A stretch of 64,000 bases of DNA from Flammeovirga kamogawensis (lineage in GTDB: Bacteria; Bacteroidota; Bacteroidia; Cytophagales; Flammeovirgaceae), in NCBI RefSeq assembly GCF_018736065.1, contig NZ_CP076130.1, positions 382,001 to 446,000 on the forward strand, given 5' to 3'. The notes beneath the pieces are model-generated. The model made no database searches and was not told the DNA's origin. It saw only the letters and a list, made by a program, of their open reading frames with translations. Shown here piece by piece: positions 1-64,000 of this stretch. The translations under genes were made by a program, and so were the position numbers. Position 1 is the first letter of the stretch. Every line of letters starts with the position of its first letter.

Positions 1-91
1 ATTTAAGTATATCTTAAGTCCTTTTCTCTATTATTAAAGTACGATTGACATACTATTACTCAAAAATTTGCCCAGAATAAATTTAGCACAA

Positions 92-2104
92 ATGAGAAAT
101 TTTTTACTCAACAAAATTAGTCTCGCAATATTTCTTATCATAGTATCTTTAGGGTGTTCGAGTTCCTCTGATGACACGCCTGCTCCCACTCCTAACAACA
201 ATAATGGAGATACAACTGTTGTTGCAGACAATACCACAGAATTTGAAAAAATAGTTATTCCAGATGGTTTCAATTATGAAATGACATCAGAAATAACATT
301 TACTGCATCTAGAAAAAATACAACAGGTAAGATCGTTTATTCTTTCTATACAATAGATTACAACAACACGCACAACTTTATTGGTAAAGCATTATCTAAT
401 AGTGATGGTGTTTTAGAATACAAGGTGAATATTGCAGGTTATATAGAAAAAATATATGTAACTATGAGGTATAGAGGTACATTATATTCTAAAACAATTG
501 CAAAAAGTTCTACAAATATCCAAGTTGTTTTTGATGAAAACTCTAATCAAGTGGAAAGCTCTAACGCTAGAACTAAATCATGTAGTGATGTGATTTATGC
601 AGTCAATAATTCTGGACAAGCATTTACAATAAATATCGGAAGTAACACTGTAAACAATGTAACAGCTTTGGCTGAAGGAGGTAGTAAAGCAAGTGCTGTT
701 AATGCTGCAAGCGACAAGTTATATTATGAACATAACGGGTCTATTTATACCATGAACATGAGTAATGTGAACGGTAACGGTACTTTAGTAGACAATTCTG
801 GATCACCATTATCGCCACCAAATTTAAATAGTAACCAATATACAGGGCTAGAATATGTGGCTGATCAGAATATCTTGATTGCTTACAAAAATAAAGAATT
901 ATACATACTAAGTCCATCAAATTATAGTATAGTAAGAAAACCAACAATGAGTGGTTTTAATGGTAGCGATACAGGAGTTGATGGTGATATTGCAGTTGAT
1001 ATTGCAGGTAATTATTATCTGGCTACAAATTACGGCTTGTATTCAATTAACTTTGCTAGCGATTATTCTACTGCTGCACTTACACTCATTACAAATAGTA
1101 GTTTTCCATATACTATTACAGGTATAGGGTTTGATAGCGATAACACTTTATATGCATCAACCGACGATATTCCTTCTAAATTAATTACAATTAATCCGCA
1201 AAATGGTGTTCACAATGTTGTGTTCACACTACCTGGAAATATTGATGACTTTTCAATGTCTAGATGTGATGTAGTTTCTTTAGATAGCGATGGCGATGGT
1301 GTTGCAGATATAGACGATACCTATCCGAATGATATAAATAAAGCGTTTAACAACTTTTCTCCAGCAGAAAATGTGAATTCTTATTTAGCTTATGAGGATT
1401 TATACCCAAACAAAGGGGACTTTGATTTTAATGATATTATTGTTGAATATAACGCCAATCTAATCACTAACGGGAACAATGAGATTACTTTTATAAACTT
1501 TAAATTTAAAGTTAAATCTGTAGGTGCAGCAAACCCTTCTGGATTTGCTATAGAATTACCTGTTGAATCTGCGAAAATTAAGTCTGTTACAGGCATGTCA
1601 ATTACTGCACCTGGTACAATAAATTTAGAAGGAAATGGTGTAGAATCTGGCATCCCTGCAAATAAAACTGTATTTGCTGTTTTTGATAACTCTTTCAATA
1701 TTTTGAGTCAATCTGGTAACGTAAAAGCAAGTAGCTTAATTAATATAACAGTAGAGTTCCAAACTCCTGTTGCCTATACTAGTTTAAATCAAGTACCTTA
1801 TAATCCATTCATATTTACACAAGGTGATAGAGCCAATGAGGTACATTTACCAGGAAAATCTTATACTGTTAAATTTAATACCGATTTATTGACGGCTGGG
1901 CAAGATGGTGGTAATTATAAAACAGCTCAAGGGCATCCATGGGCATTACACATTCCTGTAGAATTTGCTCCACCAAAAGAAGAAGTAGATATTACAACAG
2001 CGTACAAAAGGTTTAATAGTTTTATTACATCAAACGGTTCTCAAGATATTGGTTGGTACACAAACCAAGATGGAAATCGTGATGATGAGAAATTAGCCTA
2101 CTAA
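92..2104 (+). CDS. LruC-domain (DUF4842-like) surface lipoprotein
   Basis: Predicted outer-membrane or surface lipoprotein of 670 residues. The signal peptide ends in a lipobox (IVSLGC, Cys22) followed by a Ser/Asp-rich tether. I start it at the ATG at 92; an upstream TTG at 68 only adds residues ahead of a normal signal peptide. Residues about 155-390 look like a beta-propeller of short strands (repeated IYxxN and LYxxS motifs). A calcium-type DSDGDGVADIDD motif lies near 395-406. The LruC-type domain covers about 425-670, with the hallmark LAYEDLYPNKGDFDFND near 432. LruC-domain proteins are widespread surface proteins of unknown function in Bacteroidota and spirochaetes. The stop is 46 bases before the giant repeat protein, so the two probably share a transcript and may act together at the surface (inference). 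Family call is confident; function unknown. Confidence 0.85.
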   Translation: MRNFLLNKISLAIFLIIVSLGCSSSSDDTPAPTPNNNNGDTTVVADNTTEFEKIVIPDGFNYEMTSEITFTASRKNTTGKIVYSFYTIDYNNTHNFIGKALSNSDGVLEYKVNIAGYIEKIYVTMRYRGTLYSKTIAKSSTNIQVVFDENSNQVESSNARTKSCSDVIYAVNNSGQAFTINIGSNTVNNVTALAEGGSKASAVNAASDKLYYEHNGSIYTMNMSNVNGNGTLVDNSGSPLSPPNLNSNQYTGLEYVADQNILIAYKNKELYILSPSNYSIVRKPTMSGFNGSDTGVDGDIAVDIAGNYYLATNYGLYSINFASDYSTAALTLITNSSFPYTITGIGFDSDNTLYASTDDIPSKLITINPQNGVHNVVFTLPGNIDDFSMSRCDVVSLDSDGDGVADIDDTYPNDINKAFNNFSPAENVNSYLAYEDLYPNKGDFDFNDIIVEYNANLITNGNNEITFINFKFKVKSVGAANPSGFAIELPVESAKIKSVTGMSITAPGTINLEGNGVESGIPANKTVFAVFDNSFNILSQSGNVKASSLINITVEFQTPVAYTSLNQVPYNPFIFTQGDRANEVHLPGKSYTVKFNTDLLTAGQDGGNYKTAQGHPWALHIPVEFAPPKEEVDITTAYKRFNSFITSNGSQDIGWYTNQDGNRDDEKLAY

Positions 2105-2150
2105 CCTGTAACGCGCACTGCCTAATACACCCAAGAACCCAATAACTATC

Positions 2151-5100
2151 ATGATAATGAAACTCAAAAAAATTTCATTAGTATTTAACTATATACCTTT
2201 ATTAATTCTATTTAGTACTTCTTCTTTATTTGCACATGAAATAAATAAAAATGCACTTAATGAAATTACAAACCAAGGTTTAAAATGGTATGGAACAACA
2301 TTCACAGAAGCGGATGAGTTAATAGGAACCTTCTCTTTTTCGGTGTATGTAGATGCAATTGGTGGCGTAGAATTTACTCCGCTTATTGATAATAATGACG
2401 ATTCAATATTTGATTTAGATGGCATTCAAGATGATTATATTCAACTTGGGTATGCATCGGTTACCAATGTGCCAGATGGTTTACGTTTAGATGTGAAACC
2501 TGTTAGTAGTACTAGACTTAAAATATCGCTAATGGATACCGCTCTTGCTCATACCGACGCAATGGATGTATCGAATATGGTGCTTACTTTCAATGGCGAT
2601 GCTTTTACGAGTGGAACGACTGCAGGATATACTAATTTATCCAATGCTTTAAGCATAAACTTTAAAGATAATCCAGCTGTTACTGATAGTGATTTCGAAA
2701 TAACATCTACTGTCCCATTTGTAGAAACAGGTGATGATAATGGAGAAGTTGGCGGAGCAATCGTACTTACTTTGGTTGGTGGAGACAGTCTTAATGGTGC
2801 AATTGGTAGCGATTTGGTAGATCTTGAATATGTAAGAGGTGTGAATATCCCTGATGGTTTAGAGTTATCGGTTATCAAAAATTCGCATACACAAGCTACA
2901 ATTAGCTTAAAAGGAAATGCTGAAAACCATGAAGATGCCAACGATATTAATGTTGGTTGGTTTTTTGAAGATAGTGCTTTTGTATATTTAGATGCAGATC
3001 AAATAGAATTTTCGAACACAACATCATTAATTGAAATTGATTTCCAAACGATTGTTGTTGAAATAGAAAACAGTGATTTTATAGAAATAAGCAACACCGG
3101 TTTTACAGAAAGTAATTCTAATGATGGTTCTGTAGAGGGTACAATTGTTTTAAGTCTTGTTGGTGGAGATCAGCTTACAGGTACAAATGGAGACAATCTA
3201 GTCGCTACGGGATTAGTTGTTGCAGATGGTGTACCGAATGGTTTATCACTTTCTGTTATTCAAGATACACCTTTACAAGTTACTATATCGCTTACAGGAA
3301 ATGCTGCAGGTCATAAAGCTACAGACAACACTACTTTTGGTTGGACGTTTACGGATAATGCTTTCGAGGTTTTGAATGCTAGTGTTATCGACTATGCCAT
3401 CAATCCCAATTCTCAAGCAATAACCTTTACAACCGAAACTCCTCCTCCATTTACAGATAGTGATTTTCAGATTGTAAGTACCTCTCCATTTATCGAACAA
3501 GTTGTGGATAATGGCATTGTAAACGGTGAAATTGTACTTAATTTAGTAGGTGGAGATACTTTAACTGGTAGTATTGGAGACGATTTTGTAACAGCTTCTA
3601 AGCTTTTAACGCAAAACATTCCAAACGGATTAACACTGTCAGCCATTAAGAATTCTTCTACGCAAATTACGCTGAGTTTAAATGGGGTAGCCGTAGATCA
3701 TTCTTTAGCAAACAGAAATTTTGGGTGGTCGTTTACAGATAATGCCTTTGCTGCTTTAACAGCTGATATTGTAGAACTTGCTCAAGTTTCGAACATTGGT
3801 ATAGAATTTCATGACGGCTACAATCCTGAGTTAACCTTAACAACATCTAGAATGAATGATAGCACTACTTTTTATGAAGTGCTCCCTTATGTTGGAGGGT
3901 TAGGAAATGCATACCTTCAATATAGATTATCACATGATACATTTGTTGATACAATAGAGAATTATATTACTATAAATAACCTTCCTGAAGGAATTAAACC
4001 CGTAATCACAAGAAATACAAATTCCCTTCTTACCATAACTTTTGATAGTGTTGCAACAAATCACGCCCCTTCAGATAGTACAATTGCTACTATTACTTTT
4101 GAAGACGGTGCTTTTACTGGCTATCCAAATATTGATGTGGCAGGGTACCAACAAGATATTGCTTTAAAATTTCAAGAATATCAAGGTTTAGCATATGATT
4201 CTACGCGCTTAGTAGAGAATAAAAGAAATGATGGTTCTATAGACGGTGAAATTAAAATCACTTTACTTGGAGGCCAAAAGTTTACTGGTTTTGATGGAGA
4301 GCTTTTTAGTAGTAATGGCAAGGTATTATTTACATATGTCCCTGATGGTTTAAATGGGCGAATGGAACGTATATCTGATACTGAAGCAGTATTGAGTTTT
4401 ACAGGAAACGCTACAAATCATGCAAAATTAATAGACGATGTTTCTAATGTAATTATTAGTTTTCAAGACATTGCTCTAACTGATCCTGAAGGTCCAGCAT
4501 TAGTCCACAAGCTTATTAATGATTTTGCAATAGAGTATGTAGATGCACCAGAAAAACCAACTTTCACGTTCAATACAAAAGATTTTAATGAGAGTTCAGA
4601 AGATGATGGAAGTATAGACAATGACATCGTAATTTCTTTATACAATGCCACTTTCCATAATGACCTATCATTAGATAATATTTCTGTTACTAATTTACCA
4701 AGTGATTATACTTTGGCATTAGAAAGAGTAACAGCAACTCAAGTAGTAATATCATTATCAGGAACATCTACAGACCATTTTATAGAGAACAACATTGAAA
4801 ATTTAGAAATTAATTTTATCGATAATGCTGTATCTGTCGTGAATGAGTTCATTATTGATTCTGTAGAAGAACATGCTTTTACTTCCAGTATTCTTTACCA
4901 AGAAAAATATGGTTTATATTGGGATGAAATGGCTTTTTATGAAGACACTACAAATTTTGACGGAACGATCATTTCGTCTCAAATAATTAGAATTGGCGGT
5001 GGAGAAACTTTTGTTGGAACAACAGGAGATAATTTGATTCAATATACGAATTATGCAAATTTCCCTAACGGGTTAACCCCAGTTCTAGAACGCATAAGCG

Positions 5101-7898
5101 ATACAAAAGCAAAATTATATTTTACAGGAATTGCACATCATCACGATTTCATAAATACATCTTATGATGGGGGTATCATTTTTAATGCTGCTGCTTTTAC
5201 TAAAAATACTGTCAATTATCTAAAAGATATTTCTCACCTTAATATTCAATTTCAGTACGAAGATACACCAGGTTTAATTTGGTCAAAAACTACCCTTGCT
5301 GAGTCATTAAATTTTGATGGGTCTATTGCTGATACTCTTATCATTTCAACTCAAGGACGTGCTTTATTTACAGCAAGTAGTACCGACTACATTTCAGATG
5401 AACTAGTTACTATAACAGGAGTGCCTGATGGTTTATCTACTCATTTAGTTGTAATTGATCAAAATAACTTGAAGTTTTATTTATCAGGGAATGCAACAAC
5501 GCATTTAGATACAGATGATATAAACGATTTAAATATCAGCTTTAATTCATCAGCTTTTGAGAATAATGAGATTAGTAATTTTGAGCAAGTCTCACAAATG
5601 CTAAGTATCAATTTTAGGGATACCGCTCCATATTTAACATGGACAAATAATTTATTTTCGGAGACAAATGCTGATGATGGCAGTGTTGAAGGAACAATGA
5701 CCGTAAATTTAGTTGGCGATGCTTTTATAGCTGCTGTTGGTACAGAAATTACGGAGATCACAACTGCAAATATACCAAGCGGATTAACTGCTGTACTTAC
5801 TGTTACTAGTGCTACTAGTGCTGACTTAACTTTTACAGGAAATGCAACAGATCATGCCGATAGTAATGATTCGGATGATTTTACAATTACATTTAATGCT
5901 GCTGCATTTGTAGCTTCAGATGTGTCTACTTTTATTGGACTTACCAATACGGATTATCCAATTAGATTTAATTTTAACGACACCCCTATTACAGAAAGTA
6001 ATTTTGAAATCGTTTCTTCTGTTGCCTTTAAAGAAAGTAGTAACAACGATGGAAGCGTAGAAGGTGAATTGGTCTTACAATTAACTGGAGGAGATGTTCT
6101 TACAGGTATTAATGGTCAAAACCTTGTTAAACAAGGCTTGGTTACTCCAGTAAATATACCAAGTGGCTTATTTTTAAAAGTCATTCAGAACAGTGCTACA
6201 CAAGTAACAATATCTTTTGCAGGGAATGCGAGTGCAGAACAAAGTTCAGTTACTTTTGGTTGGGAATTTACAGATGATGCTTTTGCTAATTTAACTGCTG
6301 CAGAAATCAACTTAGCAGTTAACCTTAAAGCATATCAAATAGAATTTTCAGACCCGAACCAATCAAATTTTGATGGTCAAAACTGGTCGAATGGTACGCC
6401 TTCAAAAACTACGAATGTTGTCATAGAAGAAAATGTAACATTAAATGTATCGTCTCCCATTATCATCAATTCTATCAGTTTATCTCCCGGAAGTAAAATA
6501 AATATTTCTGAAAACGGAGGGCTAACTGTTAGTGGTGATGTTGTGAATTATGGAGTAATTAAAATTGCAAATGGAGGATACCTTATTCAGGAAGAAAACA
6601 CCGATTATTTAGGTACTGGTACTGTAGAATACACAGTTGTAGGCGATGGATTAGAAACGGTATATAACTATTTTTCAAGTCCATATGTATCAGAGCAAAG
6701 TTTTGGTGGCAATATTTATAGTTATAATCCTACACTACCGCAAAGCAATAGTTACTCAGAGTTAAACAAAGGGTGGCAAGCACACAATGGAGCAATGACG
6801 CCCGGACAAGGTTATACGGCTACAAATGTAGATCAAGAAGTTCTTTCTGGAACACCTAATAATGGAGATATAAATGTGAGTGTTTACAAAGGAGCTCACA
6901 CAGGTTTTAATTTAATTGGAAACCCCTATTTATCACCAATTGATATCGACAAATTTGTAGCGTTAAACGGTCCAGATGATAATAATGTAATTGAACCTGC
7001 CATTTATCTTTGGGATCAAGATATTAACGATGAAAACAATTTCCAATCGGCAGATTATGCTACATACAAACCTGGTATTGGTGCCGTATCAGGAGGTAGT
7101 TCTGTAACTCCTAACGGAGAAATTGCTGTAGGACAAGGATTCTATATAGAAGCTAAATCTTCTGGTACAGTTACGTTTAAAAACAGTATGAGATCTACAG
7201 ATAATTCTCAGTTTTTTAGAGTAAAAGAATCCAATGAAATTGCTCGACTATGGTTAAATGTTCATCACGAAAATAGTAGTTTTAACCAAACCCTTATTGC
7301 ATTTAAAGATAATGCAGATGACCAGTACGACCCTACTCTTGACGTGAAAAAACTAGTTGGGAATTCAAACTTTACGTTGTACTCTCAAATTTCAAATAGC
7401 GATGATAAATATGTAATTAATGTTTTCAACAATTTTGCCATAGATGAGAAGGAAATTGCTTTAGGGTTAGTTACTGCTTTTGATGGAGAACATACCTTTG
7501 AACTTGCAGATTACAATTACTTAGAAGATCACCCTATCCTTCTTGTTGATAATACAACAGGGGTTGAATATAATCTTAAAGAGCAAAATGTAAAAATATA
7601 TTTACCTAAAGGGGATTATTCTGATAGGTTTACAATGAAGTTTAGAGAAGCAAATGTGTTGAGTAGTACAATTGATTTGGAAGATGTATTAATAGGTACT
7701 TCACATGGAAAGTTACATCTTCTAACCAATCAATTAGTAAGTACTTTAATAGTATTTGATTTAAATGGTCAGGAAATTCTTCAGTTGAAAGAATTGTCTC
7801 CACATTCAACAATAGATCATCAATTAGATAAGGGGATTTATATTGTACAGGTTCATCAAGAAAATGCAATTAAAACAAAGAAAATAGTCCTCAAATAA
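2151..7898 (+). CDS. Giant T9SS-secreted protein with about 11 degenerate 115-128-residue repeats
   Basis: A 1915-residue secreted protein I do not recognise as a characterised family. The signal peptide ends near SLFA-HEIN. Residues about 47-1403 form about 11 diverged tandem repeats, starting near 47, 181, 307, 435, 561, 679, 806, 921, 1041, 1162 and 1283. Their shared skeleton is a DGSxxG turn, a VGGDxLTGxxGD strand pair, NxPxGL, TQxTISLxGNAxxH, and a DxAF close. Repeats 2-4 and 11 are closest to one another; 5-9 are more eroded. Residues about 1404-1480 (NWSNGTPSKTTNVVI) begin a beta-helical or adhesin-like region. The last about 80 residues are a type A T9SS sorting domain (VFDLNGQEILQL, GIYIVQV, KKIVLK). 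The repeat pattern suggests an extended beta-sandwich stalk or adhesin (inference). It follows the LruC lipoprotein by 46 bases and ends at a strong terminator. Confidence 0.85.
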   Translation: MIMKLKKISLVFNYIPLLILFSTSSLFAHEINKNALNEITNQGLKWYGTTFTEADELIGTFSFSVYVDAIGGVEFTPLIDNNDDSIFDLDGIQDDYIQLGYASVTNVPDGLRLDVKPVSSTRLKISLMDTALAHTDAMDVSNMVLTFNGDAFTSGTTAGYTNLSNALSINFKDNPAVTDSDFEITSTVPFVETGDDNGEVGGAIVLTLVGGDSLNGAIGSDLVDLEYVRGVNIPDGLELSVIKNSHTQATISLKGNAENHEDANDINVGWFFEDSAFVYLDADQIEFSNTTSLIEIDFQTIVVEIENSDFIEISNTGFTESNSNDGSVEGTIVLSLVGGDQLTGTNGDNLVATGLVVADGVPNGLSLSVIQDTPLQVTISLTGNAAGHKATDNTTFGWTFTDNAFEVLNASVIDYAINPNSQAITFTTETPPPFTDSDFQIVSTSPFIEQVVDNGIVNGEIVLNLVGGDTLTGSIGDDFVTASKLLTQNIPNGLTLSAIKNSSTQITLSLNGVAVDHSLANRNFGWSFTDNAFAALTADIVELAQVSNIGIEFHDGYNPELTLTTSRMNDSTTFYEVLPYVGGLGNAYLQYRLSHDTFVDTIENYITINNLPEGIKPVITRNTNSLLTITFDSVATNHAPSDSTIATITFEDGAFTGYPNIDVAGYQQDIALKFQEYQGLAYDSTRLVENKRNDGSIDGEIKITLLGGQKFTGFDGELFSSNGKVLFTYVPDGLNGRMERISDTEAVLSFTGNATNHAKLIDDVSNVIISFQDIALTDPEGPALVHKLINDFAIEYVDAPEKPTFTFNTKDFNESSEDDGSIDNDIVISLYNATFHNDLSLDNISVTNLPSDYTLALERVTATQVVISLSGTSTDHFIENNIENLEINFIDNAVSVVNEFIIDSVEEHAFTSSILYQEKYGLYWDEMAFYEDTTNFDGTIISSQIIRIGGGETFVGTTGDNLIQYTNYANFPNGLTPVLERISDTKAKLYFTGIAHHHDFINTSYDGGIIFNAAAFTKNTVNYLKDISHLNIQFQYEDTPGLIWSKTTLAESLNFDGSIADTLIISTQGRALFTASSTDYISDELVTITGVPDGLSTHLVVIDQNNLKFYLSGNATTHLDTDDINDLNISFNSSAFENNEISNFEQVSQMLSINFRDTAPYLTWTNNLFSETNADDGSVEGTMTVNLVGDAFIAAVGTEITEITTANIPSGLTAVLTVTSATSADLTFTGNATDHADSNDSDDFTITFNAAAFVASDVSTFIGLTNTDYPIRFNFNDTPITESNFEIVSSVAFKESSNNDGSVEGELVLQLTGGDVLTGINGQNLVKQGLVTPVNIPSGLFLKVIQNSATQVTISFAGNASAEQSSVTFGWEFTDDAFANLTAAEINLAVNLKAYQIEFSDPNQSNFDGQNWSNGTPSKTTNVVIEENVTLNVSSPIIINSISLSPGSKINISENGGLTVSGDVVNYGVIKIANGGYLIQEENTDYLGTGTVEYTVVGDGLETVYNYFSSPYVSEQSFGGNIYSYNPTLPQSNSYSELNKGWQAHNGAMTPGQGYTATNVDQEVLSGTPNNGDINVSVYKGAHTGFNLIGNPYLSPIDIDKFVALNGPDDNNVIEPAIYLWDQDINDENNFQSADYATYKPGIGAVSGGSSVTPNGEIAVGQGFYIEAKSSGTVTFKNSMRSTDNSQFFRVKESNEIARLWLNVHHENSSFNQTLIAFKDNADDQYDPTLDVKKLVGNSNFTLYSQISNSDDKYVINVFNNFAIDEKEIALGLVTAFDGEHTFELADYNYLEDHPILLVDNTTGVEYNLKEQNVKIYLPKGDYSDRFTMKFREANVLSSTIDLEDVLIGTSHGKLHLLTNQLVSTLIVFDLNGQEILQLKELSPHSTIDHQLDKGIYIVQVHQENAIKTKKIVLK

Positions 7899-7906
7899 CA
7901 ATGTGT

Positions 7907-7947
7907 AAAGTCTCTGAAAAATTACTTCAATTCTTCAGAGACTTTTT
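7907..7947 (+). terminator. Rho-independent terminator after the giant repeat gene
   Basis: AAAGTCTCTGAA (7907-7918) pairs perfectly with TTCAGAGACTTT (7934-7945), followed by further T residues. It lies 9 bases after the stop codon and separates the surface-protein pair from the caspase-like gene. Confidence 0.85.
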
Positions 7948-8018
7948 AATACGCAAAATATTTTATTTATTTGTAGACAAGCAAACAAATTTAGAAACAC
8001 TTTACTATACTTCTATTA

Positions 8019-9536
8019 ATGAATTCCTTTATAAAGACGTTTTTACTCGTCTCTTTTCTTACCTACTCCTTTACATTTAATACTATAGCACAAAGCAGAG
8101 GTCTTACCTTAAATAGAACTGTTGAGAATGCTCTACCTGTAAACTCTAAGGCGTACGCTTTAATTGTAGCTACAGACGAATATGAAAACTTTGACAACTT
8201 AAACAACCCTGTTTATGATGCAATGGGAGTATCAAAAATTTTAAAAGAAGGGTATGATTTTGATGTAAAAGTACTTAAATCTCCTTCTAAAGATGAACTC
8301 CTAACGGCAATTAGAGAATACCATAATATTCTTAATAAAGAAGACCGTTTTTTACTATATCTAGCAGGACATGGTATTTACGAAACTAAATATTATGAAG
8401 AAGGCTTTGTTGTTCTTAGTGATAGCGAAACAAAAGGTTACGACCCCAACTTACTCACATATGCATCTTTTCATGATGTAAAAACACTTACCGACAAATT
8501 ACCATCACAACAAGTATTGATGGTTGTTGATGTTTGTTTTGGAGGTGCATTTAACGATAAAATCACAAAAGGTAGATCTATTTATGATGCTTCAAACTCA
8601 GAAATGACTGCTGAAGATTTCTTAAGATTTCAGCTTGAAGAGAAAAATAGATATGTACTAAGCTCGGGTAAACTAAACACAGTTTCTGATGGTATTAAAG
8701 GACAACACTCTCCTTTTGCAGAGAAATTGATTAAATCTCTTAGTGAACATAAAAGAGATAGTATTGTTACTGCACAACTTATTAAACAAGATTTAAGGTT
8801 ATTAAAATCGCAACCAATTTTAGGGTCGTTTTCTGAAAATGTGGGTACTTCTGAATTTGTATTTAAAGCAAAAGCTTCAGGTCCAAAGAGCAATACGCTT
8901 GTATTTAGAGCAGAAGAGGAATACTACAAATTCTTAACTGGAGTAACTAAATATAAATTGGATGAACCGTTCTTAATTACGGGAAGAAAATTAGAAGAAA
9001 TTGCTAAAGTTTTTCAAGATGCTTCTGTTGATAATTCTTCTACTTCAGATGCTGCATTAGGTATGTTCTGGCTATTGGTAATGAATAAACAGCAACATCA
9101 AGTAGAATTAACTACTGAAGAAGAATATTATGCCAAAGAGGTAATTAAGGTATTTCAAGAAGAAGAAAGAAATGGTATCAACGATCATTTATGGCATTTA
9201 GCAACAATACAGGCTTTAGATATTCATCGTTTTACTGATGATGACCAAGTGCTTACATTATACAAAAGAGCAATGTCTGAACACCAAATGAAAAGTTTTT
9301 GGTATGCAGGTCAGTTTGCACTTAAACTAGAAAACAAGGCAATGGCTTACAATTTCTTTGAGAAAGGTGCCAAACTTAATGATCCTTTCAGTCAGTATGG
9401 TCTAGCAATGCTAAAATACAACGACAGACATTATTATGAATTAGATAAACCAATTGATGATTACATCAAATATCTAGAAAAAGCTAGTGAAAATGGTTTA
9501 AGAAGAGCTTCTGATGTACTATTTGACATCAACTAA
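8019..9536 (+). CDS. Secreted caspase-like (C14/metacaspase-type) protein with Sel1-like C-terminus
   Basis: A 505-residue exported protein with a signal peptide ending NTIAQ. Residues about 40-290 form a caspase-like fold (peptidase C14 type): ALIVATDEYE opens the core, LYLAGHG carries the catalytic His118, and VVDVCFGG carries the catalytic Cys173. Both dyad residues are present, so a cysteine peptidase cleaving after basic or acidic residues is plausible; specificity cannot be read. The C-terminal about 200 residues are helical, with Sel1/TPR-like units (FWYAGQFALKL, AYNFFEKGAKLND, YGLAMLKY, YLEKASENGL) that may bind a partner. The gene has its own terminators on both sides, so it is probably monocistronic. 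Bacterial caspase homologues have been linked to cell death, defence and processing; an exported one in this context could process surface proteins (inference). Confidence 0.8.
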   Translation: MNSFIKTFLLVSFLTYSFTFNTIAQSRGLTLNRTVENALPVNSKAYALIVATDEYENFDNLNNPVYDAMGVSKILKEGYDFDVKVLKSPSKDELLTAIREYHNILNKEDRFLLYLAGHGIYETKYYEEGFVVLSDSETKGYDPNLLTYASFHDVKTLTDKLPSQQVLMVVDVCFGGAFNDKITKGRSIYDASNSEMTAEDFLRFQLEEKNRYVLSSGKLNTVSDGIKGQHSPFAEKLIKSLSEHKRDSIVTAQLIKQDLRLLKSQPILGSFSENVGTSEFVFKAKASGPKSNTLVFRAEEEYYKFLTGVTKYKLDEPFLITGRKLEEIAKVFQDASVDNSSTSDAALGMFWLLVMNKQQHQVELTTEEEYYAKEVIKVFQEEERNGINDHLWHLATIQALDIHRFTDDDQVLTLYKRAMSEHQMKSFWYAGQFALKLENKAMAYNFFEKGAKLNDPFSQYGLAMLKYNDRHYYELDKPIDDYIKYLEKASENGLRRASDVLFDIN

Positions 9537-9556
9537 AAATAAGAAAAACACAAAGA

Positions 9557-9594
9557 AAGGCTGTTTCAAATTAATGAGACAGCCTTCTTTTTTT
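9557..9594. terminator. Bidirectional terminator between convergent genes
   Basis: AAGGCTGTTTCA (9557-9568) pairs with TGAGACAGCCTT (9575-9586) with one G-U pair and a 6-base loop. A T tract follows on the plus strand, and the minus-strand side is also T-rich. It serves the caspase-like gene and probably the convergent DUF1254 gene. Confidence 0.8.
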
Positions 9595-9605
9595 ACAAAA
9601 ACCTA

Positions 9606-11111
9606 TTACTTACTAGTATCTACAGATTGTACTTCTTCAATTTCATTTAATCTCCAAGAACCTTCAATCCATTCTTTTTCTGGACCGTAATTTCTGAACA
9701 CTGTAAACCACGATTTACCAGGGATAGTTTGTAACCAGTTACCTTCTTTACCTTCAATTGGTTCTGGTGAGAAATAAATATCTAAAGAACCATCTTCATT
9801 GTACACTAATTTTTTCTGATTACTATCCAAAGATGGGTGTTCTTGATCTGTTTGGATCATAGATCTTGTTTGTGTATCATATAATGTTACTGCCCAAAAT
9901 CTTGCTGTTGGCACATCTGCATCAATATGTAACGAGTATGTTTTGCCTCCATCATAAGCAATACCATCTTGTGCTACATAAGAGATACCATAATCAGAAC
10001 CTTTACCTTCAATTCTTAATGCCATTGCTGGAGTAACGCCAGTATAAGAATAATGGAACATATCTCTTGCTTCTTTTTTAACAGCACCATTGTCATTAAA
10101 GAATACATCTCTATCAGCATAACCCATTCTCCATCTGCTCGATACATTATCTTCATATAAGCTAACTCCTTTTTGTCTTGGATACCAAGCAATTGAACGA
10201 GCACTTGCATTACCTAAAGCAACAGCATCTGTAAGGATAGCTTTCATACGAGCATCTGGGTTAAAAGGCTTACCTTTCTCAATACCAATTGCTCGGAAAG
10301 TACCTAAAAGTTCTTCATCAAAAGCAGACAAAGATTCATATTGTACCATCTCATGAATTTCATTATAAAACTCAAAATTATTGGCATGAATAGTATTCAT
10401 CTCTTTTCCAGAAGCATGAATAAAGTTCATTTCTTCTCTTAACTCTGGTTGAGCTGCAGGATAAGAACGGTAATTAGCCATCACATTATCAATTGTTTTC
10501 TGATCTCCACTCATTCGTAACAATACCCAGTTTACATGCGATTTAGATCTAATTATGAAACAATCTTCAGGAACTTCTCCTTCATACCCAACAGGAAGAA
10601 TAGCATATTTACCTCCTTTCCCTTTATCTTGGCCAACCATTCCTAGGTCACAGACATAGTCAAAAGCCATATCGTTTACAAAACCCAAGGCACCCGTTGG
10701 AACCTCTATAATTACCACTCCATCTCTTTTAGTATCCACAAAACCTGTTACGTACATTGTAGAGGTATTGCCTGTTAAAAATTGAGATTTCGAATCCATC
10801 ATTCCATCAAAAATTAAAGTAGAATTAGCGGTTGTATTTCCCATTTGGTAATGCCCTTTATACAATGCCCAAATAGATGCATAACGCATACCATCCATAA
10901 AAGCAGTATATCCTCTTGATTTGTCCATGAAATCGTAGGCTGTATTTACTGTTTCTTGACTTGGTACACCATCAAAAAAGGTAAGCTGACCTTCTGTTGT
11001 TTCTACCGTATCAGGAGTTATAATATTTTCTGAAATATTTGTTGACATTTTGTATTGAGCATTTGCAACAGAAGAAGCTAAGACGAATAAAGAGATTATA
11101 TATTTTTTCAT
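9606..11111 (-). CDS. DUF1254/DUF1214 domain secreted protein
   Basis: A 501-residue exported protein (signal peptide ending VANAQ). The N-terminal half matches the DUF1254 pattern: YDFMDKSRGYTAFMDGMR, a long beta-rich segment with YVTGFVDTKRDGVVIIEVP, and AILPVGYEGEVPED. The C-terminal half (from about residue 370) matches DUF1214, with GKTYSLHIDADVPTARFWAV, the conserved TLYDTQTR strand and a closing WFTVFRNYGPE. The two domains usually occur together in one protein, as here. No enzymatic activity is established for the family as far as I know. It is convergent with the caspase-like gene and divergent from the small secreted gene at 11409, so it is likely a single-gene unit. I see no link to the galactan locus except proximity. 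Confidence 0.85.
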   Translation of the reverse strand: MKKYIISLFVLASSVANAQYKMSTNISENIITPDTVETTEGQLTFFDGVPSQETVNTAYDFMDKSRGYTAFMDGMRYASIWALYKGHYQMGNTTANSTLIFDGMMDSKSQFLTGNTSTMYVTGFVDTKRDGVVIIEVPTGALGFVNDMAFDYVCDLGMVGQDKGKGGKYAILPVGYEGEVPEDCFIIRSKSHVNWVLLRMSGDQKTIDNVMANYRSYPAAQPELREEMNFIHASGKEMNTIHANNFEFYNEIHEMVQYESLSAFDEELLGTFRAIGIEKGKPFNPDARMKAILTDAVALGNASARSIAWYPRQKGVSLYEDNVSSRWRMGYADRDVFFNDNGAVKKEARDMFHYSYTGVTPAMALRIEGKGSDYGISYVAQDGIAYDGGKTYSLHIDADVPTARFWAVTLYDTQTRSMIQTDQEHPSLDSNQKKLVYNEDGSLDIYFSPEPIEGKEGNWLQTIPGKSWFTVFRNYGPEKEWIEGSWRLNEIEEVQSVDTSK

Positions 11112-11408
11112 TTTATTGTAGATTATAATGTTTAAATCAATTGTGATCAGATGTTGTTATTGTTCTGATAGTTGATATAACGGGGATAATCACAGATGAA
11201 AATGTAAAATTTTATTTTTAGAATGTCAGATTCTGTTCGTTATCAATTTTATTGATTAATAAAGTAAATACATAAAATATCAAAATTGCAATTTGGATCT
11301 ATGCTTAAAAAAAAGGTGATTTTAATGCGAAATATCTTGTATTAATTACTGTCAACTACTGTAAGTTAATTGTCTAAAAGATGACTCATTAACAACAAAC
11401 CTAATTTC

Positions 11409-11921
11409 ATGAAAAAACTAAATAAAATTATTCTCGCATTTATTCTGATAACTTCAGTTTATCAAAAATCTAACGCTCAAGACCTTTTAAGTAATTTTCA
11501 GACGAAGGGAGGAACAGTAGATGTTCATTACACTGATTTTTATTCACCTCAGCAATTGAATTTTCTTTTTAACAACAATTCTTTTTTCGAACCGTTCCAA
11601 GAGAACCTTTATATCAATTTTGAGATGCCTTTGTTTACCATTCAAGATATTGCATTTGATATCTATACGGCACCTAGATTAAGTTATTCTACTTATCCTA
11701 CCAGCTATTCTAAAAATGGAGCTGTTTATAATTCTGAAATGGAAATGAATGTGGGTTTAGTAATCAAAAAAGAAATTAACGGAAATACATTTAGTTTATA
11801 TATTGGTGGTAATACAAGTAAGAATAATATTCATACAGAAGACACACCAATTGTTCCAACAGCTAGTTCTTTAATTAAAGGAACATCTAATAATATTCCA
11901 ATGCCTTTTTATGAAAAATAA
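11409..11921 (+). CDS. Small secreted protein of unknown function
   Basis: A 170-residue protein with a clear signal peptide (cleavage after KSNAQ). I do not recognise the family. The mature part is rich in aromatic residues and alternating hydrophobic strands (VDVHYTDFYSP, LYINFEMPLF, AFDIYTAPRLSYS, MNVGLVIKKEI, FSLYIGGNTS), as in a small beta-barrel or a periplasmic/outer-membrane beta-sandwich. The 297 bases between it and the divergent DUF1254 gene must hold both promoters; I could not identify a convincing core promoter there. A bidirectional hairpin follows the stop. Confidence 0.65.
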   Translation: MKKLNKIILAFILITSVYQKSNAQDLLSNFQTKGGTVDVHYTDFYSPQQLNFLFNNNSFFEPFQENLYINFEMPLFTIQDIAFDIYTAPRLSYSTYPTSYSKNGAVYNSEMEMNVGLVIKKEINGNTFSLYIGGNTSKNNIHTEDTPIVPTASSLIKGTSNNIPMPFYEK

Positions 11922-11941
11922 TGGTTTCTAAAATCGTATAA

Positions 11942-11975
11942 AAAAAGCTACTCCTAATTAAAGAAGTAGCTTTTT
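11942..11975. terminator. Bidirectional terminator
   Basis: AAAAAGCTACT (11942-11952) pairs perfectly with AGTAGCTTTTT (11965-11975). The A and T tracts on both sides make it functional in either direction. It sits between the convergent small secreted gene and the DUF4380 gene. Confidence 0.85.
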
Positions 11976-11977
11976 GT

Positions 11978-13432
11978 TTACTGACTTATTTTTGAATACT
12001 CATCAAGTAAATGTTCTTTGTGATGTTTATCTAGGATCACTACTTTAATTTCTGTACTATTTTTATCTATCTTCTGATTTACCTCAATCCCTTTTAATGG
12101 AGAAACTTTTCCTAAAGAAAGTACTTTTTCTTTATTCTTTCCGTTCAGGAATTTTACTTTTAATGTTCCTTCTATAAACGTTCCATACTCCCCTTTTACA
12201 GTACTTGATGTGACATCCAGTGCTAATTTTTTAGTTATAATACCCGTTGCATTCACATCTAAAATTGGCGTACTAAGTAGTTTAGTAGCCCCATGTGTTT
12301 CAAGATAGTCAAATGCTTCTCCTGCTGCTAAAGTATAAATTGGTGTTTGAATTTCAGTTTCTAAATAACCTGTTTCCATACCACTATTAAAGATTGCAAC
12401 ATCTCCTCCTTCACAATAGGTTAGCGTTTTATCAAAAGGTTGAAATGATTTAGAAAAAGCAGATAATGTTGTTTTATCTACATAACAAATCCACGCTTTA
12501 GAAGATATCATATGCATCCCTCCCATCAAATTATAATCAAAGTGAGCTTCATATATTCCAGGAGCTACTTCACCCGTCCAATTTGTACCTTTGTTAAAAT
12601 ACTTTTTTACGTGTTCGGGGTTATTTTTATCTAACGGAAATCTATTTCTAGAAATGTATCTCCATCGCTGTTCTGGTGTAACATCAATTCTAAACTGTTC
12701 TCCACCTTTCATTTTATGCTCCTTATCAAAGGGAACATACGCCACAAAATTCTCACCATCTTGTAGTAAAGAGTCTGTCCAAGAAACATGCTGACTTGAA
12801 AGCATTATACCTCTTTTCACTTTCTTTTTTCCTACATTTTTTAAAGTATGTATGTAATATACTTTACTAGATACATCTTCGATTTGGAGAGACCTTGTGT
12901 ACTGTATAGATTCTTCTACTTGAGGTTGAGTAAATCTTTTTTCTTTGCCAAACCAAACTGGTACTGGTAAATTCTGAACACCTGATTGCACTACAATTGT
13001 TACTTTATCTACCTTACTTTCGGCAGAGAGCACTTTATAAGGAGCATCACCAATAACTACAGGAGGTGGCCATCTTTGCGATTTATCACCTTTAGCATTC
13101 AATGCAAAATTATCTCTAGGAATTGGTACTAATCTATACCCTCCAAAATTTCTCCAGTCCTTCATTTTCACATGGTCATCATTTGTATATGAACGACCAA
13201 ATTCTTTAGGGTTTAACCATAATGATTTCACATCGCCTAGGTTATATTCCAATACTCTTCCACCAGCATCTGGAACAACCGTTACCGTAATAAAATCGTT
13301 CTTTGCAACGTAATTCGTTTTCCATCCCCAGTCATTATAATTATCAATAGTAGTAATTGATTGTCCATAAGTATCTACACTAAAAGATACTATGCTACAA
13401 AGCAGTAGCAGAGAAAAATAGCTTGCTTTCAT
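11978..13432 (-). CDS. DUF4380 domain protein, partner of the kappa-carrageenase-like GH16
   Basis: A 484-residue exported protein (signal peptide ending VDTYGQ). The N-terminal about 290 residues fit the DUF4380 pattern: a WGWKT start, VVPDAGGRVLEYNLG (typical of the aldose-epimerase-like beta-supersandwich), SLWLNPKEFG, WRNFGGYRLVPIPRD and a WPPPVVIGDAPY segment. Later motifs include YYIHTLKNVG and MLSSQHVSW. The C-terminal about 120 residues look like an additional beta-sandwich. Function is unknown; the fold family includes sugar-binding and epimerase-like proteins, so a carbohydrate role is reasonable (inference). Its start lies 50 bases downstream of the GH16 stop in the same direction, suggesting one transcript from the promoter before 14412. 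Confidence 0.75.
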   Translation of the reverse strand: MKASYFSLLLLCSIVSFSVDTYGQSITTIDNYNDWGWKTNYVAKNDFITVTVVPDAGGRVLEYNLGDVKSLWLNPKEFGRSYTNDDHVKMKDWRNFGGYRLVPIPRDNFALNAKGDKSQRWPPPVVIGDAPYKVLSAESKVDKVTIVVQSGVQNLPVPVWFGKEKRFTQPQVEESIQYTRSLQIEDVSSKVYYIHTLKNVGKKKVKRGIMLSSQHVSWTDSLLQDGENFVAYVPFDKEHKMKGGEQFRIDVTPEQRWRYISRNRFPLDKNNPEHVKKYFNKGTNWTGEVAPGIYEAHFDYNLMGGMHMISSKAWICYVDKTTLSAFSKSFQPFDKTLTYCEGGDVAIFNSGMETGYLETEIQTPIYTLAAGEAFDYLETHGATKLLSTPILDVNATGIITKKLALDVTSSTVKGEYGTFIEGTLKVKFLNGKNKEKVLSLGKVSPLKGIEVNQKIDKNSTEIKVVILDKHHKEHLLDEYSKISQ

Positions 13433-13482
13433 TTTAATAAAATTTATTTAGAAGAGTAAGTTCTTACTATTAAGTAAGTAGT

Positions 13483-14412
13483 TTATTTCTTTTTCCAGAC
13501 CCTTACATAATCTACAAACATAGATGTAGGCATCTGTTTTAACGCTTCTAAAGATTTAGGATCTGAAGTAGGATCAATAGCGTTATTTCTGTTATTATAG
13601 AATTTTACAAAAGGTTTACGTAGTCCCAAAGACAATGTCACATTCATAGGTCGATGCCAATAAATGTTCTTTTTTCTTGCCACCTCTACACCGTCAATAA
13701 ACCAGATGATTTCTTTCTTGTTAACTTCGCAACCATATACGTGATAGTCCTCACTTGGGTCCCAAGGAGCTCTCCACTTGTTTAATTGTTCATCAGGATA
13801 TTTTTTAGGTCTACGCCATTCTCTTTTCCCATCCACTTTCACTACCGCATGTAAATTCAGATCAATATCCTGAATGTCTTCTTGATGCTTATTATACCAG
13901 TCAAATTGTTGTAACTCTACAATATCTATTTCACAGTAAACCGGTTCACCATCTTTGGCTTCTTTATCAAAATCACTAAATAGCCAAAAAGATGGACACA
14001 CCCCTTCAGCTAAAGAAGCCCCTTTAATTTTTGCTTCAAAATAACCATATGTAAAGGTTCTGTAAGATTTCAGTATGCCAGATTTAAAATAGGTATTCCT
14101 ATCCTCTTCGTTATTCTGATTTGGACGCATAGTGATTTTTGCGCTACCATCTTTAATAGTAACATTACTATCATTGTCCCATTTCCATGCGGTTGTATTA
14201 GGAAGTTTACCTTTTTGCATCCATTTTTTCCAATCTGGATTTTCTGCATTAAATTCATCAGAGGCACTCCATTGAATTTCCCACTTATCTTTACTATTTG
14301 TAGTTGCAAGTGGTTTTTGTGCAAAAGCAATTAAACCCACAAGATTACTCAACAATAGAGTAAGAATATAAGGTCTAAGTTTTATTTTATTTGTCATCTT
14401 TAAAATTTCCAT
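13483..14412 (-). CDS. GH16 kappa-carrageenase-like glycoside hydrolase (GH16_17 type)
   Basis: A 309-residue exported endo-galactanase candidate that would cleave beta-1,4 bonds in sulfated galactan, outside the cell or in the periplasm. The signal peptide ends LIAFAQ. The catalytic beta-bulge signature EIDIVE is intact: Glu161 (nucleophile), Asp163 and Glu166 (acid/base). Beyond the signature, the C-terminal half follows my recollection of kappa-carrageenase sequences: NLHAVVKVDGKREWRRP, DYHVYGCEV, IIWFIDGVEVARK, YWHRPMNVTLSLGLRKP, PTSMFVDYVRVWKK. Close relatives include furcellaranases and beta-carrageenases, so the exact sulfation preference is open. The domain alone fills the protein; there is no binding module or T9SS tail. 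An alternative start is Met6. It is divergent from HTCS no. 1, 606 bases away, a common regulator-target arrangement, and is co-directional with DUF4380. Confidence 0.85.
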   Translation of the reverse strand: MEILKMTNKIKLRPYILTLLLSNLVGLIAFAQKPLATTNSKDKWEIQWSASDEFNAENPDWKKWMQKGKLPNTTAWKWDNDSNVTIKDGSAKITMRPNQNNEEDRNTYFKSGILKSYRTFTYGYFEAKIKGASLAEGVCPSFWLFSDFDKEAKDGEPVYCEIDIVELQQFDWYNKHQEDIQDIDLNLHAVVKVDGKREWRRPKKYPDEQLNKWRAPWDPSEDYHVYGCEVNKKEIIWFIDGVEVARKKNIYWHRPMNVTLSLGLRKPFVKFYNNRNNAIDPTSDPKSLEALKQMPTSMFVDYVRVWKKK

Positions 14413-15018
14413 TACTTAAAATTTAAATCAAAAAGAGACTTGTAGTTCGACGTTCAAATATAGAGATAAATACTATGGCTAATAACTATCAACTACTTTC
14501 ATGTTCTTAAACGAACAAAGTATTGACGCTTACCAAAATTGATGAACTACTAATTGATCAAATCAATAAGAATAGTATTAAAAATATTCACCTTTTATAT
14601 TTCGCCCCTTTATTTTTCAATTAATTCTTAAACGTCAAATTTCTCTTTACAATTCAAGGTAATATTAATTAAAATTGAAAAAAAACTAACTTAACACCCC
14701 TAAAAACTCAATTTACACTCGTAAAATTAACGCACAGCATCATTTAATTTACGCGAAGCAACAAACTGACCAAACGCCATATAACACCACACAATTGCGT
14801 GTTAATGAAATTAAACAAGAAGAAAAGTTATTTTAAAATTATCCAATAATTTCTTAGTTAAATCCTTGCTGATACATAATGTATTGTCTACATTTATAAC
14901 ACACTATTATAAAAACAACACAGTCTTTTACTATTTTTTTCGCTTTAACTACTGTGTTAATTAAGAAGATAAACATACACTTTTTTAAGATTCAACATTT
15001 GACTTTACTTTAACTTAC
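14413..15018. promoter_or_regulatory. 606-base divergent control region between GH16 and HTCS no. 1
   Basis: No gene is visible. The stretch is very AT-rich and must hold promoters for the minus-strand GH16 and the plus-strand HTCS. Near the HTCS side is a spaced inverted repeat, AACACAGT (14917-14924) and ACTGTGTT (14951-14958), 60 bases before the HTCS start. Near 14798 a shorter ACACaattgcGTGT symmetry is present. These are possible regulator contacts, but no repeat family emerges. Confidence 0.5.
14455..14462 (-). promoter_or_regulatory. Candidate -7 element (TATATTTG) for the GH16-DUF4380 unit
   Basis: On the minus strand this reads TATATTTG, a perfect match to the Bacteroidota TAnnTTTG core. 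It would place the start of transcription about 35 bases before the GH16 ATG. No good -33 TTG is found at the usual spacing, which fits an activator-dependent promoter. Confidence 0.4.
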
Positions 15019-18000
15019 ATGATTAGATTTTACATTATATTCCTTATTCAATTTTTAGTATTATCTATAACAACAGGTGTACTAGCACAAAACAATACAT
15101 CTCAGTTTACTCCATTAACAAAGTATGGAATGAATGAGGGGATTTCTCACTATGGCGTTACTACTTTATTAGAAGATCACAATGGTTTTATATGGTTGGG
15201 AACTTATAATGGCTTAGATAAATTTAATGGATACGATTTTACGAGCTTTAGAAATAATGACTATGAGCGTATTCTTACAAGCAACAAGATTAGAGCACTC
15301 TACCAAGATGATCAAAAAAACATATGGATAGGCACAGAAAATGGTTTAAATATCTATTTATATGATCAACAAAAATTTAAAGTAATTGAAGCAAATACCT
15401 TGGGTATTAAAAATGACAAACCCTTTATTATTGCTAAAATTCTTTCTATCCAAGATTACATCGTATGTATAACAGAATATGAAGGTATTCTTCTATTTAA
15501 TAAAAAAACATATCAACTAGAACGTTCTCATTATGTAGAAGCTATTGAGAAGTCCTTTCAATTTGTTTCTGATGCAATCACCTTAGATAATGAAATTCTT
15601 TTAGTTTCAACAACTAAAGGGTTACTCGCATACAATATTAAAGAAGACAGACACCGCTTTGTATTAACAGAAAGTATTGGTGCCTCTAGAGGGTTAGCTA
15701 TTGATTGTGACAATAATATTTATATTGTTGATTATAATGGTATAAATCATGTTACAACACAAAAAAATGGTGAACATTACTCTTTCAACTTCCAAAAAAC
15801 TATTTTTCCAACTACAAGGTTTTTAAATATTGAAGCTAGTAGCGATGGAAGTTTATGGTGTGGAATGCTTTCAAGAGGATGTGCATTAATTCGTGATCCT
15901 GCTAAATTACCTAACAATATTAAGTTTAGTGAAATTACACCTGAACATTATTTAGATATTGGGAGAGTAAGTGATTTCCTACCAAATGACGATAAATTTA
16001 ATAAAGTATGGATTAGCTCTTTTAGTGATGGGTTATTGGTATTTGATAAAAATGCTTCTGCTTTCAAGTATTCTGATTTAAATACTGCTGAACTTCGTGG
16101 ACAAAATTTTACAAATAAAATCTTAGAAGGTTGTGTTTGGGATAAAGACCACGTATTACTTTGCTCCTATTTAAGAGGTTTAGTATACTTTAATACCACT
16201 ACTGGAGAAATAGATCCCTTACCTAAAGAGTTTAATTCTAGCCCTGTTAACTTAAATAATGCGGCTGTTGTAAAAGATAATAAAGGAGGGAAATGGCTTA
16301 GGTTTACAAAAGGAAAAGGTAAATGGTATTATCAACCAGCAAACGAAACCAAAAAGTGGATTCAAGTTTCTAAAAATGGCCGTCCAAATAAGCACTTCTC
16401 TAAATTAAATAAAGTAGTTGTCGATAAGTATGGATATTATTGGTTAGCAGCCAAAATAGGTCTTTTTAGAATACTGATGTCAGAGCAAGGTGTTGTTGAA
16501 TACATAGAAAAATTGGATAGTAATCCGAATGTAAATTTATCTGATGCAAACAATATTAAAACCCTACATATAGACTCTGCTAGTAATAATGTTTGGGTTG
16601 GTACAAACCTAAATGGCCTGCTTCTAATAGAAAACGACCCGTCATTAAGCATGAATACGATGAATATTCAGCAATACAATTATGACGCTGAGAAGGACGA
16701 AAATTCTGAAATTCCATCTAACCACGTATCAAATATTATAGCTCTACCAAACAATAAACTTTGTATTGGTTTAGAAGGTAAAGGTATTTGTATAATTGAT
16801 AAAGTAAGTAATGGAAAATTAGAATACAGAAACTATTCTGAAAAAGATGGTTTGGATAATAATGTTGTCAAAAAAATTGTTTTTGATGGTAATAACAACT
16901 TATGGATTACTACTGATAAAGGGTTAAATCAATTTGATATTACCACAAATACATTTAAAACTTTTGCTTCTGAAGATGGTGTTAAAGCCTATGCTTTTGA
17001 AAATGTTGGTTTTAAGCAATCCGATAATAGAATTGTTTTTGCAGCAGGAAATGGCATCTGTTATTTTAACCCTACTAAGATTAAAATTGAAAAACCATTA
17101 CCTAAATTCACTTTTGGAGAAATGGTACTTTTTAATCAAAAAGTTAGTGTAAATGATACTATAAACGATAGAGTTTTATTGGATAAACCTTTAAATGAAC
17201 AAAAAGGAATTACTTTAAAATACGATGAAAATGTTTTCTCTATCGAACTGTTACTTTTACATTATTCTAACCCTTCAATCTTTAAAGTAAAATACCGTTT
17301 ATTACCACAAGATAAAGAATGGATAGAAACAACATCAGAAACAAAAAATGCTTCTTTTAACGGTCTACCTCCTGGCAAATATACGTTAGAAGCAATGGCG
17401 TCTAACTCAAAAGATAAATGGACAGCCCCTATCCGATTAGATATTCGTATAGATCCTCCTTTATGGAAAACTCCACTTGCTTACATTCTATATATTTTAA
17501 GTATTATAGGTATCGTTTATATCATAATTAGATTTATGCTGAACCATACTCACTTAAAACATGAGTTAGAAATAGAACATATTGAACGTTTAAGAATAGA
17601 TGAACTAAACAAAACCAAAGAACGTATTTTCATGAATATCTCTCATGAATTTAGGACGCCAATTACATTAATTAGAGGTCCTATACAAATGCTTCTGAAT
17701 ATGTTTAAGTCGAATCAAGATGCTTTTGTTCATCTCGATTTAATTCAACGTCAATCAAATAAAATGCTTCAGTTGGTTAATCAGGTTCAAGATTTCCAAA
17801 AAGCAGAACAAAGTGTGTTGAAATTAAAAACAGCAAATTTTGATTTCACAGACTTGATTATGGATATCAAAAAAGACTTTGATCATTTAGCAGAGTTACA
17901 ATCTAAAAAATTGATCATAGAAGGAGATGCTAATCAGTTATTTATTACCGCAGATCGTTACAAGCTAGAAATTGTACTCAATAACCTATTAAACAATGCC

Positions 18001-19179
18001 TTTAAATTTACTAAAGAAGGCGATACCATTAAAATTGTTTATGGTCACGATGAAAACGCCCTATTCTTTAAAGTAGAAGACACCGGTATTGGTGTTAAAG
18101 CAGAAGAGCTTCCTTATGTATTTGATCGTTACTACCAAACTGAAAATTCTAATACCTACTCTATAGGTTCAGGAATTGGTTTGGCTTTCTCTAAGCGCTT
18201 AGTAGAAATGCACTTTGGTAAAATTGGTATTGATAGTACCTTAAACAAAGGAACAACTTTCACTGTAACTCTACCTGTAAAAGTTAATTGCACAGAGCAG
18301 TTGAATGAGGTTAGAATTAAAGATATTCTAGAAAAAGAAAGTGACGAAGAAAAGCAAAAAATAATGCCAAATAGTTTGGAGTTACCAAGCTATTTAATGG
18401 ATGAAAGTTTAAAAGAACTGAATGTTTTCTATGTAGAAGACAATGAAGAATTAAGAACTTTTGTTTACAGTGTATTTAAAGATTATTTTAATGTTACTTG
18501 CTTTGTAAATGGGCAAGAATGTTTAGATAAGTTAGAAGATGAATGGCCTGATTTAATTATTAGTGATATTCTAATGCCAGAACTCAATGGTTTAGAATTA
18601 TGTCAGAAAATTAAATCAGATATAAGAACAAGTCATATTCCTGTTATCTTATTAACGTCAAGATCTTCTGTAGATGATCAAGTGAAAGGACTTGAAGTTG
18701 GTGCAGACTTCTATATCTCTAAACCATTTGATATGAAGCATTTAATTGCGACTTCTCAGATGTTATTAAAAAATAGAAAGCAATTAAGAGAGCGTTTCCA
18801 AATTGATTTCCCTATAGAAGTAGAAAAGAAAAGTACTTCTAAAGATGATGCTATTTTTATAGAGAAATTTTATGAGTTAATTGAAGAGAACTTAGAAAAC
18901 GAAGACATAGATATGAATGTTTTTGCTAAAGGTTTGTATTTAAATAGAACTACTTTCTTCCAAAAAGTAAAAGCAATAACAAATTATACACCTTACGAGT
19001 TACTAAAAATTTATAGACTGAAAAAAGCCGCAGAATTATTAGTACAAGAGAACCTACCTGTTGCAGATGTTTGCGTAAGAACTGGGTTTAAAAACCGTAC
19101 TCACTTTAGTAGAATGTTTAAAGAATACTATGGTGTTTCACCAAGTAAATATGGTAAAAAGGTGGCTGAAAAAGCATAA
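15019..19179 (+). CDS. Hybrid two-component system sensor/regulator (HTCS no. 1)
   Basis: A 1386-residue single-chain sensor kinase, response regulator and transcription factor in the inner membrane. The signal peptide ends TGVLAQ. Periplasmic residues about 30-740 contain two-component-regulator propeller repeats (GFIWLGTYNGLDKFNGYDF, NIWIGTENGLNIY, NLWITTDKGLNQFD), then a Y_Y_Y domain to about 812. The membrane segment is about 818-840. HisKA carries ISHEFRTP with phospho-His876. The HATPase spans about 975-1095 (NNAFKFT, DTGIGV, GSGIGLAFS). The receiver spans about 1138-1255 (VEDNEE, phospho-Asp1183 in ISDILMPE). An AraC-type HTH covers about 1285-1380. All key residues are present. HTCS proteins normally bind an oligosaccharide from the target glycan and activate neighbouring genes; the divergent kappa-carrageenase-like GH16 and the downstream GH16 are the natural targets (inference). 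Confidence 0.95.
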   Translation: MIRFYIIFLIQFLVLSITTGVLAQNNTSQFTPLTKYGMNEGISHYGVTTLLEDHNGFIWLGTYNGLDKFNGYDFTSFRNNDYERILTSNKIRALYQDDQKNIWIGTENGLNIYLYDQQKFKVIEANTLGIKNDKPFIIAKILSIQDYIVCITEYEGILLFNKKTYQLERSHYVEAIEKSFQFVSDAITLDNEILLVSTTKGLLAYNIKEDRHRFVLTESIGASRGLAIDCDNNIYIVDYNGINHVTTQKNGEHYSFNFQKTIFPTTRFLNIEASSDGSLWCGMLSRGCALIRDPAKLPNNIKFSEITPEHYLDIGRVSDFLPNDDKFNKVWISSFSDGLLVFDKNASAFKYSDLNTAELRGQNFTNKILEGCVWDKDHVLLCSYLRGLVYFNTTTGEIDPLPKEFNSSPVNLNNAAVVKDNKGGKWLRFTKGKGKWYYQPANETKKWIQVSKNGRPNKHFSKLNKVVVDKYGYYWLAAKIGLFRILMSEQGVVEYIEKLDSNPNVNLSDANNIKTLHIDSASNNVWVGTNLNGLLLIENDPSLSMNTMNIQQYNYDAEKDENSEIPSNHVSNIIALPNNKLCIGLEGKGICIIDKVSNGKLEYRNYSEKDGLDNNVVKKIVFDGNNNLWITTDKGLNQFDITTNTFKTFASEDGVKAYAFENVGFKQSDNRIVFAAGNGICYFNPTKIKIEKPLPKFTFGEMVLFNQKVSVNDTINDRVLLDKPLNEQKGITLKYDENVFSIELLLLHYSNPSIFKVKYRLLPQDKEWIETTSETKNASFNGLPPGKYTLEAMASNSKDKWTAPIRLDIRIDPPLWKTPLAYILYILSIIGIVYIIIRFMLNHTHLKHELEIEHIERLRIDELNKTKERIFMNISHEFRTPITLIRGPIQMLLNMFKSNQDAFVHLDLIQRQSNKMLQLVNQVQDFQKAEQSVLKLKTANFDFTDLIMDIKKDFDHLAELQSKKLIIEGDANQLFITADRYKLEIVLNNLLNNAFKFTKEGDTIKIVYGHDENALFFKVEDTGIGVKAEELPYVFDRYYQTENSNTYSIGSGIGLAFSKRLVEMHFGKIGIDSTLNKGTTFTVTLPVKVNCTEQLNEVRIKDILEKESDEEKQKIMPNSLELPSYLMDESLKELNVFYVEDNEELRTFVYSVFKDYFNVTCFVNGQECLDKLEDEWPDLIISDILMPELNGLELCQKIKSDIRTSHIPVILLTSRSSVDDQVKGLEVGADFYISKPFDMKHLIATSQMLLKNRKQLRERFQIDFPIEVEKKSTSKDDAIFIEKFYELIEENLENEDIDMNVFAKGLYLNRTTFFQKVKAITNYTPYELLKIYRLKKAAELLVQENLPVADVCVRTGFKNRTHFSRMFKEYYGVSPSKYGKKVAEKA

Positions 19180-19182
19180 AAC

Positions 19183-19219
19183 ATTCCCCTATCCACTACT
19201 AATTTTTGGATAGGGGAAT
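19183..19219 (+). terminator. Strong hairpin after HTCS no. 1
   Basis: ATTCCCCTATCCA (19183-19195) pairs perfectly over 13 bases with TGGATAGGGGAAT (19207-19219). It begins 3 bases after the stop. Only a weak T tract follows (CTTAT), so it may act as an mRNA 3'-end stabiliser as well as a terminator. Confidence 0.7.
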
Positions 19220-19366
19220 CTTATAAGAAAACAGTTAAAAACATCACTTTAATTGATAACATTTAATGTATAGTAACATCTAATGTTCTTACAGAAACCA
19301 AAATATTTACTACTGCATCTACCTTTACAACACAAACAAATACAATTACAGTTTAATTTTTTTGTG

Positions 19367-20788
19367 ATGAAAAATCTACTTATTAAAACATTAAGCCTAA
19401 GTTTTATCTCTCTAGTGAATCTATATTCATTAGAATGTAATGCACAACATTCTCCTGTTTCTGATCCGGAAAACAAAGACAAATGGATTCTAAATGAAAC
19501 ACTAAGTGATGAATTTAATGGTACAACATTAGATAAATCCAAATGGTGGATTTTAGGTGAAAACGGTGACTATAGAAAAAAATGGAAAGGACGTGCACCT
19601 GCACAATTCGTAGATCATAATGTAGCTGTTGAAAACGGGAATCTGATATTAACGTCTCAATGGGAACCTGAGTTTGAGTTTATAAAAGGCCAGAAAAACA
19701 ACGGTGTTTTCTATGGAGGAACTAAAGAAAAAGCAGATAATAGTAAACCTATTACACAAGCTTGTATAATGAGCGAATCGTTCTTTAAGTATGGTTATAT
19801 GGAAATTCGAAGTAAGGCGGCTAATGCTCCTGTTACGTCTAGTTTTTGGACAACAGGCTACCACTCTGAAATTGACATGACAGAGAATTTTGGTAAACTT
19901 TCTGCTGAAAATCCTTACAATAAACCGGAACAATTAGAACGTAAGTACCGTACAAATTTAATCAGTTGGGATCCACAAAAAGCCAAAGATCACAAACACT
20001 ATAAAGTGGAAGATGTATTGGATGTAAGAGTTGCAGACGACTATCATGTTTACGGTTTTGAATGGGATAAAGACTACATTAAAATTTATTTTGATGGAAA
20101 ATTATTACGAATTTCTACAAGAGAGGAACTCGAAGAAAAGGATCAATGGAGGCATCAATTCCCTCAAGAATTATGGATCAATTCTGAAGTTTTTGAATGG
20201 TATGGTTTACCGAACAAGGAAGATTTAGAACAACCTGCAGATTATTTGATTGATTATGTTAGAATCTGGCAGAAAGAAATAACACCGCCCAACTTTAATG
20301 CCTTAGGTTTTGAAGGACCTTTCTATTTCCAGGGACGCAGTATGAACTGGTGGGCTCCAAATAAAGACCATTGGAGAATGACAGATGATAAAGCTGCAAG
20401 TGGGGATTTAAGCCTATGCTTTAACTATGAAGGTGATTTTAGTGACAAAAATTATAATATCTTCGCTCCGTATGGTTCTTTAGATTTACCTAAAGGTTCT
20501 AATGAAGTAGAATTTAAAGTTTGGATTGATAAAGATACAGATATCAAAAAAATAGATCTCATTTTAACCAATCCGACAACAAATATTTCTTTTGATTTAT
20601 CAAATGTCAAAAAAGGGAAATGGGTAAAAGTTTCTCAAAAATTTACAAGAAATAAAGATTCGGTTCAAGATTTAAAAAATGGTGACAGAGTACAAATTCA
20701 GTTAAAAGGAAATACTATCACTAGTAAAAAAGCTCTCTTGTATATCGATGATATCGAGTTTAAACATAATAAAGGGTTAGCGAAGTAG
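19367..20788 (+). CDS. GH16 agarase/porphyranase-like hydrolase with C-terminal beta-sandwich
   Basis: A 473-residue exported endo-hydrolase. I choose the ATG at 19367 because it directly precedes a signal peptide (MKNLLIKTLS to CNAQ); the upstream in-frame ATG at 19283 would bury it. The GH16 domain covers about 35-305. WKGRAPAQF and NVAVENGNLILTS are typical of agar/porphyran-type members. The catalytic SEIDMTENFG gives Glu168, Asp170 and Glu173. DYHVYGFEW and DYLIDYVRIWQKE close the domain. Residues about 310-470 form a separate beta-sandwich (FEGPFYFQGRSMNWW, LYIDDIEF) that resembles a galactose-binding-like carbohydrate module. No T9SS tail is present. It follows HTCS no. 1 in the same direction after a hairpin and 187 bases, so it probably has its own promoter. 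Substrate could be agar, porphyran or a hybrid galactan. Confidence 0.8.
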   Translation: MKNLLIKTLSLSFISLVNLYSLECNAQHSPVSDPENKDKWILNETLSDEFNGTTLDKSKWWILGENGDYRKKWKGRAPAQFVDHNVAVENGNLILTSQWEPEFEFIKGQKNNGVFYGGTKEKADNSKPITQACIMSESFFKYGYMEIRSKAANAPVTSSFWTTGYHSEIDMTENFGKLSAENPYNKPEQLERKYRTNLISWDPQKAKDHKHYKVEDVLDVRVADDYHVYGFEWDKDYIKIYFDGKLLRISTREELEEKDQWRHQFPQELWINSEVFEWYGLPNKEDLEQPADYLIDYVRIWQKEITPPNFNALGFEGPFYFQGRSMNWWAPNKDHWRMTDDKAASGDLSLCFNYEGDFSDKNYNIFAPYGSLDLPKGSNEVEFKVWIDKDTDIKKIDLILTNPTTNISFDLSNVKKGKWVKVSQKFTRNKDSVQDLKNGDRVQIQLKGNTITSKKALLYIDDIEFKHNKGLAK

Positions 20789-20909
20789 TAGCTATTTTTT
20801 TACAGTATATTTTGCAATACGTAAATAACAACAAAATACTTAGATTTAAAAAGGATGTATATTTCCTATTATTTCTTAGTATGCTAAAATTAAGTTTAGC
20901 TACAAAAAC

Positions 20910-20943
20910 AACAAGAGGTAACTAATTACAGCTACCTCTTGTT
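20910..20943. terminator. Hairpin between convergent GH16 and lipoprotein genes
   Basis: AACAAGAGGTA (20910-20920) pairs perfectly with TACCTCTTGTT (20933-20943), 12-base loop. It lies 121 bases after the GH16 stop and 58 bases before the convergent lipoprotein's end. T tracts are poor. Confidence 0.6.
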
Positions 20944-21001
20944 ATACATTTAAGACCAAATAAGATATTGAAATACCTATGTTAAATACCAAAAATAGTA
21001 T

Positions 21002-21787
21002 CTAATAATATTCGTACTTTATGTTTGTAATTATATCTTCCATTGGTTCAAATTCTCCTTGAGAATTATACTTATAAGGTGTATATGTTTCAATAGCAGA
21101 AACAGGATAACTCCCATTATACTCATATTCAATAACAGTATCAATGTATCCGTTATGACCCCTTTTTGTTTTATTTCCTTTTTGCCTTTCAAATTCCGGA
21201 TAAAGATATGTACTTGAGTAAACGAAGCTTTTACTATCTCGATAGTCATAAGAGGTCGTAGGGTTATTATCTGTACTTTCCCCCTCTTTATAATTATAAC
21301 TAGTCCATCTAACACTTCCATTACTATCTATATATTCAGCAACAAACATAGCATACATAGTACCATCTAATCGGTATTTTTCTTGCTTACTATAACCAAA
21401 TTGAGGGTGTTCATAATAAATGTAGTTATAGTTATTATACTTCTCATTTAAATAGTTTATGTAATCTATTTTATACTTTAGTTCAGACACTTTACTATAT
21501 ATTCTAGTGTACTTAAGAACACTTTCATCTAAATTGTAATAATTACAATAAACTGAATCATTTGAATAAGAATAATGTATTACAAAATTTTCTTGACTTG
21601 GTATACCTTCTATTTTTTTATAATGAATTACTTTTACAATTTTCTCATCTTTATTATAAAAATATTCAGAGGCTAATTCTCCATTTTTATAAACAGCTTT
21701 TAATTTTCTATCAAGAAAATCTTCATCGAAAGTTGAACAAGCAGATACTAAGGCAAGTAATAAAAACCAGATAGATTTTTTCAACAT
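21002..21787 (-). CDS. Lipoprotein of unknown function with YD-like repeats
   Basis: A 261-residue predicted lipoprotein: a short signal with LALVSACS (Cys17) and an acidic start to the mature part. The rest consists of short tyrosine-rich beta-hairpin units (KAVYKNGELASEYFYN, VIHYSYSNDSVYCNYYN, NYIYYEHPQFGYSKQEKY, TVIEYEYNGSYPVSAIETY), resembling the YD-type repeats seen in some secreted Bacteroidota proteins. I do not recognise a named family. It resembles in style the lipoprotein at 33672-34826. It sits alone between two convergent or co-directional units and has no obvious enzymatic motif. A role in the galactan pathway cannot be inferred from sequence. Confidence 0.65.
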   Translation of the reverse strand: MLKKSIWFLLLALVSACSTFDEDFLDRKLKAVYKNGELASEYFYNKDEKIVKVIHYKKIEGIPSQENFVIHYSYSNDSVYCNYYNLDESVLKYTRIYSKVSELKYKIDYINYLNEKYNNYNYIYYEHPQFGYSKQEKYRLDGTMYAMFVAEYIDSNGSVRWTSYNYKEGESTDNNPTTSYDYRDSKSFVYSSTYLYPEFERQKGNKTKRGHNGYIDTVIEYEYNGSYPVSAIETYTPYKYNSQGEFEPMEDIITNIKYEYY

Positions 21788-21858
21788 ATTGAAAATAGTT
21801 AATTATTTGTTTGAAGAGTTAAATTTAGTTGCGTCAAATGTAACATATTAATATTAAA

Positions 21859-21898
21859 AAAGTCTATTAAGAAGATCATTTTCTACTTAATAGACTTT
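21859..21898 (-). terminator. Terminator after the GH42/GH167-like gene
   Basis: AAAGTCTATTAAG (21859-21871) pairs perfectly over 13 bases with CTTAATAGACTTT (21886-21898). The flanking A run becomes a T tract on the minus strand. It ends the minus-strand unit 14 bases after the stop codon. Confidence 0.85.
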
Positions 21899-21912
21899 CA
21901 TTCACAAAAGCT

Positions 21913-24171
21913 TTATTCACTCACTTCCAAATACAACACCTCCAAAGGCTTCATTTTAAAGTCTTTAGGATGATCAGTACCTTCAATTATATTCTTGATT
22001 TTTACTGGATTCCCATTATTTAATTTAAGAGATAAATTTGCTTCTTTATTCCCTAAATTCACAATAGAAAGTAACTGGTTTCCATTCTCATCTTGCGCAT
22101 ATCTCCACATACATGCTTTATGATTATTCGCGTTGTTTTCTTCTAAAATTAATGGTTGTTGGTCTGTCACTTTAGACAGGGCTAAAGTTTTAATATTTGA
22201 AGCTTTATTTGCGAAAATTAATTCACCTTTAGCCTTTTCAAGTGGTTGCAATTCTCTACCATATTCATCTTTTAGTATACTCTTTCTATCAATTATTATT
22301 TTACCTCCATTAGATAAATATTGCTGCAAAGCATTTCTTTCTGATACGGTTACAAAAGGGGTATTTTGAATAACAACAACATCCCATAACAACATATCTT
22401 GTTTAGATAAAATCTTCTCTGTAACAAAACCAATAGCTACCCCTTCAAACATTAAATTTTCGTAAGAGTGATACACTTCATCCATGTGATTATCTATATT
22501 GATTGCAGAAGTCTCTGAATGAAAAATACGTACTGGTTTTCTTAATTTCTGAATTGCACTTAACCCCATAGCGTTGGCGTTCATATCAAGATAAGTGAGT
22601 GTCATCTCGTTCATCACACGGGGCATCTGTGTTACTGAGGCAGCATATCCCTTTGTATTCTTTCTTAATGATCCATCAACATTTCTTGGGAAAAACCACG
22701 TCTGACATGCATTTAAACCTAATGTTGTTGCAAGCCAGAAAGTAGCCCTAACATAATCGGGTTTCATGTATAGGTCTCTAAATCTAATAGTAGAAATAAA
22801 GTGATTTTCCGAATTAAAAATTATCTTATCAGGAGATACAGATTTCATGAAATCATAACTAATACAAAGTTGTCTCCAATCAAAGCTATACTTACTCTTC
22901 CATTCTGGTACTTTTTTTCTCCACATATCAGAATAAACTGCTCCTGCATCGTTGCCAATTACAGAAGTAATTTCAGTCATAGTTTCTAAATCAATACCCA
23001 TATCCCTTGGGTTTTCTGTAAACAAATGCGTCATTACTTTTATATGCGTATTGGCTTCTTGATCGTATTTATGAATTATATCAGTAAGACTCTGAAACCA
23101 CTCGTTCCCTCTCACCTGATTAAAGCGCATCCAATCGTACCAAATGGGTGTACCTTGCAAATTTCCATTCATTGGTATTGTAACTTGAACCGCATCAAAA
23201 GAAGAAAACGTTGCCCCCCAAATAGCATTTAATGTGGCAACATCTTTATGTTTTTCTTTAAGGTAATTTCTAAATTTTATCAACGTATACTCAGAAACTC
23301 CTCCAGTATCCCAAGACCCCTCTTTAGTGTGCCAATGTGGCTCGTTGGTTAACATATAGCCTAATTCTGCATAATTTTTCCCTTTCATTAAAGGAACTGT
23401 TTTACTTAATAATAACTCCTGTAAAACTAAAGTATTTGGGTTATCAATATCGTAATCAAAATATCTACGTTTACCTTCTAATGCTTTTGGGTATTTCTGC
23501 TTAAACCATTTAGGAGGGTTTAAATGATTTAAAAATGCAGTACCAATCCTACCTGTAGGCTTTGTTTGTAAGTCTTTAATTAATTTTGGTTTAATTGTAC
23601 CACTTTCATCAAGCACATAATTTGACGTCATAAAAAAACCATCTAAATTTCCATGATACTCTGTTAAATAAGGCACTTTGGGTTTCCATGTGTAATCTAA
23701 AAGAAAGACGGGCCTACCATCATTCTGAACAATATCACTGCCTTTTATATGTGCATTGTTCCAATCAATTCTAGTAATTTTTTGTTTTTTAATTTTACCA
23801 GCTAACGCCAAGTCTAAATTTTCTTGTCCCTCTTTAAGCATAATAATTACCTCTCTCCTTTCAAAGTTTGGTAAATCTTCAGCCACTTCTTTGGCCGTTG
23901 CTTTATAAGTATTTAGCGTTTTGAATAAGTTATAATTGTAGTCAATGTTTTTCTCATCCCAATTGGCAAAAGTCTTAAAAATATCCGCTGTTCTTAAAGT
24001 ACTTTCCTCTTTAGTTACATCAATTCCTTTTTTCTTTGCCTTCTTAATAAGAGCTTCTAAATTCTTAACTTCATTTTCAATCTCATTATTTAGATCCTGT
24101 CCCAAAAGGGTACTGCTTAGTAGTACAAAAAAAAGTAAAATTGCACCTGTTCGTTTAAAAAAGTTTCTCAT
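21913..24171 (-). CDS. Clan GH-A glycoside hydrolase, GH42/GH167-like (exo-beta-galactosidase type)
   Basis: A 752-residue exported enzyme, likely releasing beta-linked galactose or carrabiose-type units from oligosaccharide ends. I start at the ATG at 24171, giving a signal peptide ending LLGQ; an in-frame ATG at 24195 adds eight residues. A helical segment of about 100 residues precedes the TIM barrel. The barrel shows LTNEPHWH (acid/base Glu277) and IIFNSENHF (probable nucleophile Glu455), plus YDWMRFNQVRGNEWFQSL, a typical GH42-like stretch. The C-terminal part has an amidotransferase-like trimerisation fold (VVVIQNTPFV, YLSNGGKIIIDR) and a final beta-sandwich. GH167, found in carrageenan loci of marine bacteria and related to GH42, is the alternative I consider most likely from context; sequence alone does not let me separate them. 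It is co-directional with the GH82 unit, but a terminator lies between. Confidence 0.75.
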   Translation of the reverse strand: MRNFFKRTGAILLFFVLLSSTLLGQDLNNEIENEVKNLEALIKKAKKKGIDVTKEESTLRTADIFKTFANWDEKNIDYNYNLFKTLNTYKATAKEVAEDLPNFERREVIIMLKEGQENLDLALAGKIKKQKITRIDWNNAHIKGSDIVQNDGRPVFLLDYTWKPKVPYLTEYHGNLDGFFMTSNYVLDESGTIKPKLIKDLQTKPTGRIGTAFLNHLNPPKWFKQKYPKALEGKRRYFDYDIDNPNTLVLQELLLSKTVPLMKGKNYAELGYMLTNEPHWHTKEGSWDTGGVSEYTLIKFRNYLKEKHKDVATLNAIWGATFSSFDAVQVTIPMNGNLQGTPIWYDWMRFNQVRGNEWFQSLTDIIHKYDQEANTHIKVMTHLFTENPRDMGIDLETMTEITSVIGNDAGAVYSDMWRKKVPEWKSKYSFDWRQLCISYDFMKSVSPDKIIFNSENHFISTIRFRDLYMKPDYVRATFWLATTLGLNACQTWFFPRNVDGSLRKNTKGYAASVTQMPRVMNEMTLTYLDMNANAMGLSAIQKLRKPVRIFHSETSAINIDNHMDEVYHSYENLMFEGVAIGFVTEKILSKQDMLLWDVVVIQNTPFVTVSERNALQQYLSNGGKIIIDRKSILKDEYGRELQPLEKAKGELIFANKASNIKTLALSKVTDQQPLILEENNANNHKACMWRYAQDENGNQLLSIVNLGNKEANLSLKLNNGNPVKIKNIIEGTDHPKDFKMKPLEVLYLEVSE

Positions 24172-24236
24172 GTTATTTGTCTTAATCACACACATTATTG
24201 GTGTTTGTTTATTAAAATGTTAGTAGATCTCAAGTT

Positions 24237-24276
24237 AAAAAAGTACCCTTACCTGTACAATTTATACAGGCAAGGG
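24237..24276 (-). terminator. Terminator after the GH82-T9SS unit
   Basis: CCCTTACCTGTA (24246-24257) pairs with TACAGGCAAGGG (24265-24276), one G-U pair on the minus-strand transcript, followed there by TAC and a run of six T (24237-24242 on the plus strand). Confidence 0.85.
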
Positions 24277-24282
24277 CATACA

Positions 24283-25008
24283 TTAATTCTTAATTACATA
24301 TTGTGCTTTTTGGTTTTCTATCTTAAAAAGGTAATGCCCTTTTTTAAAACCCCTTAAATCTACCTCCAATGTTTTATTCTCAGAATGAATTACTTTGATT
24401 TCAACCCCATTTAGATCAAAAATATGTACTTCATATTTTTCTTTATGATAGTCAACCTTTACAAAATCAACCGTTGGATTTGGGTATAATGTAAGGCTTG
24501 TTTCTGTCTTTTCAGGTTTAAAATCTAAAAAGAAAGGGAAGGCATGTCCTTGATAATTCTCAAAGTGTTGAGCGTTGATAGGCAACTCATTATCAAAATT
24601 TAAAGCTGTATAAAAAACATCACTATTTACATTTGTAGTATTCCCTAGTAAATGTTTACCTGTAGTTTCGTAAACCGCCATAATCCAATAATTACCTGCA
24701 TCTAATTCTATAGGTTCAATTGCTACAGAAGTCAACCCTTTACCAAGTTTATTCACTTCACTTACAGCAATTAATTCATCTGGGGTATTCTCTAAATCAG
24801 AGTAAATTGCCATTTTAACCTTAGTACCAGTACTGTTTCCAATAATATTTATTGAAGAAATAATTCCATCTTTCGTAACCTCATAAGGTGTACCTACTAA
24901 ATAATTAGCAGAAGAGAGAATTTCATTTGTAAATTTAGACGTATCTATTTGTGCTATTGATGTACTTATACATGTTAAGTACAAGAATATTATAAATATA
25001 TTTTTCAT
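24283..25008 (-). CDS. T9SS-sorted secreted beta-sandwich protein
   Basis: A 241-residue exported protein: signal peptide ending ISTSIAQ, a jelly-roll-like domain at about 25-160 (NYLVGTPYEVTKDGIISSI, VKMAIYSDLENTPDELI, DAGNYWIMAVYE), then a T9SS type A sorting domain from about 170 (LYPNPTVDFVKV, VHIFDLNGVEIKVI, GHYLFKIENQ). The middle domain looks like those that measure or bind in secreted Bacteroidota proteins, but no catalytic motif is visible. It starts 22 bases after the GH82 stop, so it is almost certainly co-transcribed with that enzyme. A carbohydrate-binding or surface-anchoring partner of the GH82 is a reasonable guess. Confidence 0.7.
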   Translation of the reverse strand: MKNIFIIFLYLTCISTSIAQIDTSKFTNEILSSANYLVGTPYEVTKDGIISSINIIGNSTGTKVKMAIYSDLENTPDELIAVSEVNKLGKGLTSVAIEPIELDAGNYWIMAVYETTGKHLLGNTTNVNSDVFYTALNFDNELPINAQHFENYQGHAFPFFLDFKPEKTETSLTLYPNPTVDFVKVDYHKEKYEVHIFDLNGVEIKVIHSENKTLEVDLRGFKKGHYLFKIENQKAQYVIKN

Positions 25009-25030
25009 TTCTATGTCTTTTTAGTTAGGA

Positions 25031-26488
25031 TTATTTAAGGATGTAGTCGGTATCAGCAGTACCATTAATAATTACTTTAGCCTCGTTTCTATACACAACT
25101 TTGGCCCCTGTATATACTCCACCTAACACTTTAATTTGGCTGTTTGATGGTAAGTCTACATTGTACCTCCCTAGTGTTGTACCTATAGATGTAGCGGAAT
25201 GTTTCGCCGTGAAAATAACCGGTGCAATTGGGTGTGTTTTGTAACGCTGACCACCCGCATCTTTAGCAACCAAAGACACAGCCCCCGGTTTAGGCGACAT
25301 AGAATTTCTGACCCTAACTAATTTAGTTCTATGTAATTCAGTCATAAATCGTAATCCTTCCAAACCACTATCTGCAGGGTAATTCTCAACTTTTAATGGA
25401 TTTGTACCTCCCGAAACCTTATTTTCTATAGTTTGAGTAAACGAGATATTTTCAAATTTTGTATTGATAAATTTCCCTCTTCTACTTAGAGGTGTTAGGC
25501 TTGCTGATGCAATATATACTGTAGACAAACTATTTTTTGCTGATAACCCAGTAGCATAAATGTTATTACAAATCTTAGCATGTGGCTTAATAAAAAGAGC
25601 AGCAAAACCCAATTCATTTGATATATTTTTGATATATATATCATCTATTGAGCCCATTTTCTTACTTTTTGTAAGATTAAGATCATCCTTTGCCTTACCA
25701 CTTCCTGGCTCAAGACGAACTGTAATTCCTTGGTTACCTTTCAAGTTTTCCATGTAGATTCTTTTACCACTAAAAGGTTGTACAAGAGCATAGCCAGTAC
25801 CTATTTTTGTAGCTTTCGCATTCTTAATCACTCCTTGCATAGGAATACGACCAAACGTCTCTAAATCATAAGTTTGCCTTCCATCAATCTTACCTAAATA
25901 CCTACTATCTGCCACTAAAAATACAGAAGGGTTTAGTGTATAATTGTCTTTAATGATAAAACGAGACAATGCAAAGTTTTTCACATACCCTACTTTAAAA
26001 GGTGTTGCATCTGCTAATGGATTAAAATTGCCTAAATCAATTGTAAACCAAGAGTTGGGGTTATCCGATGCTCCAACAATTTCAATATTAAAAATTTGCT
26101 CTTGATTTTTATTTGTAATACGACCTAAATTAAACAAGGTACTGTTTCCGTTAGAACGATCTATTTTAAAGGTTACATTACTTGCTACCTCAATTCTAAT
26201 ATTAGATTTAAGATGAATTTGACCAATCGTATAGGTACCCGATAGAAATTTAATAACTCCACCACCCAATGCAGAAAGACGTTCAATTTCATCGTTCACT
26301 TGTTTTGCAGTGGCTTGACCGTTTCTAAAAGTAGCTGTGCCTTTTACTTTAACTCGATTCACAAAAAAAGTGAGATTTCTTGTTCCAATAGTTGCTTTTT
26401 GAGTTCCAATTGTAGTTTGAGCAATAACATCAAATTGAAAGCAGAGAAAAATAGTAGAAATTAGGAGAGCTTTTTTTAAAACCTCCAT
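25031..26488 (-). CDS. GH82 iota-carrageenase-like beta-helix enzyme
   Basis: A 485-residue exported right-handed beta-helix protein. I use the ATG at 26488, which gives a signal peptide (MEVLKKALLIS to DVIAQ); the ATG at 26566 would add 26 residues ahead of it. GGGVIKFLSGTYTIGQIHL opens the helix. YALVQPFSG and GITVRLEPGSG place a Gln and Glu260 exactly 23 residues apart. That is the spacing of Gln222 and Glu245 of the Alteromonas fortis iota-carrageenase as I remember it. A later IKPHAK may carry the conserved His. In that enzyme the second acid is Asp247; the matching place here is Gly262 (RLEPG), so the base is changed or supplied elsewhere. GH82 enzymes invert and cut beta-1,4 bonds of iota-carrageenan. 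It heads a two-gene unit with the T9SS protein at 24283. Confidence 0.72.
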   Translation of the reverse strand: MEVLKKALLISTIFLCFQFDVIAQTTIGTQKATIGTRNLTFFVNRVKVKGTATFRNGQATAKQVNDEIERLSALGGGVIKFLSGTYTIGQIHLKSNIRIEVASNVTFKIDRSNGNSTLFNLGRITNKNQEQIFNIEIVGASDNPNSWFTIDLGNFNPLADATPFKVGYVKNFALSRFIIKDNYTLNPSVFLVADSRYLGKIDGRQTYDLETFGRIPMQGVIKNAKATKIGTGYALVQPFSGKRIYMENLKGNQGITVRLEPGSGKAKDDLNLTKSKKMGSIDDIYIKNISNELGFAALFIKPHAKICNNIYATGLSAKNSLSTVYIASASLTPLSRRGKFINTKFENISFTQTIENKVSGGTNPLKVENYPADSGLEGLRFMTELHRTKLVRVRNSMSPKPGAVSLVAKDAGGQRYKTHPIAPVIFTAKHSATSIGTTLGRYNVDLPSNSQIKVLGGVYTGAKVVYRNEAKVIINGTADTDYILK

Positions 26489-26826
26489 TTTAAAGTAATA
26501 ATTCTTAATTATCATAGTAATTTGTTTAACAATGAATCTATCATCAAAATTGATATATAGATTCACTAGTGTTCATTCCATTTACAGCTTTCGCTAAAAG
26601 TTATTATTGTTGATCAGGCAATACTACTGTTAGAGAAAACATCTATAAATGTTTATCATACATTTCATTTAAAACAAAACTAGATGCGACACTTACTAAT
26701 TAAGTTACTTTACGTATAAATGATGTTGCTTTAAGTTGATTAATCTATCGTGATTCCTTCTATTTTGCATTGAAACCTATTCCTACAATTTCAACCTTAA
26801 ATTTAACCGTAGAACACTTACATAAA

Positions 26827-27228
26827 TCACTGATTTTCTGACAATTTAACCAGTACTTCTATTGCTTTTTTTGCATCTTTTCTGTCCACAAAAATATGAT
26901 CGTGATAATACCCTGCAATCACGTTACAGCTTATACCATTATTTGCCAATTCCGTAGAAAATAATGCTGTTAAACCTACGGCATCTAAAGAAGAATGAAT
27001 TGTTAGTGTTATCCAAGAAGCTATATAATCGTAGTCTAAATTCAGTTGATCTGCCTTTCCTTTTTCAATTACAATGGTTGTTCCTTCTTCTTCTTTAAAC
27101 TCACAGATTGTATCTTTTCTATCTATGTCATCTACCGTTTTTAATGTGGTAAATATATATTCTCCTTCATTTAATTTAGGAGTCATTCCTTTTATTAAAT
27201 TAGATAGATTTGTTTCTCCTGTTGACAT
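26827..27228 (-). CDS. ACT-domain protein (DUF2241/ACT_3 type)
   Basis: A 133-residue cytoplasmic protein with no signal. I start at the ATG at 27228 ([15 protein letters not shown]), because the extension to 27297 does not look like part of the family. The pattern of two small ligand-binding domains fits the ACT_3/ACT_7 family: [19 protein letters not shown] at the start, [19 protein letters not shown] in the second ACT unit, then [19 protein letters not shown] and a final [10 protein letters not shown] helix. Members are thought to bind amino acids or similar small effectors; the ligand here is unknown. It has no carbohydrate features and looks like an unrelated gene embedded among minus-strand catabolic genes. 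It has 303 bases of untranslated sequence upstream. Confidence 0.8.
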
Positions 27229-27531
27229 TTTATTTGGGGTCTTGTAAAGGTTAAACGAATAGGTTTTTACTTTCTTCAAGATGTAGAATACCCACATTAA
27301 TCACAAACTTATTTAGGTTTAAAAACGTTTTATTGGTTATAAAAAATGATGCTAAAATCGAGGAAGGGTATTGTCATTAATTCTCAGTATTAAAAAACAA
27401 TCCTCTCATTTAACATCATCAATAATTGTATCAAGAATTAATTTTCTGAGCCATTAATTCTTCCTATCGCAATAAGTAATTCACATCATCAAAATCCCAT
27501 AAGGTATTTTTTGAAATATATAAATAAGTAG
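27229..27531. other. 303-base gap upstream of the ACT gene
   Basis: No gene, hairpin with a T tract, or clear repeat is seen. The gap separates the end of the GH110 gene from the ACT gene on the minus strand and presumably carries the ACT promoter. Confidence 0.4.
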
Positions 27532-29346
27532 TTACTCCATCATTTCTATCGCTGTATTCTTTCGTATCTCAATTGTTTCTTTTGATTTCTTATCTGTTTT
27601 AATTCCTAAAGTTGTATTACCAGAATAGGTATTATTTTTAATCGAAATAGCTGAACAGTTTACAAATTCGAACATAGGTGCTTCTGAAAATAATTGCACT
27701 TTTTCAGTATTCTGAATAATCTGATTGCCTTCAATTAAAAGGTTATCGGTATTGTATGCCCAAATAATTCTGTTATCAAATGTATTTATCTTATTATTGA
27801 TAAATCTTATATTTCGATCGTAAATAGCTGTTCTATCAAATGTTTTTCCTAACCTCGGCGTTACATACATTACTGCATGTTCTACTCCACTTGTAGCACA
27901 GTTATAAAATGTATTATTCTGAATTAATACATCTCCCACCTGACCAGATTCAAACCAAAAAAATGATTCTCCTCTAAATAATATTGATGACATACTAGAC
28001 GAAAGAAAATTATCTTCAATGACAATCTCTAACGGAGTTTTTAAAATTATATTTCTTGCTCTATGATTTTGGATAGTACAGCCACGCATCGTAAAAGTAG
28101 GATTCCATGTTTTATTCTCAAGAATATCATTAATTTTTAGGGATGATGGTAGTGCTTCATCAAACGTAATTTTAGAAAAACGATCATTAATAAAATCAAC
28201 TGATTTAACTGTAAGCACTTCTCCTCTATCTGGATTTGGTGCTTGAACTAACCAAATTTCATCACCAACTCCTGCAAACTCAAACCCTAATTGTTGGAAA
28301 TGTTCTAACCGAATGATCACACTATGGTTATCAATTACTTTATTTACTGTTACATAAGTTCCATGAACATTTGTACCATCATCTAACATGTTCTCAAAGC
28401 GACAGTTCTCTACTAAAACCTTGCCTTTTACATTACAAAAGTGAGTTGCATCTGCTGTTGAAGAAATAAGTCTATCGCTACCTTTTTCTACATAAACACC
28501 ACTATTCTTTATTGTAATATTTTCAGATCGTTCGGCTAAAAAACCCATTCCTAAAGCATGGTGAACAACTGTTTTATCAAAAACAACATTTGAAGAGGAG
28601 ATAACATGAAATGCTGGAGCATATCTATTTTCTTCGTGTGGCCCTTTAAAGTTGATCATTTCTCCATTTGTTGGATACTTTCTCATTTTACCATAAAAGC
28701 GATAAATTCCATCTTTTCTTTTTTCAACTTTTTCTGGTCTATACGTTTCATCTAAAGCACCATGAGCCACCGCTTTTGTTGTTTCATTAAATGTAAGCGT
28801 ATTGCCTAAACCTGTGTAATGAAACCCATCTATATTAGGGAAGGTAATCACTCCTTTTTTAAGTTGCCAAGAATACCCTTTCTGTGCCATTTTCACATCT
28901 ATCCATTGTGCCTTTTTATCTGATGCCATCACTTTACCTTGAATGGTAAAAGGAATGTCCCAGTCAATTTTTAAATTGTTTACACGAACAGAAGAACAGT
29001 GATCGAATAGAAATGGAAGAATTTGTCCGTGGAAAACTAATTCTGCTCCATTTCCTTCAATCACAACACTTTCAAAATTTTCGAATGGAAAAGCAATCTT
29101 CTTTAAACCATTTTTATGGTTGGTGATAAAGCTATACTTTTCGTAAGCAAAATCTGGTTTAAAAAAGTAGGTTGCATTATCTAACACTATTTTTACCGAT
29201 TTACTTTTTACATTTTCTAAAGCAGCTCTCAAAGTCATTGTCATGTCTTTACCTTTCTCTGCTTTAAGGTGAATTACCTCTTCTGCTTTCGAAACATTAA
29301 GCATAAAAAACAGGAGTACTACTGTGATATATTTATAATTCATCAT
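27532..29346 (-). CDS. GH110 alpha-1,3-galactosidase (beta-helix)
   Basis: A 604-residue exported right-handed beta-helix enzyme. The signal peptide ends NVSKAEE. Family hallmarks run in order: a TATYFF N-cap, DATHFCNVKGKVLVENCRF, ENMLDDGTNVHGTYV with the conserved acidic pair, NHRARNIILKTPLEIVIEDN, SSMSSILFRGESFFWFESG and IQNNTFYNC. GH110 enzymes invert and remove terminal alpha-1,3-linked galactose; family members are known to act on the blood-group B structure, and marine members fit carrageenan-type galactans (established family knowledge). Here it would remove alpha-1,3-galactose or desulfated units from galactan oligosaccharides. The start lies 18 bases downstream of the GH2 stop, so GH2 and GH110 form an operon, consistent with alternate removal of beta- and alpha-linked galactose. 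Confidence 0.85.
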   Translation of the reverse strand: MMNYKYITVVLLFFMLNVSKAEEVIHLKAEKGKDMTMTLRAALENVKSKSVKIVLDNATYFFKPDFAYEKYSFITNHKNGLKKIAFPFENFESVVIEGNGAELVFHGQILPFLFDHCSSVRVNNLKIDWDIPFTIQGKVMASDKKAQWIDVKMAQKGYSWQLKKGVITFPNIDGFHYTGLGNTLTFNETTKAVAHGALDETYRPEKVEKRKDGIYRFYGKMRKYPTNGEMINFKGPHEENRYAPAFHVISSSNVVFDKTVVHHALGMGFLAERSENITIKNSGVYVEKGSDRLISSTADATHFCNVKGKVLVENCRFENMLDDGTNVHGTYVTVNKVIDNHSVIIRLEHFQQLGFEFAGVGDEIWLVQAPNPDRGEVLTVKSVDFINDRFSKITFDEALPSSLKINDILENKTWNPTFTMRGCTIQNHRARNIILKTPLEIVIEDNFLSSSMSSILFRGESFFWFESGQVGDVLIQNNTFYNCATSGVEHAVMYVTPRLGKTFDRTAIYDRNIRFINNKINTFDNRIIWAYNTDNLLIEGNQIIQNTEKVQLFSEAPMFEFVNCSAISIKNNTYSGNTTLGIKTDKKSKETIEIRKNTAIEMME

Positions 29347-29364
29347 TTTTCTAATTGTCTTTAA

Positions 29365-31716
29365 TTACTTAACATCCAATTGGAGACTACCTTTTAATTT
29401 TCCATTTTCTGCTGTTGCATGTAGTTGCAATTCCTTATTAAAAGATTCAAACTGAAGTACGGCCGTTCCAATTCCAGCTTCTGTAGTTATGCCCTTTTTA
29501 TTCATTAAAACAGCATTTCCGTTTATATTCAACTCAATTTCTTTATTATAATCAGGTACTAAAGTCCCGTATTTATCAACTACTTTGATATAGGCAAACA
29601 CAACATCTTTACTATTTGAAGCCAATGGAATTTTAGATTCATCTATTTCTATTACTAAATGATCTGCACTTTCTGGTGTTCTTACCAACGTTGTCTCAAC
29701 TGCTTTCCCACCTATATATCCTATAGCTTTTAATGTCCCTTTTTCAAATTTATTTAATTGAAAAGTAAACGGAGGATGAGGTAAATTGATGGCTTTTTTA
29801 TCTTGATCTGGCTTTTGCTTTGCCACTAATTTATTATTTAGATAGAACGCTACTTCATCACAATTACTATATACTTTTACCGACAAAGGTGATTTATCTG
29901 TCCAGTAAGAAGCTATTTTTAAGGTAACTGGAATGTGTTTAGTTGGCTCACGTTGTGATTGATAGAAATAATAAGCAAATTTTTCTATCCTAAAAAGATC
30001 AGAAATACCCGATAATTCTAAGTCATCATGGTACCCTCGGTTGTAATCAAACATTACCCAATAGCCATCGCCAAATGCTTCTGTACCTAAATTATCATTT
30101 AGAGCCTCTTGTACATTATATGCTTGCATAAGTAATCTTCGTTCTCCAAAGCTCCTAGCTTGCCTGCTCGATGTTTCGTATCGTGTGGTTTTATCTAATT
30201 GATGCTGATTTAAACCTGCATTTTTAGAGTAATATTCCCAATCACCATATTCAGAAACAAAATAAGGACCTTTCCACTCTTCTCTTGCTTCAGGATGTAA
30301 AATTCTATGTTGCCTTGCTTGTAAGTAAATATCATAACCTTCATTCATCCATCCGGCAGAGAAACTTTGTTTTGTAGGATACTCTTCGTGTGCAATAGCT
30401 GACAATTTTTGCCTAAATTCTAGTGGCATTTTTGTCTCGTTTAAAGATACCTCCCATGCAATTACATTGGCGTGGTTTCTATCTCTTCTAATTAGATCTT
30501 TTGCCGTTTGAAAAATTTGATTTCTAAAAGCAGCAGTAGGTTTATAATATTGCCATCCTAAAATTGCATCTAAAGTTAACAGACCCAGAGAATCACAGGC
30601 ATCCATAAAAGAAGGTGAATGTGGATAATGTGATAATCTTACTACATCAAAACCTGCATTTTTAATCTTTATTGCATCTCTAATTTCTGCATTTGTAGAT
30701 AATGCATAACCAATATAAGGATATTCTTGATGCCTATTTACACCTCTTAAATACCTCTTTTTACCATTTAAATAAAAATCTCTACCAACAAAACTAATAT
30801 GCTTTATACCAATTTTTGTCACCTCTTTATCAACGGTTTTTTTCCCATCCATCACTTTTGTAATAAGTGAATATAGATGTGGAGAGTCTGTATCCCATAA
30901 TTTTGGGTTCTTTACCGTAATAGACTGTTTAATGGTACTACTTTCATTACTCTTTATAAAAATTGACTCACTTTTTACTTTTCCTATTAGCTTATTTTTA
31001 TAACGTAACTCCTGTACAATTGTCACATTTTTAGCTGTTTTATACAGATTTTTAATGTCTGATTGAATAGCAACTACAGCTTTTTTAGTACTAACTTCTG
31101 GATAAGTCACAAAAATTCCACCTCCAGCAACTTTATCTTCTAAAATAGCATTTGTGATATGTAAAGGGTCTTTGATCAACAGCCATGCATTTCTATACAA
31201 GCCACCAAATGTATTAAAATCTAGAATCTTGAGAGGTTTAGGTCCAGTTACGGCACTATCATTATTGTCTAACCTAACAACTATACAATTCTCTTTTTCG
31301 AAACTAACATAAGATGATATATCAAAAACAAAAGGTAAATACCCACCAATATGTTTTTTTACAAACTGACCATTTACCCAAACTTCAGCAATATTCATTG
31401 CCCCTTCAAACTCTATAAAGAACTTCTTGCCTTGCTTTGTTTCATCAATAAAAAAAGTCTTTCTGTACCAGGCTATCCCCTGCCACTGATTATTTACAAC
31501 CATAGGCTCTATATTAGTCGTATGGGGTAGTGATACTGCTTTCCAACCCGATACATCGAAAGACAAACTGCTTACTTTTTTATAGTCTAGCGCTGACGTT
31601 TCTTTACTGAACTTCCATTCTTTATTAAAAGGTACTTTATCACCAGCAACAGCTTTCAAAGTAATTGTTAAACTTATAGTTGTTAGAAGTAATATATATA
31701 GTAATAATTGTTTCAT
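29365..31716 (-). CDS. GH2 beta-galactosidase-like enzyme
   Basis: A 783-residue exported GH2 enzyme (signal peptide ending LKAVAG). The order is sugar-binding jelly roll (WKAVSLPHTTNIEP, GIAWYRKTFFID, AEVWVNGQFVKKHIGGY), immunoglobulin-like domain, then the TIM barrel from about 320 (YLRGVNRHQEYPYIG, DVVRLSHYPHSP). Acid/base Glu427 is in WEVSLNETKMP and nucleophile Glu489 is in FVSEYGDWEYY. A final Ig-like pair closes the protein. The usual GNE at the acid/base is LNE here, but Asn-Glu is preserved. It likely removes beta-linked galactose or an anhydro/sulfated derivative from oligosaccharide ends. It heads the GH2-GH110 operon and is divergent from the sulfatase at 32131 across 414 bases that probably hold shared control sites. 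Confidence 0.88.
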   Translation of the reverse strand: MKQLLLYILLLTTISLTITLKAVAGDKVPFNKEWKFSKETSALDYKKVSSLSFDVSGWKAVSLPHTTNIEPMVVNNQWQGIAWYRKTFFIDETKQGKKFFIEFEGAMNIAEVWVNGQFVKKHIGGYLPFVFDISSYVSFEKENCIVVRLDNNDSAVTGPKPLKILDFNTFGGLYRNAWLLIKDPLHITNAILEDKVAGGGIFVTYPEVSTKKAVVAIQSDIKNLYKTAKNVTIVQELRYKNKLIGKVKSESIFIKSNESSTIKQSITVKNPKLWDTDSPHLYSLITKVMDGKKTVDKEVTKIGIKHISFVGRDFYLNGKKRYLRGVNRHQEYPYIGYALSTNAEIRDAIKIKNAGFDVVRLSHYPHSPSFMDACDSLGLLTLDAILGWQYYKPTAAFRNQIFQTAKDLIRRDRNHANVIAWEVSLNETKMPLEFRQKLSAIAHEEYPTKQSFSAGWMNEGYDIYLQARQHRILHPEAREEWKGPYFVSEYGDWEYYSKNAGLNQHQLDKTTRYETSSRQARSFGERRLLMQAYNVQEALNDNLGTEAFGDGYWVMFDYNRGYHDDLELSGISDLFRIEKFAYYFYQSQREPTKHIPVTLKIASYWTDKSPLSVKVYSNCDEVAFYLNNKLVAKQKPDQDKKAINLPHPPFTFQLNKFEKGTLKAIGYIGGKAVETTLVRTPESADHLVIEIDESKIPLASNSKDVVFAYIKVVDKYGTLVPDYNKEIELNINGNAVLMNKKGITTEAGIGTAVLQFESFNKELQLHATAENGKLKGSLQLDVK

Positions 31717-32130
31717 CTTCTCAATAGTTTCTTGTGCTGTATGTGTTGGTCTACATTCAGTTTAGGTTATTTTGCCTTACTGATGTATTTAATACACTAC
31801 AAATGTGAGAAACTATTCATGAGACAATGTGCCTTTAAGTAAAAGTTGTGTTTTTAAAAGTACAACAATGTTTTTATGCTACGAATAAAACTTTTTGTTG
31901 TAGTAAAATGGGGTAATCACCCACAAATAAAGAATTCTTCATAAAAAGAACGCTAAACAAAGTAGGATCATAAATTAACTGTAACAGACAAACTAAAAAC
32001 GCATACAACCCTCTATTTCTAGTATTATTTCAATATTTGTTGACATGTAGCATTAATACAATTAATGTATTGCTATTACACATTGAGAATTTTGTGACGT
32101 TCTCATGATTATTAAAAACAAACCTTTGAA
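31717..32130. promoter_or_regulatory. 414-base divergent control region (GH2-GH110 versus sulfatase)
   Basis: No gene is seen. A perfect 6-5-6 palindrome, AATACA ATTAA TGTATT, lies at 32055-32071, 60 bases before the sulfatase ATG. A looser pair, GTACAACAA near 31860 and TTGTTGTAG near 31893, also faces inward. Both could be regulator sites. The CAAATTARTCA repeat seen before susC is absent, which suggests a different regulator or degenerate sites. Confidence 0.45.
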
Positions 32131-33549
32131 ATGAAACAACTATCAATCGTAGTATTACTTTTAATCTTTTGTATTGGCTGTTCTTCCATACAACAGAAAA
32201 ATGAAAATAAGCAAGTAAATATTTTATGGCTTTTTGGCGAAGATATTGACCCTTGGATGCCAATTTATGGAGATTCTACCATTACAACTCCATCTATTGA
32301 TTTTCTGGCTAATAATGGAGTAACTTTTACAAATTGTTATTCTATGTCGCCTGTTTGTTCTCCTGCTCGATCAGGTATTTTTACTGGAGCAATGCCAACA
32401 ACTATTGGTATGCACAACCATAGAACAGGACGTACTGTAACCACTTCGTTGCCAGATTACGTAAAGGTCGTTCCTCAGTTATTTAAAGCACATGGTTACC
32501 ATACTTTTAGTACAGGAAAAGACGATTATAATTGGAGTTACAATTGGGAAGATTATTGGACTGGAACATATACGGAGAAAAAACATTTTGGAAAAACAGG
32601 TACAGGTAGCTGGAATGATAGAAAAGAAGGACAAGCTTTTTTTGGAGTGATAGAATTATATGGTGGTAAAAACCACAAGAAACCATCTGTTTTAGTAGAT
32701 CCCAAAGAGGTTAATGTCCCCCCTTATTACCCTGATATTCCATCTGTAAGAAAAGAAATTGCAGACCATTATAATCAAATAAAAGTAACTGATAATGAAA
32801 TTGGCGAAATTATAGAGCAACTAAAAAAAGATGGTTTATATGAAAATACTATTATTGTTTTCTTTTCTGATAATGGGTATAAATTACTGCGTGATAAACA
32901 GTTTTTATATGATGCAGGCTTACATATGCCAATGGTATTTTCAGCTCCTGGCAACCCTTTACTTTTACAACAAAAAGGTATTCGTAAGGATTTAATTAGT
33001 TTACTTGATCTAACCGCTACTACCCTAAACCTTGCAGGAATTAGTATACCTGATTACATGGAAAGCAAAGATCTATTTGAAAAAGGTTATCACAGAGATT
33101 ACATTATTGCTGCTAGAGATAGATGTGATTTTACAATAGATAGAATTAGGGCTGTAAGAACAAATCAGTTTAAATATATCAAGAATTTCATGACGGATAG
33201 ACCATTAATGCAGTTGCAATACCGATCACATAAACCAACTTATAAAGCATTAATGAAAGCATATAAAGATGGTGTTCCATTTGCTAGTGAATGGCTTTCT
33301 GATGTTAGGCCTCCTGAAGAATTATATGATCTACAAAAAGATCCTTATGAACTTCATAATTTAGCTGAAAACCCTTCTTATAAAAAGGAATTAGACGCAC
33401 TCCGGTTAACGTTAAATAATTGGATTAAAGAAACAGACGACAAAGGGCAATACCCTGAAAGTAAAGAGCAATTGCAGGCTGTTTATCAACGTTATGGTGA
33501 TCGTTGCATAAATCCTGAATATGATAAAATAAAGTCAGATAATTTATAA
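32131..33549 (+). CDS. S1-family sulfatase lipoprotein
   Basis: A 472-residue formylglycine-dependent sulfatase, probably on the outer membrane or periplasmic face. The lipobox is FCIGC (Cys17). Metal ligands appear in WLFGEDIDPW (an unusual Glu-Asp-Ile-Asp rather than the common DD pair). The modification motif is VCSPARSG, with Cys76 for conversion to formylglycine and Arg80. Other motifs: YHTFSTGKDDYNWS, NTIIVFFSDNG (Asp and Asn ligands) and EELYDLQKDPYELHNL. It would remove sulfate esters from galactan oligosaccharides so that GH2 and GH110 can act. A cognate sulfatase-modifying enzyme is not in the window and must be encoded elsewhere. The gene is divergent from the GH2-GH110 operon and ends at a terminator. 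Confidence 0.88.
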   Translation: MKQLSIVVLLLIFCIGCSSIQQKNENKQVNILWLFGEDIDPWMPIYGDSTITTPSIDFLANNGVTFTNCYSMSPVCSPARSGIFTGAMPTTIGMHNHRTGRTVTTSLPDYVKVVPQLFKAHGYHTFSTGKDDYNWSYNWEDYWTGTYTEKKHFGKTGTGSWNDRKEGQAFFGVIELYGGKNHKKPSVLVDPKEVNVPPYYPDIPSVRKEIADHYNQIKVTDNEIGEIIEQLKKDGLYENTIIVFFSDNGYKLLRDKQFLYDAGLHMPMVFSAPGNPLLLQQKGIRKDLISLLDLTATTLNLAGISIPDYMESKDLFEKGYHRDYIIAARDRCDFTIDRIRAVRTNQFKYIKNFMTDRPLMQLQYRSHKPTYKALMKAYKDGVPFASEWLSDVRPPEELYDLQKDPYELHNLAENPSYKKELDALRLTLNNWIKETDDKGQYPESKEQLQAVYQRYGDRCINPEYDKIKSDNL

Positions 33550-33584
33550 TAGTAACAACTAAACTAGTATTCAAAATTTATATT

Positions 33585-33617
33585 AAGGGCAAGGTACTTT
33601 TACTTTGTCCTTTTTTT
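33585..33617 (+). terminator. Terminator after the S1 sulfatase
   Basis: AAGGGCAAGGTA (33585-33596) pairs with TACTTTGTCCTT (33601-33612) with two G-U pairs, a CTTT loop and a run of T to 33617. A second, weaker symmetry, ATCATAAAA (33622-33630) with TTTTATGAT (33643-33651), follows and may serve the convergent lipoprotein. Confidence 0.8.
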
Positions 33618-33671
33618 AGTAATCATAAAACATAAATCTAAATTTTATGATCATTATATCAGCAGTTGTTA

Positions 33672-34826
33672 TTATATGGCATCAATAAATTCTATTAAAC
33701 TCTTAGGTACATCTTTTTTCTCTTGAACAGTTCCTGTAGTATTTTTGATGGTAAACTCATCGCTGTTAATTTCAGAAGAAAACTCAATATAATAGAGGAA
33801 ATTACCATCTTTAGAGACTTCACAATTTTCTACTATTGTTTCTGCTTCATCAAAGAAGTTTGTAGGAGTTAGAATGTAATGTTTCTTTTGCTTATTTGAA
33901 TTAGAGCCCATTAATTGTATAATTTCTTCTAATGTTGCTGATACATTATTGTAATTGTAATCTAGCGTAAAAGATAAAATGTCATTATCTCCGTATTTTC
34001 TTTTACTCCTTTTTTTCAGTTTTTTAGTTGAAATAGCATACACTTCCTCCTCTTCTAATAATACTTTATCACGATTAAAATTACTATGCGATTTAGAGAT
34101 AATGAGGTCATCATTACGATAGGAATAAGCAAACTTTAAAATGTTATCAGCACCAGCTATATCTTCGGTTCTAGTTTTTGATGTATACGTACCATTATCA
34201 TCATAAGCATAAACTAAGTCGACATATTCATTAACTATATGTGTTAGCATACCCTCAGAATTGTAGTAATATTTATTTTCAAGCTCTAGGTTCTGATTCT
34301 CTTCCATTACCTTCGTAATCTTATTGTCCTCATCATAAGACAAAGTAAATAAGGAATTCACATTCTCAAACGTTTCAACAATCCCTTCATCACTGTACGT
34401 AATATCAACTGGAAAATTGGCATTAGAAATATACTTTTCAATATAACCTTCTTCATCTAACTCGTAAGATGACCTAAAAAATTCCACAAATTTTCCTGTA
34501 TCCGCTCTTTCATAAAAAACAGAACTTAATGGTATTCCCTCATCATTTACTGTATGTTCAATATAAATAGCGTTTTTCCCAAATTCTTTTAAACCAGTAA
34601 TATTAATGGATGAAGTTTTTAAATCCTTTCCTTCTAAAGTATGTTTAAAAGTAATCGGCTCCTTTAAAAAGAAAGTGAAATATTGTTCAAATGAGGACGT
34701 AAAGTTATCTATAGAAATTTCTTTTTCTACTTCATCTTCAACTGTTTCATCATCTTTAAAAAGATTACAGGAAGTGGAGAATAATACTAAGAAGAGTATT
34801 GCAAGTAATTGCTTATTCAGGTTCAT
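33672..34826 (-). CDS. Lipoprotein of unknown function, Tyr/Asp-rich repeat style
   Basis: A 384-residue predicted lipoprotein (FSTSC lipobox, Cys20) with an acidic tether after the lipidated Cys. The body has short hairpin units of the form YYNSEGMLTHI, VYAYDDNGTYTSK and FAYSYRNDDLIIS, again like YD-type or RHS-type repeats, but too diverged to name. It resembles the lipoprotein at 21002-21787 in build; both might be one diverged family with different lengths. There is no catalytic motif. It is convergent with the sulfatase and 109 bases downstream of HTCS no. 2 in the same direction, so it might be read from the HTCS promoter, though no conserved link to galactan use is visible. Confidence 0.65.
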   Translation of the reverse strand: MNLNKQLLAILFLVLFSTSCNLFKDDETVEDEVEKEISIDNFTSSFEQYFTFFLKEPITFKHTLEGKDLKTSSINITGLKEFGKNAIYIEHTVNDEGIPLSSVFYERADTGKFVEFFRSSYELDEEGYIEKYISNANFPVDITYSDEGIVETFENVNSLFTLSYDEDNKITKVMEENQNLELENKYYYNSEGMLTHIVNEYVDLVYAYDDNGTYTSKTRTEDIAGADNILKFAYSYRNDDLIISKSHSNFNRDKVLLEEEEVYAISTKKLKKRSKRKYGDNDILSFTLDYNYNNVSATLEEIIQLMGSNSNKQKKHYILTPTNFFDEAETIVENCEVSKDGNFLYYIEFSSEINSDEFTIKNTTGTVQEKKDVPKSLIEFIDAI

Positions 34827-34935
34827 GATATATCGAGCAGTAATAGTTAATTAGCATACAAATATACGTATTAAATCGTATTATTTCAATACTCTGAAAA
34901 TATACTAAATCCCAAAAGCGCCCATTTAAAAGTGT

Positions 34936-37900
34936 CTAAATTACAGCTTTACCTCTATATTCTAATGGTTCTACGTTATACTGTTTCTTAAATTCTTTCG
35001 TAAAATACCGGACATCATTAATACCCACAAGGTCGATGATTTCTTTTAAACTATATGGCGTTGACAATAATAAATCTGCAGCTTTCTTCAATCGGATAGA
35101 ACGAATAAAACCCACAATAGTATTATTTGTACTACTTTTTATTTTTCTATATAAAGTTGATTGACTCATACACATATGATCTGCTAAAAATTCTACTGTC
35201 AATTCTTCCTTATCAATATTAAGTTCAATAAAATCTATTGCTTTCTGTAATAATTTTTCTTCTTCTGATAGAACCTTTTCAGGTAGTATTTGTTGCTGTT
35301 CTTTTGGTTGTAACCTTCCTTTATAAAATTGAATGAGGAGGTCTCTATGTACAAGAATATTTTTTATTTTCTCTTGAATTACTTTACTATTAAAAGGCTT
35401 TCTGATATAATCATTTGCTCCGTGTTCTAAACCTTTTAATTCATTTCCTGTAGTTGCATTTGCTGTTAAAAGAATAACAGGAATGTGAGAAATCTTAGGA
35501 TCACTCTTTATAATTTGACATAATTCTATACCATCCATTTCTGGCATCATCACATCAGACACTACAACATCAATAGCTTGGTTATGTATCAATTTTAAAG
35601 CTTTAACGCCATTCTCTGCTTTAAAAACATTGTACTGATTTTTAAATACTTCTTCTAGGTAATTTAAAATATCAACATTATCATCTACCAATAACAACGT
35701 GTGCAACTTCTCTTCATTGTATGGTGTTACATGAATATCTTGCTCTATTTCTTTCACTTTGTTTTCTTCAAGTATACAAGGTTTAGTTGCTAGAATTGGA
35801 AGTTCAAAAGTAAAAATACTTCCCTCTCCATATTTACTACTCACAGAGATCTCCCCTTCATGTAAATCAATTATACTTTTAGAAAGTGAAAGCCCTATAC
35901 CTGTTCCTTTTCTTTGTTTAGTTTGTTCGGCATCTACTTGGTAATATCTGGTAAATATAGATGCAAGTTCCTCTGTAGGAATTCCAACCCCTTGGTCTTT
36001 TACTCTTACTTTAATACTATTTTTAATCTCTAATGATACTGTAACTGCTTTCCCTTTAGGAGTAAATTTAATGGCGTTAGAAAGTAAGTTATTAATTACT
36101 ATATCTACCTTCTCTTTATCAATTTTATAGAGCTGATCTTTTGTGGAAAAATCTAGAAATTCTAAGGTTAAACCTGCATAATGTGCTAAGGGCTGAAACT
36201 CTTGAAACTTATTATTTATTAATTGCTTGATAGAATAAAAAGAATACGAAAGCGACAACTTATTGTCTTCCATTTTTCTAAAATCCAATAACTGATTTAT
36301 CAGCAAAAGTAAATTATTTGTATTTTTATTAATTAATTGTAGTCTAGGTTTAAACTTTTCTGGCAATTCATTTTCATCTAATAACTCTTCTAAGGGTGCA
36401 TGTATTAGGGTTAGTGGTGTTCTAATTTCATGAGAAATATTTGTAAAAAAATTCATTTTCGCTTCTGTCAATTCATGTTCTTTTTCCTTTTCTACATTGG
36501 CCAATTTCAATTCACTTTCTAGTTTTTCTTTTCTAATGAAAAAAGAGAAAATACTGTAAATAATAAATCCAATTAAGAGGAAGTAAATAACAATTGCAGG
36601 CAACGAAAACCAAGGAGCAGGTTTTACATCAATTACTAACTGATTCACATCGCCACATTCTCCACTTCTACAAGCTTTAATTTCAATTATATTTTCCCCA
36701 ACAGGTAATTGTGTTAAAGTTATTCTAGGGTTATGAAGGTTATCAATCCAGGCATCCGAAATGCTTAAAATTCTATATGAAAAATTGACATTTTTTTGAT
36801 CGATATATTCCGATGTATTTACAGACAAACCAATCACTTTATCTTTATAAGAAAGTGCTATTTTTTTGGTGAAAGGTAATGTTGTTTTAAGTATAATATT
36901 ACCATTTACTTCTTCTCCTACGGTTACATCAGTAGTATTAATTTTTAATCTAGAAAAGTAAACATTAGGGTTATATAACGGTTTACTAATAAAATTAGGA
37001 GCAAATACTAAAAGCCCTTTTTGTCCGCCAAAATACACCTGATCTTTGTGTTTATAAACAGCTCCAATATTAATGGATGATACAGTAACTCCGTCTTCTT
37101 TGGTATAGTTTCTTATAATATTGGACGTTAAATTAATGCTACTAATCCCTTTAGAAAGCCCTAACCACAATTGCTTATTACTATCTAGTACAATGGCATT
37201 AATACAATCATTTTCTAAGCCAGAGTTCTTGTTGTAAAAATCTATAAATTGAGGTTCGTCATGAGACGTATCTAAAACCATAAGGCCTGTTGCACTACCT
37301 ATATAAAGTTTATTACCGTTATCAGCACTTAAAAGTGATAAAATAATATTTGAAGGGAAATCGAATTTATTCTTAAGGTCTATAAATTTAAAGGTCTTTA
37401 ATTTAGTATTCATTTGGTACAAACCATTAAAAGTACCTAACCAAATAATACCATTTTTACCTTTTACAATATGCTCTACCCTATCAGAGCCAAAGTAATT
37501 TTCTTTTTTCTCAACTGGTGCATAAAAGGTAATTTTGTTTAATGCTATTTTTTCAATATTTGGAACAATTGCTAAGCCACTTTGCTGTAAACCTATATAT
37601 AAAGTCTTTGATGTTTGATCCAACCATAATGATTTTATCTTTCTGAACTTTACATTTCCTAAAAATTGATATGTTCCTAATGGGTTAGTTTTAGAGAAAA
37701 TAAATAAGCCCGAAGAAGTACCTACATACATTTTATCTTTGTACTCTAAAAAAGATGAAATCAATTTATGCTGAGTACAAGGAATAACTGTAAACGTATC
37801 GTTGTCTTTCCATTTAAAACCAACTCCTCCATTTTTTGTTCCAATCCATTGGTTGTCATTTTCATCAATTATTAAGCTATTGATGTTGTTATCGGGTAAC

Positions 37901-38937
37901 CCAATATTTTTTTTAAAAGTATTGGCTATTTTATAGATTCCCCTGTTCTCAATTAGTTTAACAACACCCCCGTGTGTGGTCGTTACCCAAATCAAATTAT
38001 CATCTATAAAAACATCTGTAATGCCCTCATAATTTTTATTCAATTCATCATTCGGAAGTAAGTCAATTTTAGTAAAGTGCGATTTCTCTGGGTTACTTCT
38101 ATACAAACCATTCTTCCAAGTTCCCACCCATAAACGCCCTTGTTTATCTAAATATAAAGTATTGATTAATTTTAGGTTTTCGTTATTTACACCTTGTAAT
38201 TTTTTATAAGATTTATCTTCTAAGTCATACTCGAACACTCCATTTGGTGTACCTAAAAAAAGTACATTTCTATGTTTGTCATATACCGACTTTGTAATCC
38301 ATTTTAAAGGTTTTAATGCATGTTTTGCAATGCTATTGTTTTTCTTATCGTACCTAAATAATCTTCCACCTGAACCATACCATATGCTCTTGTCATTGGT
38401 TTCTTGAATTGAAAAAATCACATCGCTACTTTGCTTGTGCTTAATTAGTTTATTTTGAGCTAAATCAATTACTAAAAAGCCATTTGCCCAAGTACCAATA
38501 CATAAAAGACCATCTGATGTTTCTTTAATAGAAGTCACCCTAAGAAAAGAATTGTTATTGGTTATTGAGGTAAACAAGTGATTATAGCTCACAAATTTAT
38601 CTTTGGTTAAATCATAAGAAGCTAAACCACCACTTTTAGTTCCTACCCAAATAACATTGTTACTTCCTAACTCTAAAGTCTCTACATCTTCACTATAAAA
38701 TTCCTTGTATTTGTTAGACGGTTTCAGGTATTCAAACCCATGTGCATCTAATTTTACAATACCTTCGCTACTCGCAAACCACATCACGCCTTGCTTATCT
38801 TTTATAACCCTAGTTACAGAATTATTAGACAAACCATTCGAGACATTTAGATACTCAAATAAGTAGTTATCTTTTGCACTAGATGAACTACTTATTGTTA
38901 ATAATAAAATATATAGAAGTAAATAAAATTTATTCAT
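34936..38937 (-). CDS. Hybrid two-component system sensor/regulator (HTCS no. 2)
   Basis: A 1333-residue HTCS with the same plan as the first: signal peptide ending SSSSAK, a double propeller region of about 30-680 (GVMWFASSEGIVKLD, RLWVGTWKNGLYRS, IIWLGTFNGLYQM), a Y_Y_Y domain to about 775, a membrane span about 778-800, HisKA with ISHEIRTP and phospho-His836, HATPase about 935-1050 (NNLLSNAIKFT, DQGVGIP, GTGIGLSLS), receiver with VVSDVMMPEMDG and phospho-Asp1128, and AraC HTH about 1230-1330 (YFTKEFKKQYNVEPLEYR). All signalling residues are present. It lies between the sulfatase units and upstream of the minus-strand S1 sulfatase; its most likely targets are that sulfatase and susC, across the repeats at 40737-40849 (inference). 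Confidence 0.95.
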   Translation of the reverse strand: MNKFYLLLYILLLTISSSSSAKDNYLFEYLNVSNGLSNNSVTRVIKDKQGVMWFASSEGIVKLDAHGFEYLKPSNKYKEFYSEDVETLELGSNNVIWVGTKSGGLASYDLTKDKFVSYNHLFTSITNNNSFLRVTSIKETSDGLLCIGTWANGFLVIDLAQNKLIKHKQSSDVIFSIQETNDKSIWYGSGGRLFRYDKKNNSIAKHALKPLKWITKSVYDKHRNVLFLGTPNGVFEYDLEDKSYKKLQGVNNENLKLINTLYLDKQGRLWVGTWKNGLYRSNPEKSHFTKIDLLPNDELNKNYEGITDVFIDDNLIWVTTTHGGVVKLIENRGIYKIANTFKKNIGLPDNNINSLIIDENDNQWIGTKNGGVGFKWKDNDTFTVIPCTQHKLISSFLEYKDKMYVGTSSGLFIFSKTNPLGTYQFLGNVKFRKIKSLWLDQTSKTLYIGLQQSGLAIVPNIEKIALNKITFYAPVEKKENYFGSDRVEHIVKGKNGIIWLGTFNGLYQMNTKLKTFKFIDLKNKFDFPSNIILSLLSADNGNKLYIGSATGLMVLDTSHDEPQFIDFYNKNSGLENDCINAIVLDSNKQLWLGLSKGISSINLTSNIIRNYTKEDGVTVSSINIGAVYKHKDQVYFGGQKGLLVFAPNFISKPLYNPNVYFSRLKINTTDVTVGEEVNGNIILKTTLPFTKKIALSYKDKVIGLSVNTSEYIDQKNVNFSYRILSISDAWIDNLHNPRITLTQLPVGENIIEIKACRSGECGDVNQLVIDVKPAPWFSLPAIVIYFLLIGFIIYSIFSFFIRKEKLESELKLANVEKEKEHELTEAKMNFFTNISHEIRTPLTLIHAPLEELLDENELPEKFKPRLQLINKNTNNLLLLINQLLDFRKMEDNKLSLSYSFYSIKQLINNKFQEFQPLAHYAGLTLEFLDFSTKDQLYKIDKEKVDIVINNLLSNAIKFTPKGKAVTVSLEIKNSIKVRVKDQGVGIPTEELASIFTRYYQVDAEQTKQRKGTGIGLSLSKSIIDLHEGEISVSSKYGEGSIFTFELPILATKPCILEENKVKEIEQDIHVTPYNEEKLHTLLLVDDNVDILNYLEEVFKNQYNVFKAENGVKALKLIHNQAIDVVVSDVMMPEMDGIELCQIIKSDPKISHIPVILLTANATTGNELKGLEHGANDYIRKPFNSKVIQEKIKNILVHRDLLIQFYKGRLQPKEQQQILPEKVLSEEEKLLQKAIDFIELNIDKEELTVEFLADHMCMSQSTLYRKIKSSTNNTIVGFIRSIRLKKAADLLLSTPYSLKEIIDLVGINDVRYFTKEFKKQYNVEPLEYRGKAVI

Positions 38938-38988
38938 TCAGTTAGCCTTAATATTGTACAGTGTTAAAAATACACTAATCAAAAATTC

Positions 38989-39034
38989 TAAAAAAATTGG
39001 ACAAGAGATTTGATGTTAATAACTCTTGCCCAAT
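38989..39034 (-). terminator. Terminator after the minus-strand sulfatase
   Basis: ATTGGACAAGAG (38996-39007) pairs with CTCTTGCCCAAT (39023-39034), with one G-U pair on the minus-strand transcript, followed there by seven T. It insulates HTCS no. 2 from sulfatase read-through. Confidence 0.85.
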
Positions 39035-39052
39035 CAAATTTTAACTTTTAAC

Positions 39053-40654
39053 TTAGTCCACGATGCGTTGGCTTCCCCACCAATCTGCATTAGGAGCAAA
39101 TGTTTCTCCTAACATTTTGTGTCTTTGTGCTTCAAGATTTTTCAATTTCACGTCTTTTACTTTTTGTAAATGGGCCGTTTCTTTTGCCTGAGACCACTCT
39201 ATATCTTGCTCTGGGTAATTAGCTCCCAACCCGTTTAAATAAGTGAACAACGAGTCGCTTAAATTATTTACAATGGTAGGGTATTCTACTGCTATATCTT
39301 TTTCTTCTGTTGGATCTGTTTCAAGGTTGTAAAGCTCTTCTTTATTGTTTTCATAATAATGAATTAGTTTCCACTTCCCAGCTCTTATTACAGAAGAAGG
39401 TTCACCCCCTTGATTACCATAATGAGGATAATGCCACACAATTGCTCTTTCTTCTAATTCTTGCCCTTTTAATAACGGCACTAAACTAATACCATCCTGA
39501 TGCTGCTCTGGGTATTGTGGTAAACCTGCCAAATCTAATAACGTAGGATAGAAATCTGTACCCGTTACAGGTGTAGCATTATGCTGATTATTCGAATTTA
39601 GCCACGGTACTTTTATTATATATGGTGTTCGTAGACCTCCTTCAAATTGATATCCTTTTCCTCCTTTTAATGGTAAATTTGCAGTAGAAAAAGAATCTCC
39701 AGCAGAAACACCACCATTATCACCAGTAAAAACAACTATTGTATTTTCACTTAACCCCATTTCTTCTAATGAACGCATTACATTACCAACTGCATCGTCC
39801 ATAGATTCTACCAAACCTGCATACACCGGATTATCTTGATGTTGACGAATAGGTAAGAATTTACCCATTTCATACCCTTTTTCTGCTACACCTTGAGTAA
39901 CAGCCTTGTCTCTATATTTTCTCCATTTCTGTTCTGTAGTCTGTATTGGTCCATGCACTGCGTAGAAAGATAAACAAGCAAAAAAGGGCTTCTCTTTATT
40001 TTCTTTCATAAAGTTTACCGTCTCTTGAGCCAAACGCATCGAAAGGTTCTCTCCAACAGGTCCATCCTTCATTTTTGGGTTTTTATAAGGAGAGAAATAC
40101 CCGCCAACAGGACTACCCGCATGGAAACCTCCAACATTATAATCAAAGCCGTGATTTTCTGGTAGAGAACCTTCACCACCAATATGCCACTTTCCTGCAA
40201 AAAATGTAGTGTAACCATTTTCTCTAAAAGCCTCAGGCATGGTGATGTAACTCGAATCTAGCGTATGTTTATAATAAGCAGGAAGCAATTTGTTAAACCT
40301 CTTTTTCTTACGCCATTTTTCTCCTTCCAAAGCACCAATCCAATCTGTTATACCGTGTCTAGCAGGAGATTTACCAGTCATAATACTAGCCCTAGATGGA
40401 CTACATACCTGACATGAAGCATACCCTTGATCGAACTGTACGCCTTCTGCTGCTATTTTATCAATATTTGGTGTTTCATAATAATTAGAATTTGTTGTTG
40501 AAAGATCATGTGCACCCAAATCATCTGCAATTATTAAGAGTACATTAGGATATTTTTTCTCGGTTTGCAAAGGCTTATTCTGTCCACTTTTACATGAGAC
40601 AAAAAAAGATAAAAGAAGAAGTAATAATTTAAACCGATTTGATAGAAAACTCAT
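39053..40654 (-). CDS. S1-family sulfatase lipoprotein, divergent from susC
   Basis: A 533-residue formylglycine sulfatase. Lipobox FFVSC (Cys21). Metal-binding IIADDLGAHD, modification motif VCSPSRAS with Cys84 and Arg88, then MTGKSPARHGI and FFAGKWHIGGEG, and TIVVFTGDNGG near the C-terminal third. The overall pattern is that of aryl- or galactan-type S1 sulfatases, with complete ligand sets, so activity is expected. It would remove sulfate from imported or surface oligosaccharides. It is divergent from the susC operon over 353 bases that contain three copies of CAAATTARTCA and a TAnnTTTG element reading toward this gene. Co-regulation with the transporter is therefore likely. Confidence 0.9.
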   Translation of the reverse strand: MSFLSNRFKLLLLLLSFFVSCKSGQNKPLQTEKKYPNVLLIIADDLGAHDLSTTNSNYYETPNIDKIAAEGVQFDQGYASCQVCSPSRASIMTGKSPARHGITDWIGALEGEKWRKKKRFNKLLPAYYKHTLDSSYITMPEAFRENGYTTFFAGKWHIGGEGSLPENHGFDYNVGGFHAGSPVGGYFSPYKNPKMKDGPVGENLSMRLAQETVNFMKENKEKPFFACLSFYAVHGPIQTTEQKWRKYRDKAVTQGVAEKGYEMGKFLPIRQHQDNPVYAGLVESMDDAVGNVMRSLEEMGLSENTIVVFTGDNGGVSAGDSFSTANLPLKGGKGYQFEGGLRTPYIIKVPWLNSNNQHNATPVTGTDFYPTLLDLAGLPQYPEQHQDGISLVPLLKGQELEERAIVWHYPHYGNQGGEPSSVIRAGKWKLIHYYENNKEELYNLETDPTEEKDIAVEYPTIVNNLSDSLFTYLNGLGANYPEQDIEWSQAKETAHLQKVKDVKLKNLEAQRHKMLGETFAPNADWWGSQRIVD

Positions 40655-40702
40655 ATTGTGTAATTGTATTTTTAAAATAAGATTAACGTCACAAATACAT
40701 TA

Positions 40703-40710
40703 CAAACATA
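40703..40710 (-). promoter_or_regulatory. Candidate -7 element (TATGTTTG) for the sulfatase
   Basis: On the minus strand this reads TATGTTTG, matching TAnnTTTG. It is 49 bases before the sulfatase ATG and 26 bases downstream (in minus-strand terms) of the nearer repeat at 40737-40747, a reasonable place for an activator. Confidence 0.5.
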
Positions 40711-40736
40711 AATAGATTATTAATTTTGTTCCTGCA

Positions 40737-40849
40737 CAAATTAATCATATGATAGTACAAATTAGTCAGTAAATAAACTTAACAAAAACACATCAATCGT
40801 GTAATAAACTGATTTAAAATGCAATAACAATTAAAAAGCAAATTAGTCA
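40737..40849. promoter_or_regulatory. Three CAAATTARTCA repeats, candidate HTCS operators
   Basis: The copies are CAAATTAATCA at 40737-40747, CAAATTAGTCA at 40758-40768 and CAAATTAGTCA at 40839-40849. The first two start 21 bases apart, two helical turns, as expected for an AraC-type dimer on direct repeats. The third lies 42 bases before CATATTTG in front of susC and merges into the palindrome AATTAGTcACTAATT. The R in the motif is A or G. Confidence 0.55.
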
Positions 40850-41007
40850 CTAATTGACTGAAATAGACGGATAAGATTAAAAGAGCCTTTTCATATTTGC
40901 ATAAACGTTACAAGAACACTTTTAATGAAATGAAATTTTAAAGAACAATTTTTTATCCTATTAGGAGACTCCAACTGTTCACAAATTATTCTCTTAAAGC
41001 ATTTTTT

Positions 41008-44000
41008 ATGAAAAAAAATTATCTATCAACTTGGCAAAGATTTATCAACTTTGTATTTCTATGTCTACTGTTCTTATCTTTTACAACAGAGGCACAAGAA
41101 CAAAAAATTAAAGGGGTGGTAAAAGACAATACCGGCCAACCACTACCAGGGGTAAATATAAAAATTAAAGGAACCTCTACTGGTACAATTACTAATTTCA
41201 ATGGAGAGTTTTCTCTTAATGGAATCACTCCTTCAGAGACTATCATTTTTAGTTTTATGGGTTTTGAACCTCAAGAAATGGCAGTAGGCACTCAAAAAGA
41301 ATTTGCTATTGTTTTAGAAGAATCTTTAGAGGTACTTTCTGAAATAGTTGTTGTGGGTTATGGTACTCAGAAAAAAGAAAATCTAACGGGTGCAGTAGGT
41401 GTAGTCACTCCCGATAAAGATATTGGCAACCAAGCTGTAACCAATACAGAAACCTTATTACAAGGTAGAATTGCAGGTGTTCAACTTACCCAATCGGGAG
41501 GTAAACCGGGTGCTGGAGCAGAAATAACAATTAGAGGTAATGGTACTTTAAATAATTCTAGTCCGTTAGTATTAATTGATGGTGTTCCTGGTAGTATGCA
41601 AGATATTTTACCTTCTGATATAGAAAGTGTTTCTGTATTAAAAGATGCCGCTTCCGCTTCTATTTATGGTACTAGAGCAGCAAACGGGGTTATATTAGTC
41701 ACTACAAAAAAAGGTGATGATAACGAAAAGGTAAAATTATCATACAATGGTTATGCTGGTTTACAAAAAGCAACTGTACTTCCAGATCTTTTAGATAGCT
41801 GGGATTATATGAATCTCAAAAACGAAGCAAATACAAATGCAGGAAGAGCACCTATCTATACTACTGATGAAATTGATATGGCTAAAGCGGGTTCCAACCC
41901 TTACTATTATGGTAATACAGATTGGGCAGATGAAGTTTTTAAAGATGGTGCATTTTTCCAAAACCATCAGGTGTCTTTAACACAAAAAGTAGGTAAAACA
42001 CAATATTTAGCTTCGGTTGGTTATTTAGATCAAGAAGGTATAATGTATGGTACTTCTGCAGAAAGATTGAATTACAGAATTAACTTAAGAAGTGACCTTG
42101 GAAAAGGTTTTACATTTGGAACAAACTTCTTCGGCGCAGTAAAAAATTCAACAGAATCTGCTGATACAGACGATCAAGGTGTTATGCGTTTAATTGCAAA
42201 TTCCTCGCCGTTAGTGCCTGTTTATAACGAAGATGGCTCTTGGGGTTCTGCATCAGGTAACCCGTACGAGATCAATACTAAAAACCCTCTTTATTATGCT
42301 ACAGAAGCAAGTAGAAAAACAAGCAAATCAAACAAAAATACAATCAACCCCTATTTGGAATTTAACCCAATTGCTGGTTTAACATTCAAATCAAACTTTA
42401 GTTATTCTTATACTTCCGGATTAATAAAAGCACAAAAACACGATTTTCAGTTAACCGATAATGATGGGAATGATTCGGATATTTCAAGGGTTCAAAATTC
42501 GTTACAAGATGTTACTAATGAATACGAAACAGTTCAATGGGAAAACACTGTAAATTATGCCAAAGAGTTTAATAAGCATAGCATCAATTTACTTGCTGGT
42601 ACAACCATGAACTCTTATGCACATAGATGGTCTAAAGTTAAAGTGACAGATTTACCAAGTAACGACCTTGGACAAATTGGTTCTGGTAGTAACCCTACTG
42701 TAGATGGTACTTTTAACGAAAGTAGATTATTGTCTGTATTTGGTAGAATTCAATATAACTTTGACGATCGCTACCTTTTAGAAGGTAATATTAGAACAGA
42801 TGGTTCTTCTAAATTCCCTGCCAATAATCGATATGCAATTTTCCCTGCCGTTTCTGCTGGCTGGATTTTCTCTAACGAAGCGTTTCTTGAAGGTGCCGAA
42901 AACTTCCTTTCTTTTGGTAAAATTAGAGCAAACTGGGGGCAATTAGGTAACGATAAAATTGGGTACTATCCTTATTCACAAACCTACACGCCTACTGATG
43001 GTTATCCTTTTGATGGATCTTCTATTTACAATGGTGGTTTAGCAGTAACAGACCTTGCTAACCCAGATATTAAATGGGAAACAACAACGTCTTATGGTAT
43101 TGGTGCTGACTTTGGTTTTTGGAACGATAAGTTATCCATCACAGCAGATTACTTTGTAAAAGATACTGATGATATTCTTCTAAAACTTCCTATACCTGGT
43201 GCAACAGGTGTATCTAACCCTGCCTATCAGAATGCAGGTAGAGTTAGAAATACTGGCTGGGAACTTGCCGTTAATCACTACAATTCTATTGGAAACTCTG
43301 GTATTAAATACAATGTAGGATTTAATGTAACCACTATTCAGAACGAGATTATTGAAATGCAAGGAGAATCTCAATATCCTAATAACAGACAAATCAATAC
43401 AGAAGGTCAACCTATTGGTTCTTTCTATGGTTACAACAATACTGGTATTTATAGAACAAAAGAAGACTTAGAAAAGTACGCGTATATAGATGGACAAACG
43501 CCTCAACTAGGTGATTTAATTTACGAAGATATTAATGGTGATGGTATTATTAATGATGAAGACAGAACCATTATTGGTAACCCAAACCCTGAGTTTATGT
43601 ACGGCATTAACCTCGGTATTTCTTACAAAGGTTTTGATGTAAAACTATTCTTCCAAGGTGTACAAAATATAGATATTTACTCTTCGTCTACGGGTAACCA
43701 TAGTGGTAGTGGCAATAACTTAATGAACTGGACTACCGATTGGATGGATAGATGGACTCCAGAAAATACAGATGCTTCTAAACCAAGATTGGGGAATGTA
43801 AATAACGAACAAATTTCTTCATTCTGGGTGGAAGATGCTTCTTACTTCAGATTAAAAAATGTGGAAGTGGGGTATTCTTTCAACGAAAATGTGTGTAGAA
43901 AATTAAAACTATCAGGTTTGCGTATTTATACCAATTCAACCAATCCTCTTACTTGGTCAAAAATAGACCATTGGGATCCTGAACGTTACGCAAACCAATC

Positions 44001-44061
44001 TAGAAACGAGGCCTATCCTCAAACAACAACATTAACTTTTGGTACAAACATCACCTTCTAA
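41008..44061 (+). CDS. susC: SusC-type TonB-dependent outer-membrane transporter
   Basis: A 1017-residue SusC/RagA-family transporter importing oligosaccharides through the outer membrane. Signal peptide ending FTTEAQ. A carboxypeptidase-like regulatory domain covers about 30-115 (IKGVVKDNTGQPLPGVNIKI). The TonB-box-like VVVGYGTQKKEN precedes the plug at about 120-235 (ALIRG-type segment AEITIRGNG, LVLIDGVPGSM, DIESVSVLKDAASASIYG, NGVILVTTKKG). The beta-barrel fills the rest, ending in TLTFGTNITF. The following susD starts 10 bases later. It is the only susC in the window, so it must serve the operon and probably the wider locus. The upstream CAAATTARTCA repeats suggest HTCS activation. Substrate cannot be read from the sequence. 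Confidence 0.95.
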   Translation: MKKNYLSTWQRFINFVFLCLLFLSFTTEAQEQKIKGVVKDNTGQPLPGVNIKIKGTSTGTITNFNGEFSLNGITPSETIIFSFMGFEPQEMAVGTQKEFAIVLEESLEVLSEIVVVGYGTQKKENLTGAVGVVTPDKDIGNQAVTNTETLLQGRIAGVQLTQSGGKPGAGAEITIRGNGTLNNSSPLVLIDGVPGSMQDILPSDIESVSVLKDAASASIYGTRAANGVILVTTKKGDDNEKVKLSYNGYAGLQKATVLPDLLDSWDYMNLKNEANTNAGRAPIYTTDEIDMAKAGSNPYYYGNTDWADEVFKDGAFFQNHQVSLTQKVGKTQYLASVGYLDQEGIMYGTSAERLNYRINLRSDLGKGFTFGTNFFGAVKNSTESADTDDQGVMRLIANSSPLVPVYNEDGSWGSASGNPYEINTKNPLYYATEASRKTSKSNKNTINPYLEFNPIAGLTFKSNFSYSYTSGLIKAQKHDFQLTDNDGNDSDISRVQNSLQDVTNEYETVQWENTVNYAKEFNKHSINLLAGTTMNSYAHRWSKVKVTDLPSNDLGQIGSGSNPTVDGTFNESRLLSVFGRIQYNFDDRYLLEGNIRTDGSSKFPANNRYAIFPAVSAGWIFSNEAFLEGAENFLSFGKIRANWGQLGNDKIGYYPYSQTYTPTDGYPFDGSSIYNGGLAVTDLANPDIKWETTTSYGIGADFGFWNDKLSITADYFVKDTDDILLKLPIPGATGVSNPAYQNAGRVRNTGWELAVNHYNSIGNSGIKYNVGFNVTTIQNEIIEMQGESQYPNNRQINTEGQPIGSFYGYNNTGIYRTKEDLEKYAYIDGQTPQLGDLIYEDINGDGIINDEDRTIIGNPNPEFMYGINLGISYKGFDVKLFFQGVQNIDIYSSSTGNHSGSGNNLMNWTTDWMDRWTPENTDASKPRLGNVNNEQISSFWVEDASYFRLKNVEVGYSFNENVCRKLKLSGLRIYTNSTNPLTWSKIDHWDPERYANQSRNEAYPQTTTLTFGTNITF

Positions 44062-44071
44062 TCCTTTTAAA

Positions 44072-45610
44072 ATGAAAAAAATATTAATTACACTATTAGG
44101 AGTTGCATGTTTTTCGTGTAGTAACTACCTAGATCTACAAGACGGAAATACATTAAATCAAGATTCTTACTGGAAAACAGAAGAACATTTAGAGTTAGCT
44201 GTTAATGCGGCTTACGAGAGTTTAACGCCAGAAGAACTGTACGCAAGAGGATATAGAGATTTAGATTGTATTAGCGATAATGGATACAACGAATGGAACT
44301 GGATGAAATATTGGGATATTAGTGTTGGTCAGCACAACCCTTCTACAGATAGAATTAGTTACGTTTGGAACGATAACTACAAAGGTATTAGAAGAGCCAA
44401 CGAAATTCTTGATAATGCTCCAGGCATGGGTATTGATCAAGAGGTAAAAGATACAGCTATAGGCGAAGCTCTCTTTCTACGTGGTTTATTTTACAACAAC
44501 CTTTCTATTCTTTATAATAATGTTCCTTTAATCCTTTCCGTAGTTTCTCCAGAAGGAGCTCGTATTGAAAAATCTTCTAAAGAAGAAGTTGTTGCACAGA
44601 TTATTGACGACTTAACACAGGCTATCGATCTTCTTCCAACTAAAGGCGAAACACCTGGTCGTATTACAAAAAATGCTGCCATTGCTCTTAGAGCAAGAGT
44701 TTACCTTTACAACCAACAATGGGAAAATGCAGCTAATGACTGCGAAGAGGTAATGACTTCTAATAAATACAGTTTAGTTGATGATTACAGTATGTTATTT
44801 TCTGATGAGGGACAAAACAGTACTGAGTCAATCTTCTCTGTTCAATTTGTTTCTAATATGAAAGCTGGAGAACAGTTTAGTGGCACCTATAAAAAGCAAC
44901 CTCAATCGCATTTTGGTGTACTTCCAAACTTAGTATATGATTATTATTGCAAGCATGGCTTAAAAGCTGAAAACTGTCCTGATGCTACTCCTTTTTCTGT
45001 ATGGTCAGACGAGAAAGGTTTACCATTATCAAAAGCTGAACTAGAAGCTAAAGGGTTAAGTATTTTTGATTATTGGGCTGAATTTGAGAACAGAGATCCA
45101 CGTTTAGATTTTTCTGTATTAAGAGGTGGAGAGCCTTGGTTAGACGCTGATAAATGGGACAATTCTGTAAAAGCTACTCGCTATGGTATTCAGAAATACA
45201 TCAGAAAAGAACTTGGATTATATACAGATGGAAATAAGAATTTTATGATTCTACGCTATGCTGATGTTTTACTAATGTATGCAGAAGCGAAAAATGAACT
45301 TAATGGACCGTCAGCTGAAGTATTTAATGCATTAAGTCAGGTAAGAAGAAGAGTAAATATGCCTGATGTAGACAATACATTAAATCAAGAACAACTTCGT
45401 GAGGAAATTAGACACGAAAGAAGAACAGAATTAGCTTTTGAAGGGCTTCGTTATTTTGATGAGTTAAGATGGAAAACTGCTAAAAATGATTTTGAAAACA
45501 ATGTAATTTTTCACGAAAGAAACTTTGATGAAAACAAACATTATTGGTGGCCATTACCACAAACTGAAATTGATAGAAACCCGAACCTATCACAAAACCC
45601 GGGTTGGTAA
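44072..45610 (+). CDS. susD: SusD/RagB-family glycan-binding lipoprotein
   Basis: A 512-residue outer-membrane lipoprotein pairing with the transporter upstream. I choose the ATG at 44072, which gives the signal MKKILITLLGV and lipobox CFSC; an in-frame ATG at 44039 overlaps susC. The protein begins with the typical NYLDLQDGNTLNQDSYWKTEEHLELAVNAAYE (SusD N-terminal helices; quoted in parts: NYLDLQDGNT, YWKTEEHLEL), with TPR-like helices (GEALFLRGLFYNNL, ALRARVYLYN), and ends with RHERRTELAFEGLRYFDELRW and YWWPLPQTEIDRNPN. It binds glycan at the surface and closes the SusC pore. It is followed by a hairpin and then the GH128 gene, in the usual susC-susD-enzyme order. Confidence 0.95.
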   Translation: MKKILITLLGVACFSCSNYLDLQDGNTLNQDSYWKTEEHLELAVNAAYESLTPEELYARGYRDLDCISDNGYNEWNWMKYWDISVGQHNPSTDRISYVWNDNYKGIRRANEILDNAPGMGIDQEVKDTAIGEALFLRGLFYNNLSILYNNVPLILSVVSPEGARIEKSSKEEVVAQIIDDLTQAIDLLPTKGETPGRITKNAAIALRARVYLYNQQWENAANDCEEVMTSNKYSLVDDYSMLFSDEGQNSTESIFSVQFVSNMKAGEQFSGTYKKQPQSHFGVLPNLVYDYYCKHGLKAENCPDATPFSVWSDEKGLPLSKAELEAKGLSIFDYWAEFENRDPRLDFSVLRGGEPWLDADKWDNSVKATRYGIQKYIRKELGLYTDGNKNFMILRYADVLLMYAEAKNELNGPSAEVFNALSQVRRRVNMPDVDNTLNQEQLREEIRHERRTELAFEGLRYFDELRWKTAKNDFENNVIFHERNFDENKHYWWPLPQTEIDRNPNLSQNPGW

Positions 45611-45630
45611 TTCAGCAGAAAAAGTTAGAA

Positions 45631-45660
45631 AGAGCACTACTTCATCTTTTGTAGTGCTCT
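45631..45660 (+). terminator. Intercistronic hairpin after susD
   Basis: AGAGCACTAC (45631-45640) pairs perfectly with GTAGTGCTCT (45651-45660). No T tract follows, so it may attenuate or process the message, lowering enzyme-gene expression relative to susC-susD, rather than stop it. Confidence 0.65.
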
Positions 45661-45697
45661 AATGTAAACTGTAATCATTGACTAAAAAGCATTCGAA

Positions 45698-48079
45698 ATG
45701 AAAAATAGATTTATAAAATTATTTACACTATTAGTTTCCCTTTCTTTAATCATTATAAGTTGCGACTTGGATGATATGATTAATAACCGACCTGTACCTG
45801 GTGAGGAAGAAGTAGAAGAAACAATATCGTATCAGAAAAAAGGTTTTGGACAAACTGTAAAAAGTCCTGTTTGGAGCAATTGTGTTTCACTTTCGCTTCC
45901 ATATTGGCATTACTCATGGGGTAGTGAATACCCTGAAGGTATTCCAGAAAATGTAGAATTTGTGCCTATGATTTGGGGACGTTCTAATGTTGAAGAAAAA
46001 GTAGCAGTCTTAAAGAAGTTAGCCGAAGAAGGAAAAATTACTCATTTACTTGGCTTTAACGAGCCAGATAAAGAAGATCAAGCACACATGACAGTAGAAG
46101 AAGCAATTGCTTTATGGCCGTTGTTAGAATCTGTTGGTGTCCCTTTAGGCTCTCCTGCTCCTGCCGCTATCGGAAGTGGTTGGTTAGATGATTTTATGGC
46201 ACAAGCCAATGCAAAAGGTTTGCGCGTAGATTTTATTTGTATGCACCGCTATGCAGATTCTATCGACCCTTTAAAATGGATGGAAGTGTTCCAAAGAACA
46301 AACGAACAATACAATTTACCTATTTGGATTACAGAAATGGGGTTAGCAGATTGGACAGCCACATCTCCAGAAACCAATAAGCGAACAAAAGAGCAGGCTC
46401 ATACACTAATGGAAGAGCTACTACCAATGATGGATGCAGCAGATTATATCCAAAGATATGCATGGTTTGATGGTGGTAGAGCAAAAAATCAAGCGGCATT
46501 GCATATCTCAGCAATTTTTGAACAAAACTCTGATATTTTAACGGACTTAGGTATTTTATATGCGGAACATGATGCTAATATTAAAACAGGTGGCGGTAAT
46601 AGTGTTGTTCCTGAAGCAGGAGATTACGGACTTGTTATTGATGGTGGTTTTGAACTAAGAAATGCCGATGGTGCATGGGGTGGTTACGATAATGTTTTTA
46701 CAGAAGAAACTGCCGCTAAAAAAGGGCTTGTTGTTGGTAAAATACAACCTGATAAAAATGGAGATGGAGGTTCTCTACTACAAGAGATTGAAGTAGAACC
46801 AAATACAACATATGCATTTTCTTACTCGACAAAATGGGCAGAAAAGCCTGACGGTACTATCAAAGTACAAGTACAAGACCGTACACCAGATACTAAACCA
46901 GAAGCTGGATGGGAAAGGTTGTATTTTGAAGATATTGCTACCGATACGGAATGGGCAGATACTAATGGTACATTTACTACGGGTGCAACTACCTCTAAAG
47001 TCTTTATCATTTTTTATAAAGGAGGCACAAACGACAATACAAACGCAGGTTTAACGACACTATATATTGACGAAGTTTCATTATTTAAAACTGAAAGTAG
47101 TGAACCTACTCCTGAGCCTAACCCTGTACCCGACTCTAAATTAATTGTAGATGGTGGTTTTGAAAACATGACTTCTGGTCCATTAAGTGGAACTGAAACT
47201 CCTTGGTATGGGTTTGATGGCAACATTGTAGAAAATATTGCAGAAGCTAAAACAGGTAGTAAGTACGTGCAATTAGCAAAAGATAATAATAAAGATGGTG
47301 CATTCTTAAATCAAGAAATTACCAGTCTCAATGGAAATAAAATCTATACTGTAAACCTTAGTACAAAATGGTTAACATCACCTTCAACAAGTGGTTTAGT
47401 GAAAGTATTTGATATTACTGGCGGTCAGAAAGTAGAACTATTAAGTACTACTTATAATGATGCCACTGTATGGACAGATAATACATTTGATTTTCAAACT
47501 ACAGCAACTACAACAGCAATAAGAATTACGATAATTAAACCAGGTGGAGAAAGTGAAAATACTGTTTTAATTGATGATGTTATTATGGAGGAAACAGGTA
47601 CTGTGGATGTCCCTCCTGTAGTAATTGATTTAGTAAGCGATGGTGATTTCGAACAGCTTACTGCAGGTGCATTAAATGCAACTTCAACACCTTGGTCGGG
47701 ATATGCATCTGGTTCTGCAGATGTTATTACTTCTGCTATTGCAACTGCTTATGAAGGTGAACAATGTGGCCGACTTAAAAAAGATGATGCCTCTATAATT
47801 CAAACCATTACTGTAGAAGAAGGAAAAACGTATACCTTCTCTTTATATTCTAAATGGATAGACGGTGCAGGTAAAGACTTAAAATTTACTATCAAACCTT
47901 CTAACAATAATGCATTAAAGTATCAGGAAACTATTGTTGAAAGTACAGATTGGAGCTTAACTACTTTTGAGTATACTGTTCCTGCAGGACATACATCAAT
48001 TACTTTCAATATTTTTAAAGGTAAAGATACCGCAGGTGGTGTGTTCTTATTAGACAACGTTTCAGTAATCGAAAAATAA
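45698..48079 (+). CDS. GH128-like beta-glucanase lipoprotein with three C-terminal binding modules
   Basis: A 793-residue surface lipoprotein (IIISC, Cys22). Residues about 45-290 match the GH128 (Asl1-like) TIM barrel: LLGFNEPDKEDQAHM with acid/base Glu122, SPAPAAIGSGWLDDFM, FICMHRYAD, and PIWITEMGLADW with nucleophile Glu213, then IQRYAWFDG. GH128 enzymes act on beta-1,3-glucan. Three beta-sandwich modules of about 150 residues follow, each starting with (L)xxDGxFE: near 308 (LVIDGGFELRN), 482 (LIVDGGFENMT) and 645 (LVSDGDFEQLT), and ending in a LLDNVSV/LIDDV strand, like CBM4/9-type domains. They likely hold the enzyme on its glycan. Finding GH128 in a sulfated galactan locus is unexpected. 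Either this operon targets a beta-glucan or mixed polymer, or the enzyme has a new specificity. Confidence 0.8.
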   Translation: MKNRFIKLFTLLVSLSLIIISCDLDDMINNRPVPGEEEVEETISYQKKGFGQTVKSPVWSNCVSLSLPYWHYSWGSEYPEGIPENVEFVPMIWGRSNVEEKVAVLKKLAEEGKITHLLGFNEPDKEDQAHMTVEEAIALWPLLESVGVPLGSPAPAAIGSGWLDDFMAQANAKGLRVDFICMHRYADSIDPLKWMEVFQRTNEQYNLPIWITEMGLADWTATSPETNKRTKEQAHTLMEELLPMMDAADYIQRYAWFDGGRAKNQAALHISAIFEQNSDILTDLGILYAEHDANIKTGGGNSVVPEAGDYGLVIDGGFELRNADGAWGGYDNVFTEETAAKKGLVVGKIQPDKNGDGGSLLQEIEVEPNTTYAFSYSTKWAEKPDGTIKVQVQDRTPDTKPEAGWERLYFEDIATDTEWADTNGTFTTGATTSKVFIIFYKGGTNDNTNAGLTTLYIDEVSLFKTESSEPTPEPNPVPDSKLIVDGGFENMTSGPLSGTETPWYGFDGNIVENIAEAKTGSKYVQLAKDNNKDGAFLNQEITSLNGNKIYTVNLSTKWLTSPSTSGLVKVFDITGGQKVELLSTTYNDATVWTDNTFDFQTTATTTAIRITIIKPGGESENTVLIDDVIMEETGTVDVPPVVIDLVSDGDFEQLTAGALNATSTPWSGYASGSADVITSAIATAYEGEQCGRLKKDDASIIQTITVEEGKTYTFSLYSKWIDGAGKDLKFTIKPSNNNALKYQETIVESTDWSLTTFEYTVPAGHTSITFNIFKGKDTAGGVFLLDNVSVIEK

Positions 48080-48086
48080 AAAATAT

Positions 48087-48120
48087 AAAGGGGAAGTGTT
48101 TAAACCATCACTTCTCCTTT
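48087..48120 (+). terminator. Intercistronic hairpin after GH128
   Basis: AAAGGGGAAGTG (48087-48098) pairs with CACTTCTCCTTT (48109-48120) with one G-U pair. It starts 8 bases after the stop, and the next ATG is 12 bases beyond it. The T tract is short, so partial termination is expected. Confidence 0.65.
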
Positions 48121-48131
48121 ATCCCTAATCA

Positions 48132-50588
48132 ATGACTTTCATGTTAAGACAAAAATTAAATTTACTAATAGTTGTACTAATTAGTTATACGTGTGGCTGT
48201 AACAAAATTACACTAACAGAAACCAACCAAAGAGAAGAAATTAGACTTACTGACAATTGGTTATTTCAATATAACGATACTTTATCAACCCAGTGGGAAG
48301 AGGTAAACGTTCCTCATGATTGGGCCATCTCTATGCCTTTCGATAAAATGATTGACATGCAAGAAGTTGTTGTTTTAGAGGATGGTGAACGAGTACCAAA
48401 ATTACGTACAGGAAGAACGGGTGCTTTACCACACATTGGCAAAGGTTACTACAAAAAGGAACTCCATTTCAATCAAAAAGATAAGGATAAGAAAATTTTT
48501 ATTCAGTTTGATGGAGCAATGAGTCATGCAAAAGTGTACCTCAATAAACAGTTTGTAGGTACAAGGCCTTACGGGTATTCTTCGTTTGAATTTGACCTTA
48601 CCCCTTTCATCAATTTTAATAAGAAAAACCTATTAGAAGTTCACCTAGAAAATAAACCATTATCATCTAGATGGTATCCAGGAGCTGGCATCTATAGAGA
48701 TGTGCGTATTGTAAAAACCAACCCTATTTATGTAGAAAATTGGGGAACGTATATCACCACATCAAACAGTACTAAAAACACAGGAGTTGTTACCATTAAA
48801 ACTTCTGTAATTAATAGCTTAAAAAAGAAAAAAGAAGGTAAACTAATTCATTCTATTTTTTATAATGATAAGCGTGTCGGAGAAGAAACTACTGCCCTTA
48901 CTTATCAGCAAGAAAAAAATACAAACAGTACAAACATAACAATTGATGCACCTCATTTATGGTCGCCATCAACACCAAATTTATACCATGTAATTACACA
49001 AGTTGTTGTAGATAACAAAGTAATTGATTCTTATAAAAGTCAGTTTGGTTTTAGAACAATCGAATTTACAAATAACGACGGCTTCTTCTTAAATGGAAAA
49101 CCATTAAAGTTTAAGGGTGTCTGTTTACATCATGACTTAGGACCATTAGGTGCTGCTCATAATTATTCTGCATTAAAACATCGATTATTAAAAATGAAAG
49201 AGATGGGGGCAAATGCAATAAGATCAACACACAATCCATCTGACCCAAGTCTTGTGCAATTGGCAGATGAAATGGGCTTTCTTTTTATTGCAGAAGCTTT
49301 TGATGAATGGGAAGAACCTAAAACTGAGAATGGATACAATACTTTGTGGCATGAATGGGCTGAAAAGGATTTGGTTTCCTTAATCCATAGAGATCGAAAT
49401 CACCCTTCGTTAATAATGTGGTCTATTGGTAATGAGGTTAGAGAACAGACCAAAGAAAACGGTGCAGAAAACACAAAATTCTTATCTGATATTTGCCACA
49501 GAGAAGACCCTACCCGACCAACTACGGCAGGGTTTAATAATTGGAAAGGTGCAATAAATAATGGACTTGCAGACGCAGTAGATTTACCAGGTTGGAACTA
49601 CAAACCAAACTTGTATAAACGAATACACAAAGAGCATCCTGATTGGAAAATGTATGGTAGCGAAACAGCATCAACGGTGAGTACTAGAGGGGAGTATTTC
49701 TTCCCTGCCAAAGAAGGAAAGCATAAAAAAAGACCAAATTTACAATCTAGTGCCTTCGATTTAGATTTTCCAAGTTGGGGGCAAACGCCAGATAGAGAAT
49801 TTAGAGCACAAGATCAGAATAAATTTATTATGGGTGAATTTGTTTGGACAGGCTACGATTACCTTGGCGAACCAACACCGTACAACGAGGAATGGCCTAC
49901 TAAAAGTTCATACTTTGGTATAATTGATTTAGCAGGAATCCCAAAGGATAGATTTTACCTATACAAAAGTAAGTGGTCTCAAGAAAAAGTACTGCACTTA
50001 CTCCCACATTGGAATTGGAAGAAAGGTCAGCATGTGAGTGTACATTGCTATACCAATTATGATAGAGCAGAACTTTTCTTAAATGGTAAAAGTTTAGGTG
50101 TTCGATCAAAAGACACTTCTAAATTATACGATTCTTACCGTCTAAGATGGGATGATATCATTTTTGAAGAAGGCGAATTAAAGGTAGTTGCCTTAGATGG
50201 TGAGAATAATCCAATTGCAGAAACAAGTAAACAAACAGCAAAAAATCCTTATCAATTAAAAATTGATGTAGACAGAGAAGAAGTACTCGCAAACGGAGAA
50301 GAAATTGTTTATGCTACCGTCTCTGTAGTAGATAAGAATGGGAATTTATGCCCTCGAGCAGCAAATTTAGTACAATTTTCTGTAGAAGGGAACGGGAAAT
50401 TAAGAGCCGTAGGAAACGGGAATCCAACATCTTTGGAATCATTTGTAGCTCCAAAACGCCTTGCTTTTAACGGTAAATGTGTGGCAATTTTACAATCCTC
50501 AAAAACACAAGGTCAATTTACATTAACAGCTAAAGCAGATGGTCTAAAACCAGCCACAGTAACAATACAAACTGCACTCAGCTTATAA
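48132..50588 (+). CDS. GH2 beta-galactosidase-like lipoprotein
   Basis: An 818-residue GH2 enzyme with a lipoprotein signal (SYTCGC). Starts at the ATG at 48132; a second in-frame ATG three codons on is possible. N-terminal jelly roll (EVNVPHDWAISMPF, GYYKKELHF, AKVYLNKQFVGTRPYGY), Ig-like domain, then the TIM barrel (LKFKGVCLHHDLGPLG, ANAIRSTHNPSDP). Catalytic residues: acid/base Glu435 in WSIGNEVREQ and nucleophile Glu511 in MYGSETAST. Later parts include FVWTGYDYLGEPTPY and a C-terminal Ig-like domain (VLANGEEIVYATVSVVDKNG). It likely removes beta-linked galactose (or a similar beta-sugar) from imported oligosaccharides. It is more like classical GH2 than the one at 29365, which keeps LNE at the acid/base site, so the two probably have different substrates. 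Confidence 0.88.
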   Translation: MTFMLRQKLNLLIVVLISYTCGCNKITLTETNQREEIRLTDNWLFQYNDTLSTQWEEVNVPHDWAISMPFDKMIDMQEVVVLEDGERVPKLRTGRTGALPHIGKGYYKKELHFNQKDKDKKIFIQFDGAMSHAKVYLNKQFVGTRPYGYSSFEFDLTPFINFNKKNLLEVHLENKPLSSRWYPGAGIYRDVRIVKTNPIYVENWGTYITTSNSTKNTGVVTIKTSVINSLKKKKEGKLIHSIFYNDKRVGEETTALTYQQEKNTNSTNITIDAPHLWSPSTPNLYHVITQVVVDNKVIDSYKSQFGFRTIEFTNNDGFFLNGKPLKFKGVCLHHDLGPLGAAHNYSALKHRLLKMKEMGANAIRSTHNPSDPSLVQLADEMGFLFIAEAFDEWEEPKTENGYNTLWHEWAEKDLVSLIHRDRNHPSLIMWSIGNEVREQTKENGAENTKFLSDICHREDPTRPTTAGFNNWKGAINNGLADAVDLPGWNYKPNLYKRIHKEHPDWKMYGSETASTVSTRGEYFFPAKEGKHKKRPNLQSSAFDLDFPSWGQTPDREFRAQDQNKFIMGEFVWTGYDYLGEPTPYNEEWPTKSSYFGIIDLAGIPKDRFYLYKSKWSQEKVLHLLPHWNWKKGQHVSVHCYTNYDRAELFLNGKSLGVRSKDTSKLYDSYRLRWDDIIFEEGELKVVALDGENNPIAETSKQTAKNPYQLKIDVDREEVLANGEEIVYATVSVVDKNGNLCPRAANLVQFSVEGNGKLRAVGNGNPTSLESFVAPKRLAFNGKCVAILQSSKTQGQFTLTAKADGLKPATVTIQTALSL

Positions 50589-50613
50589 TTAGTAAATACC
50601 AAAAGCTAACATA

Positions 50614-50643
50614 GGAGAGCATATTTAGTGCTCTCCATTTTTT
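50614..50643 (+). terminator. Intercistronic terminator-like hairpin after GH2
   Basis: GGAGAGCA (50614-50621) pairs perfectly with TGCTCTCC (50629-50636), followed by ATTTTTTT. It has the full shape of a terminator although GH16 follows 43 bases later in the same direction, so read-through or a separate promoter is implied. Confidence 0.75.
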
Positions 50644-50685
50644 TCACAAGTGCCTATTATATGGTACTATTAACCCTAAATTGAA

Positions 50686-51975
50686 ATGAAATACTATTTA
50701 TCTCTCACAGTACTCCTTTTTTGTATAGGATGCCAATCTGTAAAAAGTGTATTGAACGAAATTGAACAAGATGCAGATGTAAAAACAACTCATTTTCAAC
50801 CTACAATTAACAACCAATCCAACACCAAAACACTCTTAAACGACCAATGGGTAGAAGTATGGTCTGATGAATTTGATGGCACAACACTAAATGCATCAAA
50901 GTGGACTAAAACCGTAAGTACGAAAAGCAGAGCTGCTAGACCTGATCTTGGCATTAACTCTTGGTTTTGGGTAGAAGATCATGCATGGCTAGATGGCAAT
51001 GGACATTTAATGCTTAAAAGTTCTAAAGTAACAGATGATAAAATGTATTGCGGAAGTATTGATTCGGAAAATAAATTTGAGCCAAAATATGGATTCCTAG
51101 AAGCTCGAATAAAAATTGCCACTACAGCAAAAGGCAACCACACTGCCTTTTGGTTACAAGGGCACAACCAAGGTAATGTAGACGGTACTGCAAACGATGG
51201 TGCTGAGATAGATATTTTTGAGTCGGCTTGGTTAACAGAAACCACAAAAGCGGTAATTCATATTGATGGATATGGAAGTGACCATAGAGCAAATACAAAG
51301 AAATATACTACGCCAAATATTCATGATGGTTACCATATTTATGGATTGAAATGGACTGCCGATAAACTGGAGATTTATTATGATGGTGAACTCAAAACAA
51401 CTTACGAAGGGGTCTGGGTTCCTCAAGTAAAAGAATGGCTTTGGTTGTCTGTAGGTGCTAGTTTTGCCGATGGTGATTTTAGGTCTCAACCAATAGGCGA
51501 CCTTTCTGTTGCAGAGGTAGATTATGTCAGAGTATGGGAGAAAAATCCTAATTTTAATCAGCCTACTACGCAAGATACTATCCGTTTAAGAAACAGAGGT
51601 TCTAATTATTATTTTAGAGTGAAAGCTGAAGGAGATGATGCTGAAGTTGAACAAACAAATGATTTTAGACAAGGCGATTGGACGTTTTGGAGCTTAGTGC
51701 AAAACAACAATTTTTATCATATTAAATGCGAAGGCACACAGAAGTTTATTAGAGCAATTGATAATACAGAAAGTGCTAACCTATATACAAAACCACTTGA
51801 TAATGTTGGAAGTTGGACACAATGGGAATTTATCTATGTCTCGGAAGGGTATTACCTCATTAAAAACAAAGAAACAGGAAAATACCTTAGAGCAAGTTCT
51901 TCAGAATATGACACTCCTATTGTAATTAGTGCAATTGCTGATGAATTCTCTCAGTGGAAAATTGAACGCTTATAA
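50686..51975 (+). CDS. GH16 lipoprotein with C-terminal beta-trefoil
   Basis: A 429-residue surface lipoprotein (FCIGC, Cys16). A GH16 domain covers about 55-290: WSDEFDGTTLNASKW, YGFLEARIKIA, GAEIDIFESAW with Glu174, Asp176 and Glu179, IHIDGYGSDH, and VAEVDYVRVWEKN. Residues about 298-429 form a beta-trefoil (DTIRLRNRGSNYYFRV, GTQKFIRAIDN, YYLIKNKETGKYLRASS), of the ricin/CBM13 or fascin kind, three units of about 43 residues. The GH16 subfamily is not clear: the loop after the catalytic strand (WLTETTKAVIHIDGYG) differs from both galactan-type GH16 proteins in this window and from typical laminarinases I can recall. It closes the susC operon. Confidence 0.8.
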   Translation: MKYYLSLTVLLFCIGCQSVKSVLNEIEQDADVKTTHFQPTINNQSNTKTLLNDQWVEVWSDEFDGTTLNASKWTKTVSTKSRAARPDLGINSWFWVEDHAWLDGNGHLMLKSSKVTDDKMYCGSIDSENKFEPKYGFLEARIKIATTAKGNHTAFWLQGHNQGNVDGTANDGAEIDIFESAWLTETTKAVIHIDGYGSDHRANTKKYTTPNIHDGYHIYGLKWTADKLEIYYDGELKTTYEGVWVPQVKEWLWLSVGASFADGDFRSQPIGDLSVAEVDYVRVWEKNPNFNQPTTQDTIRLRNRGSNYYFRVKAEGDDAEVEQTNDFRQGDWTFWSLVQNNNFYHIKCEGTQKFIRAIDNTESANLYTKPLDNVGSWTQWEFIYVSEGYYLIKNKETGKYLRASSSEYDTPIVISAIADEFSQWKIERL

Positions 51976-51985
51976 AACATAAAAT

Positions 51986-52029
51986 GGTAAACGTTGCTTA
52001 AAAAAGTAGCGTTTACCTTTTAATTTTTT
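51986..52029 (+). terminator. Terminator at the end of the susC operon
   Basis: GGTAAACGTTGCT (51986-51998) pairs with AGTAGCGTTTACC (52005-52017), 13 bases with G-U pairs, followed by TTTTAATTTTTT. It ends the operon just before the IS256-family insertion. Confidence 0.85.
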
Positions 52030-52077
52030 AAATCACTAATAAATAGAAAACTAATTCTAGCTAATCCAATACACTAA

Positions 52078-52086
52078 CATACTTAT
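52078..52086. repeat. Left 9-bp target duplication (catacttat)
   Basis: catacttat here and at 53491-53499 flank the insertion sequence exactly, as expected for the 8-9 bp target duplication of IS256-family elements. If the last C belongs to the element, the duplication is 8 bases. Confidence 0.85.
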
Positions 52087-53490
52087 GGGAGTGTACCACA
52101 AACTGTGTAAACTCTCGAATCTTGAAATGTGAGTAAGTCATATTTCTCCCTTTAAAGAGAAAATTGACTTACTCACTGTTCAAGGTCAACTTGACTCTTT
52201 CAATTAAGTGTACAGTTTATTTAATTTAGAATTTAAAACTGATACACCATGAACAAAGAAGATTTATTAAACGACAACTTTTTAAAACAATTCAAGTCAG
52301 CAGAAGATTTAAGTTCCTTCATGAAGCAACTTCAAAAAAGAGCTTTGGAGAAAATGCTTGAAGGTGAAATTGAAGCCCATCTTGGTTATCAAAAACATGA
52401 AAAGTCAGAGAATTCTAATTCTCGAAATGGCTATACCCAAAAGACTATCAAAAATGAATATGGTGAACAAGAAATCAATGTCCCAAGAGATAGAAGTGGC
52501 TCGTTTGAACCTGCAATTGTTCCTAAAAGGAAGAATATTGCTCAAGGTATTGAAAGTCTAGTGATCTCACTTTATGCCAAAGGTATGAGCGTATCTGATA
52601 TCGAAAATCAGATCAAAGAACTTTATGACTTTGAAGTATCGGCAGCGACTATATCAAGAATTACAGCTTCAGTAATTGAAGATATAGAAGTATGGCATAA
52701 ACGTCCTTTAGAGCCTGTTTATCTTATCGTTTGGATGGATGGTATCGTTTTTAAAGTGCGTGAAAACTCCAAAGTAATCAATAAAACTATCTATTTAGCC
52801 GTAGGATTACGTACTGATGGCAAAAAAGAAGTATTAGGTATGTGGCTTGGGAAAAATGAATCATCTGCATTTTGGATGACAGTTCTCACTGATATACAGA
52901 CACGTGGAGTTGAAGATATATTGATCACATCAACTGATAATCTCAATGGTTTTACAGAAACAATTAAAGCTGTTTTTCCTGAATCTTCTACTCAAATTTG
53001 TATCGTTCATCAAATTAGAAACGCTTGCAAATATGTAGTCTGGAAAGATAGGAAAGCGTTCACAAAAGACATGAAAGATATCTATGGAGCTCCAAATATT
53101 AATGCAGCTAAAGAAGCTCTTGATTTTCTTGAAAAGAAATGGGGTGATAAATATGGATATGCGATCCAAAGTTGGCGAAATAACTGGGATGAATTAACAG
53201 TATTCTTTGAATTTCCTCTTGAAATCCGTAAAATTATCTATACGACCAATCTGATAGAAAATCTGAATGGTAAAATTAGAAAATATACAAAGAACAAATT
53301 ATCCTTCCCAACGGATGATGCAGTTAAAAAATCTGTTTTTTTAGCCTTGCAAGAAGCAACAAAGAAATGGACAATGCCTATCAGAAACTGGGGAATAATT
53401 TTGAACCAATTTCAGGTATTATATAAAGAAAGGATCAGGTTTTAAACCCAATCCTCACTTGTAATACTTACACACTTAGTGAAAGAGTGT
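52087..53490 (+). mobile_element. Intact IS256-family insertion sequence, about 1404 bp
   Basis: The element carries one transposase gene and is bounded by imperfect inverted ends: left gggagtgtaccacaaactgt (52087 on) and the right end 53468-53490, which on the minus strand reads tttcactaagtgtgtaa in the matching part, about two-thirds identity over 24 bases with the inner cac(a/t)aa(c/g)tgtgtaa best kept. A 9-bp duplication flanks it. It lies in an intergenic region just past the susC-operon terminator, so no gene is broken. The perfect duplication points to a fairly recent insertion, and the intact gene to possible current activity. Confidence 0.88.
52249..53445 (+). CDS. IS256-family DDE transposase
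   Basis: A 398-residue Mutator/IS256-type transposase, full length for the family. The N-terminal helical region contains [15 protein letters not shown] and [14 protein letters not shown]. The zinc-free HTH-like part ([19 protein letters not shown]) follows. The RNase H-fold catalytic core has Asp164 ([10 protein letters not shown]), Asp230 ([10 protein letters not shown]) and Glu337 ([12 protein letters not shown]). [15 protein letters not shown] between the second Asp and the Glu is the conserved family segment (C/D-x2-H-x3-N-type). No frameshift or stop interrupts it, so it appears functional. It transposes by DNA cut-and-copy using the ends described for the element. Confidence 0.95.
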
Positions 53491-53499
53491 CATACTTAT
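53491..53499. repeat. Right 9-bp target duplication (catacttat)
   Basis: Same nine bases as at 52078-52086, directly after the right inverted end. Removing the element and one copy restores an uninterrupted intergenic region between the GH16 terminator and the serpin gene. Confidence 0.85.
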
Positions 53500-53578
53500 A
53501 AAAAGAGAGGAACAACCTTTTTGTTCTTATTAATGTCAATACTACTATACTCTTCAACCTTCTTAACAAATTTACATA

Positions 53579-54940
53579 GTGAAAAGAACTACCAAATATC
53601 TCATTTTTCTTTACTTGCTCATTGCAATTTTAACGAATAGTAATGCACAAAAAAGCAATCTAAATAACCCCATAAATTCGTTCTCCTTTGATGTATATAA
53701 TGATATTAAATCGGATAGCAACAACATCTTTTTTTCACCTTACAGTATCTATTCTACTTTACTATTAGTTCATGAAGGAGCTAATGGAAAAACGAAAGAG
53801 AAACTAGAGCAAATCCTTTATATAAAGAACAATTCCATTCCCAAATTTATTGATAATACAGAAATAGCCGAAGTTAAAATTGCAAACTCTATTTGGCTTG
53901 ATAAAAAATATAAATTTGATAAAAAATACAAGAAAGCAATAACAGCTAAATATGATGTAGCTTTGGAAACTATTGATTTTGAAAATCCCAACTCTGCGAT
54001 TGCAATTATAAACCAATGGACTGCTGAAAATACAAACCAGAAAATAAATAAACTACTTAGTCCAAATGATATCGATTCACTAAATAAAGCTATTTTTCTA
54101 AACACAGTTTACTTTAATGGAGAATGGAAAAAACAATTCAACAATAAAAACACCACCATTTCTACCTTCTTTAAGAATGAAAATGAAAACTATAAAATCG
54201 ACTTTTTAAATACTAAAGAAGGACTACAATATTATGCTAATGAAGAACTCCAATTTATAACTAAACCATATAAAGATTCAGGACTTTCGTTTTGTGTAAT
54301 CCTCCCTTTACAACTTAATGGTTATAAAGAAATTGAAGATAAATTAAGCCATCAGTTTATCCATAAATTATTAGATAACATGACTTTTGAAACAATAAAG
54401 TTATCTCTACCTAAGATAAAATTAACAGGAGATTATAATTTAGAAGAAACAGAATTATTTTCTGATTTAAACAGCTATTCCGATTTTTCAATCATTAAAA
54501 ATCAAGCACTAAATAGTGTAAACATTAAACATAAAAGCCTTTTAGAACTTAATGCAAAAGGAACAGTTGCAATTGCAGCTACAGCAATGAAAATAATAAT
54601 TACAGGGGTACCACACGTGATTGATTTTAACGCAAACCATCCATTTATATTTTTTATTATGGATAATAAAACGCAATCAATAGTATTTATGGGAAGGTAT
54701 AATCAACCTCCTCAAGAAAAGAAGACTTCTACTAAAGAAATCTCGTTTAGTAAAACTACTAATCATTATACTAAAGAACCTTTGTATTTACTAGATAACA
54801 AAAAAATAAAAACCTTGGAGGGAATCGATGCTCAAGATATTGAATCCATAAATATTTTACCGGTTGCGGAAGCAACTGATAAATATGGAGATAGTCGTAA
54901 AAATGGAGCTATTATAATTACAACTAAACATAAAGAATAA
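53579..54940 (+). CDS. Secreted serpin with TonB-receptor plug-like C-terminal tail
   Basis: A 453-residue exported serine-protease inhibitor, starting at a GTG at 53579 because it leads straight into the signal peptide (ending TNSNAQ). The serpin fold covers about 25-385: NNIFFSPYSIYSTLLLVHEGANGKTKEKL, IANSIWLD, FLNTVYFNGEWKKQF (helix and sheet A; quoted in parts: FFSPYSIYSTL, AIFLNTVYFNGEW), VILPL, and a reactive-centre hinge GTVAIAATAMK with Gly328 and Thr329, then HPFIFFIMDN. The small residues at the hinge fit an inhibitory serpin. The likely P1 is among IIITGVP, so target specificity is open. Residues about 400-453 do not belong to a serpin: PLYLLDNKKIKTLEGIDAQD, IESINILPVAEA, YGDSRKNGAIIITTKHK closely mirror the plug of SusC-type receptors (compare LVLIDGVPG, DIESVSVLKDA, NGVILVTTKKG in this window's SusC). 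The junction is in frame and shows no disruption. Confidence 0.85.
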   Translation: MKRTTKYLIFLYLLIAILTNSNAQKSNLNNPINSFSFDVYNDIKSDSNNIFFSPYSIYSTLLLVHEGANGKTKEKLEQILYIKNNSIPKFIDNTEIAEVKIANSIWLDKKYKFDKKYKKAITAKYDVALETIDFENPNSAIAIINQWTAENTNQKINKLLSPNDIDSLNKAIFLNTVYFNGEWKKQFNNKNTTISTFFKNENENYKIDFLNTKEGLQYYANEELQFITKPYKDSGLSFCVILPLQLNGYKEIEDKLSHQFIHKLLDNMTFETIKLSLPKIKLTGDYNLEETELFSDLNSYSDFSIIKNQALNSVNIKHKSLLELNAKGTVAIAATAMKIIITGVPHVIDFNANHPFIFFIMDNKTQSIVFMGRYNQPPQEKKTSTKEISFSKTTNHYTKEPLYLLDNKKIKTLEGIDAQDIESINILPVAEATDKYGDSRKNGAIIITTKHKE

Positions 54941-55055
54941 AAGAGTCTATCTTAATCATTTAAATAGTTTTATATTATAAATTAATAACGTAATAATTTG
55001 GCAAGTTTACCCCATTTAATTGTCTATTAATATAGAACCTTTTATCTATTAATTT

Positions 55056-56720
55056 ATGATCAAATCAATCCTATTTCTCCTCTCTTTATTATTCATTTTC
55101 CCTTTTGCAAGTGATAAAAAGAAGCCCAAAGCCACAATAGTAATTAAAAATGCTATTGTACATACAATGGATAGCAAAAATACTATTGCAGAATGTATTG
55201 CATTACGTGGAAATGAAATTATTTATGTTGGGAAACAAGATAAAATAGACAGGTATATTAATAAAAAAACAAAGGTAATTGATGCCCATAAGCAAGTAGT
55301 ACTTCCTGGGTTTATTGATGCACACACTCACCCAATTTCTTTAGCATCTTTCGACCTAGAAGTTAAAGGGTACAAAATGGAGCGATTATTAAAAGAATTA
55401 AAAACCTATATTGCTACTCACCCCAATAATAAGACAATAATTGGAGTTGGCGGTTTTGCCTACAACGACCCTAAGTTTGATATTTCTAAACTTGATGAGA
55501 TTGCCCCTAATATTCCTATTGTTTTAGTAGAAACTGACGGGCACGGTGGCTGGATAAATAGTAAAGGTCTGGCATTATTAAATGATCTCAGTACCACTCA
55601 TTTTAGTGAGAATAGTTTTTTTGAAAAGGATAAAGAGGGACAATATACTGGTGTAATTATAGAAGCAAAAGCCTATTATTATGCAATTGGTAAACTTTTA
55701 AAAAGTAAAGAAAATTTACCAGAATTTGATGACCGATTTAAAGCATTATCAAAAGAATACAATAGCCTTGGTTATACATGTGTTTTTGATGCTACAGCTG
55801 GAAATTATGATGTCTCTGATGTTCTATTCAAAAGGTTAGCTAAAATATCAAATGATATCACATTAAGAATTGAAGCATCTTATCTTACTTCTGATTTAGA
55901 GGAGTTAAAAACAGCACAGGTCAATACATCAAACTTAAAAAAACATTCTACAGAACTCTTCAATATAAATACAATTAAAGTATTTATGGATGGCACTATG
56001 GAAGGATATAATGCCGCATTAGATGTTCCTTATAAAGACACAGATAATTTAGGAAACCTCTTTTTTAGTGGAGAAGATTTTCAAGATGAGTTAGTAAACC
56101 TGGCTCTAAATAATTTTGATATTCACTTTCATGCCATTGGTCCGAAGGCTATTCATGAAGCTGTAGTTGCAAGTCAGAAAATTAGACAAAATGGTGCTGA
56201 TGTAAAACTTACTATTGCTCATGCAGAATTAATAAGAGACGAAGATTATAAAGTAATTATTGAGAATGATATCATAATTAATACTACTCCACTTTGGCAT
56301 TCTTATGACGATTTTACTTTCACTGCTTTAGGTCAAGAACGGTTTAATAAAATATGGAGATATAATCAAATTCTAGAAAAAGATGGTCATGTTACTTTTG
56401 GAACAGATCATCCGTCATCTTATAGTTTAAGTCCTTTTGAACATATTCAAACAGCAGTAACGCGACAAAATAAATATAGTGGTAATAAAAAATTAGCTGA
56501 TGAAAATCAGAAATTCAGTGTTCAAGATGCTGTAAAAGCGTTTACACTTAGTGCAGCTTATCAACTTGGCCTATCGAATGAATTAGGGTCTATTGAGATT
56601 GGCAAAAATGCAGATCTAATACTTATCAATCAAGATATTTTTTCTATTGATAAAACTGAAATAAAATCTACGAAAGTAACAACTACTATATTTAATGGTG
56701 AAGTGGTGTATTCGGAATAG
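55056..56720 (+). CDS. Amidohydrolase (YtcJ-like, amidohydrolase_3)
   Basis: A 554-residue amidohydrolase with an N-terminal hydrophobic stretch (ILFLLSLLFIFPFAS) that may export it. The metallo-enzyme pattern: KNAIVHTMDSKNTIAECIALRG (N-terminal beta-sandwich; quoted in parts: IVIKNAIVHTMD), GFIDAHTHP with His90 and His92, VETDGHGGWINSKGLALLN, FHAIGPKAIHEAV, ITIAHAE-like KLTIAHAELIRD, and TFGTDHPSSYSLSPF with the late Asp. The C-terminal part returns to the sandwich (LGSIEIGKNADLILINQDI). This family hydrolyses N-acyl or cyclic amide substrates; the substrate here is not determinable. It stands alone, 115 bases after the serpin, and is followed by a small secreted gene. Confidence 0.88.
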   Translation: MIKSILFLLSLLFIFPFASDKKKPKATIVIKNAIVHTMDSKNTIAECIALRGNEIIYVGKQDKIDRYINKKTKVIDAHKQVVLPGFIDAHTHPISLASFDLEVKGYKMERLLKELKTYIATHPNNKTIIGVGGFAYNDPKFDISKLDEIAPNIPIVLVETDGHGGWINSKGLALLNDLSTTHFSENSFFEKDKEGQYTGVIIEAKAYYYAIGKLLKSKENLPEFDDRFKALSKEYNSLGYTCVFDATAGNYDVSDVLFKRLAKISNDITLRIEASYLTSDLEELKTAQVNTSNLKKHSTELFNINTIKVFMDGTMEGYNAALDVPYKDTDNLGNLFFSGEDFQDELVNLALNNFDIHFHAIGPKAIHEAVVASQKIRQNGADVKLTIAHAELIRDEDYKVIIENDIIINTTPLWHSYDDFTFTALGQERFNKIWRYNQILEKDGHVTFGTDHPSSYSLSPFEHIQTAVTRQNKYSGNKKLADENQKFSVQDAVKAFTLSAAYQLGLSNELGSIEIGKNADLILINQDIFSIDKTEIKSTKVTTTIFNGEVVYSE

Positions 56721-56768
56721 TACCAAATTAAAATAAACCTATAGAACTTATTAATTAAACAATCAATC

Positions 56769-57089
56769 ATGAACAAATTAACAGTAGCCTTTAGCATGTT
56801 ATTAGTATTATTTTTATATAATTCTACAACAATGAATGCTCAAACAGGTCACACATCAACTACTTTAATTGCAGTGCCTGTTGAAACTGTCCCAATAGAT
56901 ACTACAATTGATACTATTATTAGCATTAAGAAATATAAGGTAAATACCGATCAATCAAATGCTGGAACAATCTATCAGTATAAAACACCTATTAAGAAAT
57001 CTTACGGTTTAAAATACAATCAGAAAACAGGTAAGTATAATTTTATCTATTACAATGTTAATAATTGGAATACTAAAAAAGTAAGATAA
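56769..57089 (+). CDS. Small secreted protein of unknown function
   Basis: A 106-residue protein with a signal peptide ending NSTTMNAQ. The mature part is a Thr-rich linker (VETVPIDTTIDTIISIKK) and a Tyr/Lys-rich tail (YGLKYNQKTGKYNFIYYN). I recognise no family. It starts 48 bases after the amidohydrolase and could be co-transcribed with it. Confidence 0.6.
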   Translation: MNKLTVAFSMLLVLFLYNSTTMNAQTGHTSTTLIAVPVETVPIDTTIDTIISIKKYKVNTDQSNAGTIYQYKTPIKKSYGLKYNQKTGKYNFIYYNVNNWNTKKVR

Positions 57090-57108
57090 GGTTGTGCTTC
57101 ACAATAAA

Positions 57109-57149
57109 GGGAGGTTATTGATTTAAAATAACACTCCCTCAGTTTTTAT
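57109..57149. terminator. Bidirectional terminator
   Basis: GGGAGGTTATT (57109-57119) pairs with AATAAC-a-CTCCC (57127-57138), one bulged A, then AGTTTTTATT on the plus strand. It separates the small secreted gene from the convergent DUF7691-like gene. Confidence 0.75.
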
Positions 57150-57161
57150 TTGGTGCAGATT

Positions 57162-57698
57162 TTAATAATAAAACAGCACTAAATCTTGTTTATTTTGGTT
57201 AGAATATGCTATCCAATCTGCAAATTGATTTATCTGACTTTCTTCAAAATCAGCATTCTTTATAGCAGCTAAAGCAGTAGAAAAGTCAGTTCTGTAAATT
57301 GTAAATACTGCAGGAAATTCCATTGTCATAGGAAGGTTTATCTTCCGTTCTAGATCAATAGTATACATCATAAATTCCTTAATACTATAAAACGGATCTA
57401 TATCAGCAGGATACCAATTACTATTATTGCAAGTCTCTCCTAAAGTTTTAATGAGCACTTCTAATACATACCAATTCTTGGCTCCGTCTCCTGCATCTTT
57501 TATAATTCCATTCAAGAAATCTTGCATTATATTAAGGGCAGGTTCCCAACCATCTTCCACTTCTAGTTGGCTATCAATAGAAGAAAGATTAGTCGAGGTT
57601 TTTTGAAGAAGTTGGTTCTTTACACCTTCATCTTCTACACCATAACACGTTTTAATAAAACCTAAATCAATGCTATACGGCATTATTCCATATCCCAT
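57162..57698 (-). CDS. DUF7691-like cytoplasmic protein
   Basis: A 178-residue soluble protein with no signal. The MGYGIMPYSIDLGFIKTCYG opening and the YVLEVLIKTLGE helix, PADIDPFYSI and a closing QINQFADWIAYSNQNKQDLVLFYY (quoted in part: FADWIAYSNQNKQDLVLFYY) match what I recall of the DUF7691 family. Function is unknown; it may belong to an immunity or stress group, but nothing in the neighbourhood supports that. It lies between two terminators, so it is probably monocistronic. The start at 57698 has no competitor. Confidence 0.6.
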   Translation of the reverse strand: MGYGIMPYSIDLGFIKTCYGVEDEGVKNQLLQKTSTNLSSIDSQLEVEDGWEPALNIMQDFLNGIIKDAGDGAKNWYVLEVLIKTLGETCNNSNWYPADIDPFYSIKEFMMYTIDLERKINLPMTMEFPAVFTIYRTDFSTALAAIKNADFEESQINQFADWIAYSNQNKQDLVLFYY

Positions 57699-57819
57699 AA
57701 TTTTGTTGTTTGGTTTAGTTATTTAATCCATAGAAAATTAAGAAGTATCATATACAATAAAAAGTAATCTTATTAAATCCTTTAAATATATATGCTGAAT
57801 AATTCTGCTTATAAACAAC

Positions 57820-57851
57820 AAAAGGGTTAACTCTTATCAGTTAACCCTTTT
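57820..57851. terminator. Terminator after the propeller-SpoIIE gene
   Basis: AAAAGGGTTAACT (57820-57832) pairs perfectly with AGTTAACCCTTTT (57839-57851) with a 6-base loop. T-rich sequence lies on both sides, so it works in both directions; it ends the minus-strand gene starting at 61310. Confidence 0.8.
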
Positions 57852-57878
57852 ATTTTATCAAGAAACCACAACAAGTAA

Positions 57879-60800
57879 CTACACTTTAATTCCTAGTATA
57901 GTTATATCATCTCTTTGCAATTCATCTTCTTGATGCAATGCCAATAAACGGTCCAATTGTTCATTTTGAATATCCATTGGTAACCTCCCAATTCCTGTTA
58001 AGAATTTTTCGAATAAGATCTTACCAATTTTCTTCCTTTCTTTATTATTCTGATCCATATACCCATCTGTTGTAAGGTATATAATAGTTCCTTTATCTAA
58101 CCTAAGTGTATTATTTTCAAACTTTCTACCCTTTCTTTGTATACCTCCAATAGCTTTTTTACTACCAGCTACTTGATGTAAGATTCCATCTTTTGTAAAA
58201 TAATACAAAGGCCTTTTTGCACCTGCAAATACTATTTCACTAGACGATTCATCTATTGGAGTAATCTTACAAAGACATAAATCCATCCCATCTGTATTAT
58301 TGGATGTATCTTGCTTTAATGCAACTCTTACTCTTTGGTGTAGTCTTTCTAAAATCTCTTTAGGGTCATCTATTTTTAGTTCATTGATTAGATAATTGAA
58401 AGATGCATTACCTATCATACTCATAAATGCACCAGGAACACCATGCCCTGTACAATCTATAGCTGCAATATATTTACTCTTGTTGTTTTCCCCTGCCCAA
58501 TAAAAATCTCCAGCAACAATATCTTTAGGTTTAAATAAAATGAAATGTTCTGAAAACAATTCAGATAAATATTCCTTATTTGGAAGAACAGCACTTTGTA
58601 TTGTTTTTGCATAACGTACACTATTTGTGATGTGCTGATGCTGAGATTTTAAGGTCTCATTCTGCCCCAATAATTGGCTGTTTTTTTCTTCGATATAATT
58701 TCTTTGTGCTAAAATTTCCTCTTGCTGTTGCAACAATTCTTCATTCTGCACAGTGATCTCTTTTTGCTTTTCTTGTAGTTCTGCATTCTGAGATGTTATT
58801 GCTATTTGCTGTTCAGATAATTCCTCATTTTGAGCAACCACTTCTTCAGTTCTCTCCTGAATGATTAGTTCTAGTTTTACTTGTTCCCTTTTTAATTTTA
58901 ATGTTCTGTATTTGTAAAAGGCAACAAACAAACTTAGTATTGTAACAATAAAAGAGATTCTAAACCATAACGTTTTCCACCACGGAGGAAGAATATTAAG
59001 TACGATACTATCTCCTTTCTCATTCCAAATATTATGGTTGTTAGATCCTTTAACATGAAAAGTATATACACCTGGATCAAGGTTGGTATAGGTTGCACTT
59101 CTTCTTGAGCCATCTCTCCAATCTTTATCAAAACCAATCAATTTATATTTGTATTGGTTCCTATCGGCATGGTAATAATTTAACGCTGCAAAATCTATTG
59201 TAAAAACAGATTGTTCATGAGTTAAAGTTATCTCAGAGGTCTCTTCTACTACATTCTTTAGTGGTGATCCCTCTTCTATTTTTACCTCTTTATTAAAAAG
59301 TAAAAAGTCTGTAAATACTACAGGAGGAACAACTGCATTTTGTTTAACATCCAAAGGATTAAATAATGTAATACCACTACTATTACCAAAAAGTATCTCT
59401 CCAGAATTTAAGCGGAAAGCACACCCTTTATTAAATTCACCATCCTGAGATAAATCGGAACCTAAATAATTTATAAATACTTTCTTTATTGGATCGAATC
59501 TCGCGATATTATTTTTTGCTGATATCCATAAATAACCTTCTTTATCAGCTGTTATTCCTCTTATTTCTGCACTTGCTAACCCTTCTTTTATTCCATAAGA
59601 AATAAATTTTTCTGCCGTAATATCAAACTTTGATAAACCTCCAGATGTTGCTACCCAAAGATCTCCTTCAAGAGTTTCAAAAACCTGACTAGGTACTGCT
59701 CCAGCTATTGCATCGGGATTTTTTTCATCGGGGTAATATTTCTTTAATTCTTCAGTATCCAAGTTGTAAACATATAAACCGTAGTAAGAATTGAAAAACA
59801 TATGACCATCACTACTTTCAAACATATTAAAAGAGCTTTCAATAGATTCGCCCTTCTTTATTGGCAATACGTTTCTTGTTACATCTCCAGTTTCTAAATC
59901 CAATAAACATACACCAATATTGTGTACAATTATCCAGAAATTTCCTTTACTATCTTCATAACCTTTCCATATATTATTGTTTGGTAAAGAATGTGGATTT
60001 TTTGGATCTTGAACAATTCTTGAAAATGTTTCTGTTCTTGGATCAAACTTATTTAATCCTCCTCCCCAAGTACCAATCCAATAAAAACCATCACGCCCTT
60101 TTGTTATAGAAAGAATTGCATTGGCACCAATAGAAGTAGGGTCATCAGGATTATGCTTAAATACTTTTATCTTTTTTGTCTTTTTATTAAGCACATTTAA
60201 ACCACCTCCATCAGTACCAAAATAGATATTTTTAGCATCTTCTTCCAAAGAAATCACATTATTATTTGTCAGAAATTCGTACCCTCCTCTATTACTAGAA
60301 ATAAGGCTAAATGCATTGGTTTGAGAGTTCCAGTAGTTTAAACCTTTACGGAAACCACCGAGCCAAATATTTTCAGATTTATCTCTAAAAAATGTAAGAA
60401 TATGGTTTTCCGATATACTTTTAGGATCGTTTACCTTATTTGTAATACTCTCAAAATTATTTGTTTTTGGATCTAATATAATAACTCCATGTTCTGGTGT
60501 AGCCAACCAGAGTTTACCATTCACTTCAAGAATATCCCATACAACTTTAGTGGGTAATGGGATTGGCGTAAACTCTTTATTTTTAGGGTTGTAAACACAA
60601 AGACCACCTCCTTCTGTACCTACTCTAATTGTACCTTTGGTATCTTGATGTATTACTTCGATGTTATTATGAGATAAACTTCCTTTTCTATTCGAAGATT
60701 TAAAAATAGCTTCTATTGATCCTTTATCATTAAATAAATAAATACCTTCTGTTTCTGTACCAAGCCAAAGTTTATTGTTGCTATCTACTAATAGCTGATT

Positions 60801-61310
60801 AACATATTTACCTGATATATTTTTTACAATTACTTTCTTATTAATATCAAATAAAAAGAACCCTTTTAAAGAACCAATCCATAACTTATCAGTTCCGCTT
60901 TTTTGAATAACACGGCAACCTACAAATTCAGGAATATGAATTCTCTCAAAATTATCTTTATCTCTATGATACAAGTTTAGACCACCGGCATCACCTACCC
61001 ATAAGTTACCTTGTCCATCTTCTGTAATACAATTAATGTAATTAGAAAACAGTGTATTGTTATCTTTTGTAGAGTTTTTATACACCTTAAAATTGTAACC
61101 ATCGTAACGGTTTAATCCCATTAATGTTCCAAACCACATAAAGCCTTTACTATCTTGGTAGATAGAGTGAACGCTTACATTAGATAAACCATCTTGAATG
61201 CTAAACCGATCAAAACTATAGGAAGTTTTATCTGGGAATTGCCCCATACAGCACACAGGAATTAATATAGTAAGTAGTAGTACAGTAAATATTTTAGATA
61301 ATATGTTCAT
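57879..61310 (-). CDS. Propeller sensor with SpoIIE-type PP2C phosphatase output
   Basis: A 1143-residue membrane sensor that resembles an HTCS in its periplasmic half but ends in a phosphatase. Signal peptide ending CCMGQ. Two-component-regulator propeller repeats about 30-660 (GFMWFGTLMGLNRYDGYNF, KLWLGTETEGIYLFND, DLWVATSGGLSKFD), Y_Y_Y domain about 690-770, membrane span about 778-800, then a Gln/Glu-rich coiled coil about 820-905 (QNAELQEKQKEITVQNEELL). The SpoIIE/PP2C domain about 925-1143 has GDFYWAG with a metal Asp, AAIDCTGHGVPGAFMSMIG, VFAGAKRPLYYF and DDITILGIKV; all metal-binding Asp sites appear kept. It would dephosphorylate a partner, such as an anti-sigma antagonist, in response to a ligand. 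Such a partner is not next to it. No HisKA, receiver or HTH is present. Confidence 0.9.
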   Translation of the reverse strand: MNILSKIFTVLLLTILIPVCCMGQFPDKTSYSFDRFSIQDGLSNVSVHSIYQDSKGFMWFGTLMGLNRYDGYNFKVYKNSTKDNNTLFSNYINCITEDGQGNLWVGDAGGLNLYHRDKDNFERIHIPEFVGCRVIQKSGTDKLWIGSLKGFFLFDINKKVIVKNISGKYVNQLLVDSNNKLWLGTETEGIYLFNDKGSIEAIFKSSNRKGSLSHNNIEVIHQDTKGTIRVGTEGGGLCVYNPKNKEFTPIPLPTKVVWDILEVNGKLWLATPEHGVIILDPKTNNFESITNKVNDPKSISENHILTFFRDKSENIWLGGFRKGLNYWNSQTNAFSLISSNRGGYEFLTNNNVISLEEDAKNIYFGTDGGGLNVLNKKTKKIKVFKHNPDDPTSIGANAILSITKGRDGFYWIGTWGGGLNKFDPRTETFSRIVQDPKNPHSLPNNNIWKGYEDSKGNFWIIVHNIGVCLLDLETGDVTRNVLPIKKGESIESSFNMFESSDGHMFFNSYYGLYVYNLDTEELKKYYPDEKNPDAIAGAVPSQVFETLEGDLWVATSGGLSKFDITAEKFISYGIKEGLASAEIRGITADKEGYLWISAKNNIARFDPIKKVFINYLGSDLSQDGEFNKGCAFRLNSGEILFGNSSGITLFNPLDVKQNAVVPPVVFTDFLLFNKEVKIEEGSPLKNVVEETSEITLTHEQSVFTIDFAALNYYHADRNQYKYKLIGFDKDWRDGSRRSATYTNLDPGVYTFHVKGSNNHNIWNEKGDSIVLNILPPWWKTLWFRISFIVTILSLFVAFYKYRTLKLKREQVKLELIIQERTEEVVAQNEELSEQQIAITSQNAELQEKQKEITVQNEELLQQQEEILAQRNYIEEKNSQLLGQNETLKSQHQHITNSVRYAKTIQSAVLPNKEYLSELFSEHFILFKPKDIVAGDFYWAGENNKSKYIAAIDCTGHGVPGAFMSMIGNASFNYLINELKIDDPKEILERLHQRVRVALKQDTSNNTDGMDLCLCKITPIDESSSEIVFAGAKRPLYYFTKDGILHQVAGSKKAIGGIQRKGRKFENNTLRLDKGTIIYLTTDGYMDQNNKERKKIGKILFEKFLTGIGRLPMDIQNEQLDRLLALHQEDELQRDDITILGIKV

Positions 61311-61431
61311 TATAAAAAGTCAAATTCGATAGCTGAGTAGTAGTTAATCAACACAATTAAAGTGTTTTTATAACACATAATTTAGATAAAACATTAGAAT
61401 AAAACAATTATATCTTTATTTGATATAAAAA

Positions 61432-61461
61432 AAAGAGTACTTCATCAGAAATACTCTTTTC
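61432..61461 (-). terminator. Orphan minus-strand terminator hairpin
   Basis: AAAAGAGTA (61432-61440) pairs perfectly with TACTCTTTT (61453-61461). On the minus strand it reads into a long T run (TTTTTTTT). It ends no annotated gene, lying upstream of the SpoIIE gene and 190 bases past the PKD gene's own terminator. Confidence 0.7.
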
Positions 61462-61535
61462 CATATAATTACTATCTATACTACTATTATTCTATCTACA
61501 GCTTTATAAACGGCTTATTTTGTGTACATTACCGT

Positions 61536-61565
61536 TAAATTTTGATTAAAAAGTATCAAAATTTA
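61536..61565. repeat. Perfect 11-bp inverted repeat
   Basis: TAAATTTTGAT (61536-61546) pairs with ATCAAAATTTA (61555-61565) with an 8-base spacer (TAAAAAGT). It could be a regulator site or a hairpin in a short transcript ending at 61432. Confidence 0.55.
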
Positions 61566-61654
61566 ATTTTTTACCATAATTAATCTCACTTTCTAAGCAA
61601 AAGCAGTTTTCACAACGTAACCTCTAGCCAAACCATGTCAATTTCTACTAAAAA

Positions 61655-61696
61655 AGTCCTAAGATGAAACGTATTTCTACATTTTATCTTAGGACT
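61655..61696 (-). terminator. Terminator after the PKD/T9SS gene
   Basis: AGTCCTAAGAT (61655-61665) pairs perfectly with ATCTTAGGACT (61686-61696) with a 20-base loop. The A run at 61650-61655 gives a T tract on the minus strand. Confidence 0.8.
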
Positions 61697-61722
61697 AAAA
61701 AATTACTTTAAAAAGTATAAGC

Positions 61723-64000
61723 CTATTTCACTTGCACCTTTCTAGTTACTGACTTTCCACCTTTAGTAGTTAGCATAAAAATGTAGAGTCCTTTATTTAA
61801 ATTGCTAACAGAAACTTTAGCAGTAGTTGATTGTTTATCTACCACTTTTACCAATTGTCCTGATGTATTGTACACTGCAATTTTTGTCACATTAATAGCT
61901 ACAACATTTACAACATCGGTTGCTGGATTAGGATAAATAGCAATTGCCAATTTATCTGGAGCCACACTTGTTGGAGTTTCTTCTGTAACTGTAATCAAAT
62001 TTGTTTTTTCTTCTTCTGAAGAACCCGCAGAATTGCTTACGGTTAAAGTAACAGAATAAGTACCTGCTTCTGAATAAGTATTTGATGGATTTGCTTCAGT
62101 AGATGAGTTACCATCACCAAAGTCCCAAGTATACGCATCAATGTTCCCTGTAGAAGCATCTGTGAATACCACGCTTTCACCAACTTTTATAGCTGAAGTA
62201 GAAACTACAAAATCTGCTACGGGTGCTACTTCTGTCTCTACTTCGTTTTCTGTAACAGTTAACGACATCGTTTTAGAAGACCCTCCTGTTGCATTTGTTG
62301 CTGTTAATTTTACAGTATAATTTCCTTTAGTAGTATACGCATGTTTTGGGTTTTGGACTGTTGATGTTGTACCATCACCAAATTCCCATGCCCATGCTGT
62401 TGGCTCTTCTAAAGAAGTATCTGTAAAGCTTACTTCAACACCCACTTTTACAGCAGTAGCCGAAGCCGTAAAATCTGCCACTGCAGCACTTGGTGTTTCT
62501 TCTTCTACTTCTGTAACAATTGATAAACTGATATCATCAATATCTAAAGTACCATACCAATTTCTTGCAATTGCAATTGTTGCAGTATACGCTTCTGTTA
62601 CATCAAATGTAAGTGTATGCGTATGCCAGTCGGTATTGTTTCCGTCTTTGTATTGATCTCCTCTTTCTCTAGGAGTATTTGTTTCTGTATCCATTATTAA
62701 TGGAAAATGTATTCCAACACCTCTAGATTTAAATGTCAGCTCATAACGGTTGCCAGCTTCAAAAGCAATAACTGTATTTGTTCTTATCTGACCATTTGCA
62801 GATGCATTCGTATTACTGTCTTCGTACTTTAGGTAAGTATTTCCACCTTCCTCAGTAGCTGTTAAGGTACGTACTAAATCAACTTGTTGGAAAGCGATGT
62901 AATGAAACTTTCTATCGTTGTCTCTATCATCATTAAGTAATGTTTCTGAAACAGAGAACTCCGTAAAATCATTCTCATAAACAGACTCATAAGCTAGAGT
63001 ACTTGATGTAACTACAACTGGTAAAGTTGCTTTTGTTTCACCCAAATCATTTCCTGAAGTTAACTCAACAGTATATGTTCCTGCTTCTGCATAAGTATAT
63101 ATTGGGTTTTGCTCTGTAGATGAGTTACCATCACCAAAATCCCATGCCCATGTAGTTGGTCCATCAGTAGAAGTGTCTGTAAATTGAATCACTTTTGGAG
63201 TATTCAAATCTGCTATTGCAAATGTAAATCCTGCCGTTGGTATTGGCACCTCAGTAACTGTAATGTAATCTTCCATTACCAATTCACTTGTACCATCTGC
63301 ATTTGTAACCGCTAAAGTTACTGTATAAACTCCGGCATCTTGATATACATGTGTAGGGTTTTGTTCTGTTGATGTGTTATCATCTCCGAAGTTCCACGCC
63401 CATGCAGTTGGGGTATTTTCACTTTCATCCATAAATTGAACAGTCAGAACTGATGTTCCTTTTGTAACATCTGCACTAAAAGCAGCAACTGGAGGGATAC
63501 CCGCTACAATTAAATCTTCTTTTTCAATCGTGTCATCACCAGTAGCATTAGTTACTTTTAGACGAACAGAATAAGTTCCTGATTCATTATATGTATGGAA
63601 AGGGTTTTGGTTTGTAGATGTTGTTCCATCACCAAAATTCCATTCCCATGAAGTAGGTCTATAACTAGATTGATCTGTAAAACTTACAGTAAGTGGACTT
63701 TCACCTTGCACTCTATTTTGTGTAAAATTAGCCATAGGAGCAAATAATTGCTTCACCAGGTTAACAACCACATTCCCGTTTTCTTCGCCTATTGTAAAAC
63801 TATCAGAAATAGATGTATAAGATGGTACATTAACGGTATAAGCAACCTCATCACCTTGTTTTAAATTAGCAATTACTACTGCACCTCTTACATCTGTAAC
63901 ATAGATATCATTATAATCACCTACTATTACTTCAACTCCTGATAATGGATCTCCCATATCGTTTTTAATAACAATAGTACCATAATACACAGGTGGAACG
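61723..64000 (-). CDS. PKD-repeat T9SS protein, N-terminus beyond the window
   Basis: The C-terminal part of a large secreted protein; the reading frame stays open through position 64000, so the GTG at 63990 is not the real start and no signal peptide is visible. Visible residues (counted from 63990): a carboxypeptidase-like regulatory unit about 1-70 (GTIVIKNDMGDPLSGVEVIV), three PKD domains about 85-335 (TSWEWNFGDGTTSTNQNPF, TAWAWNFGDDNTSTEQNP, TTWAWDFGDGNSSTEQNP), a beta-sandwich of the carbohydrate-binding kind about 340-510 (NRYELTFKSRGVGIHFPL, WYGTLDIDDISLS), two further PKD domains about 515-680, and a T9SS sorting domain from about 690 (IYPNPATDVVNVV, GLYIFMLTTKGG). An enzyme domain could lie upstream. 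The PKD units are similar at DNA level too. Confidence 0.9.
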   Translation of the reverse strand, partial: VPPVYYGTIVIKNDMGDPLSGVEVIVGDYNDIYVTDVRGAVVIANLKQGDEVAYTVNVPSYTSISDSFTIGEENGNVVVNLVKQLFAPMANFTQNRVQGESPLTVSFTDQSSYRPTSWEWNFGDGTTSTNQNPFHTYNESGTYSVRLKVTNATGDDTIEKEDLIVAGIPPVAAFSADVTKGTSVLTVQFMDESENTPTAWAWNFGDDNTSTEQNPTHVYQDAGVYTVTLAVTNADGTSELVMEDYITVTEVPIPTAGFTFAIADLNTPKVIQFTDTSTDGPTTWAWDFGDGNSSTEQNPIYTYAEAGTYTVELTSGNDLGETKATLPVVVTSSTLAYESVYENDFTEFSVSETLLNDDRDNDRKFHYIAFQQVDLVRTLTATEEGGNTYLKYEDSNTNASANGQIRTNTVIAFEAGNRYELTFKSRGVGIHFPLIMDTETNTPRERGDQYKDGNNTDWHTHTLTFDVTEAYTATIAIARNWYGTLDIDDISLSIVTEVEEETPSAAVADFTASATAVKVGVEVSFTDTSLEEPTAWAWEFGDGTTSTVQNPKHAYTTKGNYTVKLTATNATGGSSKTMSLTVTENEVETEVAPVADFVVSTSAIKVGESVVFTDASTGNIDAYTWDFGDGNSSTEANPSNTYSEAGTYSVTLTVSNSAGSSEEEKTNLITVTEETPTSVAPDKLAIAIYPNPATDVVNVVAINVTKIAVYNTSGQLVKVVDKQSTTAKVSVSNLNKGLYIFMLTTKGGKSVTRKVQVK

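Follow-up and report, generated by a model that had tools for sequence, protein, structure and literature searches.

Within the analysed window, a 64,000-nucleotide stretch of Flammeovirga kamogawensis, a gene at 53579..54940 (+ strand) encodes a serpin that ends in a segment resembling the plug of SusC-type transporters, which raises the question of where such a tail came from and what it could do on a secreted protease inhibitor. The gene began with GTG and ran through 453 codons without interruption, corresponding to a protein of 453 aa. Its first residues (53579..53647, +) formed a predicted Sec signal peptide, read directly from the sequence as MKRTTKYLIFLYLLIAILTNSNA followed by Q, with a predicted helix at residues 4-20 in the model and without a lipobox cysteine. 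The serpin domain occupied residues 32-377 (53672..54709, +) and was matched by Pfam PF00079 with 278 bits (E=1.5e-82), covering positions 3-370 of the 370 in the profile. The AlphaFold model of the tailed protein matched serpins throughout the PDB, and the best Foldseek hits were all serpins (E ~1e-30). Behind this domain lay a linker of residues 378-398 (54710..54772, +), predicted to be mostly disordered (pLDDT <50 at residues 383-398), and then the tail, residues 399-453 (54773..54937, +; KEPLYLLDNKK...NGAIIITTKHKE), in which TIGR04056, the AlphaFold model and Foldseek delineated a strand-strand-strand-helix-strand unit. A preliminary description of the locus had reported a secreted serpin with a GTVAIAATA hinge and a plug-like tail. 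The PF00079 match, the hinge and the predicted signal peptide without a lipobox agreed with the former, and the plug-like character of the tail also held, but residue 399 (KEPLY) marks the start of the tail better than residue 395, used there, and residues ~378-398 belong to the mostly disordered linker. A T9SS C-terminal domain or a lipoprotein anchor was ruled out as the identity of the tail, since the Pfam scan found no match to Por_Secre_tail (the T9SS C-terminal domain) in the tailed serpin and no lipobox was present. The same scan found no match to PF05569, the M56 metallopeptidase domain.

Proteases are trapped by members of the serpin family via the reactive loop, and the loop of this protein (54560..54607, +) ran from the hinge, with P15 at Gly328, to a predicted P1 Thr342 and P1' Gly343, a position that we take from the spacing in comparison with alpha-1-antitrypsin. 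The hinge G328-T-V-A-I-A-A-T-A was of the inhibitory type, with Gly at P15 and small residues at P12-P9, and contained one bulky residue, Ile at P11. The full fold, the hinge pattern GT-x-A-x-A-A-T-A and the secretion signal were shared with the serpin family (PF00079, MEROPS I4), including miropin of Tannerella forsythia (PDB 5NCS), conserpin and chloropin. Compared with 37 other Bacteroidota serpins, ~13 residues were missing after residue 91, the usual position of helix D, as counted over columns filled in >70% of the compared serpins, and 4 more were missing after residue 291. Helix D is not needed for the serpin fold. Because of the missing helix D segment and the 4 missing residues near 291, inhibition by the tailed serpin is not certain. 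The host genome also encoded a second serpin (G000:C1:534780), which was tail-less and 31% identical to the tailed one, and which was kept in a congener (G006) with 87% DNA identity over 5.5 kb.

Comparison of the tail with profiles and structures revealed that it was homologous to the plug core of SusC/RagA transporters. Residues 396-451 matched plug positions 149-205 of NCBIfam TIGR04056 (SusC/RagA) with E=1.2e-9, a significant match of the kind that the preliminary description had anticipated, and the tail matched TIGR04057 with E=2.6e-5 and solved SusC plugs by sequence with E=3e-5. Pfam Plug itself (PF07715) stayed below threshold on the tail in the Pfam scan, because the plug is made of two halves and the tail represents the second half only. 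The N-terminal half (QG..GV, IRG), which lies ahead of the core in this genome's SusC proteins, was missing, and unlike the SusC/RagA transporters (PF07715, TIGR04056) the tailed serpin had neither a CarboxypepD_reg domain nor a barrel. At E<=0.01 the tail matched 43 places in the host genome, all of which, except the tail itself, lay in SusC-sized frames (~1000 aa). The likeness described earlier to the SusC-type transporter of the window (41008-44061) was reproduced, with a plug core (G000:C3:423557-423712) that was 37% identical to the tail (E=4e-4). In the AlphaFold model, the pLDDT of the tail was 92-93 over residues 401-430. When the tail was modelled alone with plug homologues, its top PDB matches in Foldseek were TonB-dependent transporters, and the predicted fold was plug-like, lying within 1.6-1.7 A of the best SusC structures over 52-53 columns; the corresponding E-values were only 0.02-0.09 owing to the shortness of the domain.

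Although the tail is homologous to the plug, as the earlier comparison with SusC implied, the assignment of SusC as its nearest source did not hold. The tail reached 64.7 bits against a profile made from the half-plugs of 76 other hosts, compared with 47.7 bits against a SusC profile of 28 plugs, mostly of this genome. The gap is somewhat flattered, since the serpin tail was part of the query alignment whose hits went into the M56-type profile. Shuffled versions of the tail (2000) scored at most 10.7 bits against the half-plug profiles. In a tree, the SusC and DUF4139 plugs stood apart (99/100) from the serpin tails and the M56 modules, on the opposite side; the grouping of the serpin tails with the M56 modules was weak (93/70), in a tree that was built on few columns and did not contain the 76 profile hosts. 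Judging from the profile scores and the tree split, the tail is a half-plug of the type found on M56/BlaR1 and other envelope proteins and not a borrowed SusC plug. It was a half-plug of ~53 residues at the C-terminus without the IRG half, as in the M56-type modules. The C-terminal half-plugs of the M56/BlaR1 proteins of Flexithrix dorotheae, Yeosuana, Algibacter and Winogradskyella comprised the same half of the plug with the same extent (PLY..DG ... KNG(V/A)I.ITTK, then stop). The recent capture of a SusC fragment by a serpin was rejected as the simplest story, the tail being nearer to the M56-type modules and ending where they end. The present host differed from the M56/BlaR1 hosts in being a soluble serpin rather than a membrane metallopeptidase, in carrying a single copy, and in an identity of 45% to the nearest family member.

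The range of half-plug hosts was surveyed in a genome collection of 84,980 species, with a query alignment that combined the serpin tail with M56-type modules. The scan yielded 257 relatives, of which the best 80 were kept. These best 80 of 257 were mostly long proteins with one to several half-plugs, located at the C-terminus and often in tandem, and the last half-plug often ended 0-3 residues from the stop. Among 42 hosts from this set that were scanned for domains, M56 peptidases accounted for 29, Plug was matched in 31 and a serpin in none; other domains on these hosts were TonB_C, CarboxypepD_reg, M48 and Metal_resist (ZraP-like). Two M56 peptidases from the same GTDB family as the present host, those of Flexithrix dorotheae (G011) and of genome G013, carried three and four tandem half-plug modules, respectively. 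C-terminal and often tandem half-plugs on Bacteroidota M56/BlaR1 peptidases, some with TonB_C or CarboxypepD_reg, were seen at loci L190-L269, L120 and L173, with up to seven matched half-plug segments on one protein at L221. Other small soluble hosts were the ZraP/Metal_resist-like periplasmic proteins of 246-264 aa at L254 and L268, which had a half-plug at the end. Within the genus, DUF4139/MuiA-family proteins (L090:1277-3160(+), L091 and L092; genomes G003, G008 and G010) were also non-transporter hosts of a plug-like module. Unlike the serpin tail, that module was internal, lying mid-protein, was nearly complete with the IRG part, and grouped with the SusC plugs. The papers found on M56 and plug gave no function for the half-plug on any host.

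Bacterial serpins were common in the phylum sample, and the tail was very rare among them. The family, order, class and phylum were searched together with two neighbour groups, 1131 distinct genomes (counted by hand) in all, and 222 of these carried a serpin; because scoring in the large searches was confined to the top four candidates of each genome, a second serpin that had diverged strongly could have escaped them. The tailed serpin was present in 2 of the 222, namely the present genome and the congener G006, whose copy is broken. Outside these two genomes no match reached the tail; the furthest query residue matched was 406, and the matches in question ran past a stop. When the fetched serpin frames were read directly, the next longest C-terminal extension was 33 residues and had no similarity to the tail. 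A query with the whole protein against genome contigs directly gave no match. The missing helix-D segment is one difference from known members of the serpin family, and the C-terminal half-plug module is another. The tail as a conserved serpin feature was ruled out by its absence from all other sampled serpins. The refuting observation named in the preliminary description, absence of the tail from all close homologues, was thus made in part: apart from a broken copy in one congener, no other serpin of the phylum sample carried the tail. The literature on serpin and plug contained no relevant paper, and the earlier remark that plug-like tails were familiar from other Bacteroidota proteins but not from a serpin agreed with the papers and genomes searched, apart from the one sister genome. 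What is new is the domain combination of a serpin with a half-plug; both parts are known, and the half-plug is common on other envelope proteins.

The congener copy (G006:C1:4131689-4133030, locus L082) was located in a different immediate gene context, and its comparison with the present gene was informative about the history of the fusion. The two genomes shared a block with 96.4% identity at 53511..54928 (+), which contained the serpin gene and 68 bp upstream only, whereas the flanking amidohydrolase and two other loci, the only three from which the background identity was taken, were 85-88% identical. The dS between the two genomes was 0.068 for the serpin part and 0.091 for the tail, against 0.78 for the neighbouring amidohydrolase. 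Given the 96.4% identity and a dS of ~0.07 against the neighbour dS of 0.78, these sequence comparisons indicate that the gene moved recently between lineages, either after their split or from a common donor to both. Since the identity was confined to the gene itself, the G006 locus has the appearance of a lateral transfer of one gene. The fusion is both rare and of recent origin. The G006 copy was a pseudogene, disabled by a premature stop and by frameshifts, in the serpin part as well as close to the end of the tail, and it had an ATG start where the present gene has GTG. The dN/dS was ~0.29 for the serpin part, in a pair with one broken copy, and 0.42 for the tail, on only 8 changes; some constraint therefore acted, at least on the serpin and at least part of the time. 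The possibility, raised earlier, that a frameshift had joined two genes failed on the in-frame junction, which was preserved in G006. A sequencing frameshift or misassembly fusing a serpin to a SusC fragment has practically no chance of being the explanation; nothing seen spoke in its favour, and it was ruled out, since the junction lay in one frame in two genomes with few substitutions and no barrel sequence followed the tail. The observation is real, and is due neither to chance nor to error.

The reading that we prefer, with about an even chance of being right, is that of a secreted serpin of the inhibitory type whose M56-type half-plug binds a protein and thereby retains it in the periplasm or outer envelope, the gene being a young and mobile single-gene acquisition. 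The protein would be exported by Sec via its signal peptide, and the serpin half would trap a serine (or cysteine) protease through the reactive loop; the predicted P1 Thr342 would suit a target protease tolerant of small or aliphatic residues. The flexible linker would join the half-plug while leaving loop insertion unblocked, because the half-plug folds as a unit of its own. The half-plug would then bind another protein and so tether the inhibitor close to envelope proteins, either in the periplasm or at the outer membrane, and the same tethering role is presumed on M56 sensors and periplasmic ZraP-like proteins. A tether is the most economical view because the same module occurs on unrelated envelope proteins, but the role itself is a guess from the architecture. 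A broader form of this idea, which we consider improbable, holds that half-plugs are a general envelope-targeting tag of the Bacteroidota, directed to a common partner such as a TonB-linked or M56 sensing complex, and that the serpin borrowed the tag and so placed a suicide inhibitor there. If so, the serpin might, for example, shield or control proteolytic signalling of the M56 type, or do the same for the uptake machinery of the outer membrane. Single and rare as it is, the fusion points to a C-terminal, often tandem module on many envelope proteins (M56 sensors, TonB_C proteins and ZraP-like chaperones), and a soluble inhibitor with one half-plug offers a simple handle for finding what the half-plug binds.

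Other accounts of the tail were weighed against the tether. A neutral or dying fusion, in which the tail is a harmless passenger and the whole gene a dispensable islet, acquired not long ago and now being lost, is rather unlikely but has to be taken seriously. It draws on several observations: the presence of the fusion in only 2 of 222 serpin-bearing genomes, the several disabling changes in the second copy, the insertion sequence 85 bp upstream, the GTG start in place of the congener's ATG, and the few changes behind the dN/dS of the tail. The broken congener copy, the changed start codon and the close insertion sequence also mean that this genome, too, may be able to do without the gene or be in the process of losing it. 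Against a mere passenger stand the dN/dS of the serpin part, which indicates constraint for at least part of the time although one of the two copies compared is broken, the fully intact frame in this genome, and the fact that the tail stops precisely where a half-plug naturally ends, as on other hosts. An earlier proposal was that the tail could anchor the serpin to a barrel of the SusC type, or to another TonB-linked partner, and so display the inhibitor at the outer-membrane surface. The plug-like fold and the abundance of SusC genes in the genome fit this proposal, but SusC barrels already hold a covalent plug of their own, the tail is only half a plug without the first half (QG..GV / IRG) or a barrel, and it is nearer to the M56-type modules than to SusC plugs. 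Surface positioning fares no better, because a periplasmic protein with a plain signal peptide and neither a lipobox nor a T9SS tail has no evident way out; docking and display were thus left unsupported, and we regard this proposal as quite doubtful. Of similarly low probability is a role within the serpin itself, in which the tail would pack on the body near the breach and, like the C-terminal tail of thermopin, adjust how stable the metastable state is. Tails of the thermopin kind are short extensions and not folded domains, whereas here a disordered stretch of 16 residues was followed by a separately folded unit, and this module also occurs on unrelated hosts without a serpin.

The insertion sequence upstream of the gene (52087..53493, +) encoded a Mutator/IS256-type transposase (52249-53445; PF00872) and was flanked by an 8-bp target duplication, ATACTTAT. 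It was inserted outside the serpin gene and could affect its expression. The genome held 4 copies of this element, all identical, and the element is recent and was recently active. It does not seem to have brought the serpin in, because the congener copy had no such element upstream. Further upstream of the element, the SusC-type transporter mentioned above, a glycoside hydrolase (48132-50588; GH2-like by eye) and a GH16 protein with a ricin-type lectin domain (50686-51975) formed a cluster (41008-51975) that looks like a polysaccharide utilisation locus.
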